DNA of 39,726 bases, taken from an uncultured Oscillospiraceae bacterium (GTDB taxonomy: Bacteria > Bacillota > Clostridia > Oscillospirales > Oscillospiraceae). Positions 1 to 39,726 of this stretch are shown here, piece after piece (position 1 is the first letter of the stretch; every line of letters starts with the position of its first letter). Where the stretch lies: positions 1-39,726 of the forward strand of contig CALWOA010000020.1 in NCBI GenBank assembly GCA_944382965.1, given 5' to 3'. A program made the translations under genes and the position numbers. The notes beneath the pieces were generated by a model. The model was given only the letters and a program-made list of their open reading frames with translations, was not told the origin of the DNA and ran no database searches.

Positions 1-25
1 AGAGTTTACCATATCAACCCGGCAG

Positions 26-100
26 TCACACCGTTATCCGAAAACACCGCACCGATCAAGCCGAAACCGTCACACCGCCCGAAACGAAATCTTCACACCG
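26..100. repeat. Cluster of three TCACACCG direct repeats
   Basis: The octamer TCACACCG occurs at 26-33, 70-77 and 93-100, with a related ACACCGCACCG between the first two (44-54). The spacing is irregular (44 and 23 bases), so this is not a CRISPR array. It lies directly upstream of an IS3 transposase relic. It could be part of a transposon end or protein-binding iterons, but no function can be assigned from the sequence. Confidence 0.4.
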
Positions 101-118
101 TTCGGCCGAATATTGCAG

Positions 119-315
119 ACGTCTATATCAAAACATAGAAATTGCTATGATAACGCTATGCAAGAAAATTTCTTCTCAATTTTAAAACAGAGTGTATCTG
201 CCGTCACAAGCCAGCTAGTTTCGATGAAGCAAAGGGTATGAGCGACCGGTATAATAACCACGAGCGCATTCGGATAAAACAGGAGTGGCGCAGCGTCAGC
301 TGCGCCACTCTGCCT
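119..315 (+). pseudogene. IS3-family transposase OrfB C-terminal relic
   Basis: Conceptual translation gives the end of an IS3/IS150-type DDE integrase. NCYDNAMQENFF begins near position 140. After one frameshift comes a KTEC..HKPASFDEAKGM..RYNNHERIRIK stretch, and after a second frameshift a terminal KTGVA...LRHSA before TAA (about 313-315). Both shifts are -1 and fall in short A runs. Only the last third of the transposase is left, so the element is dead. A perfect 12-bp hairpin (283-294 / 299-310) lies inside this C-terminal coding end. The 5' part is not recognisable in bases 1-118. Confidence 0.75.
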
Positions 316-582
316 AAAATGCTTTCTTATACAGGGTGCTTTTGCGTTGTCCGTATAACATGGGAAGGTTCATACACAGCTGCCGGTTGAGATTTTTTCT
401 TGTATAGTTCCGGTATGTAAAAAATGCGTAAGCATCAAATCTGCTTGCGTCACAATCTGGGGCGTGGTGCGACGTATCTGTTGCAGAAAAATATAAAAAT
501 TCATTTGGCGGTGAAAGAAAGAGCCGCGGAATCCGTATATATAAGTGAAAGACACTCACTTCCCAATATAGGAGTAAACAAT
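316..582. other. Intergenic leader of the sigma factor gene
   Basis: Between the IS3 relic and the sigma factor I see no convincing gene. The sigma reading frame stays open back to 424, but that extension looks unlike a sigma N-terminus and has no good ribosome binding site. A small inverted repeat (AAGTGA/TCACTT, about 545-562) sits just before the ribosome binding site. No confident promoter was found. Confidence 0.4.
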
Positions 583-1140
583 ATGGATGATATAAATATT
601 ATTAAATTGTTTTTGAATCGTGATGAACAGGCAATCGTGGAAACGGACAACAAATATGGTGGCTACTGTTTTGCCATAGCCTATAATATACTTTCCGATC
701 ATGAGGACTCTGAGGAGTGTGTCAGTGATACATATCACTCTGCATGGAACTCGATTCCTCCCAGAAAACCGAATCCATTGGCTCCTTTCCTTGGCAAAAT
801 TGTACGCAATATCTCGATAGATAGATGGAGAAAAAATGGTGCGCTCAAACGAGGGGGCGGACAAATCATGTTGGCGCTGGAAGAGCTTAAGGAGTGTACT
901 TCATGCAAGGATGATATTGAAAAGGAGCTCGAACAAAGGGAACTTATCTGTGCGGTCAGGAGATTTGTGTCTGGATTGCCGGATACAGAACGAAAAATTT
1001 TTGTGTGTAGATATTGGTATATGGATCCGATATCGGATATTGCAGCACGCTTTGGTTTTACTGATAATAAAGTGAGTCTGATGCTAAGTCGGATTCGGGC
1101 AAAGCTGCAGAAGCATTTGATGAAGGAGGGGCTATTATGA
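583..1140 (+). CDS. ECF-type RNA polymerase sigma-70 family factor
   Basis: Predicted 185-residue sigma factor that would direct RNA polymerase to a stress-type regulon. The N-terminal half has region 2 features (helix with SDHEDSEECVSDTYHSAW, then an RNISIDRWRK-like region 2.4). The C-terminal half has a region 4 helix-turn-helix (TERKIFVCRYW ... NKVSLMLSRIRAKL). ATG 583 is chosen because AGGAG lies 8 bases upstream and the length then fits ECF factors; the frame is open to 424. The stop overlaps the next start as ATGA, so it is translationally coupled to a membrane protein that is likely its anti-sigma partner. No domain is missing. The target promoters cannot be read from the window. Confidence 0.85.
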   Translation: MDDINIIKLFLNRDEQAIVETDNKYGGYCFAIAYNILSDHEDSEECVSDTYHSAWNSIPPRKPNPLAPFLGKIVRNISIDRWRKNGALKRGGGQIMLALEELKECTSCKDDIEKELEQRELICAVRRFVSGLPDTERKIFVCRYWYMDPISDIAARFGFTDNKVSLMLSRIRAKLQKHLMKEGLL

Positions 1141-2300
1141 AAAAAGCCATGCAATTGCTTATAGCAATTGGTCAGATTCAAGATAACGATATTCTTGATG
1201 CACACAATAGTGTGGACGTACAGAAGAAAATGCATAGGCGAATTGTTCTGATTGCAGCTATTGTTGCAGTACTTATTCTGTTGGCTGGTTGTGCAACTTT
1301 TGCATGGCACTGGTATGCCACATATTTTACAAATAAGAGGCAGGAACCGTTATCTAGTGAACAAATCGAATATATAAATGAGAATGCGGAAGATCATCAA
1401 ATCAGTCAGTTACAAGGTGGATTTACCATTGAACTTGAATCTGTGATTTCCGGAAGCAATATGGCCTATGTTACTTTCGGCCTAACTGCACCAGAGAATA
1501 TAGATTTTTCCGATGTTCTTGATATTCACTCGGATGCCAGCCTTGGGTTACCTGGCCTTCAGGCAATTCCATCGGGAAGTAGTGTTCCGGCGAATATTTC
1601 CTATGATGTAATTGACGATGGTGATGAAAAAAACAACACACTTAAAATTGTGATTAGAATCGATCCGGGTGTACAACAAGGGGCAGATTCCGCATTTGGC
1701 CCAGGGAAAACCTGTGAAATTGTTTTCAAAGATATTGTAAAGTGGGGACATGACCAGGAGTATGAACAAGAACTTTTGGCAACCAAATATGCGGGTCAAA
1801 CAGACTACATGTTAACTCCAGAGGAATCTGAGCGTGTGCATCCCAGAACGTTACTGGCATCAGGGGAATGGAAGTTTGTAATTGAATTGACGGAAGCGGA
1901 TTCGGGCGAAATAGAGTTGCTGGAATCGCCGGTATCAACTAAGGTTTGGGTTGTTCGTAATGGAGCAACGGAATTTGAAGCAATTGATTCAGTAGAGGAT
2001 GTTACTTTAACATCTGTTCGCATCACGCCTCTTAGTGTAGAGATTTCGTTTGATATACCAGAACCATCTGATAAGTTTAGTTGTATCCATATTGATGTTG
2101 CAACGTTTCCTCCACTTCCTGGTACCCCCGCAATGGATTATGAAAACGTGACTTTGGTGATGAAAGATGGGACTGAAATTTCGCTGTTCCAGTCAATGGG
2201 AGAAAAAGATGTAGCAATATTAGCTGCAGATAGTCCGATTGTATTGGAGAAAGTAGATTACTTGCAAATGTCGGATGGAACGAAACTCCATGCAAAGTAA
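1137..2300 (+). CDS. Membrane-anchored anti-sigma-like protein (DUF4179-like)
   Basis: 387 residues: a short N-terminal cytoplasmic segment (1-34), one transmembrane helix (about 35-57, with LLAGC inside it) and a large extracytoplasmic beta-rich domain. This is the layout of the putative anti-sigma proteins (DUF4179-like) that follow ECF sigma genes in clostridia. It overlaps the sigma stop codon by four bases (ATGA), which supports a two-gene sigma/anti-sigma unit in which the cytoplasmic tail holds the sigma factor and the outer domain senses envelope signals. That role is inferred from context. The cytoplasmic tail is short (about 34 residues) and lacks a recognisable zinc anti-sigma (ZAS) HxxxCxxC motif. 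Confidence 0.65.
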   Translation: MKKAMQLLIAIGQIQDNDILDAHNSVDVQKKMHRRIVLIAAIVAVLILLAGCATFAWHWYATYFTNKRQEPLSSEQIEYINENAEDHQISQLQGGFTIELESVISGSNMAYVTFGLTAPENIDFSDVLDIHSDASLGLPGLQAIPSGSSVPANISYDVIDDGDEKNNTLKIVIRIDPGVQQGADSAFGPGKTCEIVFKDIVKWGHDQEYEQELLATKYAGQTDYMLTPEESERVHPRTLLASGEWKFVIELTEADSGEIELLESPVSTKVWVVRNGATEFEAIDSVEDVTLTSVRITPLSVEISFDIPEPSDKFSCIHIDVATFPPLPGTPAMDYENVTLVMKDGTEISLFQSMGEKDVAILAADSPIVLEKVDYLQMSDGTKLHAK

Positions 2301-2476
2301 TCTGCACTTGAAGCGGTATATATCTTCAAAGGATGTTGGTTGTTGACGTGTGCCAGCATACATTGGTCTATCTTGATTTAGCGGAGATGTGGGCCGAACC
2401 CGTCTATGTAAACTTGTTTCATTCGTCATGGCGATTATTCGTTAATAAGCACCAAAGCTAAGAATATATGAAAATT
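2301..2476. other. Intergenic region downstream of the sigma/anti-sigma pair
   Basis: About 175 bases with no supported gene. A 43-codon open frame (2333-2461, plus strand) is present but lacks a ribosome binding site and any recognisable similarity. Confidence 0.35.
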
Positions 2477-2507
2477 GCCGACCCTGAGAGTTAAACTCGG
2501 GGTCGGC
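2477..2507. terminator. Hairpin terminator between convergent genes
   Basis: GCCGACCCTGAG (2477-2488) pairs with CTCGGGGTCGGC (2496-2507), one wobble, seven-base loop. On the minus strand it is followed by an AATTTT-rich stretch, so it best fits termination of the minus-strand transcript from 3478. It may also stop read-through from the sigma operon. Confidence 0.65.
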
Positions 2508-2515
2508 ATTACGTT

Positions 2516-2700
2516 TCCTTCGCATGGCAGAGTTCCGGTGTATTCCTGGGCAGCAATGCCTGTACAATTTCTGAGTCTGCCAGATTGGTATGTTTCGCGG
2601 TTATGTCAAATATCGATAGGAATCCAGAGCATTCTCTACAGCCATCTGGATCACACTGAATATCACGGCACTTCCTGTGGATCCTTTTGAGTGGGAGGAG
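2516..2700 (-). pseudogene. IS66-family transposase C-terminal relic
   Basis: Minus-strand translation from about 2690 gives KGSTGSAVIFSVIQMAVEN...DSYRYLT. This matches the conserved C-terminal end of IS66 transposases (KGA.ASAVIYS..ETAKENGLDPYRYL). A stop and a -1 shift follow, and the other frame continues NLADSEIVQALLPRN, equivalent to the IS66 'LLPW' tail. Only about 60 codons remain, and they abut the stop codon of the next gene. This is a dead fragment. It suggests that an IS66 insertion and later deletion shaped the 3' side of the gene at 2702. Confidence 0.75.
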
Positions 2701-2701
2701 A

Positions 2702-3478
2702 CTATTGCTGATCCGCCCAGCGCTTGTAAACGGTTTTACCACCATTTTGCCGTAGGTAACGCAGATGTTTTTTCACGGCCCCTTGGTTGCCCTCTCTTTG
2801 GTTGTACAGCACCTGAATGCGGGCTATCTCCAGCCGACGGATGTTGTACTGAGCCTTTTGAAATGCAGTTTCCAAATATGCTTCATCTACCGGACTTCCC
2901 TCAAGACAGTACAGGTACTGGCGGTAAAGAGATAGGTTTTCTCCAAGGTTTTTTGCCAATGCACCGTTGTTCAGACGACAGGCATCAATAATTTCCTCCA
3001 ATTCTTTCAGTTCCTGCCTGGCTTGCTCCAGCTTCCCCATATGCAGGCAGCAGGCTGCTCGGTTGGAAGCATACAGACCCCGTACTGGAAGCGTGTCCCC
3101 AGGCTGTGAAAGAAGGGTGAGGGCTTTTTCGTATTCTCCGGCAGCGGTATAGCCGTCGGCTAGGTAGCTGCGGCAGATGGCGGCATCGCTACTGCCGGGC
3201 TTCATTCGCTCCGGAATAGATTGGTACGCCTTCAGAAATTTGTCCGGGTCCAGCTCCATGTGCAAATACCCCAGATAACGGGTGTTTTCCATACTGGCCA
3301 GTACATTGCCCAGTACCCGGGAGGAAAAAAAGCCAATGCCGATCATCAGCACGGAGGCGATCAAAGGAATAAAGAAAGGATAGTCCCTGTCCCGGAGCCA
3401 GATTATAACTGCAATAAAAATAGAAAATGTCATCAGTGCAGTGCTGGCAATTCTGCTTCGCCGAAATCCTTGGATCAT
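2702..3478 (-). CDS. Two-TM membrane protein with TPR-like helical domain
   Basis: 258 residues from ATG 3478, chosen because AGGAGG (3487-3492) is 8 bases upstream; the open frame extends to 3622 without a better start. Two transmembrane helices (about 11-28 and 33-52) anchor a cytoplasmic alpha-helical part (about 90-250) with repeated paired helices (YLADGYTAAGEYEKAL, SNRAACCLHMGKLEQAR) typical of tetratricopeptide repeats. It is likely a scaffold or adaptor. No enzyme motif is seen. It stands alone and diverges from the glycerate operon. Its 3' end abuts an IS66 relic. Confidence 0.7.
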   Translation of the reverse strand: MIQGFRRSRIASTALMTFSIFIAVIIWLRDRDYPFFIPLIASVLMIGIGFFSSRVLGNVLASMENTRYLGYLHMELDPDKFLKAYQSIPERMKPGSSDAAICRSYLADGYTAAGEYEKALTLLSQPGDTLPVRGLYASNRAACCLHMGKLEQARQELKELEEIIDACRLNNGALAKNLGENLSLYRQYLYCLEGSPVDEAYLETAFQKAQYNIRRLEIARIQVLYNQREGNQGAVKKHLRYLRQNGGKTVYKRWADQQ

Positions 3479-3616
3479 AGCACTTACCTCCTTTGTTGTC
3501 CTACTATTATAATTGCCGTCACAGCCCATTTCAAGAAGTATCGTATATTTTATACATGGCACAATCCAACCCGCAAAACAAATCTGCTTTTTGGTATTGA
3601 GACCAAAAACAGAGTA

Positions 3617-3645
3617 TTCCATTTCTGAAAAAAATAGTTTATAAT
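3617..3645 (+). promoter_or_regulatory. Putative promoter of the glycerate operon
   Basis: A consensus TATAAT (3640-3645) lies in an AT-rich stretch 75 bases before the first gene. The hexamer at the expected -35 position (TTCCAT, 3617-3622, 17-base spacer) is poor. This fits a promoter needing an activator such as the CdaR protein encoded in the operon. Confidence 0.5.
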
Positions 3646-3719
3646 ATCAAATAATAGAAGGATAAACAGAAATAACTGGCGATAATGACGAAACTGATCA
3701 AAGAAAGGACCGATATGCT

Positions 3720-4550
3720 ATGTTACATATCACAGCACTGATGGATAACAAGCCGACGGAGCACAAGGCACTGATTGCGGAACATGGCCTTTCTTTATTC
3801 CTGATATACAACGGTCATCGAGTTCTGTTTGATTGCGGCTCCGGCGCAAATCCGTTGTACAATGCGCATAAGCTTGGTATTGATTTAAAAAACTTGGACG
3901 CGGTGGTTCTTAGCCATAGCCACTATGACCATGCAGCCGGTTTCCGGGATTTGGTTGAATCTGGCGCTGGCAGCAGCCATCTGTATACCGGACCAAATTT
4001 CTTTGAAAAGAAATTTGCTCAGAACGGTGTGCGCCATACCGATCTGTCCGCCGGATTTACACCGGACTTTCTTTGTGAAAACGGAATCACCCACCATCAG
4101 GTGGACGGAGTTTTGGAGCTGTTTCCCGGACTGTACCTGATTGGCAACTTCCCCAGAGTTCACGATTTTGAAAAGATTCCGCCTCGGTTTGTCCGCTGGA
4201 AAGAGAATCAATTCATCCCTGATGATTTCGGGGATGAAATCTGTGTGGCGGCGGAGGTGGAGGGTGGCTTGGCTGTTCTGGTGGGCTGCTCCCATCCAGG
4301 TATCCTGAACATGATTACCCATGTTCATTCTCTGCTGGAAAAACCGGTGAAGGCCGTTTTTGGAGGTACTCATTTGGTGGAAGCTGATGAACAGCGGATT
4401 GAAACAACGGTGGATGCTTTGCACCAAGCTGGTTTGGAAGTCCTGGGCCTAAGTCACTGCTCCGGTGACGCGGCGGACTGCGCAATCGGCTGTCGCAGCG
4501 ACATTCAGGGGTGCCATCTGGGTGTGGGCGACTGCTTCTTCTTTGACTGA
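3720..4550 (+). CDS. MBL-fold metallo-hydrolase (COG1237-like)
   Basis: 276-residue metallo-beta-lactamase-fold protein. The metal motif HxHxDH is at residues 66-71 (SHSHYDH), with further likely ligands in GCSHPG (about 190), GGTH (about 216) and LSHCSGD (about 240). This pattern suits the COG1237 group, which includes a pterin-type phosphate synthase and many uncharacterised hydrolases. The substrate is unknown. ATG 3720 is the first start in frame, with an AAAGGA-type ribosome binding site about 10 bases upstream. It is the first gene of a run with cdaR-, gntP- and glycerate-kinase-like genes (2 bases to the next start), so it may act on a glycerate-related metabolite or lactone. That is inference. 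Confidence 0.8.
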   Translation: MLHITALMDNKPTEHKALIAEHGLSLFLIYNGHRVLFDCGSGANPLYNAHKLGIDLKNLDAVVLSHSHYDHAAGFRDLVESGAGSSHLYTGPNFFEKKFAQNGVRHTDLSAGFTPDFLCENGITHHQVDGVLELFPGLYLIGNFPRVHDFEKIPPRFVRWKENQFIPDDFGDEICVAAEVEGGLAVLVGCSHPGILNMITHVHSLLEKPVKAVFGGTHLVEADEQRIETTVDALHQAGLEVLGLSHCSGDAADCAIGCRSDIQGCHLGVGDCFFFD

Positions 4551-4552
4551 GT

Positions 4553-5683
4553 ATGCTGCTGGATGAACTTGCGAAAGAGCTGGTGGATGGCACATCTGCT
4601 CTGGTAGGCGGAAGAATTATCAACATTATGGACCCGGATGGAATCATCATTGCCTCAACGGAGTCGGAGCGTGTGGGTTCATACCACCAGGGCGCCAAGG
4701 AGGCGGCCCGAACAGGAAAAGTAGTAAACATCTATGCCAACCAGCTAGATCGGTATCCCGGCGCTAAGGAAGGGTGTAATATGCCTCTGCGCTTGGGCGG
4801 GAGGATCATAGGTGTGGTGGGAATCCATGGGGATCCGGACCAGATACAGGATATGGCCCATCTTTTAGAGGTATATGCCACCAAATATTACCAGCTGGAA
4901 GCTATGCTTCGGCCCCGGATGGCAGAGAGTGCCATGCGCATTCAGCTTTTGCTGAATCTGATTGCTCCGTCCGGAGGAGCGGTGTCGGCTACCCATAATC
5001 TGCTGGAAAAACTAAATATTACCTTCCAATTCCCCGTGAATACGGTGGTGATTTCCGCCAAGTCTGGCGTAAAGATTCCCCAGAGCGCGGAACGGATTCA
5101 CCAGCTCCTGGACAAGTTGGGCTTTCAGAGAAAGGCTTGTGACCTTTGGGGAATTGTGGAAGGCCGCATGGTGCTGCTATGCAGTCAATGCAGCGGCAGA
5201 GATATTTGTTCTCTCCGGGCGCTGAATGCCGAAGGTTACCGGGTCAGCCTGGGCACGCCCAGCGCCAATCTGTATGACATTCAAACCGCCTACGATCAAG
5301 CCTCCATTATTGATAGTGCCTGCGGAACGGATTTTAACGATATCCGGCAGATGGATGTCTGTTGCCGTTATCTGCTGCGCCGCACGGCCGTACAGGAGAG
5401 CAGTTTCCTGGATGGGTTGTACCAACGGCTGTTGGATACTTATGGGAAGGAAAATTGTCAGGTGATGCTGGAAAGCACAGAAGCATATTACACCTGCAAC
5501 CGCAGCGTTACTGCCGCAGCTAAGCAGCAGTTTATCCACAAAAATACCCTGCAATACCGGGTGAAACGAATCCTGGAGACGCTGGATCTGGGAGATCTGC
5601 CGGATTTTCTGCAGGAATATTTGCTCCGGCTTGTGCTGGAGCATGCCCATCGTAAATCAGGGTCACAAGACCTTGAAAAATAG
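4553..5683 (+). CDS. CdaR-family transcriptional regulator (sugar diacid type)
   Basis: 376 residues. The N-terminal ~130 residues are a sugar-diacid-recognition domain (NIMDPDGIIIASTESERVGSYHQGAKEA, then a GGRIIGVVGIHGDP segment). The C-terminal ~60 residues are the PucR/CdaR helix-turn-helix (HKNTLQYRVKRILETLDLG). CdaR in enterobacteria activates glucarate, galactarate and glycerate genes in response to the sugar acids or glycerate. Here it sits between an MBL hydrolase and a GntP permease plus glycerate kinase, so it very likely controls this operon. The start is 2 bases after the previous stop, which implies coupling. Confidence 0.85.
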   Translation: MLLDELAKELVDGTSALVGGRIINIMDPDGIIIASTESERVGSYHQGAKEAARTGKVVNIYANQLDRYPGAKEGCNMPLRLGGRIIGVVGIHGDPDQIQDMAHLLEVYATKYYQLEAMLRPRMAESAMRIQLLLNLIAPSGGAVSATHNLLEKLNITFQFPVNTVVISAKSGVKIPQSAERIHQLLDKLGFQRKACDLWGIVEGRMVLLCSQCSGRDICSLRALNAEGYRVSLGTPSANLYDIQTAYDQASIIDSACGTDFNDIRQMDVCCRYLLRRTAVQESSFLDGLYQRLLDTYGKENCQVMLESTEAYYTCNRSVTAAAKQQFIHKNTLQYRVKRILETLDLGDLPDFLQEYLLRLVLEHAHRKSGSQDLEK

Positions 5684-5697
5684 AAGGAGGAAAACGT

Positions 5698-7053
5698 ATG
5701 CAAACCTTTCTGTTATTTGCAACCATCATTGTAGCCGTTGTCCTGATGGTTCTGGCGATCTCCAAGATGAAGATGCATCCTTTCATCGTCATGCTTGTCA
5801 TCGCCATGATCGTCGGCCTGTTCTGGGGTGTCGTGGACCCCGAATCCGGTCTGACACCCACAGAGGTGGTCAATCAGATCAAAAACGGCTTCGGCAGCAT
5901 CATGACCAGTATCGGCATCGTCATTCTCTGCGGTACCATTATCGGAACCATCCTGGAGAAAACTGGCGCTGCCCTTACCATGGCAAATGCTATCCTGAAG
6001 GCGGTTGGCGAGAAAAACAGTGTCGTAGCCATGGGTGCTATGGGTTACGTCACCGGTATCCCCGTATTCTGTGATTCTGGTTTCGTGGTTCTGTCTCCCA
6101 TCAGCCGTGCGCTGGCGCAGCAGTCCAATGTTTCCCTGGCTGTTATGGGCACCGCACTTTCCGGCGGCTTGTATGCCACGCACTGCCTGGTTCCTCCCAC
6201 TCCCGGTCCTATTGCTATGGCTGGTACTCTGGACGCAGACCTTGGCCTGACCATTCTGGTTGGCCTGATTATTTCCATCCCGGCCGTTGCGGCAGCTATT
6301 GTGTACGCCATGAAGGTAGCCAGCAAGGTCAATATTCCTGCCAACTCCGAGTACACCCTGGATGAGCTGCGGGCAAAGTATGGCAAGCTGCCCGGCACTG
6401 CCGAGAGCTTTGCACCCCTGCTGCTGCCTATCATCCTCATCGCCATTGCATCTGTGGCAGATTTCCCTGCTAAGCCTTTTGGAGAAGGTGCAGTTTACCA
6501 GCTCATTATGTTCATCGGTAACCCTGTGGTGGCTCTGCTGCTGGGTGTGTTCCTGTCCATCAAGCTGATTCCTGCTGCGGAAAAGTCCCATACACTGGAT
6601 TGGGTTACCCAGGGTGTTACGGACTCTGCCGGTATTCTGGCTATTACCTGCGCAGGCAGTTCTTTCGGTGCGATCCTGAAGTGCATGCCCATCGCTGACT
6701 CCGTTGGCGGTCTGGTCAACTCTGGTCTTGGCGTTCTGATTCCCTTCATCATTGCGATGGTCCTGAAACTGGCTATGGGCGCTTCCACTGTGGCTATGAT
6801 TACCACTGCCGGTATGATGGCTCCTCTGATGGAGACCATGGGCTTTACCTCTGCACTGGGCAAGGTCCTTGTGGTTATGGCTATCGGCGCTGGTTCCATG
6901 GTTGCTTCCCATGCCAATGACTCCTACTTCTGGGTTGTCTCCCAGTTCTCCGATATGAAGACTGAAGAGGCTTACAAGTGTCAGACCGGTATGACTGCCG
7001 TTATGGGTATTGTCATGATCGCCATTATCTTCGTCTTGTCTCTGTTTGTGTAA
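5698..7053 (+). CDS. GntP-family gluconate/glycerate permease
   Basis: 451-residue, strongly hydrophobic protein with about 12 predicted transmembrane segments and the GntP-family look (GYVTGIPVFCDSGFVVLSPI; HCLVPPTPGPIA; GAGSMVASHANDSYFWVV). GntP members are proton symporters for gluconate and related hydroxy acids. With a glycerate kinase next, glycerate is the likely substrate. A strong AAGGAGG (5684-5690) lies 7 bases before the ATG. The plus-strand frame matches the family throughout; a long antisense open frame over this gene is a shadow. Codon use is noticeably more biased than that of its neighbours, suggesting strong expression. Confidence 0.9.
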   Translation: MQTFLLFATIIVAVVLMVLAISKMKMHPFIVMLVIAMIVGLFWGVVDPESGLTPTEVVNQIKNGFGSIMTSIGIVILCGTIIGTILEKTGAALTMANAILKAVGEKNSVVAMGAMGYVTGIPVFCDSGFVVLSPISRALAQQSNVSLAVMGTALSGGLYATHCLVPPTPGPIAMAGTLDADLGLTILVGLIISIPAVAAAIVYAMKVASKVNIPANSEYTLDELRAKYGKLPGTAESFAPLLLPIILIAIASVADFPAKPFGEGAVYQLIMFIGNPVVALLLGVFLSIKLIPAAEKSHTLDWVTQGVTDSAGILAITCAGSSFGAILKCMPIADSVGGLVNSGLGVLIPFIIAMVLKLAMGASTVAMITTAGMMAPLMETMGFTSALGKVLVVMAIGAGSMVASHANDSYFWVVSQFSDMKTEEAYKCQTGMTAVMGIVMIAIIFVLSLFV

Positions 7054-7082
7054 TTTTTTCATCGATATGCTTTTCTCCGGAT

Positions 7083-7110
7083 GCAGCAGTGCCCGTAAGA
7101 GCACTGCTGC
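7083..7110 (+). other. Intercistronic hairpin between permease and kinase genes
   Basis: GCAGCAGTGC (7083-7092) pairs perfectly with GCACTGCTGC (7101-7110) over an 8-base loop, in the 87-base gap between the permease and the kinase. No U-run follows, so it is more likely an mRNA stabilising or processing element than a terminator. It could set the ratio of permease to kinase. Confidence 0.55.
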
Positions 7111-7140
7111 CCCCATATTATAGCGAAAGGAGGCATTTTT

Positions 7141-8370
7141 GTGTCTGCAAGAGAAAATGCCCAGAAGATTATTACCGCAGCGCTGGAGGCTGCCATGCCG
7201 GATACCGCTGTCCGTGCAGCTTTGCAGGAGGCAGATTTTTCCCAAGGAAAGCTGATCCTGATTGCTGCTGGTAAGGCCGGATGGCAGATGGCCAAAGCTG
7301 CCTGGGACCAGCTGGGCAGCCGGATTGACGGAGGCGTGGTGGTTACCAAATACGACCATAGCAAAGGACCACTGGGGAATCTTGTCATTTATGAGGCTGG
7401 CCACCCTGTGCCGGATGCCAATTCCTTTCGGGCGACCCAGGCTGCCATTGATGCAGTCAGCGGCTTGAGCCGGCAGGATACGGTTTTGTTCCTTCTTTCC
7501 GGCGGCGGCAGCGCTTTATTTGAAAAGCCGCTGATTCCCGAGGAAGATCTGAACCGTCTGACCAAGGAACTGCTGTCTTGCGGAGCGGACATTGTGGAGA
7601 TGAACACCATCCGTAAGCGCCTGTCCGCCGTCAAAGGAGGGCGCTTTGCCCAATTATGCGCTCCGGCCAAAGTATTTGCCATTGTGCTTTCGGATATCCT
7701 AGGAGATCCCCTGGACATGATTGCCTCTGGGCCGGCCTATCCGGATTCCTCAACTTGCGAAGACGCTCTGCGGATTGCCCGAAAGTACGGCCTTACTTTA
7801 ACACAGCAGATGCAGCAGCTTCTGGCCCAGGAAACGCCCAAAACGTTGGATAACGTGCAGACCCATATTACGGGCTCGGTGCGGCAGCTCTGTATTGCCG
7901 CGAAGAAAGCCTGCGAGGAGTTCGGGTATGAGACCAACATTCTGACAGATCGGCTCTGCTGTACTGCAAGAGATGCCGGCGTGTTTCTGGGCAATATAGC
8001 GGGTTATTACGCCGGTTCCGGCAGGAAGCTTGCCTTCCTGGCAGGAGGAGAAACAGTTGTTCGCCTCACTGGCAAGGGCGTGGGGGGACGAAATCAGGAA
8101 GTAGCGCTGGCAGGCGCAGAATACATTGCCGGACTGAACGCAGCCCTGTTCTCTATTGGCTCCGATGGTACCGACGGTCCTACGGACGCAGCTGGAGGCT
8201 ATGTTGACGGCACGACCCGGGACGTGTTGAAAACCCAGGGCATTTCCATTAGTGACGTGCTGCAAAACAACGATGCCTATCACGCGTTGGAGCGTTGCGG
8301 CGGCTTGATCAAAACCGGCGCCACTGGTACCAATGTCAACGACCTGTCTGTGCTGCTGCTGGAAGCGTAG
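7141..8370 (+). CDS. Class II glycerate 2-kinase (GckA/TtuD, MOFRL family)
   Basis: 409 residues with the N-terminal DUF4147 glycerate kinase domain (AAGKAGWQMA, LSGGGSALFEKP, NTIRKRLSAVKGGR, SDILGDPLDMIASGP) and the C-terminal MOFRL domain (GGETVVRLTGKGVGGRNQE ... GSDGTDGPTDAAGG). The enzyme phosphorylates D-glycerate to 2-phosphoglycerate, feeding lower glycolysis. The start is GTG 7141, with AAAGGAGG 7 bases upstream; this is an alternative start codon. It is the last gene of the CdaR/GntP cluster, so the operon forms an import-and-phosphorylate route for glycerate. Confidence 0.9.
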   Translation: MSARENAQKIITAALEAAMPDTAVRAALQEADFSQGKLILIAAGKAGWQMAKAAWDQLGSRIDGGVVVTKYDHSKGPLGNLVIYEAGHPVPDANSFRATQAAIDAVSGLSRQDTVLFLLSGGGSALFEKPLIPEEDLNRLTKELLSCGADIVEMNTIRKRLSAVKGGRFAQLCAPAKVFAIVLSDILGDPLDMIASGPAYPDSSTCEDALRIARKYGLTLTQQMQQLLAQETPKTLDNVQTHITGSVRQLCIAAKKACEEFGYETNILTDRLCCTARDAGVFLGNIAGYYAGSGRKLAFLAGGETVVRLTGKGVGGRNQEVALAGAEYIAGLNAALFSIGSDGTDGPTDAAGGYVDGTTRDVLKTQGISISDVLQNNDAYHALERCGGLIKTGATGTNVNDLSVLLLEA

Positions 8371-8406
8371 CCGTCCAGCCGGTTAATAGATTGTGTTGTA
8401 AAAATC

Positions 8407-8437
8407 TGTCGGCCTTTTCGTCGAAATTAGGCCGATA
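8407..8437. other. Hairpin downstream of glycerate kinase
   Basis: TGTCGGCCT (8407-8415) pairs with AGGCCGATA (8429-8437), one wobble. This weaker stem lies before the strong terminator and may protect the 3' end of the mRNA or pause RNA polymerase. Confidence 0.35.
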
Positions 8438-8505
8438 GATAACGCGGTCGGAAAACTTTCAGAGCCCCTTCAGGGGTGAGGCCAGTAAAAAGCCTCTAGG
8501 GCTTA

Positions 8506-8538
8506 GACAAAACCTCCGGCTTAGCCGGAGGTTTTGTC
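8506..8538. terminator. Bidirectional terminator between convergent operons
   Basis: A perfect 15-bp stem (8506-8520 / 8524-8538; GACAAAACCTCCGGC with its complement) closes a TTA loop. The A/T ends of the stem supply T tracts in both directions. It serves the glycerate operon (plus) and the FtsX transporter operon (minus), whose stop codon is only 3 bases away. Confidence 0.85.
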
Positions 8539-8541
8539 TTG

Positions 8542-11193
8542 TTATTCCTGCCGCAACCGTTCTACTACGCTGTAGCGTTGGGCTATCCGGCTGCTGAGTA
8601 CCGGGATAACAATGCCCAGTACCGCAAATACCGGCAGCACCACAGCAATGGGCCAGATGGTGAACCGATAGGTGAGGAACCAAAGCAAGGAGCTGAAAGC
8701 AGAATCTAGGAACGGAGCAGCAGCCACAATCAGCACCAGGGCCAGAGCAGCGGCTCCCAGAGTATAGAGCAGACCTTCCAGCGCCAGCATAGTGCGCAGC
8801 TGCCGGGTTGTCATGCCGATAGATTGCAGCACCGCCAATTCCCGGCGGCGGGCGGTGATTCCGGTGAGGACGGCATTGAAGAAGTTAAGCACTCCCACCA
8901 ACCCTACGATAAAGCTCAGTGCACCGCCTAATAGTAGGAACATGCTCTTGAAGCTTTCAAATTCCCCGGCATAGGTGGCTTTGCTTTCGTAGTCGAATTG
9001 GGGATTCTGATTTTCCGTGTAATCCTGTAAAAAAGCCTCCATGGCATCATTGGCTTCCGGGGTGGTATCAAAGGCATAGTACATGACACTGTCCGTTCCG
9101 GTATCCTGGATGAAGGTATCTGCGCCCATAATAAACGCATCGTCGCCATAGTAACGATAGCTCAAGGGAGTGGGTACCACTACCAAGGCGGCTACGGTAT
9201 AGTCTTTGTCTTGATATTTGGATGCCCGCTCCGCCCAGATAGCATTGGTAGGTACATTCTCCCAGGGACCATATATCTCTTCTGTAATGGGGTTATAATA
9301 CTCGTATTCCTCCACGTAGCGGATGGTCACGGTATCACCCAATTTGGCCCAGTGGCTGTCCCACTCCGGATTTCCATAGTCATCATCGGAGTAAACAGCG
9401 GCCACATAGTTCCCGCCGGGTTCTTCCAGCTTGCTCAGATCCCCTTCCAATACCGTCAGACGCTCCAGAGCAAAGGACTCCATTCCGTAGAGTTGAACCT
9501 GCTCCGCGATTCGTCCGTCTGCCATTCGCTCCTCGCAAAAGAGCGCGCTGTCGATTTGCTCTGGGGTCATCCATTGGCTATAATGCCTGCGGTAATACTC
9601 TTCCGTAACAAATTCCTGTGCGTTAAATGTTTTGCCATACACTCTGCCGCCGTCAGTTATGCCTCCCTGAGCATGAATTGCATGGATAACGTCCTCATTC
9701 ACATTGATATCTGCAGTGAAGATACCTCTGCCTTGAAACTTGTTCGCATCCGCCACCAGGAAATCGCTGGCGGTAAAATAGGCCAAATATTTGTCCATGT
9801 CAAAACCACGGGCAAAGGTGACCGTCATCGTCAGCAGTACCACCGCCAGAGACAAGGACAAAATCGTAATTACGGTCTTGCCCCGGCTGCGGCCCAGATT
9901 GGCCCAGGCCATGGACAGCAGGGATACGCCTTTGCCATTGCGTTTTTCTTTCCGGTTGGATACTTTTCCCTCTGTGTAGCGCACCGCTTCCACGGCAGAT
10001 ACCTTTCCCGCAATCCGTCCCGGACGGCGGCAGGAAATCAGCACCGTTATCAACGCAAACAATGCCGAACCCACAAAGATGGCCGGGTTTACCGACACCA
10101 CAGCGGTAACGGCATCGAGCTGAGCCACAATTACCGGTGTGAGCACGCCGCCCAACAGCCAGCCCAACACCAGTCCCAGGGGGATACCTGCCGCAGATAA
10201 CAGAAGGGCCTGTGTGCGGATCATCCGCCGGATCTGCCGGGGGGTGGTGCCAATGGTTTTCAGCAGGCCATAGAACCGGATGTCTCCCGCCACTGAAATC
10301 TGGAACACATTGTAGATAATCAGATATCCGGTAAACAGAATGAGCAGCAGCATGCCGGCAAGCATCATCGCAGTCCCGAAGTCCAGATTTTCCGAAAGCT
10401 GGGCCCCGGTATATCCCCAGTTGACGCCGATGGCAATGTAATTATCGTTCCTTGTTTCGCTTTGATAGCCGTGATTGGACAGAATTTCCTCAATGTCCGC
10501 AGCAATGGAGCGGGCGCCATGCCTCAGCATCACATCCAGGTTCCAGGTGCCGGTCATACCATCGCTTCCGGGGGGCGTTACCCCAACCTCTTCCAGCACG
10601 GCATTTACCCGGCTTTCCGGGATGAGAATATGGTTGGCAACGATGGCTTCATCATACTCCCACCAACCGCAAAGGGTGAAGGTCTGGGTTGTTTCGTGAC
10701 CGTCTACATAGAAGGTGACGGTAAATTCCGCTCCCAACTCCGGCTCAACCCCCAGCAGTTCCAGTACATGTGTGTCGGTGGCTGCTTCCTTGGTGCCTTC
10801 CTGAGGCAGGCGGCCCTGGATGGGGTCACAGTACATCCAGTGGGCCTGGTTGGCATCGGAATAGCCCACCTCCACATGGGATTTGTTGAAGGGAATGTCT
10901 GTAGGCATTCCCAGAAAACGCCTCAGTCCCCATTGGGAGATCAGCGGGTCTTCTCTTAACTCTTCAAACTGATCTTGCGTCAGGTACTTGAAAGAACCGT
11001 GGCACCAGCCGCCTGCCTGGCGGAAATTATTCTGCTGGAAACCTTCGTTGATGGACAGGGTAATGGTAAACAAAGACGTAAACAGCATGGCAGTCAGGGC
11101 AATGGCCATAATGGCTACCAGATTCCGGGTGCGGTTTGCCCGCAGCGCCCGCAGGCTCAGTCTGCGGATGCACCCACGATTGGAAACATTCAT
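8542..11193 (-). CDS. FtsX-family ABC transporter permease (duplicated FtsX core)
   Basis: 883 residues. Hydropathy shows two copies of the FtsX/MacB layout. The first has TM1 (about 26-48), an extracytoplasmic domain of about 220 residues, then three TMs (about 275-390). The second has a TM near 450, a second outer domain of about 260 residues, and three final TMs (about 755-875). Such permeases pair with LolD/MacB-type ATPases and act as mechanotransmission or antimicrobial-peptide resistance transporters. The ATPase gene ends 12 bases upstream, and a two-component pair lies further upstream on the same strand. The substrate is not readable. BceB-type permeases have ten TMs, so this is a relative rather than a clear BceB. 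Confidence 0.85.
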   Translation of the reverse strand: MNVSNRGCIRRLSLRALRANRTRNLVAIMAIALTAMLFTSLFTITLSINEGFQQNNFRQAGGWCHGSFKYLTQDQFEELREDPLISQWGLRRFLGMPTDIPFNKSHVEVGYSDANQAHWMYCDPIQGRLPQEGTKEAATDTHVLELLGVEPELGAEFTVTFYVDGHETTQTFTLCGWWEYDEAIVANHILIPESRVNAVLEEVGVTPPGSDGMTGTWNLDVMLRHGARSIAADIEEILSNHGYQSETRNDNYIAIGVNWGYTGAQLSENLDFGTAMMLAGMLLLILFTGYLIIYNVFQISVAGDIRFYGLLKTIGTTPRQIRRMIRTQALLLSAAGIPLGLVLGWLLGGVLTPVIVAQLDAVTAVVSVNPAIFVGSALFALITVLISCRRPGRIAGKVSAVEAVRYTEGKVSNRKEKRNGKGVSLLSMAWANLGRSRGKTVITILSLSLAVVLLTMTVTFARGFDMDKYLAYFTASDFLVADANKFQGRGIFTADINVNEDVIHAIHAQGGITDGGRVYGKTFNAQEFVTEEYYRRHYSQWMTPEQIDSALFCEERMADGRIAEQVQLYGMESFALERLTVLEGDLSKLEEPGGNYVAAVYSDDDYGNPEWDSHWAKLGDTVTIRYVEEYEYYNPITEEIYGPWENVPTNAIWAERASKYQDKDYTVAALVVVPTPLSYRYYGDDAFIMGADTFIQDTGTDSVMYYAFDTTPEANDAMEAFLQDYTENQNPQFDYESKATYAGEFESFKSMFLLLGGALSFIVGLVGVLNFFNAVLTGITARRRELAVLQSIGMTTRQLRTMLALEGLLYTLGAAALALVLIVAAAPFLDSAFSSLLWFLTYRFTIWPIAVVLPVFAVLGIVIPVLSSRIAQRYSVVERLRQE

Positions 11194-11205
11194 CTTGTTT
11201 CCTCC

Positions 11206-11874
11206 TTACCGTGTCACAATCCGGCCGTCCTCAATGCGGACGATCCGGTCGGCCATTTGGGCGATCTCTTCGTTGTGGGTAATCATCACCATGGTCTGGG
11301 AGAACTTCTGCCCGGTTACCTTCATCAGTCCCAGCACATCCTGGCTGGTTTTGCTGTCCAGATTGCCGGTAGGCTCATCTGCCAGCACAATGGCAGGTTT
11401 GGCTGCCAGCGCCCGGGCGATGGCCACCCGCTGCTGCTGACCGCCGGAGAGCTGGTTGGGCAGATTTTTTAGTTTTTTCTCCAAGCCAAGGGTTTCGATT
11501 ACCTGGCGGACATATTCCGTATCCACCTTGTTCCCGTCCAGCTGAATGGGCAGGATGATGTTTTCCCATACGCTGAGCACCGGAACCAGGTTGTACGACT
11601 GGAACACAAATCCGATTTTTCTCCGGCGGAAAATGGTCAGGGCTTCATCCTTGAGAGAGAAAATATCCTTTCCATCCACCATGACGCTGCCGGAGGTGGG
11701 CTGGTCCAGCCCGCCCAGCATGTGCAGCAGGGTGGATTTTCCGGAACCGGAGGTGCCCACAATGGCCACAAATTCCCCTTGTTCCACGCTCAGATTTACA
11801 CCGTCCAGGGCTTTTACCTGGGTATCCCCGGAGCCATAGTACTTTTTCAGGTCTTTGGTCTGTAGAATTGCCAT
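11206..11874 (-). CDS. ABC transporter ATP-binding protein (LolD/MacB/BceA type)
   Basis: 222-residue ATPase with all core motifs: Walker A GTSGSGKST, Q-loop region FVFQSYNLVPVL, signature LSGGQQQRVAIARAL, Walker B VLADEPTGNLD, and the switch histidine in MVMITHN. The FQSYNL..L and LSGGQQQR forms are typical of the MacB/BceA branch. It energises the downstream FtsX permease, 12 bases away. AGGAGG (11880-11885) sits 5 bases before the ATG. The 120-base leader carries inverted and direct repeats (separate entries). Confidence 0.9.
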   Translation of the reverse strand: MAILQTKDLKKYYGSGDTQVKALDGVNLSVEQGEFVAIVGTSGSGKSTLLHMLGGLDQPTSGSVMVDGKDIFSLKDEALTIFRRRKIGFVFQSYNLVPVLSVWENIILPIQLDGNKVDTEYVRQVIETLGLEKKLKNLPNQLSGGQQQRVAIARALAAKPAIVLADEPTGNLDSKTSQDVLGLMKVTGQKFSQTMVMITHNEEIAQMADRIVRIEDGRIVTR

Positions 11875-11893
11875 ATTGTCCTCCTGATGTAGA

Positions 11894-11927
11894 AAAGTCT
11901 GTACTGTCTTTTGACAATACAGACTTT
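11894..11927. promoter_or_regulatory. 15-bp inverted repeat in the ABC leader
   Basis: AAAGTCTGTACTGTC (11894-11908) and GACAATACAGACTTT (11913-11927) are complementary apart from one position, with a TTTT loop. It lies 20 bases before the ATPase start codon. It may be an operator or a 5' leader hairpin that controls translation or attenuation of the transporter. Confidence 0.55.
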
Positions 11928-11961
11928 ACCACCAAAATCTTTCCTGGTACTGTCGAGAATG

Positions 11962-11976
11962 TGACAGTTTTGACAG
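11962..11976. promoter_or_regulatory. TGACAG direct repeat, candidate response-regulator site
   Basis: TGACAG occurs at 11962-11967 and 11971-11976, 9 bases apart. It is preceded by a partial inverted copy (ACTGTC, 11949-11954). Short direct repeats with about one-turn spacing are the usual binding sites of OmpR-type regulators, and one is encoded nearby at 13653-14336. The assignment is inference. Confidence 0.4.
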
Positions 11977-11994
11977 AAGTTCCGGATATTACCT

Positions 11995-12726
11995 TCAGGC
12001 GTCTTTTCTTGCCCGAACCAGCAGCATCATGGGACGGCGCAGCTCATCCCGCATACCGGGGATATCCAGCATCTGCGGGGAAGGCATGGCCTCTTCCACC
12101 ACTTCCAGAACAAATCCATTGCGCAGCAAGCCCATCAGAATTTGGGTCAGGGTATGATGCTGCTTATGCACCTGGCAGCCTAAGAAGTTTGTAATCCGCT
12201 CACCGGGCAGAAAATAATTGTCAATAGGCCAGTGCTTGGGAGTTCCGTCGGGAGCATACTCCCAATCCTGATGGACACCGGCAGTAAAGGCAGGATGCTC
12301 GATGTTGAACAGGAAAATCCCGCCCGGCTTCAGCGTCCGGTACACGTTCTGAAATACGGCGTCCAGATTTTCAATGTAGTGCAGCGCCAGATTGGAAACA
12401 ACGCAGTCCCATCTGTTCTGGGGATACTCATATTCTTCGATTCCGCAGACGCGGTAAGTAATTCCATCACCTTTGCTGCGCTGCTGGGCCTGGGCAATCA
12501 TTTTCTGACTCAGGTCAATTCCCAGTACTTTTTTTGCACCCTGCTCGGATGCGAACTTGCAGTGCCATCCGTATCCGCATCCCAAATCCAGCACGGATTT
12601 TCCTTCCAGCGGCGGAAACAGGGGTTTCAGCTGGTGCCATTCTCCCGCAGCAGAAAGCCCTTCCTTGCTCCGGGGCATCTGGGCATAAGCTTCGAAAAAG
12701 TGCTCATTTTCATATTCGTTTGTCAT
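11995..12726 (-). CDS. Class I SAM-dependent methyltransferase
   Basis: 243 residues with the Rossmann methyltransferase motifs: motif I VLDLGCGYGWH (about 45-55), the acidic end of strand 2 VLGIDLS, motif IV WDCVVSNLALHYI and post-motif LKPGGIFLF. The target could be a small molecule; similar proteins are annotated as Methyltransf_11/25. It lies 30 bases after the histidine kinase stop and before the ABC genes, so it is probably co-transcribed with the two-component pair, though its link to the transporter is unclear. No N-terminal signal or membrane segment. Confidence 0.85.
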   Translation of the reverse strand: MTNEYENEHFFEAYAQMPRSKEGLSAAGEWHQLKPLFPPLEGKSVLDLGCGYGWHCKFASEQGAKKVLGIDLSQKMIAQAQQRSKGDGITYRVCGIEEYEYPQNRWDCVVSNLALHYIENLDAVFQNVYRTLKPGGIFLFNIEHPAFTAGVHQDWEYAPDGTPKHWPIDNYFLPGERITNFLGCQVHKQHHTLTQILMGLLRNGFVLEVVEEAMPSPQMLDIPGMRDELRRPMMLLVRARKDA

Positions 12727-12756
12727 GGGTTTTGCCTCCTGTACGGGTCTCTCGTC

Positions 12757-13656
12757 TTATTCCCGGGGCAGGTATAAAGCAAAGGTGCTGCCTTTTCCTG
12801 CATTACTTTCCACTTTTACATAGCCGCCTTGCTTTTGGGCAACCTGCCGGGTCAGGTACAGCCCAATACCAACCCCTTCTTCCTGATAGGCATGGGGTGC
12901 CCGGTAGAATCGGCAGAAGATTTTGGCCTGTTCCGCTTCCGGAATTCCGGGGCCGGTATCCGACACCCGAATGGCGCAGAACAGCTCATATTGTTTGACA
13001 TCCACCGAAACCTTGCCGCCGGAAGGGGTATATTTTACTGCATTATCCAGCAGATTGCATAGGGCTTCTTCCGTCCATTTGGAATCAAAACAGGCGCTGC
13101 CTCCTGCATTTCTCACCGTCAGAGTGATTTGCTTCTCAGCCGCTTTGGGTGCGTACTGGGCTGCTGCCCGCTGCACCATGGGAGAAAGTTCCCCCGGCTG
13201 CGGATGCAGGGAAAGAATACCCGTTTCCAGCCGGGAAGTTTTAACCAGCGCTTCAATCAACGTCTGCAGCTTCTCCGCTTGGGTAGAGATAGCCTGGGTG
13301 CAGCTTCGTCCCTGCTCCGTCAGAGGCTGCTCTTCCAGCAGCTGGGCATACAGCCGCAGATTGGCCACCGGGGTTTTGGTCTGGTGGGAAATATCCGAAA
13401 TCAGGGCGCTGATCTGGTCTTTTTGCTCCTGAAGCGTCCGGGCGGACAGGGCGCTGGCGGTCAGATACCGCCGTACCCGGCTTTCCAAAGCGGAAAGTTT
13501 GCTTTCATCAAACTGTGTTTCCAGGAAGGTTCCATTGGTTGCAGCGGTGAACATGGCATCCAGCCGTTTTATGGTGCGCCCTGTCCGCCACCGGCTGTAA
13601 ATTACCACCGCCAACGCAACGGTCAGGGCGATTCCTGCCACAATGTATCCCATCAT
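12757..13656 (-). CDS. Sensor histidine kinase with a single N-terminal TM
   Basis: 299 residues. One transmembrane helix (about 3-22) has almost no external part, followed by a HAMP-less linker and a HisKA domain with phospho-acceptor His91 (DISHQTKTPVANL). The HATPase domain has N-box LCNLLDNAVKYTPSGG, G1 DTGPGIP, F-box IFCRFYRA and G2 GVGIGLYLTR. The lack of a sensing loop suggests that it reads a membrane partner, as in BceS/ABC transporter signalling. The start overlaps the regulator stop codon (ATGA), so the two are translationally coupled. Confidence 0.88.
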   Translation of the reverse strand: MMGYIVAGIALTVALAVVIYSRWRTGRTIKRLDAMFTAATNGTFLETQFDESKLSALESRVRRYLTASALSARTLQEQKDQISALISDISHQTKTPVANLRLYAQLLEEQPLTEQGRSCTQAISTQAEKLQTLIEALVKTSRLETGILSLHPQPGELSPMVQRAAAQYAPKAAEKQITLTVRNAGGSACFDSKWTEEALCNLLDNAVKYTPSGGKVSVDVKQYELFCAIRVSDTGPGIPEAEQAKIFCRFYRAPHAYQEEGVGIGLYLTRQVAQKQGGYVKVESNAGKGSTFALYLPRE

Positions 13657-14336
13657 GGTTTCACCGCCCAGGTATAGCCGATGCCATATACCGTTTTCAG
13701 GTATTCCGGCCGGGAGGGGTCCGCTTCCAGCTTGCTGCGCAGCCGCTTCACGGTAACGGAGAGAGCGTTTTCTTCCACGTACTCAGCCCCATCCGTCCAT
13801 ACTCCATCCAGCAGCTGATTCCGGCTCAGGGTACGTCCCCGGTTTTCCACCAGCAGACGCAAAAGCTTTTGTTCGGTCTTGGACAGTTCCACCGCAGTAC
13901 CATCCCGGCGAAAATCCATCCGTGCAAAGTCAAAGGCAAACGGCCCAAGCATCAGCACTCCGGCGTTTTTTTTCTGCTTCCTGCGCAGCTGGGCAGCGAC
14001 CCTGGCCCGGAGTATCGCCAGGGAGAAAGGCTTGGTAATATAGTCATCCGCCCCAGCTTCCAGACCCGTCACCTCGTCTAGTTCCAGGTCATTAGCAGTA
14101 AGCAGGACTACTGGGGTAGTGTCACCGCTGTCTCTGCGACTGCGCAGCAGGTCCAGCCCGCTGCCGTCGGGCAGATTGATGTCCAGAATCAGCAGGTCAA
14201 ACCGCCCAGTTTCCAGCAATTTTTCCGCCTGAGTCAAGGAAGCACAGCGGCTGACCGCCAGTTCCGAAGATTCCAGCGCCATGGCAATGCCCCGTCCCAG
14301 GGCTTCATCGTCTTCCAATAATAATATGTGTTTCAT
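13653..14336 (-). CDS. OmpR/PhoB-family response regulator
   Basis: 227 residues from ATG 14336, chosen over an upstream in-frame ATG because GAGG lies 7 bases before it and the receiver begins at once (MKHILLLEDDE). The phospho-acceptor is Asp52 (LILDINLPDGSG), the conserved Lys is in DDYITKPF, and the C-terminal winged helix ends with VKRLRSKLE...TVYGIGYTW. It is partnered with the coupled kinase and probably controls the transporter operon downstream on the same strand. Confidence 0.9.
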   Translation of the reverse strand: MKHILLLEDDEALGRGIAMALESSELAVSRCASLTQAEKLLETGRFDLLILDINLPDGSGLDLLRSRRDSGDTTPVVLLTANDLELDEVTGLEAGADDYITKPFSLAILRARVAAQLRRKQKKNAGVLMLGPFAFDFARMDFRRDGTAVELSKTEQKLLRLLVENRGRTLSRNQLLDGVWTDGAEYVEENALSVTVKRLRSKLEADPSRPEYLKTVYGIGYTWAVKP

Positions 14337-14381
14337 GTTTGTGCCTCGCATCCTTGCTGAGTAAGCAAACTTGATAACCCT

Positions 14382-14410
14382 ATTATAGTGTTTGCCCGAC
14401 TTGAAATCAA
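14382..14410 (-). promoter_or_regulatory. Sigma-A-type promoter of the regulator/kinase genes
   Basis: On the minus strand TTGATT (14405-14410) and a perfect TATAAT (14382-14387) are 17 bases apart, 46 bases before the regulator start codon. This is a good housekeeping promoter driving regulator, kinase and probably the methyltransferase. Confidence 0.75.
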
Positions 14411-14418
14411 TACGCACA

Positions 14419-14453
14419 GCAAAACGCCGCAAGATATCCTCGCGGCGTTTTGC
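14419..14453. terminator. Terminator after the ABC-2 operon
   Basis: GCAAAACGCCGC (14419-14430) pairs perfectly with GCGGCGTTTTGC (14442-14453). It lies just after the last permease gene (minus strand) and upstream of the regulator promoter, so it separates the two resistance modules. The TTTT is within the stem arm, as in many bidirectional terminators. Confidence 0.75.
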
Positions 14454-14507
14454 CAGGTTGTCCAGGGAGAAAGATGATATGAAAATCGTTGGAAGGCAAT
14501 TTCGGCC

Positions 14508-15236
14508 TTATTCCGCTGCCGCATCCCACCGACGGAGATATCCCACAGCTAAGATGGCAAACACCGCGGTATAAATCAGGGCGGAGAAGAAAAACGGAAG
14601 CATCTGCAGTTTCATTTGCGGGTTATTGGCCCGCATTCCCAGACACAGCAGGGAATAGGGGAAGGCATATCCCAGTCCCTGGGCAGTAACCAAAAGTCCC
14701 AGAATGCCACCGATTAAGCCGATGGTTACCGGCGGAGCAAAGGCCCGGATCACCAGGCTGAAAAAGAGCTGCACCGCGCACACAGAAATTCCACCCAAGG
14801 CCCCAAAGAGCAGCCACTGCGGCAATTCCGGCGGCACCGGAGCAGATATGCCCGCTATTTTTCCGCTGAGCAGAAACAGCGCCCCAATACAGACTTGCGC
14901 CAGCAGGGATATCCCAGCAGCCAAGATTAACTTGGCTCCGTACAAACATCCCACCGGCACGGGAGCGGTGAGAAAACTGTTCCAGTTATGATCCCAATGT
15001 TCCAGCCGCCACTGCCAGGCGCAGAATACACCCAACAGCGCAGGCAGGAAAAAGGTGGAGGAAAACAGGGTGTGCTGGCTCCACAGGCTGTACCATCCAT
15101 TATCCAGTACCTCCAGATTGGCCAGATAATTCCCGGTTCCCAACACGGACGGAATAATTGGCAGCACAAGAAAAGCCAGCCATACCGGAGAGCATCGGCA
15201 CTTTTGTATTTCCGCTTTCAAGCATCGCAGAAGCAT
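14508..15236 (-). CDS. ABC-2 permease, LanG/CprC-like
   Basis: 242 residues with about six transmembrane helices and a short N-terminal cytoplasmic start (MLLRCLKAEIQKC), the layout of LanE/LanG lantibiotic-immunity permeases. It starts 3 bases after the stop of a sister permease and follows a LanF/BcrA-like ATPase. This three-gene order matches the self-protection or resistance transporters SpaFEG, NisFEG and CprABC. The peptide exported or expelled is unknown. No lantibiotic precursor or modification enzyme is present, so a resistance role is more likely than producer immunity. Confidence 0.8.
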   Translation of the reverse strand: MLLRCLKAEIQKCRCSPVWLAFLVLPIIPSVLGTGNYLANLEVLDNGWYSLWSQHTLFSSTFFLPALLGVFCAWQWRLEHWDHNWNSFLTAPVPVGCLYGAKLILAAGISLLAQVCIGALFLLSGKIAGISAPVPPELPQWLLFGALGGISVCAVQLFFSLVIRAFAPPVTIGLIGGILGLLVTAQGLGYAFPYSLLCLGMRANNPQMKLQMLPFFFSALIYTAVFAILAVGYLRRWDAAAE

Positions 15237-15239
15237 TGT

Positions 15240-15989
15240 TTATACCTCCTTTTTTACGAACAGTGTCCGGCCTGCTGCCAGGAACAGCGCTGCCCAGACC
15301 ACCAGCAGCGCCGCATCCGCAGCCTGGGGCCAGAGCCAATAAAATCGGGTTGCACCAGTGGCTGGTTCCCAGTCCATGCCGACAAAACTCAAAAGTCCAT
15401 AATACCCCCAGGGCTCGCACCGTTTCAGCCACGCAGGGAACAGCATGGACAGAATTCCCAGAAAACTTCCCAAGATACCGCACACCAGGGCCGCTGCCTG
15501 ATTGACAAACCAAAGGGAAAGACCTTGCTGTAGGGCATATACCATCATGGACACCGCCCAGGAAACAAAAGTAAACAATCCCATCTGCCTCCAGGGAATC
15601 GGGCCGGGAAACTGGTTGTACACACCTACTACCAGGAAGAGTCCTGCGCGTATCAACAGAAGCATTGCCAGCACCAGGGCGCCCCAGCAAAGCTTCGCCT
15701 TATAAAGCCTTCCCGCTGGAACCATGGTTTCCAGAAGTTTCCAGGTGTTTCCTTTGTGCTCCAGTTCGCAATTCCGGCTGGCCAGCGTGGCGACGCTGAG
15801 AGGCAGAACAATGGCGTCTACGATTGTCAGGTTGTAAAGCAGAAGCATCCAGCCCTGCTGTAAATTCTCCGCATCCTGACGGGTCAAGAAAACACCCATC
15901 CAGATCAGTTCTACCGCCAGCACAGCGGCGCACACCAGGACAATTTTCCGTCGGCGGCACTTGTAAAATTCCAATCTCAGCAATTTCAC
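15240..15989 (-). CDS. ABC-2 permease, LanE/CprB-like
   Basis: 249 residues from GTG 15989. The GTG overlaps the ATPase stop (GTGA), a tight translational coupling; the frame stays open upstream to 16073, but that part overlaps the ATPase coding end and looks artificial. It has six predicted TMs and the family N-terminus (LLRLEFYKCRRRKI). A partner of the LanG-like permease, it likely forms the heterodimeric membrane part of the transporter. Confidence 0.8.
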   Translation of the reverse strand: MKLLRLEFYKCRRRKIVLVCAAVLAVELIWMGVFLTRQDAENLQQGWMLLLYNLTIVDAIVLPLSVATLASRNCELEHKGNTWKLLETMVPAGRLYKAKLCWGALVLAMLLLIRAGLFLVVGVYNQFPGPIPWRQMGLFTFVSWAVSMMVYALQQGLSLWFVNQAAALVCGILGSFLGILSMLFPAWLKRCEPWGYYGLLSFVGMDWEPATGATRFYWLWPQAADAALLVVWAALFLAAGRTLFVKKEV

Positions 15990-16897
15990 AAGCTCACCGC
16001 CTTTCCCGTCAGCTCCAGGAAAATCTCCTCCAGGCTCTTTTGACGCTCCTCCAGGCGAAGGACACCCAGGCAATTTTTTGCCAGGAAATACGTGATTTTA
16101 GCGGTAATTTCGTCAGATAAAATAGGAAGAATGAGGAATCCATCTTCTTCCTGGCTGTCTAAGGACTTTTCCGACAGCAGGCACCGGACAACGGCGTTGT
16201 TGGTGGTTCGCAGTGCCAGGTGATGACTGCTGCGGCCATGGAGAGCTTGCAGTGAATCCTGAAATACCAGTTCACCTTCCCGAATGATAGCCACATGGTC
16301 AGCCATTTGGTCGATTTCACTGAGCAGATGGCTGGACATTACCACCGTCATGCCAAACCGTCCAGGTAAGTCCCGAATCAGTTCCCGCATTTCCTGAATC
16401 CCAGCCGGGTCCAGGCCATTGGTTGGCTCGTCCAAGATCAGCAGTTTGGGGTATCCCAGCAGCGCCGCCGCCAATCCCAAGCGCTGTTTCATGCCCAAGG
16501 AATAGTGGGCAACCTTCTTTCCATGCTGACCGTCCAGCCGGACAATTTGCAAAACTTCCCGAATGTTCTTTTCCGGCAGCCCCCGAAGGGTTTGGATAAT
16601 GCGCAGATTTTCTTCTCCGGTCAGGTGACCGTAATAGCTGGGGCTTTCAATCAAACTCCCAACCTGCCGCAGCACCGCCAGGCGATTGCGGCTGTCCATT
16701 TTGTTGCCCAACACCTGAATTCTGCCTGCTGTTGGACGAACCAGGCCAAGGATCATTTTCAGCGTGGTGGACTTTCCGGCTCCGTTAGGGCCAAGAAAGC
16801 CGTAGATGCTGCCTTCCGGTACGTTTAAGTCCAGGTGGGACACCCGCATGGCGTTTCCATATTGCTTGCATAAATCATGGGTTTCGATAATGTTCAT
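15986..16897 (-). CDS. ABC transporter ATPase, LanF/BcrA/CprA-like
   Basis: 303 residues: Walker A GPNGAGKST, signature YSLGMKQRLGLAAALL, Walker B LLILDEPTNGLDP, H-loop SSHLLSEI. The 'SLGMKQRL' signature is typical of the bacitracin/lantibiotic protection ATPases. The C-terminal ~70 residues end with a KSLEEIFLELTG motif common to BcrA-like proteins. It is the first gene of the operon and diverges from a two-component pair, as in nis/spa and C. difficile cpr loci. Confidence 0.88.
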   Translation of the reverse strand: MNIIETHDLCKQYGNAMRVSHLDLNVPEGSIYGFLGPNGAGKSTTLKMILGLVRPTAGRIQVLGNKMDSRNRLAVLRQVGSLIESPSYYGHLTGEENLRIIQTLRGLPEKNIREVLQIVRLDGQHGKKVAHYSLGMKQRLGLAAALLGYPKLLILDEPTNGLDPAGIQEMRELIRDLPGRFGMTVVMSSHLLSEIDQMADHVAIIREGELVFQDSLQALHGRSSHHLALRTTNNAVVRCLLSEKSLDSQEEDGFLILPILSDEITAKITYFLAKNCLGVLRLEERQKSLEEIFLELTGKAVSL

Positions 16898-16920
16898 GGT
16901 AAAACCTCCTTACGCTGCCT

Positions 16921-16945
16921 AGAATATCTCACATGCCTTACATGC
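16921..16945 (-). promoter_or_regulatory. Direct repeat in the likely promoter of the ABC-2 operon
   Basis: On the minus strand GCATGT occurs twice 9 bases apart (16940-16945 and 16931-16936; ACATGC on the plus strand), just upstream of a TATTCT box (16921-16926). There is no good -35 hexamer, so the repeat fits activation by the OmpR-type regulator encoded divergently. Inferred. Confidence 0.45.
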
Positions 16946-16990
16946 CCATGAAGCTTTCTTTACGATTACCTGAAATCCCATCAGGCTGTC

Positions 16991-17019
16991 TGGACAAATG
17001 AAAGGCTTTTTTCTATAAT
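16991..17019 (+). promoter_or_regulatory. Promoter of the second two-component system
   Basis: TGGACA (16991-16996) and TATAAT (17014-17019) with a 17-base spacer, 33 bases before the start codon. Near-consensus housekeeping promoter for the regulator/kinase pair. Confidence 0.75.
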
Positions 17020-17051
17020 GGAGGCAGTTGAACGCAAAGGAGGCAGGCACC

Positions 17052-17738
17052 ATGGCCTACCGTATTTTTATTGTGGATGACGAGCCGGCGCTTCAGAACA
17101 TGGTGAAAGAAATTCTGACCCAGGCAGGCTACGAAGTTGATGCGGCTCTGTCCTGTGCCCAAGCCATGGAGCGGTTTCCCACCGCGGCGCCGGATGCGGT
17201 GCTGTTGGATGTAATGCTCCCGGATGGGGATGGATTCTCCCTCTTTGGAAAACTGCGGGAAATTCGGGATGTGCCGGTACTGTTCCTTTCCGCCCGAGAC
17301 GAAGACGAAGCCCGGCTTCGGGGGCTGGGACTGGGAGCGGACGACTACATCACCAAACCGTTTCTTCCTCAAGAACTGCTGCTCCGCTTAAGGGCAGTAC
17401 TGCGGCGGGTTTACCGGGAAACCTCTGGGCTTTCTTCATTGGCAGATGTAAAAATCGACTGGGGCAAGAGTACCATTTATCGAAATGGCAGCGAAGTTTC
17501 CCTGACTGCCAAGGAATTTGCCCTGCTGAAAAAGCTATGGGAGGCCCGGGGAAACATTGTCACCATCGATGCCCTATGCGCTGCTCTGTGGGATGGCCCC
17601 CTGGTTGGCTATGAGAATACCCTCATGGTGCACATCCGGCGACTGCGGGAGAAGATAGAGGCAGACCCTTCCCATCCCAAATTTTTGCTGACGGTGCGGG
17701 GATTGGGCTATCGGCTGAAACGGGAGGAACGGCAATGA
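17052..17738 (+). CDS. OmpR-family response regulator (CprR/NisR-like)
   Basis: 228 residues from ATG 17052, with AAAGGAGG 7 bases upstream; an in-frame ATG at 17028 lacks a site. Receiver with acidic DDE (9-11), phospho-acceptor Asp53 (VLLDVMLPDGDG) and Lys in DDYITKPF, then a winged-helix domain (LTAKEFALLKKLW ... MVHIRRLREKIE ... VRGLGYRLKR). It diverges from the LanFEG-like operon, which it probably activates. Its stop overlaps the kinase start (ATGA). Confidence 0.9.
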   Translation: MAYRIFIVDDEPALQNMVKEILTQAGYEVDAALSCAQAMERFPTAAPDAVLLDVMLPDGDGFSLFGKLREIRDVPVLFLSARDEDEARLRGLGLGADDYITKPFLPQELLLRLRAVLRRVYRETSGLSSLADVKIDWGKSTIYRNGSEVSLTAKEFALLKKLWEARGNIVTIDALCAALWDGPLVGYENTLMVHIRRLREKIEADPSHPKFLLTVRGLGYRLKREERQ

Positions 17739-18937
17739 AGCTGCAAGCTTTGCGAAAAGGCGCTATGCTGGTAACAGTTTCTGCACTGATGATTTTTGTC
17801 ATTACCATGCTGGGATGGTTTGCCTTTGGCTGCTATATTTCTGATGGAGGACGAGGCTGGAATGTTCCCATAAGGGAGTACTCCAAGGCTTTAACTTGGG
17901 ATGGAACGACCTACACCTTTACCGGAGAGAATTTGCTTGAAAAAGACCGCTGGATGATGCTTCTGAATCCCCAGGGACGGGTGGTGTGGTCCCTGCGCAA
18001 ACCGGAGGATGTGCCGGAGCAATACACGCTTACGGATGTGGCCTCGTTTACCCGGTGGTATCTCGAAGACTATCCCGTCCGATGTTGGGTGCGTCCTGAT
18101 GGACTGCTGGTGGTGGGTTCTCCCAAAGGCAGCGTTTGGAAGCATGATATTGCCATGAACACACAAGACCTGCTGCAGGCACCTTTGTGGTTTGCTGGTA
18201 TTTTTCTGCTGGCACTGGGCAGTGTACTGGGACTTGCCTGGCTGACTGTGGGCAATTGGTTTCGCCAAGATCAGCAGGTGCGGGATGCCGCCCGGTCAAA
18301 TTGGATCAACGGCGTTTCCCACGATATCCGCACACCACTTTCGGTGGTGATGGGTTACGCCGCGCAACTGGAAGATGCGCCGGATTTAAGCCCGCTGCAC
18401 AGACAGCAGGCATCCGCCATCCGCGCCCAGAGCCAGGTCATTCGGGATTTGGTGAACGATTTGAATCTTACCATGCGTCTGGACTGCGAAATGCAGGCCC
18501 TTCGGAAAGAAACCCTTCGACCGGAAGCCTTCCTGCGGCAAATCGGGGCAGATTTTCTCAACGGCGGCATGGGATCTGGCTTCAATTTTGAAATAGACCT
18601 GCCGGAAATACCTTTGCCGGAAATGAACGCCGATCCCTTCCTTCTGCGTCGGGCGATAAATAATCTGCTAACCAACTGCGTGCGGCATAACAGTCCTGGC
18701 GGCCTCATCCGTCTGGGAGCCAAGACAGCGGGCAAGTGGATCGTTCTCTGGGTGGAAGGTGGAACGCTGGATGATTCAACGGAGACACACGCACCTCAGT
18801 TCCTGGAACCGGATGGCGGCGCTGCTCACGGTACAGGTCTGCGCCTGGTTACCCAAATTGCTGCTGCCCATGGCGGCAAAACGGAATTTCACAGCGGCAC
18901 GCCTTACCGGTGTGAACTGTGGATGCCCCAAAAATAA
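17735..18937 (+). CDS. Sensor histidine kinase (NisK/CprK-like)
   Basis: 400 residues: TM1 (about 10-33), an extracytoplasmic domain of about 115 residues, TM2 (about 151-173), HisKA with His196 (GVSHDIRTPLSVVMGY) and a HATPase domain (N-box INNLLTNCVRHNSPGG, G2 GTGLRLV). The G1 box is divergent (VEGGTLDDS in place of DxGxG). The two-TM plus ~115-residue outer domain layout matches lantibiotic-sensing kinases. It presumably senses a peptide antibiotic and activates the divergent transporter. Confidence 0.87.
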   Translation: MKLQALRKGAMLVTVSALMIFVITMLGWFAFGCYISDGGRGWNVPIREYSKALTWDGTTYTFTGENLLEKDRWMMLLNPQGRVVWSLRKPEDVPEQYTLTDVASFTRWYLEDYPVRCWVRPDGLLVVGSPKGSVWKHDIAMNTQDLLQAPLWFAGIFLLALGSVLGLAWLTVGNWFRQDQQVRDAARSNWINGVSHDIRTPLSVVMGYAAQLEDAPDLSPLHRQQASAIRAQSQVIRDLVNDLNLTMRLDCEMQALRKETLRPEAFLRQIGADFLNGGMGSGFNFEIDLPEIPLPEMNADPFLLRRAINNLLTNCVRHNSPGGLIRLGAKTAGKWIVLWVEGGTLDDSTETHAPQFLEPDGGAAHGTGLRLVTQIAAAHGGKTEFHSGTPYRCELWMPQK

Positions 18938-18963
18938 TAGAGCATCTTTGCTGCGGGAAATGC

Positions 18964-18994
18964 GTCACCCCCCTGGCTTAGCCAGGGGGGTGAC
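18964..18994. terminator. Bidirectional terminator with TTA loop
   Basis: A perfect 14-bp GC-rich stem (18964-18977 / 18981-18994; GTCACCCCCCTGGC with its complement) closes TTA. It lies between the kinase gene (plus) and the end of the TerY-type operon (minus). On the minus strand it directly follows the 27-codon mini-ORF. The loop and its flanking GGC/GCC are the same as in the terminator at 8506-8538. Confidence 0.8.
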
Positions 18995-19020
18995 CAACTA
19001 TTTGATTATACATTCCAAAA

Positions 19021-19104
19021 TTATTTCATCATCCCAACAATCTGGGAGAAGCTGCCCAAAATAACAGTCACTGTGCCATACCAAAATTCTACCAGGCTTC
19101 CCAT
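19021..19104 (-). CDS. 27-residue hydrophobic mini-ORF
   Basis: ATG 19104 to TAA 19021 encodes a 27-residue peptide rich in hydrophobic and aromatic residues (MGSLVEFWYG start, IVGMMK end), with one Glu and one Lys. GGGGAGG (19112-19118) sits exactly 7 bases before the ATG, a strong ribosome binding site. The strong terminator at 18964-18994 follows the stop. It is the last open frame of the TerY-type operon, 105 bases after the lipoprotein gene. The peptide could be a small membrane protein, a type I-toxin-like peptide or a leaderless bacteriocin-like peptide. I do not recognise a family. The frame is also open upstream to 19206. Confidence 0.45.
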   Translation of the reverse strand: MGSLVEFWYGTVTVILGSFSQIVGMMK

Positions 19105-19209
19105 ACGGAAACCTCCCCGCAGAACAGCTCCGAAAGAGTATTTTCCGCTTGGCAGTGGATGTTGTTTGTTCAAAGAAGCGTAGAAATACCAAGAACAGGA
19201 AAGCAACTT

Positions 19210-19806
19210 TTATTCGAACACCGGCATATAGGCATCAAAAGCAACATCGCTGATAACGGTGTCCGTATACTCCGAACCATGAAATACAGAATCAATGGTA
19301 ATCCGTACACTGTCTGTTACAACAGGCTCAGATAGTACCATTGCCTGACCTTCCATCATGTCCTTCAGAGTAAATTGCATGGTGCTTCCATCTGAAAAAG
19401 TCACGGTAACGTGCTCGGGGCGGGAATTATCCAGGTAACGACTCTTGTCATACTGATTGCCCGGGAAAATATAAATTGCATTCAGCAAATAGCTGTCGTA
19501 GAAACCAAATTCTACATACTCACCAATGCCATCACCTGGAACACCTTCCGTCCAGTTGGTTTTTGTATTGCCATCGAGTAAATTCACCGCATCATGGGTT
19601 GCACGATCACCACTATATGTAGAGCTGGCAGCAGTGGTCATGACCGGATTGTCAACCTGTACCCACTGAACTTCAACTTCTTGAGTTGGTGACTGCTCCT
19701 CCTGAACAAAACTTCCAAGTAAGGAACTGTCGGGGATAACATTTTTACACGCTGCTAAAGATATAGCCATACAGGCTGCCAGAAGTAAAATTCCTATTTT
19801 TTTCAT
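19210..19806 (-). CDS. Lipoprotein with NADase-type glycan-binding/discoidin-like domain
   Basis: 198 residues. Signal peptide with lipobox ISLAAC (Cys20), a short linker, then a beta-sandwich domain from about 55 to 195 (ASSTYSGDRATHDAVNLLDGNTKTNW ... YVEFGF ... AIYIFPGNQ ... VTVTFSDG ... VRITIDSV). The DGNxxTxW and surface strands match the F5/8 type C-like 'NADase-type glycan-binding domain' seen in many Firmicute surface proteins. It would sit on the outer face of the membrane and bind carbohydrate. GGAGG precedes the ATG. It lies at the 3' end of the phospho-signalling operon, which suggests an exported output or sensor part of that system. Confidence 0.7.
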   Translation of the reverse strand: MKKIGILLLAACMAISLAACKNVIPDSSLLGSFVQEEQSPTQEVEVQWVQVDNPVMTTAASSTYSGDRATHDAVNLLDGNTKTNWTEGVPGDGIGEYVEFGFYDSYLLNAIYIFPGNQYDKSRYLDNSRPEHVTVTFSDGSTMQFTLKDMMEGQAMVLSEPVVTDSVRITIDSVFHGSEYTDTVISDVAFDAYMPVFE

Positions 19807-19900
19807 ATTTTTTCCTCCGTCTGATTCTTTTCACATTTTTCCGCAGGATCTGAAACAGTGATCTGCAGCTGTTCTGTGGCCGTTTTGCGTCTGAACTGTC

Positions 19901-20992
19901 TCAGAAAGAACCCGGGTCAATTTGGGATGTTTCCAGATCTCCTCCTACCACTTCGTAAAGGGTAATTTGAATTGTTGAATAGTAAATACTGGAGCCATCT
20001 CTGGTTGAGGTAAATTCCAGGATATCTTCCGCCTGGGTGTAAGAGGTACTTTCTCCAAACAGAGCTTCCTTGTTAAACCAATATTCTCCAGTGGCATATT
20101 TGGCAATATAATTGCCATCTTTCACTTTGATCAGGGCTTCTTCGCCAGCACGGACATAAAATAGTGCGTACTTGGAAGGGTCATCCACATTTTCAAGCTT
20201 GATGCAGGCATCCCGGCTTCCTGCAGAAACGGAAAACTCACAGTAACCCCAGCCAATATTATTTTGGAAAATTTGTCCACTCCGGGGACGCTGCTGTTCC
20301 AAGCGCTGATAGATTTTTTCACGCAGGGTTTGGCCAGTTTCAGAAGTACCAAAATAGTCTTCCACTGCATTCAAAGTATCCAGGGCCTCTTTCGTCCTGC
20401 CGCTATTATACAGCGCCTCTGCATTGCCTGTACCGGCATCTCGGCAGCCGTAATAAGCTTCTCCGCCATAGGCGCAATTTGGAAAATTATCCCACACAAT
20501 GACATAAAGCTGATAGGCATCTACATACCGATGCTGCTGCATGAGTCTGCCTGCATCTTCCATGACCAGGGCCGCATAGGTTTGAATTGCAGCGTCAATC
20601 TTATCATAGCCGGTGATCCTGTCATGTACAACAGCTGCCCGGGCTGCATTATAGGCCTGATTTGCTGCAATAATTGCAGGTCCACTATCTCTTGTGATCG
20701 GTTCTGGGAGAGCATCGATTGCGTTTTGCGCTGTTTCCACCAGCCCGACCAATCTTTCCAGTTCTGCTCGGGCAGCCACTAAAACCTCATAGTTATCCAC
20801 ACGGTTTCGATCTTTTTCCGATAGTTCTGCATACAGTTTCTCTGCTGCTTCAATATCTTCACGTGATTCTATCGTAACAAAACCGATATTTTTGATTGCT
20901 CTTTCCACACGGTATGATTTCAAAATGCCAAATCCGAACAGAAAATACACGCAGCATAGCAGTAAAAGCAGGATACTGATTTTCCGTTTCAT
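19901..20992 (-). CDS. Membrane-anchored protein: helical repeats plus beta-rich C-terminal domain
   Basis: 363 residues. One N-terminal TM or uncleaved signal (about 5-24). Then an all-helical part (about 45-235) with TPR-like pairs (YVDAYQLYVIVWDNFP, AEALYNSGRTKEALDTL). Then a beta-rich domain (about 245-350) with YVRAGEEALIKVKDG, YATGEYWF, LFGESTSY. The last part looks like an outer-surface beta-sandwich, but I cannot name its family. GAGGT precedes the ATG by 6 bases. It is co-oriented with the zinc-domain gene (54 bases upstream) and the glycan-binding lipoprotein, so it is likely part of the same system. Confidence 0.6.
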   Translation of the reverse strand: MKRKISILLLLLCCVYFLFGFGILKSYRVERAIKNIGFVTIESREDIEAAEKLYAELSEKDRNRVDNYEVLVAARAELERLVGLVETAQNAIDALPEPITRDSGPAIIAANQAYNAARAAVVHDRITGYDKIDAAIQTYAALVMEDAGRLMQQHRYVDAYQLYVIVWDNFPNCAYGGEAYYGCRDAGTGNAEALYNSGRTKEALDTLNAVEDYFGTSETGQTLREKIYQRLEQQRPRSGQIFQNNIGWGYCEFSVSAGSRDACIKLENVDDPSKYALFYVRAGEEALIKVKDGNYIAKYATGEYWFNKEALFGESTSYTQAEDILEFTSTRDGSSIYYSTIQITLYEVVGGDLETSQIDPGSF

Positions 20993-21046
20993 CTTTCTAC
21001 CTCTTCTTAATTGTAAAAATATGAAAAATATTTTTGCTTCTGCGTA

Positions 21047-21406
21047 TCAGATGTTGGAAGTAATATCAATTCTATCCACGTTGCCGCCCAATTCACCAGA
21101 CCAATTGCACCACTGGCAGGTGCTGGTTTTTGAATGCCCGTCATAGCAATTCAGATGGCCGCAGCAATAGAAGAAATACCGATTTCCGCAGTAGGGGCAT
21201 CCCGGGTATTCCTCGCCTGTAAAGAAACGGCCGGAAATAGTTAGCCGGTCATACTTTTCGCCGGCGGCGGCTTTTTCGCTGAGAGGGAATGCCCAGGTCA
21301 TGATCCAGTCATTTCCCTGGGGCTCAAAACGGATACCGTATAGCTTTCCGGTTTTTACACACTTGGATAACCCAATAACCGCTCTTACTTCATCCATTAT
21401 CCTCAT
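21047..21406 (-). CDS. Stand-alone TerY-C-like zinc-binding protein
   Basis: 119 residues. The C-terminal half carries a cysteine cluster YPGCPYCGN ... YCCGHLNC ... CQWCNWSG, the pattern of the TerY-C metal-binding domain that is normally fused C-terminal to the TerY vWA domain. A beta-rich N-terminal part (ISGRFFTGEEY) precedes it. Here it is a separate gene overlapping the end of the PP2C gene by 17 bases; the start could also be ATG 21397. It likely binds zinc and acts as an adaptor with the vWA protein encoded two genes upstream. Confidence 0.7.
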   Translation of the reverse strand: MRIMDEVRAVIGLSKCVKTGKLYGIRFEPQGNDWIMTWAFPLSEKAAAGEKYDRLTISGRFFTGEEYPGCPYCGNRYFFYCCGHLNCYDGHSKTSTCQWCNWSGELGGNVDRIDITSNI

Positions 21407-22910
21407 CCTTCCTGTCTGATTCTTCGCGTGCGCTTAATTCCTCCAATGCGGTTTCGATGGCTCTCAGGGCCTCCTGAGCCTGCTTATATTTGCTTTTATA
21501 CGCCTGGTACTCCTGCTGTGCTTTATCCACATTTTTTTGCAATGTGGCGATCTGCTGTAAAAGGAATTCCTGCTTTGCAATGTATTCCTGCGTTTCTTGC
21601 GGTTTTTTTTCAAACTGTACAGCATCTGCAGGATGATATTGGGGAATATTGATAATATTCCGGCACGCTTCTTCGATTGCAAATTTGGGAAAGGCATCAT
21701 CCTGCTCCTGCTTAAGTTTCTCTGTATCTGATTCGAATGCAGTATATTCTTGGCGCAGGCGATGAAGCGTATTTTCGCATTGTTCTTTTTTTGTTTGTAA
21801 GTCCGTCAGCTCATTGAACAGTGCATCCAACTGTCGCCGCAGGATATCCAGCTTCCTTGGCATATCCTCATTCAGCCGTTTCCGGTATTCCTCTTGTTTG
21901 TACTGAAGAACGTAAATTTTCTCTTTCCGATCATATGCTTCTGCAATTTCCTGAAATTCCGCAGTGTGGGAGGACAGTGCATCCAAATCCACGATTCCTG
22001 CCACAGAAATATCATCCCGACTGCCTTCTGTGCTGAACTCCGGCAGCGTCTGTTCCAGGTAATTTAGAAAATTCGGAAGTCCGTGGGCAATCAGCTTACA
22101 AGAAAGCTTCCGGTAAAACACATGTGTGCCTTCCATATTGCGGAAAGAATCTTCCACACCATCGCTTCCCAGATAGCAGGCCAAAATGGGCTTCTCCGAC
22201 AGATCGATCACACAAGTCCGGACACTGACAGCTGCGTCGGCATCGCATAGGGAAGTGGTGACATTCCCCTGACAGCGATCATCCCAAGGAATAGGCTGAT
22301 CTACAGAACCATCCTGATAAAAGACATCGCACCGTCCATCTCCCTGATGCAGCAAAATCAGCATATCATCCACCAATAATGCGGCCATCAGAGTAGTCCC
22401 ATAAAAGTGCTCCAGCTTTTTGCTTGCACAAGTTTGAGGATTACCTTCTTCGAAAAGATTGCTATCTGCCGCCTTAAGCCAGTAATAGTAATCTGCAGCA
22501 CTGTTGCCCACAGCCTGAAGTTCCGCATCTGTAAGAGGATTGTTGATGAGGTCGGCATAAATGGCCTGTGACCACCGGGAGAGAATTGTGTCAGTTAGCT
22601 GCTTCATGTGCTGCTCCCGCTTTCTGGCCAAGAACAAGTCTTCTTTGATGGAGTCAAGCTCTGTATCCGGGTGCAGAACCGCCTCAGCAAAGATTCTCAA
22701 ACAGTCCAATGCAATGTCTACAGCTTTTTGGGCGCCGGCTCCACTGCGTACACAGGCAGGATCGCCATGTCCATCTGCCACCGCAGCGATGTAATACTTT
22801 TCGTTTTCCTGTACAGACGCAAAGGAGGTGGAAGCATCCTCACAGGGAGTGCCTCGCCCGATATGGGAGGCACCTCGAACCGTTTTATGAAATACATCGT
22901 ATTTTTTCAT
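21390..22910 (-). CDS. PP2C-family protein phosphatase with C-terminal coiled coil
   Basis: 506 residues. The PP2C catalytic domain (about 1-310) has the metal motifs ADGHGD (about 45-50), GDGRCD, LGSDGVEDS and SRDDISVAG. The N-terminal GRGTPCEDA form is typical of the PP2C_2 enzymes found with TerY. Residues about 320-500 are long coiled coils (DILRRQLDALFNELTDLQTKKEQ; QQIATLQKNVDKAQQEYQ), a probable oligomerisation or docking arm. It reverses phosphorylation by the kinase encoded two genes upstream. The ribosome binding site is weak (AGG 10 bases before ATG), so translation may depend on the vWA gene that ends 36 bases before it. Confidence 0.88.
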   Translation of the reverse strand: MKKYDVFHKTVRGASHIGRGTPCEDASTSFASVQENEKYYIAAVADGHGDPACVRSGAGAQKAVDIALDCLRIFAEAVLHPDTELDSIKEDLFLARKREQHMKQLTDTILSRWSQAIYADLINNPLTDAELQAVGNSAADYYYWLKAADSNLFEEGNPQTCASKKLEHFYGTTLMAALLVDDMLILLHQGDGRCDVFYQDGSVDQPIPWDDRCQGNVTTSLCDADAAVSVRTCVIDLSEKPILACYLGSDGVEDSFRNMEGTHVFYRKLSCKLIAHGLPNFLNYLEQTLPEFSTEGSRDDISVAGIVDLDALSSHTAEFQEIAEAYDRKEKIYVLQYKQEEYRKRLNEDMPRKLDILRRQLDALFNELTDLQTKKEQCENTLHRLRQEYTAFESDTEKLKQEQDDAFPKFAIEEACRNIINIPQYHPADAVQFEKKPQETQEYIAKQEFLLQQIATLQKNVDKAQQEYQAYKSKYKQAQEALRAIETALEELSAREESDRKDEDNG

Positions 22911-22946
22911 GATGCAATACCTGCTTGCTGGTTGGAATCAACCAGC

Positions 22947-23699
22947 TTACGCCCAGTCAGGATCTACCCAGGGTTCCTCAGCGCTGTAATCCGGAAGCAC
23001 TTCTACCAGATCCTGAGAGTCCACCACGCCTTGTTCTTCCGCTTCCTTTACCACATCTGCGCCGGTGGTTCCCTCCGTCTGGGTGCTGGACTGACTGCGC
23101 AGAACAGAAGACGTGACAGATACAAAGCGCATCAACTTCGCAAAGACTTCCAAATCGGTTGTCCGGATGACGGCCTCGCTGTTTCCAACCACTTCTGCAA
23201 TCATCTTCACATCCGCATCACCCACTGCGAAGCCAATCTTGGTTGCCCGGCGGAACATCTTGTTCTGCCGGATGATGTCCAACTGCTTTTTATAATTGTC
23301 TGTTGCATAACCGTCGGACATGAAAATGATGATCGGCATATAGGCGCCTGCCAAGGATTTCATGAAAACATCGTCCTGGAGTTTGCTGTTGAGTTCCTTC
23401 ATAGCGGCTCCCACCTCGGTCAATCCGCCGGCAGTCAAATCCTCCCAGATAAAATCCTCCAGAGCAACCGGACCGCTGTTGTTGAGCCAGTGAACATCCG
23501 ATGCGAAGGACATGACAGCGATTTTCAGTTCTGCATCCGCGTTCTTTTCAGCCACCTCTTTTAAAGCCTCGGTCGTTTCCCGCATTGCACGGTTTAAAGT
23601 GGCGATGGACTCACCTTCCATACTTCCGGAAGTATCCAGAACGTAGAAAATGTGCAGTGCACGACGAGGGGTTTCTTTCAGATTGTCAATGATAGGCAT
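22947..23699 (-). CDS. TerY-like von Willebrand factor A protein
   Basis: 250 residues with a full MIDAS: DTSGSM (22-27), a Thr in GGLTEVG and an Asp in IFMSDGYATD. The length and the PIIDN..ETPRRALHIFYVLDTSGSM start match TerY-type vWA proteins. The C-terminal ~50 residues are acidic and low-complexity (STQTEGTTGADVVKEAEEQG). The TerY-C zinc domain is absent and is encoded separately at 21047-21406. GGAGAG lies 7 bases before the ATG. Together with the kinase and PP2C genes on either side it forms the TerY-P triad known from tellurite-resistance-type stress systems. Confidence 0.9.
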   Translation of the reverse strand: MPIIDNLKETPRRALHIFYVLDTSGSMEGESIATLNRAMRETTEALKEVAEKNADAELKIAVMSFASDVHWLNNSGPVALEDFIWEDLTAGGLTEVGAAMKELNSKLQDDVFMKSLAGAYMPIIIFMSDGYATDNYKKQLDIIRQNKMFRRATKIGFAVGDADVKMIAEVVGNSEAVIRTTDLEVFAKLMRFVSVTSSVLRSQSSTQTEGTTGADVVKEAEEQGVVDSQDLVEVLPDYSAEEPWVDPDWA

Positions 23700-23784
23700 A
23701 AGTGTTCTCTCCTTTTTCCGTGTATTAATTCAAATAAACAGCAAATCTGCTGATATCTATAACGATGGGGTGATGTTTGAGGAA

Positions 23785-25095
23785 TTATGCTTCTCCTTCA
23801 ATTTTAATTGTGGTATCAAATACCGTGAAACTGATGCCCGGCATCATGGGAATTCGTTCCTCCGGGCCAACGCGTTTGCTCTTGCCGCTGGGGGTTTCCG
23901 CATCCCAGATCTTTGTACTCTTGTTTTTCAGGTAAAGTCTGCGCGGATCGGCATCGTCACGCTGAATCACGCCTACGGGCATGGTTGCCTCGTCTACGTT
24001 GCATACACCAAGCTGTGTCCGGTAAATCCGAGCGCCGGCAATGGCGGGAATGGCATAGCTGGGGAACACCAGTCTGGCTGGGATACGGATGGGTCTGCGG
24101 CAGCATTCGCAGGTGGTGGATTTGCCCTGGTCGGTGAATACCTCATTTCCGCACTGGCAGGCAATGATCTCACTGCGGAAACGCACCAGATTTTTAATCC
24201 AATCCCGTTCCAGAATACGATGGCTGGGATTCAGCAAGGCGTCCTGAGAGAATGCTTTTAAAAACAGGTCTTTCATGTACTGAGGCAGGTAGCTCCACAG
24301 CATGCCAATGTTACAGTGCACTTTGGGATCAGGGGCATTGGCCTTGTTCTGCGGGTCCATAATGAACAAAGGCTCCGAACCATAGAGCTTCTTCTGCAGT
24401 TCCTCGGTCATAACAGGCTCCAAAGAACGTCTTCCTTCCAACGGATGTGTCAGGGTAAAGAGAATAAACAATATTACCGACATGGAGAAAGCGTCGCTGG
24501 CTGTATTGGGAAGATTCTTGCCAATAACAACCTCAGGTGCCATGTAACGAGGCTTACCCAATATACCCATATTGGTTCCATTGGGAGCGACATTTTCGTT
24601 GTCACAGATCAAAACCTTGCCGGTTTTGGGATGGATGAAGAAGTTGCCATCGTTCAAGTCCTGATAACTGTAGCCCTTGATATGCAGACTGCGGTAAGCC
24701 TCCGTGATAGACAGCGCCGCATCGATGATGGTTTTGAAAGACGCAAAGCGAACCCGGGTCAGCATATACTCTCCCACTTCATAATAATCCGCAGGGCGCA
24801 GATCCATGATGTAACCAAATACGCCGTTTTCCCATTCCGTCAGTGCTTCAGGCCATAAAAACGCGCTGCTGGGTGTTCCTTTCTGAACCAGGTTTTCCAG
24901 ATTCTCCCGGAAGGCCAGGTGATCTTTACCCATACCATTGGGCTTGTACCACTTCATGGCCATTTTTTTGCCATTGCAGTCCACCTGGTAGACCACACCC
25001 TGACCGCCTTCACCCAGCTCTTTTTCCACAATGATCTCTGCTCCGCTCATCAGCCGCACACGCTTTCCCAGCGGCAGCTTATAATCCTTTGCCAT
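23785..25095 (-). CDS. Divergent Ser/Thr protein kinase with zinc ribbon and FHA-like tail
   Basis: 436 residues. Kinase lobe: glycine loop GEGGQG (28-33), Lys48 (MAMKWYK), catalytic loop YSYQDLNDGN with Asp146 (HRD is replaced by YQD), metal Asp165 (CDNEN in place of DFG), APE (187-189) and SDAFS (200-204). After it come a zinc ribbon (CQC at 313-315, CECC at 329-332) and a beta-rich C-terminal domain (about 355-436; LYLKNKSTKIWDA ... GISFTVFD) that looks FHA-like. No transmembrane segment. AGGAG precedes the ATG. It is the kinase of the TerY-P triad, with vWA and PP2C next in the operon. Confidence 0.88.
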   Translation of the reverse strand: MAKDYKLPLGKRVRLMSGAEIIVEKELGEGGQGVVYQVDCNGKKMAMKWYKPNGMGKDHLAFRENLENLVQKGTPSSAFLWPEALTEWENGVFGYIMDLRPADYYEVGEYMLTRVRFASFKTIIDAALSITEAYRSLHIKGYSYQDLNDGNFFIHPKTGKVLICDNENVAPNGTNMGILGKPRYMAPEVVIGKNLPNTASDAFSMSVILFILFTLTHPLEGRRSLEPVMTEELQKKLYGSEPLFIMDPQNKANAPDPKVHCNIGMLWSYLPQYMKDLFLKAFSQDALLNPSHRILERDWIKNLVRFRSEIIACQCGNEVFTDQGKSTTCECCRRPIRIPARLVFPSYAIPAIAGARIYRTQLGVCNVDEATMPVGVIQRDDADPRRLYLKNKSTKIWDAETPSGKSKRVGPEERIPMMPGISFTVFDTTIKIEGEA

Positions 25096-25107
25096 TCTTC
25101 TCTCTCC

Positions 25108-26141
25108 TTATTTAAAAATAAAGTCCAGTAGGTTCTGCTTATAATACGTCAATTTTACCCCTTCAGGAAAAGCACCAGGGGTCACCTGGCAGTTTTTTGA
25201 CAGTGTAACACTCATCAGCTTGGTACACCCTTGGAATGCCTCGGAAAATATTTTTGTTACACTATCGGGAATTGCGATAGTTGCCAAGCTGGTACAGCCC
25301 TGGAAAGCACCAGAAATATGCGTCACACTGTTGGGAATTGTGACACTCGTCAAACTGGTACAATCCTGGAAAGTGCCAGAAATAAGATACTTCACTCCGT
25401 AGGGGATGGAGACATTGACTAGTCTGGTGCAGCCCTTAAATGCCCAATGACCAATCTCTGTCACACTGTCGGGAATTATGATACCAGCTAAATTGGTGCA
25501 GTCCGCAAATGTGCCATCGTCAATGTTGGTCACACCGTCGGGAATTGCAATATTCACCAAATTGGTGCATCCTCTAAATGCCCAAGGACCAATTTCTGTC
25601 ACACTGTTGGGGATGTATATATCTGTCAGGCTGGTACACTCCTTGAATGCCTCAGCGTCAATCTTTGTTACACAATTTGGGATAGTCAAGGAACTTACCT
25701 TATCCCACCCCAACTTGAGAACATCTGATTTTTTCAGGATAGAACCATAAAAGAAACTAATGGGCGGTGCGGGTGGTACCGGGGCAGGGGAAGGGTTATG
25801 GTGAGGGGCTGGATTGGTGTTGTGGGATTCACTGGTGGTCTGGGCTGGGCGGGCGTATGCACCGTTGCGTTCAAAGCATATGCCCACTGACGGAGTCCTT
25901 CTTCAGCAAACAGTGGAGAAATACCGTAATCTTTCTCTAATTGAGAAACAAAATGATAAACCTCGGTCTGGGATAAGGTGCCGCCGCTGCGGCGAATTTT
26001 CTCCACAATACCAATCTCATAGAGACATTCCATAACCCATGCTGTCCGTTTATCCACCCCGCAGTCCCGCAAAATTCCTCTGAGTATAGTGTGATCCAGA
26101 AAACTGCCCTGCTTTTGCTGTATGATCGTTTTGAATTCCAT
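25108..26141 (-). pseudogene. BspA-like LRR_5 protein, frameshifted
   Basis: Two overlapping open frames make one gene. 26141-25734 encodes an N-terminal helical domain (RGILRDCGVDKRTAWVMECLYE ... LRQWAYAL) like that of the next gene upstream, followed by a proline-rich linker. 25887-25108 continues in the -1 frame with the rest of the linker and about eight LRR_5 repeats (AFKECTSLTDIYIPNSVTEIG type). The shift lies in the C/CA-rich linker (about 25750-25870). No classical slippery heptamer is seen there, so a lost base (mutation or sequencing error) is more likely than programmed frameshifting. The ribosome binding site AGAGG before ATG 26141 is good. Unlike its neighbour it has no transmembrane helix, so it should be cytoplasmic. 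It ends 12 bases before the kinase gene. Confidence 0.75.
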
Positions 26142-26188
26142 TCGCTTACCTCTTTTGCTGGTAAAGGTTTACCCATATTTCGACACAG

Positions 26189-28384
26189 TTAATCAAAATA
26201 TGCAATATCTACCCACTCTGGAATTGCGTTGCTTTCTACGCTGCACTTTGCGGGAATGACAATACTTGTCAGGCTGGTACAATCTTCGAATGCAGACCAG
26301 GAAATCTTCGAGAGGCTCCTGGGAATGGTGATATTGGTTAGACTGATGCAGCGCTGGAATGTACTGGTGTTTATCACTGCCACGCCGTTGGGGATGTTGA
26401 TGCGGGGCAGACTGATGCAGCCGGAAAATGCAGAAGAACCGATTTCTGCCACGCCATTGGGGAGGGTAATGTTTACCAAACTGGAGCAGCCCTCAAAAGC
26501 ATAGTCGTCAATCTTTTGGACACTCTTTGGAAGGGTGATGGTGGCTAAGTTAGTGCTGTCCTTGAAAGTACGATAGCCAATCTCCATTACTCCGTTGGGA
26601 ATGCTGACATGGGTCAGACTGGAGCAGCCCTCAAAAGCAAAATTGCCAATCTCAGTCACGCCATTGGGAATGTTGATGCCGGTCAAATTGGAACAGCCCT
26701 GGAAGGCACTGGAGCCGATCGTTGTTATGCTGTTGGGGATGGTGATATTTGTCAGGCTGCTACAACCTTGGAAAGTGCCGGAATCAATCACTGTTACGCC
26801 GTTGGGAATGTTGATGCTGGTCAAACTGGAACAGCCCTCGAAAGCACGGACGCTAATTGTTGTCACGCTGTTAGGAATGTTGATGCTGGTTAAGCTGGAA
26901 CAGCCTCGAAAAGTCTCCCAACCAATCTCCGTCACCCCGCTGGGAATGGTAATATTCTTCAGCTTTGTACAGCCGGAGAATGTACCATTGCCTATCGACT
27001 GTATGTCGCCAGGTAGTGACAGCTGTGTTAAACTTGTGCAGTTCAAGAAGGTATCATATCCGATATCCAATAGACCTTTGGGAAGCTTTACATTTGTCAA
27101 GTTATTGCAGTTTGCGAAAACGCCTCCGCCCAGATCAGTGATGCCTTCTGAAATGCTGACTGACTTAATTTCATTTCGTTGGGAATACCAAGGAGCGGCT
27201 TCGGTATTGAGATTGTCATCAACATACAGACTCCCTTCGCCGGATATAGTCAAATGACCCGATGCATTCAGTTCCCATGTAATATTTTCTCCCACGGACC
27301 CGGATGTAGGGCGGCCATCCACAACGGTCATATCAGGTGGGAAGGAAAGATAGGAGTATTTGCATTGATCACTTAACTGCAAAGCTGTTAAACTGGTTCC
27401 TTTAAACGCATAAGATTCTATGACCGACACACTGCTGGGAATTTCCAGTTCACGTAAGCTTTCGCAGCCGAAGAAAGCGTGGGCCCTGATGTTTGCCAGA
27501 TTGTTAGAAAGATGTACATTTTCCAGATTTGTACAGTCATAAAAAGCTTCATTGCCAATCTCACTAACAGAATCCTCCATGGCGACATGGGTTAGACTCG
27601 ATAAATATTTGAAAGCATTGGAGCCAATATATGTGATACCATCTTCAACCGCAATGGAAGTAATCTCATCTGCCAGATCTTTCCAAGGAGAAGGATTTTC
27701 GTAAGAAAAATCCGGCATCGCGCCGGTTCCGGAAACCGTCAAGACACCTTCCTGTAAATTCCACTGAATTGTTTCGCTTATCTCGCCATGTGTTAAAAGA
27801 GATTGGGTTTCTTTCGCTGTATCAGACACAGGTAGTGCGGTAGGAACCATGTCAGCAAATAAGCTGATCAGAATCAAAAATGCAAACAAGACTGCCAGGG
27901 TACCCAGAAGTGTTTTTACCTCTTTGGATAGCTGCTTTTGTTTGGGAGAGGAAGAGTTTGCCGATTGTTTGAGCGAAGCCTTCAGATAGTGACATAACTT
28001 TGCTGTGAGGGCTTGGGCGCTGCGCAAACTTGGCTCTATATAACTACGCAGGGGCTTTTTTTGAACTGGCAGGGGTACGCTTTCCAGCTTTACTCCAAAG
28101 GCTGCAGCCCAATGCTGAATGCCATCCTCCACAAACTTCTGGGATGTACCATACTTCTTTTCTTGCAGAGTGACTAGTTTGTAGATTTCTGTCCGAGACA
28201 ATACACCACCGCATTGACGGATTTTATTCACGATACCGTCCTCATAGAGGTTCACCATGACTTGGACCGTTCGATTATCCATACCACAGTCCCGCAGCAC
28301 ACCTTCGACGGTTCTACTGGATGCGAGGCAATCTGGATTTTGCTCTATGGTAAATTTTAAATTCATATCTTTCCGATTCATCAT
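26189..28384 (-). CDS. Membrane-anchored BspA-like leucine-rich-repeat protein
   Basis: 731 residues. The N-terminal helical domain (about 8-100; VEGVLRDCGMDNRTVQVMVNLYEDG ... VEDGIQHWAAAFG) is shared with the next gene. Then a basic/Ser-Lys linker, one TM (about 158-178) and an outer part of LRR_5 repeats in two blocks, each opened by a beta segment (WNLQEGVLTVSGTGAMPDF; WELNASGHLTISGEGSLYV). The last block has about 13 repeats of 23 residues with consensus FxGCSSLTxIxIPNxVTxI. No signal peptide: the TM makes a cytoplasmic N-domain and an outer LRR arm. ATG 28384 or 28381 is preceded by GAGGGAG. It is the first intact gene of the triad operon and a plausible sensor feeding the kinase. Confidence 0.85.
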   Translation of the reverse strand: MMNRKDMNLKFTIEQNPDCLASSRTVEGVLRDCGMDNRTVQVMVNLYEDGIVNKIRQCGGVLSRTEIYKLVTLQEKKYGTSQKFVEDGIQHWAAAFGVKLESVPLPVQKKPLRSYIEPSLRSAQALTAKLCHYLKASLKQSANSSSPKQKQLSKEVKTLLGTLAVLFAFLILISLFADMVPTALPVSDTAKETQSLLTHGEISETIQWNLQEGVLTVSGTGAMPDFSYENPSPWKDLADEITSIAVEDGITYIGSNAFKYLSSLTHVAMEDSVSEIGNEAFYDCTNLENVHLSNNLANIRAHAFFGCESLRELEIPSSVSVIESYAFKGTSLTALQLSDQCKYSYLSFPPDMTVVDGRPTSGSVGENITWELNASGHLTISGEGSLYVDDNLNTEAAPWYSQRNEIKSVSISEGITDLGGGVFANCNNLTNVKLPKGLLDIGYDTFLNCTSLTQLSLPGDIQSIGNGTFSGCTKLKNITIPSGVTEIGWETFRGCSSLTSINIPNSVTTISVRAFEGCSSLTSINIPNGVTVIDSGTFQGCSSLTNITIPNSITTIGSSAFQGCSNLTGINIPNGVTEIGNFAFEGCSSLTHVSIPNGVMEIGYRTFKDSTNLATITLPKSVQKIDDYAFEGCSSLVNITLPNGVAEIGSSAFSGCISLPRINIPNGVAVINTSTFQRCISLTNITIPRSLSKISWSAFEDCTSLTSIVIPAKCSVESNAIPEWVDIAYFD
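26229..27140 (-). repeat. Tandem degenerate ~69-bp repeats coding for LRR_5 units
   Basis: The 3' half of the LRR gene is a run of about 13 degenerate 69-base units (23 codons each) with recurring AACAT(C/T)CCCAACGG-like blocks. Neighbouring units are similar enough to allow slippage or recombination that changes repeat number. A shorter array lies in the second LRR gene (about 25200-25680). Confidence 0.75.
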
Positions 28385-28452
28385 TACTCCCTCAAGTTCG
28401 TCCTGTTGAATTCATTAGCCTAAAGCTTTTGTATATCCGTTGTTCCCTCAAA

Positions 28453-28480
28453 ATGATACTAATATATTATGCATAAGCAA
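28453..28480 (-). promoter_or_regulatory. Putative promoter of the TerY/LRR operon
   Basis: On the minus strand TTGCTT (28475-28480) and TATCAT (28453-28458) are 16 bases apart, about 70 bases before the LRR gene. The divergent kinase gene uses a similar TTGCTT-N16-TATAAT promoter. Modest match only. Confidence 0.35.
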
Positions 28481-28573
28481 AAACCTTGGATAATATCGTT
28501 TATACCGAATGCCAATAATTTGGATAAAACTATCATTAAGACTATAAAAACACCTCCAAACAGGGATCTTCCT

Positions 28574-28740
28574 CTAATAAAAAGTGCGACAAACATATAA
28601 TGCAGAAATGCAAAAGGTGCTCTTATAGAGATTTACCATGATTTCAACCGTCCGACGATCCAGGCCGTAGTCCATTAAACACCCCGTACTGTTTGCGCAT
28701 ATGTCAAATGTGCGTGTATGACACGCATCAAATCCTGCAC
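28574..28740 (-). pseudogene. Decayed third copy of the LRR-protein N-terminal domain
   Basis: Minus-strand translation from a GTG at 28740 gives ...HLTYAQTVRGV. After a -1 shift at a T run it continues LMDYGLDRRTVEIMVNLYK and then ends at TAG (28574-28576). This aligns with VEGVLRDCGMDNRTVQVMVNLYE of the 731-residue protein and RGILRDCGVDKRTAWVMECLYE of the frameshifted one. The relic breaks off before the second half of the domain and has no LRR part. It shows that the operon once had at least three genes of this kind. Confidence 0.65.
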
Positions 28741-28911
28741 GTTGTTACGCCTCTCTCCTTTTTAATTTCTCTCGAACCCAATATGGAAAAGAGAAACACT
28801 TCTACTTATTAATTTTACCTAACACTCCCATTATAACATTGTAGGTATTTTGTGCCATCTGCTAATTATGAACAATATCGACTAATTATGTCATTTTCGT
28901 TATGATTTTCC
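28741..28911. promoter_or_regulatory. Divergent regulatory region with CTAATTATG direct repeats
   Basis: This AT-rich gap separates the triad operon and its relic (minus) from the AgrC-like gene (plus). CTAATTATG occurs exactly twice, at 28862-28870 and 28882-28890 (20 bases apart, two helical turns), just upstream of the plus-strand promoter. LytTR regulators bind pairs of 9-base direct repeats about two turns apart, and one is encoded downstream, so autoregulation is likely. Inferred. Confidence 0.5.
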
Positions 28912-28939
28912 TTGCTTTCTCTGATGCTGTGTGTATAAT
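28912..28939 (+). promoter_or_regulatory. Promoter of the AgrC/AgrA-like pair
   Basis: TTGCTT (28912-28917) and TATAAT (28934-28939) with a 16-base spacer, 35 bases before the start codon. Confidence 0.65.
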
Positions 28940-28974
28940 GGATACTGTTACTACGTTCCTTGCGAGGTACGTCC

Positions 28975-30318
28975 ATGTTTTACGTTATTTTCCTGTGCAA
29001 TTCGCTGCCTATCTTCTTGGGCGGTTTGGTTTTGTATTATGTTGCTGCTGACGTAGTATCGATGCAGCGGCCCAGGGCATATATCTGGGGGGCTTGTTCG
29101 ATCAGTACCGTGATTTGGATCATCAATCAGTATGTTTTAACCACAGAATCCTCTGCAATGGATTTGATCAGCTGTTTGTTTCCTGTTTTCTCAATCCTGC
29201 CATTTGCTCCCAAGGGACGCAAATTGCAAGGCGCTGTGACCATGGTAGCGCTCCTCGCTGTACAGACTGGTCTCATGTTCACTATAGGATATATTGCCTT
29301 TCCGTTAGCTAAGAAACTGGGATACGCATACACAGAATTGTTTAACAACACCACATCTTTTGGATCGGCAATCATGTGCTTTATCATGTTGTTTCTGGGG
29401 AGTTTGGCGTATTATTTAACAGGTCGGCTGATGATTTACCTGTTTCAGGGCGGCGGCCTTTCCTCCATGTTGCTCTGTTTCCTGCCAATCCCAATCAGTC
29501 AAACAATTTTGGTTAACATCATTAACCGGGTTCTGCCTACTGTTCACGGTGTTGACGGCATTATGATATCTTATACGCTGGCAATCTTACTTGCTATTGT
29601 TGCAGATGTAGCTTTCCTTGTGGGTGTGCAGAAAATTCGTCAAGTAAGTCAGTTGCGCGAGCAGGTTCGATTTGTCAGCCAGCAGCTTGATGTGCAGACC
29701 GGACATTATCGGCAGCTTCAGGAAAGCATTTTAACCGTCAATCAGATTCGGCACGATCTGAATAATCAGCTTCAAGCGGCTTATCATCTGCTGGAATCCG
29801 GTGAAACGGCATTAGCACGCCGTCAGCTTGATCAAGTACAAGATAGCCTTCACCAACAGGTGGGCACCCGGTTCAGTAGCAATTTGATGGTGGATGCGGT
29901 ACTTCAAGATAAGGCGAACTCTTGTCGGAACAAAGGAATCTCGCTTACTGTCAATGCGGAGATTCCCCCAGAGCTTTCCATTGAGAATGCCCATCTTTGC
30001 AGTGTGTTCTCGAACCTGTTGGACAACAGTATTCATGGTGCTCTGGAAAGCGGTGCGGCAGACAAAGGAATTACTTTGCATGCTGCTGTCCGGAATAACT
30101 GTCTGATTATTCGATGCAACAACCCTGCATGCAAACCTGAGCGATCCCAGAGCCGGGACCCCTTGCGCCTCCATGGATTGGGGTTGGAAATCCTGAACAA
30201 AATCGCTTCCCAGTACAACGGCTCTGTGAATACGGAATATAAAGACGGCTGGTTTTACGCATCTGTGTGCCTGCCGCTTTCGAGAACATTGGAAGGAGAT
30301 TCCATGCATGTCAACTGA
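28975..30318 (+). CDS. AgrC-like GHKL sensor histidine kinase
   Basis: 447 residues from ATG 28975 (GAGG 7 bases upstream; a TTG at 28960 is also in frame). Six or seven N-terminal TMs (about 1-215), a coiled linker (VSQLREQVRFVSQQLDVQ), the H-box NQIRHDLNNQLQAAYHLLE, and a GHKL-type ATPase domain (N-box FSNLLDNSIHGALESG, GLGLEIL). The HDLxN form and multi-TM sensor are those of the AgrC/ComD class, which sense peptide pheromones. No AgrB or AgrD gene is present, so the ligand comes from elsewhere. The 3' end overlaps the regulator by 11 bases. Confidence 0.85.
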   Translation: MFYVIFLCNSLPIFLGGLVLYYVAADVVSMQRPRAYIWGACSISTVIWIINQYVLTTESSAMDLISCLFPVFSILPFAPKGRKLQGAVTMVALLAVQTGLMFTIGYIAFPLAKKLGYAYTELFNNTTSFGSAIMCFIMLFLGSLAYYLTGRLMIYLFQGGGLSSMLLCFLPIPISQTILVNIINRVLPTVHGVDGIMISYTLAILLAIVADVAFLVGVQKIRQVSQLREQVRFVSQQLDVQTGHYRQLQESILTVNQIRHDLNNQLQAAYHLLESGETALARRQLDQVQDSLHQQVGTRFSSNLMVDAVLQDKANSCRNKGISLTVNAEIPPELSIENAHLCSVFSNLLDNSIHGALESGAADKGITLHAAVRNNCLIIRCNNPACKPERSQSRDPLRLHGLGLEILNKIASQYNGSVNTEYKDGWFYASVCLPLSRTLEGDSMHVN

Positions 30319-31039
30319 TCATACCGCAGAAAAGCTGAACATTCTGATCTGCGATGATGACCCTATTGTGCTGGATAGACTGCGAGATATATCCCAAAAT
30401 ACCCTGCATCCCGGTTGGAATGCAGAATATTTTTGTGCGACCAACCTGGATCCGCTGATGTATGTGACAAACAACATTCATATTGCCATACTGGACGTCG
30501 TATTGGGGGATGGGAATGGAATATTGCTAGCCCGCAGGCTTCTGGACCAGAACCCAGAGTGCCACATTGTATTTGTCAGTGGATACCCCCGATATGTCAG
30601 TGATGTATACGACGTTCCGCATATTGGAATGGTTCTGAAAGATCAGCTGGAGCTTCAGCTTCCAAAGTTTCTCCTGCGGGCCGCGGAATCTGTTCAGGCT
30701 TGTCGGGAACAGACACTGTCGGTTTCTGTAAACCGATCGGTGCTGCGGCTAAATCTGTCGGGCATTCGCTATCTGGAACGAAAGGAACATATTACCTTTG
30801 TATACCTTGCCTCCGGTCAAGAAATCCGTACCCGGAAAAAGCTGGGAGAGCTATTGTCACAGCCCTACTGCGATTCTCTGTGCCGATGCCATGTCAGCTT
30901 TGCCGTCAACCTGCGTTATGTGGTGGATATGCAGGGACGGAATTTTGTCCTCACTACCGGGGAATTGATTCCGATCAGCCGGGTATATCTGCACAACGCC
31001 AGAACTTCGTACTATGCGTTCATCCAAAATTCGATATAA
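30308..31039 (+). CDS. LytTR-family response regulator (AgrA-like)
   Basis: 243 residues. Receiver (about 10-125) with acidic CDDDP and phospho-acceptor Asp in IAILDVVLGDG, and Lys in MVLKDQL; then a LytTR DNA-binding domain (about 140-240; IRYLERKEHITFVYLASGQEI ... FAVNLRYVVDMQGRNFVLTTGELIPISR). It overlaps the kinase gene and forms a two-component pair with it. Likely targets are its own promoter (direct repeats at 28862-28890) and possibly the divergent triad operon. Confidence 0.87.
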   Translation: MSTDHTAEKLNILICDDDPIVLDRLRDISQNTLHPGWNAEYFCATNLDPLMYVTNNIHIAILDVVLGDGNGILLARRLLDQNPECHIVFVSGYPRYVSDVYDVPHIGMVLKDQLELQLPKFLLRAAESVQACREQTLSVSVNRSVLRLNLSGIRYLERKEHITFVYLASGQEIRTRKKLGELLSQPYCDSLCRCHVSFAVNLRYVVDMQGRNFVLTTGELIPISRVYLHNARTSYYAFIQNSI

Positions 31040-31132
31040 TTTTGCCAATTTTGGCTGAAAGCATGGCCATAAGGGGACGGATTCACTATTAAGAACAACA
31101 GCCATCCTTGTATCTATCCATATTTGTAATAG

Positions 31133-31169
31133 AAAACAGCGAACAGGTGATAAACCTGCTCGCTGTTTT
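31133..31169. terminator. Bidirectional terminator
   Basis: AAAACAGCGA (31133-31142) pairs with TCGCTGTTTT (31160-31169), extended inside by CAGGT/ACCTG around a GATAA loop, with a T run on the plus side and A's on the other. It ends the AgrA-like gene (plus) and the M56 gene (minus). Confidence 0.85.
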
Positions 31170-31187
31170 TCGTTATGCTGAGGAGCC

Positions 31188-33725
31188 CTATTCAGGAAGT
31201 CCTGTATAGAGGACGCTTCCATCCAGTGCATTGAGAATCAGACGGTTCTTTGTACCCAGAACCTGGGAAAACAGGTATTGTCCCTCCGGACCATGGAACT
31301 GAATCTCCCCTCGGAAAATCAAACTGGGTGCATATTGGTATGCGCCTGTCTGGGGATCTACGCTGGTCAGGGAGGAACCCCAAACGATATCCGTAATTTC
31401 TACAGTGTATTCGGCGGGTTTTCCAAAGGTCTGGATGGCAGGATAGGAGGCCAGAACTGACTTTGCCTTCTCCAGCAAAGTGTCCGGATCCAGAATTTTC
31501 ACGCTGGATTCTTCAATCACTTGCAAAGGCGACCAGCATCCAATATCCACCAGCGTACCGTCTGGCGTAAAACGCAGCCATGCATTGGTGTCCGTAGCGC
31601 CCAGACTCCAATTTTCTTCCACTGTCAGCTCCAATTCCTGAAGCATCTGGGCGGCCTGAACCAGAATTCCGTACTCCGGAGCGTTTTCAGACCCATACTG
31701 TATTACTTCCGCACTGGTTACCCTCCATTGACCAATGCCTATGCTGTCCAGAATACTCTGGGCATCTGCTTTTGCTGCCGCTATCTGCTCCTGCGTGGGC
31801 ACTTCCCATTGCAGTGGCTGGCTGCCTGTAAGATAGATAGAGAACTGATCTGTGCTGATATAAATCTCCGTCTGGGCTTCTTCCGGGAACAGGCGTTTCT
31901 CGATTTCCTTTACCTCATCTTCCGTAACCAATCTGGGTTTTGCTGTGAGAATTTTTCCTTCCGGCGGCTCTGGCAGCGCATCTGCTATTTGGAAGGAAGC
32001 GGAACCGTCCATGTTTGTAAATTCCGTAATATCCTTGCCGATGCTTGCCTTTGCCTGAGCCAATTCTTCCGGCTGAATCCGGGTCATAGCCGGCTTTGTC
32101 CCATCAAAGTAGGCTTCCATATCCTCCGTCACGGCAGAAGCGTCCAGGGATTGAATGTACATGGTTCGGTTATGCGCAAATTCCCCATCTTCTTCACTGG
32201 AATCTTGCGTGTGTGTAATGACGTGAGAGAAAGTGCTGTCCCGGTTGAACACGAAGTCTACCGAATATCCAGCTTCCGTGATCCATTCGCCTTCCACATA
32301 AGGCTCAGACACAGTCAGGTGGACAATCCGCTGCTGTGCCGTATCGTCTATGGAAAGCTGGGAAATTTTCTCATTCGACCATTGGAACGATGCCAGCCAA
32401 GGTTCCGGAACTTCCTGTGTCTTCCAACTTTCCCACAGAATGTATCCGTTTTCGTCAAATCCTGTGGTTCTTTCGTTGTCCCAGTAAACGCCATCCCAAT
32501 ATAAGTAGGCAAAAATATTATCCGGTGGAGCCGTAGGGATTCGGTTCATGGAGAGCCAATTATCCCCGGATTTCCAAAAGCTGGCCATGGAAGTCTCGTT
32601 CAAGGCCAGATCCCCCAGATTCTCCTGATAGGTCAGAATCTGATACCCTTCGCTGCTCTGAACCTGCTCCAATACTTCCTGGCAGCGGGCCATAGCTTCC
32701 TCTTCTGTCCACTCTGGCAGGGGATCAGATACCGTGGCGGGGGAGTCTGCAGCGGAATGTTCCGGATTCAATCCGCAGGCGGCCAGTATGGCAAGGGACA
32801 ATACCAGGCACAGAATGCTGCCCCCAATTTTGGGCTTCCGCCAGGCTGCCAGATTTCGGATACGGCTGCCGGTGTCTCCTTCCCCGAATGCCAGGGGGGC
32901 GCCTGGAAAAAGGCGTTTCCCGGCGGCCAAGTTCAGCAGCGACTGGGAATAGGCGCCGCGAATTCCAGGGCCCAACTGGCGGACTACCGCCTCATCGCAG
33001 CTCATCTCCATATCCTTTCCGGACAAGATAAAGGCCAGCCACACCAAGGGATTAAACCAATGCAGGCATACAGCGGCAAAGGCCAGATGCCGGGTTACCA
33101 GATCCAGACGGCGGATATGGCAGCGCTCATGGGCCAGGATATAGGCGGCCTGATCTGCCGGTAAATCGGAAGGTAAATAGATTTTGGGCGAAAATAAGCC
33201 CACTGCAAATGCGGTATCAATGTGATCTATCCGGTATACATTTTCTTCCTGCTTCCAGGCATAGCGTAGTTTTCTGCGGAACCGAAGGTAATTTCCAATG
33301 CCCAGCAAATACAGGCTGCCCGCTCCGGTGAGCCAGACCACAGCCAGCACATCCGGAAGAGAGATGGTGTCTTTGCGATCTGTCTTGTTTGTAGCAAGCG
33401 GCGCAGGAACTCCCTCTCCTGGTTGAACCTGATTTTCTGCTTGCTCTGGGGGCCGAACTAGCCGGAAGGCTGTTTCCGGTTGGATATAGGAGACAGATGT
33501 GGTCAAGCCAACGTTTTTCGTCACCGGCGTATCCAGAGCCCCCAACAGGGACAGGGGAGAAGGCAGAGACACCGGACACAACAGCCGGAACAGTACCACC
33601 GACCACAGAACGTAGGAATAAATCTTTGGAGCCCGCTTCAAAGCAAACCGGGCCAGAATTACCAGCACAATCATTACACTGGCAGTCATACTCATATTGA
33701 GTACCTGGGAAAAGAGTTCTTTCAT
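31188..33725 (-). CDS. M56-family (BlaR1-like) sensor metalloprotease
   Basis: 845 residues. Three N-terminal TMs surround the cytoplasmic zinc protease domain with HExxH at 199-203 (LAHERCH) and a downstream Glu in MEMSCDEAV; a fourth TM (about 302-320) leads to a large outer region of about 520 residues. In BlaR1 the outer part is a penicillin-binding sensor; here no SxxK..SxN..KTG pattern is evident, so the signal is not clearly a beta-lactam. It probably cleaves the BlaI-like repressor encoded 4 bases upstream. Confidence 0.85.
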   Translation of the reverse strand: MKELFSQVLNMSMTASVMIVLVILARFALKRAPKIYSYVLWSVVLFRLLCPVSLPSPLSLLGALDTPVTKNVGLTTSVSYIQPETAFRLVRPPEQAENQVQPGEGVPAPLATNKTDRKDTISLPDVLAVVWLTGAGSLYLLGIGNYLRFRRKLRYAWKQEENVYRIDHIDTAFAVGLFSPKIYLPSDLPADQAAYILAHERCHIRRLDLVTRHLAFAAVCLHWFNPLVWLAFILSGKDMEMSCDEAVVRQLGPGIRGAYSQSLLNLAAGKRLFPGAPLAFGEGDTGSRIRNLAAWRKPKIGGSILCLVLSLAILAACGLNPEHSAADSPATVSDPLPEWTEEEAMARCQEVLEQVQSSEGYQILTYQENLGDLALNETSMASFWKSGDNWLSMNRIPTAPPDNIFAYLYWDGVYWDNERTTGFDENGYILWESWKTQEVPEPWLASFQWSNEKISQLSIDDTAQQRIVHLTVSEPYVEGEWITEAGYSVDFVFNRDSTFSHVITHTQDSSEEDGEFAHNRTMYIQSLDASAVTEDMEAYFDGTKPAMTRIQPEELAQAKASIGKDITEFTNMDGSASFQIADALPEPPEGKILTAKPRLVTEDEVKEIEKRLFPEEAQTEIYISTDQFSIYLTGSQPLQWEVPTQEQIAAAKADAQSILDSIGIGQWRVTSAEVIQYGSENAPEYGILVQAAQMLQELELTVEENWSLGATDTNAWLRFTPDGTLVDIGCWSPLQVIEESSVKILDPDTLLEKAKSVLASYPAIQTFGKPAEYTVEITDIVWGSSLTSVDPQTGAYQYAPSLIFRGEIQFHGPEGQYLFSQVLGTKNRLILNALDGSVLYTGLPE

Positions 33726-33729
33726 ACCA

Positions 33730-34089
33730 TCACTCCTTCATACTGTCGATGATTTTTTGCAGATCCTCAATTTCTTTTTTGTTCAGTTTCTTCCGGGAGC
33801 CAAAAGATAGTACCAGAGCAGGGAGGGAACCTTGGAAGGTTTCCTCTACGAATTTTTCGCTCTGAAAAGCATTATACTCGTCTTTGGACACCAGAGAAGT
33901 GACCACACTGTTTTCCATTTTGAAAAATCCTTTTTCGCAAAGTTTCTTCAAAATGGAGTAAGTGGTTGTCCGCTTCCAGTGCAGTTCTTCAGCGCACAAG
34001 TCCACCAGTTCCTTGGTGGTCATAGGTTCGCCTTCCCAAATAAAGTCAGCAAATCGGGATTCTACCGGGCCCAACTTGTAATCTTCCAT
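33730..34089 (-). CDS. BlaI/MecI-family transcriptional repressor
   Basis: 119 residues from ATG 34089, chosen because GGAGG lies 8 bases upstream. Winged-helix domain (GPVESRFADFIWEGEPMTTKELVDLCAEELHWKRTTTYSILKKLCEKGFF) and C-terminal dimer/cleavage region (about 75-119). It represses its own promoter, which has two GACAA/TTGTC dyads, and is inactivated by the M56 protease encoded downstream. Confidence 0.88.
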   Translation of the reverse strand: MEDYKLGPVESRFADFIWEGEPMTTKELVDLCAEELHWKRTTTYSILKKLCEKGFFKMENSVVTSLVSKDEYNAFQSEKFVEETFQGSLPALVLSFGSRKKLNKKEIEDLQKIIDSMKE

Positions 34090-34112
34090 AACGGATACCT
34101 CCAATGTGTCTA

Positions 34113-34159
34113 TTGTCAACCGACAAGTATAGTCTATTATAAACAGACAACTTTGTCAA
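34113..34159 (-). promoter_or_regulatory. Promoter with two BlaI-type dyad operators
   Basis: Minus-strand TTGACA (34154-34159) and TAGACT (34131-34136) are 17 bases apart. One dyad (GACAA-N2-TTGTC, 34146-34157) covers the -35 box; a second (TTGTC-N4-GACAA, 34113-34126) covers the start site. The ACA/TGT cores fit BlaI-family operators and suggest autorepression. Confidence 0.65.
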
Positions 34160-34204
34160 GTATTTATGCTGAATTTCTTTATTTACCCGTGCATATAAAG
34201 AAAT

Positions 34205-34235
34205 AAGCCCACCGGATTGTGTTGCCGGTGGGCTT
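34205..34235 (-). terminator. Terminator of the lipoprotein gene
   Basis: AAGCCCACCGG (34205-34215) pairs perfectly with CCGGTGGGCTT (34225-34235) over a 9-base loop; on the minus strand a T-rich stretch follows. It separates the lipoprotein gene from the BlaI promoter. Confidence 0.85.
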
Positions 34236-34260
34236 TGCGGTATTCAGTTGCTCCGAATTC

Positions 34261-34791
34261 TTATTCCAGCGTGACGGTGATGAGAATGTTGTCCAGGTTA
34301 TCTTCCTGGGCATCATAGGGCTGATCCAATGCTAGATCCATAAAGTATCTGCCGTTACCGTTGGTAATGGGATACAGACGGTAAAACTGTTCCCCATCGG
34401 TAGTTTCTACCGGAAAGGTTTGATATCCGGGAATCGTACCGCCAAATCCATCCACGGCAAATTCAAATGTCGTGATGACTTTCGTTTGAATGGACTCGGC
34501 ATTCTCCGTCTTTTCAACCTGGCGGTCTAATAAACTCAGGGTCAGCAGATTCTCACTGCCCTCCAGGCTCACATCAAAATAGTGACCTGCTTCCGGAGTG
34601 CAGGTGAATGTGGTCAGCAGCTCCCAGTTGTGGGTATCTGTGTTAGAATGGTACACCCGATAGATAACCTGATCACAATCTGAATTGCTGAAATCATAGC
34701 CGTTGGAGTAGTAGGCCAGGGGCTTCGAACCGCAGCCCACCAGACACAATGTCAAAACCAAAGCCAAAACGTAAACGACACACTTCTTCAT
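34261..34791 (-). CDS. Putative lipoprotein of unknown function
   Basis: 176 residues. Signal peptide with lipobox LVGC (Cys20), then a beta-rich domain (YRVYHSNTDTHNWELL, VSLEGSENLLTLSLLDRQ, FMDLALDQPYD). I do not recognise a family. GGAGGG lies 6 bases before the ATG. It sits between the truncated gene at 34872 and the BlaI/M56 pair, with its own terminator, so it may be an independent gene. Confidence 0.6.
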   Translation of the reverse strand: MKKCVVYVLALVLTLCLVGCGSKPLAYYSNGYDFSNSDCDQVIYRVYHSNTDTHNWELLTTFTCTPEAGHYFDVSLEGSENLLTLSLLDRQVEKTENAESIQTKVITTFEFAVDGFGGTIPGYQTFPVETTDGEQFYRLYPITNGNGRYFMDLALDQPYDAQEDNLDNILITVTLE

Positions 34792-34871
34792 ACACAGCCC
34801 TCCGCTTTAACAAAAATTTCTGCATTTAGTTTATCATAGGGAAGAGGGGCTGTAAAGAAGTTTTCAGACAG

Positions 34872-35855
34872 TTAGAACGCCTGGACGCTCTTTGCAATTT
34901 CTACCAATTCCGCTGCGGTAAAATCCTGGCTGTAGAGGGAGAAAACGGTTCCTTTCTGCCCATCCCCGGAAGCCCAGGCCACAGTTGCGTTTCCGTCGTA
35001 TTCCAAAGCAGAGGCCGGACAGCCGTTGATTTCTATGTGCTTCACATTGTCAGGGTAATTCACACTGCCAACGTGCATATCCGCTACCTCCTGTGCAGAA
35101 ACGGAATCCTCCGGGGCTGTGATATAGCTTTCATATTCCATATAAATCTTGTCATTGGTGGTTTTGTCAACGTACCAGCGCCGGACATAGGAATACCAAT
35201 CGTCGTCATTTTCCAAGGGAGCCCCAGCCATTTCATCCTGCACCATTCCTTCCGGAAGTTGGGTAATCCGGTAATCTCCCAATTGTTCCAGAGCCAGGGA
35301 GATTTTTTCGTCCTGACTGGGGGTAAGATCTGGTCCCAGAGCCACACTGCGGGCCATGGCAATGACATCCACATCTTCCGTTGCCCAAATAGAGAAGGCA
35401 AAGCCTTTTTCTTCCTGCACCCAGGTTACGGTATTCGTCTCCGGGAAGTAATATCCCATATTCCCGTTGATCTCCACTTCTTCCACCGTTCCCATGCCGG
35501 AACTACTGCCCCAGTCTCCCAGTTGGAAGGTAAAGTTGTAGGTGATATCTCCGCCATGATCGTTTTCGTATAAGTAGGACTGATTCCCGTAGGTATGGTC
35601 AGTGACTTGGATCAGGCAATATCCCTCGGGAATCTCCTGGGGATACCAGGGCTCATATCCTACATAAATTTCCTGATCCTGAGAAATTTCCAAATCATAG
35701 TCGGGTCCTGTTACATATTGGTCACTGACCTCCAGCGGCTCTCCTAGGCCTACGCTTGCCGCCATGGCAGCCAAATCCACTTGAGGGTCGGTAGTCATCA
35801 GCATGGCGTTGGAACCCTCGGATTCCTGTTCCCAAAGAATTGATGGAACTTTTTC
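34872..35855 (-). pseudogene. 5'-truncated DUF4367-like extracytoplasmic protein
   Basis: The open frame runs from about 35855 (just after an in-frame TAG) to 34872. It encodes repeated DUF4367-like beta units, each ending in a helix of the form VDLAAMAASVG, VDVIAMARSVA, AELVEIAKSVQAF. It begins mid-domain (SILWEQESEGSNAM) with no signal peptide, TM or ribosome binding site, so the 5' part has been lost. Intact relatives have an N-terminal TM and often act as anti-sigma-like proteins. The break coincides with a change to unrelated sequence at about 35856. Confidence 0.65.
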
Positions 35856-36160
35856 CTAATCTTTTCTGTTCGTTTCTGGTGCTTTCTGCTCAAGTTACCA
35901 TGCTTTCCGGAACTCTTCAGTCCGCTGTTTCCACGTGTTCCAGAGCTGTCTATGGTCAAAAATGTGGTCAAAACCGCTTCCCTGAAATCTAGGCAACTTT
36001 TCACCAGATCCAGGAAGCGGTTATCTTTGTGCCATTGTAGCTTACAGAGCAGCTTTGATCAAGTCATTTCTGCTTGCAAAAACTACACCGCTATAAACAA
36101 AGAAAAGGGATCAGCCAACTGTATGAAGCTTCATGAATGGGTTTGCTTCAAATAAGAAAT
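35856..36160. other. Repeat-bearing junction between chromosomal genes and the Fic/Mod island
   Basis: About 300 bases without a supported gene. A 12-base-spaced direct repeat TGGTCAAAA (35953-35961, 35965-35973) is followed by the inverted pair AACCGCTTCC (35972-35981) / GGAAGCGGTT (36013-36022). These features and the truncated gene at its edge are what one expects of a recombination junction or attachment region, but no integrase gene is seen and none of this is proven. Confidence 0.4.
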
Positions 36161-36176
36161 TAGATTTTCGTCAGGG

Positions 36177-36213
36177 TTGATTTTTCTCGTCAAATTGGCT
36201 ATAATTGACGAGA
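36177..36213 (+). promoter_or_regulatory. Fic promoter with a 9-bp dyad around the -10 box
   Basis: TTGATT (36177-36182) and TATAAT (36200-36205) are 17 bases apart. TCTCGTCAA (36185-36193) and TTGACGAGA (36205-36213) form a perfect inverted repeat that brackets the -10 box, and a related TTTTCGTCA lies upstream at 36165-36173. This is a textbook repressor site; the Fic protein's own winged helix is the obvious candidate ligand. Confidence 0.7.
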
Positions 36214-36233
36214 ATAGTTATGGAGGTGACGAG

Positions 36234-37271
36234 ATGCGCCACTTTGATTATGCAAGTCTGATAAACAAAACATGGGATAACGAGATCGTCAACTATCTGA
36301 CCCTTATCCACGAGTATAAAGGGAAGCAGTCAATATATATCCAGCAACGGCCGCAGGAGTTGGAGCGGTTAGTCGAGATTGCCAAGGCGCAGAGCACCGA
36401 AGCATCCAACTCAATTGAGGGTATCCGCACGACGGAAACGCGCCTGCGCCAACTTATGAGTGAGCGGACAACCCCTCGCAACCGTGACGAAAAAGAAATT
36501 GCCGGTTACCGCGATGCGCTAAATATCGTGCATGAGAATTTTGACTATATTCCGCTAACGCCGAACTATATTCTGCAGCTCCATAAGATTCTGCTGAGTC
36601 ATACCGATTCTGCCTTTGGTGGCAGCTTCAAAAATGTGCAGAATTATATCAGCGCAACAGATGAAGCAGGAAATCGATTTACACTGTTCACACCGCTGGC
36701 TCCCTATGAAACACCCGATGCAATGCGGGAAATCTGCGAAGAATACAATCGTGCCATTGGCGAAGGGAAAGTAGATCCGTTGCTGATTATCCCTGTATTC
36801 ATTCACGACTTCCTGTGTGTCCACCCCTTCCTTGATGGCAACGGCAGAATGTCCCGGCTGCTCACGACCTTGCTGCTGTACCGTGCCGGTTATGAAGTAG
36901 GTAAATATATTTCGCTGGAAGCCAAGATCGCAAAGAATAAGGATGCCTACTATGCTTCCTTGGAGGATTCGCAGGTTGGCTGGCACGAACAGCAGGACGA
37001 TCCCACTTCGTTCGTGAAATATCTTCTGAGCACCATTATCGCTGCATATCGCGACTTTGATGATCGTATCCAAATCGTCAGTCCTACATCTCTCGATACG
37101 GTGAGGAATGCCATCAATAATAAGCTCGGCAAGTTCACGAAGAAGGATATTCTGGAACTTTGCCCAGCTCTTAGTGCCTCCACCGTGGAGCGCCACCTGA
37201 AGAAGCTGGTCGCAGACGGCTATATTGCCAAACATGGCGCTGGCAAGAATACATTCTATGCGAAGCAATAA
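36234..37271 (+). CDS. Fic-domain protein (AMP-transferase type) with inhibitory helix and winged helix
   Basis: 345 residues from ATG 36234 (GGAGG 7 bases upstream). N-terminal Fic_N region with inhibitory motif [S/T]xxxE[G/N] at 58-63 (SNSIEG), Fic core motif HPFLDGNGR (197-205) with catalytic His197, and a C-terminal winged-helix-like domain (KFTKKDILELCPALSASTVERHLKKLVADGYI). It is a class II Fic protein, predicted to transfer AMP to a protein target and to be held inactive by its own helix. The dyad in its promoter suggests autoregulation. It is followed by a DUF6680-like gene and a DNA methyltransferase. Confidence 0.88.
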   Translation: MRHFDYASLINKTWDNEIVNYLTLIHEYKGKQSIYIQQRPQELERLVEIAKAQSTEASNSIEGIRTTETRLRQLMSERTTPRNRDEKEIAGYRDALNIVHENFDYIPLTPNYILQLHKILLSHTDSAFGGSFKNVQNYISATDEAGNRFTLFTPLAPYETPDAMREICEEYNRAIGEGKVDPLLIIPVFIHDFLCVHPFLDGNGRMSRLLTTLLLYRAGYEVGKYISLEAKIAKNKDAYYASLEDSQVGWHEQQDDPTSFVKYLLSTIIAAYRDFDDRIQIVSPTSLDTVRNAINNKLGKFTKKDILELCPALSASTVERHLKKLVADGYIAKHGAGKNTFYAKQ

Positions 37272-37351
37272 CACGCGATAAAAAGCTGAAACTTTGATTG
37301 TTCGATAATGCGACTCTATTTAGAAATTATAGAGATAGTGGAGGATATCTT

Positions 37352-37870
37352 ATGTCACCGTTTGAGATTATCATTGCAGTAATCAATATTTTAGCAATTG
37401 TTATCATTCCAATCCTTGCGGTTTACCTTGGGCGAAGTTTGCAGGATAAGTCCGAAAGACGCAAAGACAAAATGCAGATTTTCCAGTGCCTGATGACAAG
37501 AAGAATTACAGGCTGGGCGGGTTTGGATACAGTTAATGCGCTCAATTCAATTGATATCGTATTTTCGGATTGCGAGACCGTTAGAAAGCAGTGGGCAGTG
37601 TTGCTTTCGAAATATAGACCCGATGTAACTCCACAGGAGCAATATCGAGAGCAGTGCAAGTTGCTGGAGCTGATGGCAAATGATTTGGGATACAAGGATA
37701 AGATTACTTGGGATATTATTCAGAATCCTTACTATCCTGAAGGACTGGCAAAACAAATAGAGATCAACTCGCAAATTTTGGATGGCCAAGTTGCTTGGGC
37801 GAATGCCGCTGGCCAGTTTTCGCAATTAATTGGGAAAACCCCGAAACAGGAGGACAAGAACCATGCCTAA
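37352..37870 (+). CDS. DUF6680-like membrane protein
   Basis: 172 residues from ATG 37352 (GGAGGA 7 bases upstream); a 5' extension of the frame to 37298 lacks a site. One N-terminal TM (about 4-26), then a helical cytoplasmic part (DKSERRKDKMQIFQCLMTRRI ... LLELMANDLGY). The 'RRKDKMxIFxxLMxxR' segment is that of DUF6680, a family with no known function. The stop overlaps the methyltransferase start by 8 bases, so the two are co-translated. Confidence 0.65.
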   Translation: MSPFEIIIAVINILAIVIIPILAVYLGRSLQDKSERRKDKMQIFQCLMTRRITGWAGLDTVNALNSIDIVFSDCETVRKQWAVLLSKYRPDVTPQEQYREQCKLLELMANDLGYKDKITWDIIQNPYYPEGLAKQIEINSQILDGQVAWANAAGQFSQLIGKTPKQEDKNHA

Positions 37871-39698
37871 CCTATCACAGATAAAGCGGGAGCGCATGTT
37901 GGCGTTCTTGCAGAAGATAAAAGACGAGCACCGGGATGATGACGATATGCTCATCGCCCTAGGTGAAATCGAGAGTGAGCTGACCTCCAAGAAGTATGGC
38001 CTTGTGTGGGAGCAGCATGAGGAAGCCGTTGATGTGATGATGCGGGACAATATTCCCGTATTCACCGAGGTGCCGGAGCGGGAGATCACTGCAGCACCCG
38101 GTCAGGGCTACAACTTCATTCTGGAGGGTGACAATCTCCACTCTCTCCGGCTACTCGAGAAAACCCATAAGGGAAAGATTGATCTCATCTACATTGATCC
38201 CCCATATAACACAGGCAATAAAGACTTTGTATATGATGATGCTTTTGTGGATAAGACCGATCTGTTCTCCCACTCGAAGTGGCTGTCGTTTATGGACAAG
38301 CGGTTGCGTGTTGCACGGCAACTTTTAAGCGATAAGGGTGTTATTTTCATATCCATAGACGACAACGAAGATGCACCATTGAGAATGTTATGTGATGATA
38401 TTTTTGGAATAGACTGTTTTGCAGCAAATATCTCTTGGCAACGTACCTACTCGGCAAGAAACGACTCTAAGGGAATTGTTACTGAGGTAGAACATCTGCT
38501 TGTTTATAGCCGTTTGAATACATGGAGTCCTAAAAAGCTTCCTCGCACAGCGGAAATGGATGCAAAATATAAAAATCCGGATAACGATGTAGCAATGTGG
38601 CGTACAAGCGATGCTTTTGCGCCAGGAGCAGTTACACACCAAGGCATGGTATATGCAATTCAGCACCCGTTTACCGGCAAGCTTATATATCCAAGCAAGG
38701 GAGCTTGCTGGAGATATCAGCAAGATACAATGCTTGAAATTATGCAAGGTTGGTGTGAATATGAGCTGAAGGAATTGGATGATGCCAGTGAAAGAGCCAA
38801 GGTTTGCGGTATTACCGCTGATGAAGTTCGCAAGGGAGTAAAGGCAATTATGCTGTCTGAGTCTCTTGAGATTTCAGCGCAAAAAGCCCAGACTGTATAT
38901 GACCGTGGACAATGGCCTCGATTTTTCTTTACCAAGGGTGGTAAAGGAGGAATTGCTCGAAAGACCTATCTAGATAATGTTGGTGGAAAGCTACCTTCAA
39001 ACTTCTGGCCTTATTCAGAGGTAGGACATACCGATGAAGCAAAAAAAGAATTGCTCGCTATTTTTCCAGGAAAAGCACCTTTTGATACGCCCAAACCTAC
39101 AAGACTGATGGAACGAATCCTTCAAATTGCATCTGCTGATGATAGTATCATTCTGGATTTCTTTGCAGGCAGCGGCACGACTGCCCATGGTGTTTTAAAG
39201 TACAATGTAGCGAATCCCAAAAGCAAGCGAAGCTTCATTCTCTGTACCAATAACGAGAGCGGCATCTGCGAAAATGTTACCTATCCCCGTGTAAAGACTG
39301 TTATTACCGGAAAGAGAACAGACGGTAGCAACTATGCCGACGGAATCCCTGCCAATATCAAATATTACCGCACCGATTTTGTTTCCAAGGACGATGAATA
39401 TCTCTCCGATGCCCTGCTGGAACACATTAGGGAAATGATCCAGTTGGAGCATGGTGTCAAAATTGACGGCAGCCGGTATCTGATGGTTATGAGCGACGAG
39501 GAAGCCGATGAATTGCAGGCACATTGGAGCGAATACGAGGGTGTAAAGGCAATATATGCCTCCAAGGACATCCTGTTCACCACGGAGCAGAATGCACTCT
39601 TTGCCGGTGTGGAGATCCACACGATCCCTGACTACTACTTTAACTTTGATAGTGGTGAGCAAAATGCATCCGCAGTCCAAAGCTTAAAAGCGGAATGA
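37863..39698 (+). CDS. Type III restriction-modification Mod-like adenine DNA methyltransferase
   Basis: 611 residues from ATG 37863 (AGGAGG 9 bases upstream; a start at 37830 lacks a site). Motif IV DPPYNTGNKDF at 112-122, followed by TRD-containing middle and motif I DFFAGSGTTAHG near residue 432, the beta-class order. N-terminal and C-terminal flanks (KIDLIYIDPPY; YADGIPANIKYYRTDF; LEHIREMIQLEHGVKIDG) match Mod subunits of type III systems. It transfers a methyl group to adenine. The middle (about 38380-39130) is visibly more AT-rich than both ends, suggesting an exchanged target-recognition domain. A Res subunit would be expected after 39698; only 28 bases follow in the window. Confidence 0.85.
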   Translation: MPNLSQIKRERMLAFLQKIKDEHRDDDDMLIALGEIESELTSKKYGLVWEQHEEAVDVMMRDNIPVFTEVPEREITAAPGQGYNFILEGDNLHSLRLLEKTHKGKIDLIYIDPPYNTGNKDFVYDDAFVDKTDLFSHSKWLSFMDKRLRVARQLLSDKGVIFISIDDNEDAPLRMLCDDIFGIDCFAANISWQRTYSARNDSKGIVTEVEHLLVYSRLNTWSPKKLPRTAEMDAKYKNPDNDVAMWRTSDAFAPGAVTHQGMVYAIQHPFTGKLIYPSKGACWRYQQDTMLEIMQGWCEYELKELDDASERAKVCGITADEVRKGVKAIMLSESLEISAQKAQTVYDRGQWPRFFFTKGGKGGIARKTYLDNVGGKLPSNFWPYSEVGHTDEAKKELLAIFPGKAPFDTPKPTRLMERILQIASADDSIILDFFAGSGTTAHGVLKYNVANPKSKRSFILCTNNESGICENVTYPRVKTVITGKRTDGSNYADGIPANIKYYRTDFVSKDDEYLSDALLEHIREMIQLEHGVKIDGSRYLMVMSDEEADELQAHWSEYEGVKAIYASKDILFTTEQNALFAGVEIHTIPDYYFNFDSGEQNASAVQSLKAE

Positions 39699-39726
39699 AT
39701 TCACGTGCGCAGACCAAACAGGCACC

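What the first reader, a model, noticed from the sequence alone, without database searches (positions are those of the whole stretch)
19021..28384. TerY-P-type kinase/vWA/PP2C triad coupled to LRR proteins and a glycan-binding lipoprotein
On the minus strand the run is: membrane LRR protein, frameshifted LRR protein, zinc-ribbon kinase, TerY-like vWA, PP2C, TerY-C-like zinc protein, TPR-like membrane protein, NADase-type glycan-binding-like lipoprotein, 27-residue mini-ORF. Kinase, PP2C and TerY vWA form a known triad linked to Ter stress systems (established knowledge). What I have not seen described is a triad bracketed by an LRR protein with a cytoplasmic domain, one TM and an outer LRR arm, and by exported proteins. 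A plausible model is surface or peptide sensing that feeds a phospho-switch. No TerC/TerD/tellurium gene is nearby. This is my main candidate for a new system.
Basis: partly seen in the sequence, partly recalled or inferred. Interest (0 to 1): 0.85.

Follow-up and report, generated by a model that had tools for sequence, protein, structure and literature searches.

The report
Plug-in adaptor for bacterial defence switch
A bacterium carries a known protein switch (kinase, phosphatase and metal-binding partner, of a kind that can fight viruses), and the proteins beside it share a small unnamed domain that, in many other bacteria, joins the same switch to very different sensors and DNA- or protein-processing parts.

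Summary
The genes are real; the core is a TerY-P triad (kinase with zinc ribbon, TerY-like vWA, PP2C, TerY-C), a kind known to protect against phage. The new part is a ~100-residue domain (ND) at the start of both LRR proteins: a confident helical bundle (pLDDT 90) matching no Pfam family or solved fold. In 33 loci with this kinase, from Clostridia, Bacteroidota and one gammaproteobacterial plasmid, ND proteins lie within 10 kb of it in 22. Of five triads found by the kinase alone after the profile was fixed, four have ND beside them. What ND carries varies: LRR, WG, Sel1 or MORN repeats, FGE-sulfatase, helicases, a Hhe-like helicase-nuclease, FtsK, ClpA and ClpX docking domains. Five triads follow BREX brxL. 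Best reading: ND is an EAD-like adaptor that plugs sensors or effectors into a phospho-switch, probably for phage defence. The lipoprotein and TPR genes have no counterpart in the other triad loci, so that half of the finding fails. Nothing was tested at the bench, ND is absent from some triads and occurs in a few places without one, and the 2012 TerY-P paper could not be read.

The parts
28619..28740 (-). degenerate third copy of the N-domain (frame broken), upstream of LRR protein 1
   Evidence: pieces in two frames resemble the intact copies
26189..28384 (-). LRR protein 1: N-domain + one TM helix + BspA-type LRRs
28061..28378 (-). N-domain (ND) of LRR protein 1, six to seven helices, AF2 pLDDT 90.3, pTM 0.80
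27854..27910 (-). TM helix of LRR protein 1, N-in/C-out by charge
25734..26141 (-). LRR protein 2, N-terminal frame: second ND (25836-26141) + Pro-rich linker
25108..25887 (-). LRR protein 2, C-terminal frame: BspA-type LRRs, no TM; separated from its ND by a frame break in the linker
23785..25095 (-). Ser/Thr kinase + C4 zinc ribbon + beta-rich C-terminal domain (DNxN in place of DFG)
22947..23699 (-). TerY-like vWA protein with intact MIDAS motif
21390..22910 (-). PP2C-type phosphatase; C-terminal part resembles coiled coils (weak matches)
21047..21406 (-). TerY-C zinc protein
   Evidence: PF15616; blastp relatives in 10 of the 16 loci, in L035-L037, L091 and L096
19901..20992 (-). membrane-anchored TPR protein; linkage elsewhere not supported
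19210..19806 (-). lipoprotein with NADase-type F5/8C domain; linkage elsewhere not supported

Best explanation
The locus is a TerY-P-type phosphorylation switch (kinase-zinc ribbon, vWA, PP2C, TerY-C) served by a dedicated adaptor domain, ND. ND docks a replaceable module onto the triad: here two BspA-type LRR proteins, one membrane-anchored with its LRR outside. In the model the LRR (elsewhere WG, Sel1 or MORN repeats, or FGE-sulfatase domains) binds an invader- or damage-related molecule; ND-ND or ND-triad contacts shift the kinase/PP2C balance; phosphorylation then turns on linked effectors, which in relatives are helicases, nucleases, FtsK, BREX, or Clp-type proteases reached through ND proteins that carry ClpA and ClpX docking domains. 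Shown: gene content, intact catalytic motifs, ND homology, its predicted fold, its link to the triad in three phyla, payload variety, BREX or nuclease context in relatives. Inferred: physical docking, direction of signalling, ligand, and that this copy acts in phage defence.
For: ND found in 17 loci, and refound in each of the 17 when its own locus was left out of the profile (E 7e-5 to 8e-28); none among 1,958 reversed ORFs. Unbiased test: five triads found by the kinase after the profile was fixed (G981, G1004, G1014; plasmids of Prevotella sp. E2-28 and Methylomonas sp. AM2-LC); four have ND within 10 kb, the plasmids with four and five ND proteins starting right after PP2C. Same 391 genomes of the window's class: kinase in 6, ND in 5, shared 4. 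Same 218 genomes of a Bacteroidota order: 4 and 4, shared 3. Fisher p 8e-8 and 9e-6; 4e-6 and 4e-4 without the starting genomes (see evidence against). Payloads. Payload change: ND of L011:13708 (WG repeats, by eye) and of L012:7013 (LRR) are 58% identical. BREX pglZ-brxL directly before the triad in L008, L009, L015 and L020, the end of brxL in L017; in L020's genome brxC, pglX and an ND-WG protein lie upstream in the same run. ND on a PDC-S37/Hhe-like protein in L092. TerY-P protects Pseudomonas against phage (PMC10889362, passages) and is described as acting against T7-like phages (PMC7699616, passage).
Against: 9 of 33 kinase loci show no ND on the stretch or contig examined (L006, L008, L009, L014, L021, L038, L039, L042, L093; L009, L014, L021 and L042 are cut by contig ends), so ND is not essential to the triad. 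All 11 near-kinase matches, 14 of 17 and the four shared genomes of the class sample were seeds of the profile, so their detection is by construction. Nine matches were not seeds: three beside a triad (G801:C61, G981, G1004), two about 16 kb from one (G797, G802), two in kinase genomes but with no triad within the stretch fetched (G071:C35, G503:C75), two in genomes without a kinase match (G272, near a contig end; G988, weak and partial). Fisher's test ignores ancestry, and loci are not independent: kinases of L014, L015, L016 and L020 are 94-99% identical, of L010-L013 76-87%. The G1004 ND is weak (E 4e-4) and a local search at E 0.01 missed it. No ND copy is fused to a core triad protein, unlike EADs. 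LRR protein 2 here is split by a frame break. No PADLOC TerY-named model matched the window proteins.
Confidence: 0.64

Rival explanations
1. Kinase-toxicity module like KKP: phage blocks the PP2C, unleashed kinase activity stops growth, and ND proteins are mere targets or scaffolds of the kinase.
For: Kinase and PP2C motifs intact; KKP works this way (PMC11341870, abstract).
Against: One kinase, not two; vWA and TerY-C have no KKP counterpart in that abstract; with TerY-P most cells survive infection (PMC10889362, passages); it does not explain the varied payloads.
Confidence: 0.18
2. Envelope or surface-stress signalling unrelated to phage: the outer LRR and the lipoprotein sense host or cell-wall ligands and set a phospho-switch.
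For: LRR protein 1 is predicted membrane-anchored with its LRR outside; the TPR protein has an N-terminal TM and the NADase-domain protein a lipobox.
Against: 5 of 7 ND-LRR proteins near triads lack a TM outside the ND; helicase, nuclease and BREX contexts in relatives; TPR and lipoprotein not linked elsewhere.
Confidence: 0.13
3. Ter-type metal sensing or stress response: the vWA and zinc proteins sense metal and the neighbours are incidental.
For: TerY and TerY-C domains.
Against: ND co-conservation; defence genes beside several relatives that were scanned, though ter genes were not searched by profile.
Confidence: 0.05
4. Chance adjacency or hitch-hiking of unrelated mobile genes.
For: Patchy distribution: no kinase match in the 9 other same-genus genomes listed, and 6 of 400 in the family, own genome included; two relatives lie on plasmids.
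Against: Co-occurrence and tight spacing in three phyla.
Confidence: 0.03

Closest known systems
TerY-P triad (Anantharaman et al. 2012 and Gao et al. 2020, not seen themselves; as cited in PMC11090510, PMC7699616, PMC10889362, passages)
   Same: kinase with zinc ribbon, TerY-like vWA, PP2C; defence context
   Different: adds ND-linked interchangeable modules, which the passages read do not mention
Effector-associated domains (EADs) and bacterial Death-like domains (PMC7159879, PMC8195603, passages)
   Same: small terminal helical domain, often several copies per locus, fused to repeats, FGE-sulfatase and other effectors
   Different: no copy on a core protein; no match to Pfam models, EAD1 among them; core is TerY-P, not MoxR-vWA or GTPase
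GAP1-N2 GTPase systems, third theme (PMC7159879, passage)
   Same: kinase + zinc ribbon + beta-rich domain beside PP2C and a lone vWA
   Different: described as actinobacterial and centred on GAP1-N2; ND not mentioned in the passage; GAP1 not searched for here
KKP kinase-kinase-phosphatase (PMC11341870, abstract)
   Same: antiphage kinase/phosphatase balance
   Different: two kinases, prophage module, no vWA in the abstract
BREX
   Same: some relatives of the triad lie inside BREX operons
   Different: no BREX core gene among the 11 window proteins scanned with PADLOC
MADS kinase MAD6
   Same: best PADLOC match of the kinase, E 6e-14
   Different: partial match; below the NCBIfam cut-off for MAD6; no other MADS protein matched among the window proteins scanned

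Membership tests
TerY-P triad | Ser/Thr kinase with C-terminal zinc ribbon | tested here: met
   Pkinase; C313, C315, C329, C332 invariant in 14 sequences
TerY-P triad | TerY-like vWA with MIDAS | tested here: met
TerY-P triad | PP2C phosphatase in the same run | tested here: met
TerY-P triad | match to a PADLOC TerY-P model | tested here: inconclusive
   no TerY-named model matched at E 1; whether the library holds one was not checked
TerY-P triad | antiphage activity | not testable with these tools
   none
EAD / Death-like adaptor | small non-enzymatic terminal helical domain | tested here: met
   C-terminal position in two L097 proteins
EAD / Death-like adaptor | further copies in the locus, on different payloads | tested here: met
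   two or three copies in 7 of the 17 loci (window, L010, L011, L012, L018, L022, L035), payloads differing in some; four in L096 and five in L097
EAD / Death-like adaptor | one copy fused to a core component | tested here: not met
   no match at E 0.05 in 27 kinase, 22 vWA, 22 PP2C and 11 TerY-C sequences (best 0.054)
EAD / Death-like adaptor | sequence match to EAD models or to Death-fold structures | tested here: not met
   no EAD or Death name among Pfam matches at E 1 (25 members) or among the Foldseek rows shown (50 of 92, none at E 0.001); one search shows Pfam holds EAD1
EAD / Death-like adaptor | homotypic interaction | not testable with these tools
   none
KKP | two kinases plus one phosphatase | tested here: not met
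   one kinase in the run
BREX | PglZ, BrxC and PglX in the same locus | tested here: not met
   none among 11 window proteins scanned; seen only in relatives

The most novel reading that the evidence does not exclude
ND marks an undescribed, polymorphic signalling platform in bacteria: a new adaptor class, convergent with Death/EAD domains, lets one kinase-phosphatase-vWA switch be rewired to LRR, WG, Sel1 or FGE-type sensors and to BREX, helicase-nuclease, FtsK or Clp/Hsl-protease outputs. It would be a bacterial counterpart of LRR-receptor-to-kinase immunity, with phosphorylation choosing what is destroyed.
Probability: 0.42. Interest if true: 0.88.

Novelty: new variant of a known kind. Interest (0 to 1): 0.74.

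Why it matters
TerY-P modules protect against phage, but in the papers seen what they sense and act on is left open. ND gives a sequence handle: a protein carrying it is a candidate input or output of the switch. That makes binding, phosphorylation and deletion tests direct, and it points to a modular LRR-to-kinase route, and perhaps a route to Clp proteolysis, in bacteria.

Tried and rejected
Lipoprotein and TPR as conserved parts: rejected. ND as a known family: Pfam gave only scattered weak matches, best 0.00045 in one member. The PDB sequence search gave one match to an engineered protein (4rzp, 40 residues, E 9e-7), taken as chance helical similarity, and six at E 0.4 or worse. Foldseek found nothing at E 0.001 or better. 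The kinase C-terminal domain is beta-rich in the model, but its fold was not identified: kinase domains filled the rows shown (50 of 2,000) and phmmer gave nothing. ND copies in one locus as nearest relatives: true for 6 of 15; in L010-L012 copies are related by position instead. ND by tblastn in plasmids: none with the L011 ND; the L097 protein found itself and, by its payload part only, an hslU gene. The kinase in phages: one partial match of 26% identity, not followed. Literature: the listings of searches showed no paper on an ND-like domain with TerY-P (only the top of long lists is shown); Anantharaman 2012 is not held and may report some of these neighbours. Seen as passages: PMC11090510, PMC7699616, PMC7159879, PMC8195603, PMC12839542, PMC10889362; term search without hits: PMC13092281; abstract and section list: PMC11341870.
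Full report
What is there. The window is contig C20 of a 2.63 Mb draft genome in 60 contigs, by its relatives a clostridium. The kinase has its G-loop, K48, D146, N151 and D165, with DNxN where DFG is usual, and a C4 zinc ribbon, all invariant or nearly so in 14 aligned sequences. The model shows a kinase fold and a beta-rich tail. vWA and PP2C have their metal-site motifs. This fits the TerY-P triad as described in PMC11090510 (passages).

The overlooked element. Both LRR proteins start with the same domain of about 100 residues (ND). A profile built from triad neighbours found 26 ND matches in 17 loci, one of them weak (L019:2930-9916). It refound ND in all 17 when each locus was left out in turn, and found nothing in 1,958 reversed ORFs. 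The AF2 model from 16 sequences has pLDDT 90.3 and pTM 0.80, with six to seven helices. No Pfam family covers it (25 members scanned) and no solved fold matches at E 0.001 or better.

Is ND tied to the triad? ND lies within 10 kb of the kinase in 22 of 33: the 17 loci plus L091, L092, L095, L096 and L097. In L015 and L020 it lies about 16 kb away on the same contig. The nine without are L006, L008, L009, L014, L021, L038, L039, L042 and L093; L009, L014, L021 and L042 are cut by contig ends. The loci are not all independent.

How much of this is circular? The profile (A1, 25 rows) was built from triad neighbours. All 11 near-kinase matches are its seeds, as are 14 of the 17 matches. So those calls show that ND is scarce elsewhere in these genomes (2 of 13 lie away from the kinase), not that it is found near. 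Nine matches were not seeds: three beside a triad (G801:C61, G981, G1004), two about 16 kb from one (G797, G802), two in kinase genomes but with no triad on the stretch fetched (G071:C35, an LRR protein; G503:C75, a TM protein), and two in genomes without a kinase match (G272, its gene ending 117 bases before the contig end; G988, weak and partial). The unbiased count is by kinase: of five triads first found by the kinase after the profile was fixed (G981, G1004, G1014, two plasmids), four have ND within 10 kb. The G1004 match is weak (E 4e-4) and was missed by the local search at E 0.01; without it the count is three.

Two samples were searched with both probes. Window's class, 391 genomes: kinase in 6, ND in 5, 4 shared, all four seeds; ND in 1 of the 385 without kinase. 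Bacteroidota order, 218 genomes: kinase in 4, ND in 4, 3 shared, one a seed. Fisher p is 8e-8 and 9e-6; without the starting genomes 4e-6 and 4e-4. The test ignores ancestry.

What ND carries. By Pfam: BspA-type LRR (window twice, L012, L018, L022, L037, L041), WG repeats (L010, L012, L013, L094), Sel1 (L007, L036), FGE-sulfatase (L017, L019), UvrD helicase (L023), DEAD-type helicase (L022), DUF4011-helicase-MTES_1575 (L092, and L019 with a weak ND), DUF6273 (L040, L057), MORN (L095). TM segments without a family in L035; no family in L011:15954, L018:8613 and L091; a sub-threshold match in L016. On the Prevotella plasmid ND proteins include one annotated as formylglycine-generating enzyme family and an FtsK. 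On the Methylomonas plasmid five ND genes follow PP2C: one with Sel1 repeats, one with weak similarity to HslU (E 0.007), one without a match, one with the ClpA N-domain (E 1e-43) and one with the ClpX zinc-binding domain (E 2e-29); in the last two ND is C-terminal and the matched part does not extend to the ATPase. ClpA-N and the ClpX zinc domain are docking domains for adaptors and substrates (recalled), so regulated proteolysis may be one output.

In L010-L012 the ND before the kinase and the ND after PP2C are related by position (67-72% and 43-58% identical; the two downstream ND of L011 are 53% identical), while the payload after PP2C differs: WG repeats in L011:13705 (by eye), LRR in L012, at 58% ND identity. 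That looks like module exchange on a constant adaptor.

Defence context. In L008, L009, L015 and L020 the triad follows pglZ and brxL directly (the L015 pair is assigned by its sequence cluster); L017 has the end of a brxL there. In L020's genome, brxC, pglX and an ND-WG protein lie upstream in the same run. L092 fuses ND to a protein matching the PADLOC models PDC-S37 and Hhe. TerY-P protects Pseudomonas against Autographiviridae with most cells surviving (PMC10889362, passages). In the window the nearest defence-like genes seen are a Fic protein and a type III methyltransferase 8-11 kb away.

Mechanism. I favour a docking model: ND brings a sensor or effector to the kinase/PP2C/vWA core, and recognition shifts phosphorylation. 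Shown: parts, motifs, linkage, payload variety. Inferred: contact, ligand, direction, phage. The nearest idea in print is the EAD principle (PMC7159879, PMC8195603, passages), but one of its marks, a copy on a core component, was tested and not met, and no EAD model matched. I therefore say it works like an EAD, not that it is one.

What fails. The lipoprotein and TPR protein gave no match in the other triad loci, and among 49 other genomes each only weak or partial matches (1 and 4). Outside sensing is not general: 5 of 7 ND-LRR proteins lack a TM helix outside the ND. LRR protein 2 is split by a frame break in its Pro-rich linker; whether this is decay or an assembly error cannot be told.

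Verdict. The value lies in ND: an adaptor that appears undescribed in the listings of searches. The 2012 TerY-P paper was not available, so prior notice is possible.

Noticed in passing
window 36177-37271 and 37830-39698, + strand: Fic protein (PADLOC SoFic model E 2e-41) and a type III DNA methyltransferase (E 9e-134) at the contig end: a second defence-like patch.
   Followed up: partly
window 28619-28740, - strand: Broken third ND copy upstream of LRR protein 1, suggesting a lost ND gene.
   Followed up: partly
L097:17924-18805 and L097:18798-19418 (Methylomonas plasmid CP157007.1): ND fused to the ClpA N-domain and to the ClpX zinc-binding domain, with the match not reaching the ATPase: a possible tie of the triad to Clp proteolysis.
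   Followed up: partly
L016:13213-14310, L020:13207-14304, L017:4087-5247, L091:419-1561, L092:14118-15218, L096:17233-18327: A recurrent gene of about 365-386 codons beside Bacteroidota triads, with weak GRAM/Voldacs similarity in L016: a possible further component.
   Followed up: partly
L095 (G801:C61): Second triad in the same genome, with two vWA genes in tandem and an ND-MORN protein.
   Followed up: partly
window 19021-19104, - strand: 27-codon ORF coding for a hydrophobic peptide after the lipoprotein gene.
   Followed up: no
L018:1134-3674: Dynamin-like GTPase directly before the kinase in the Ruminococcus locus.
   Followed up: no
G000 and same-genus genomes: No kinase match in the 9 other same-genus genomes listed, so the locus may be acquired.
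   Followed up: no
phage record MT835511.1, 32641-33609: A distant relative of the kinase (26% identity, 75% of the query) in a phage from human faeces.
   Followed up: no
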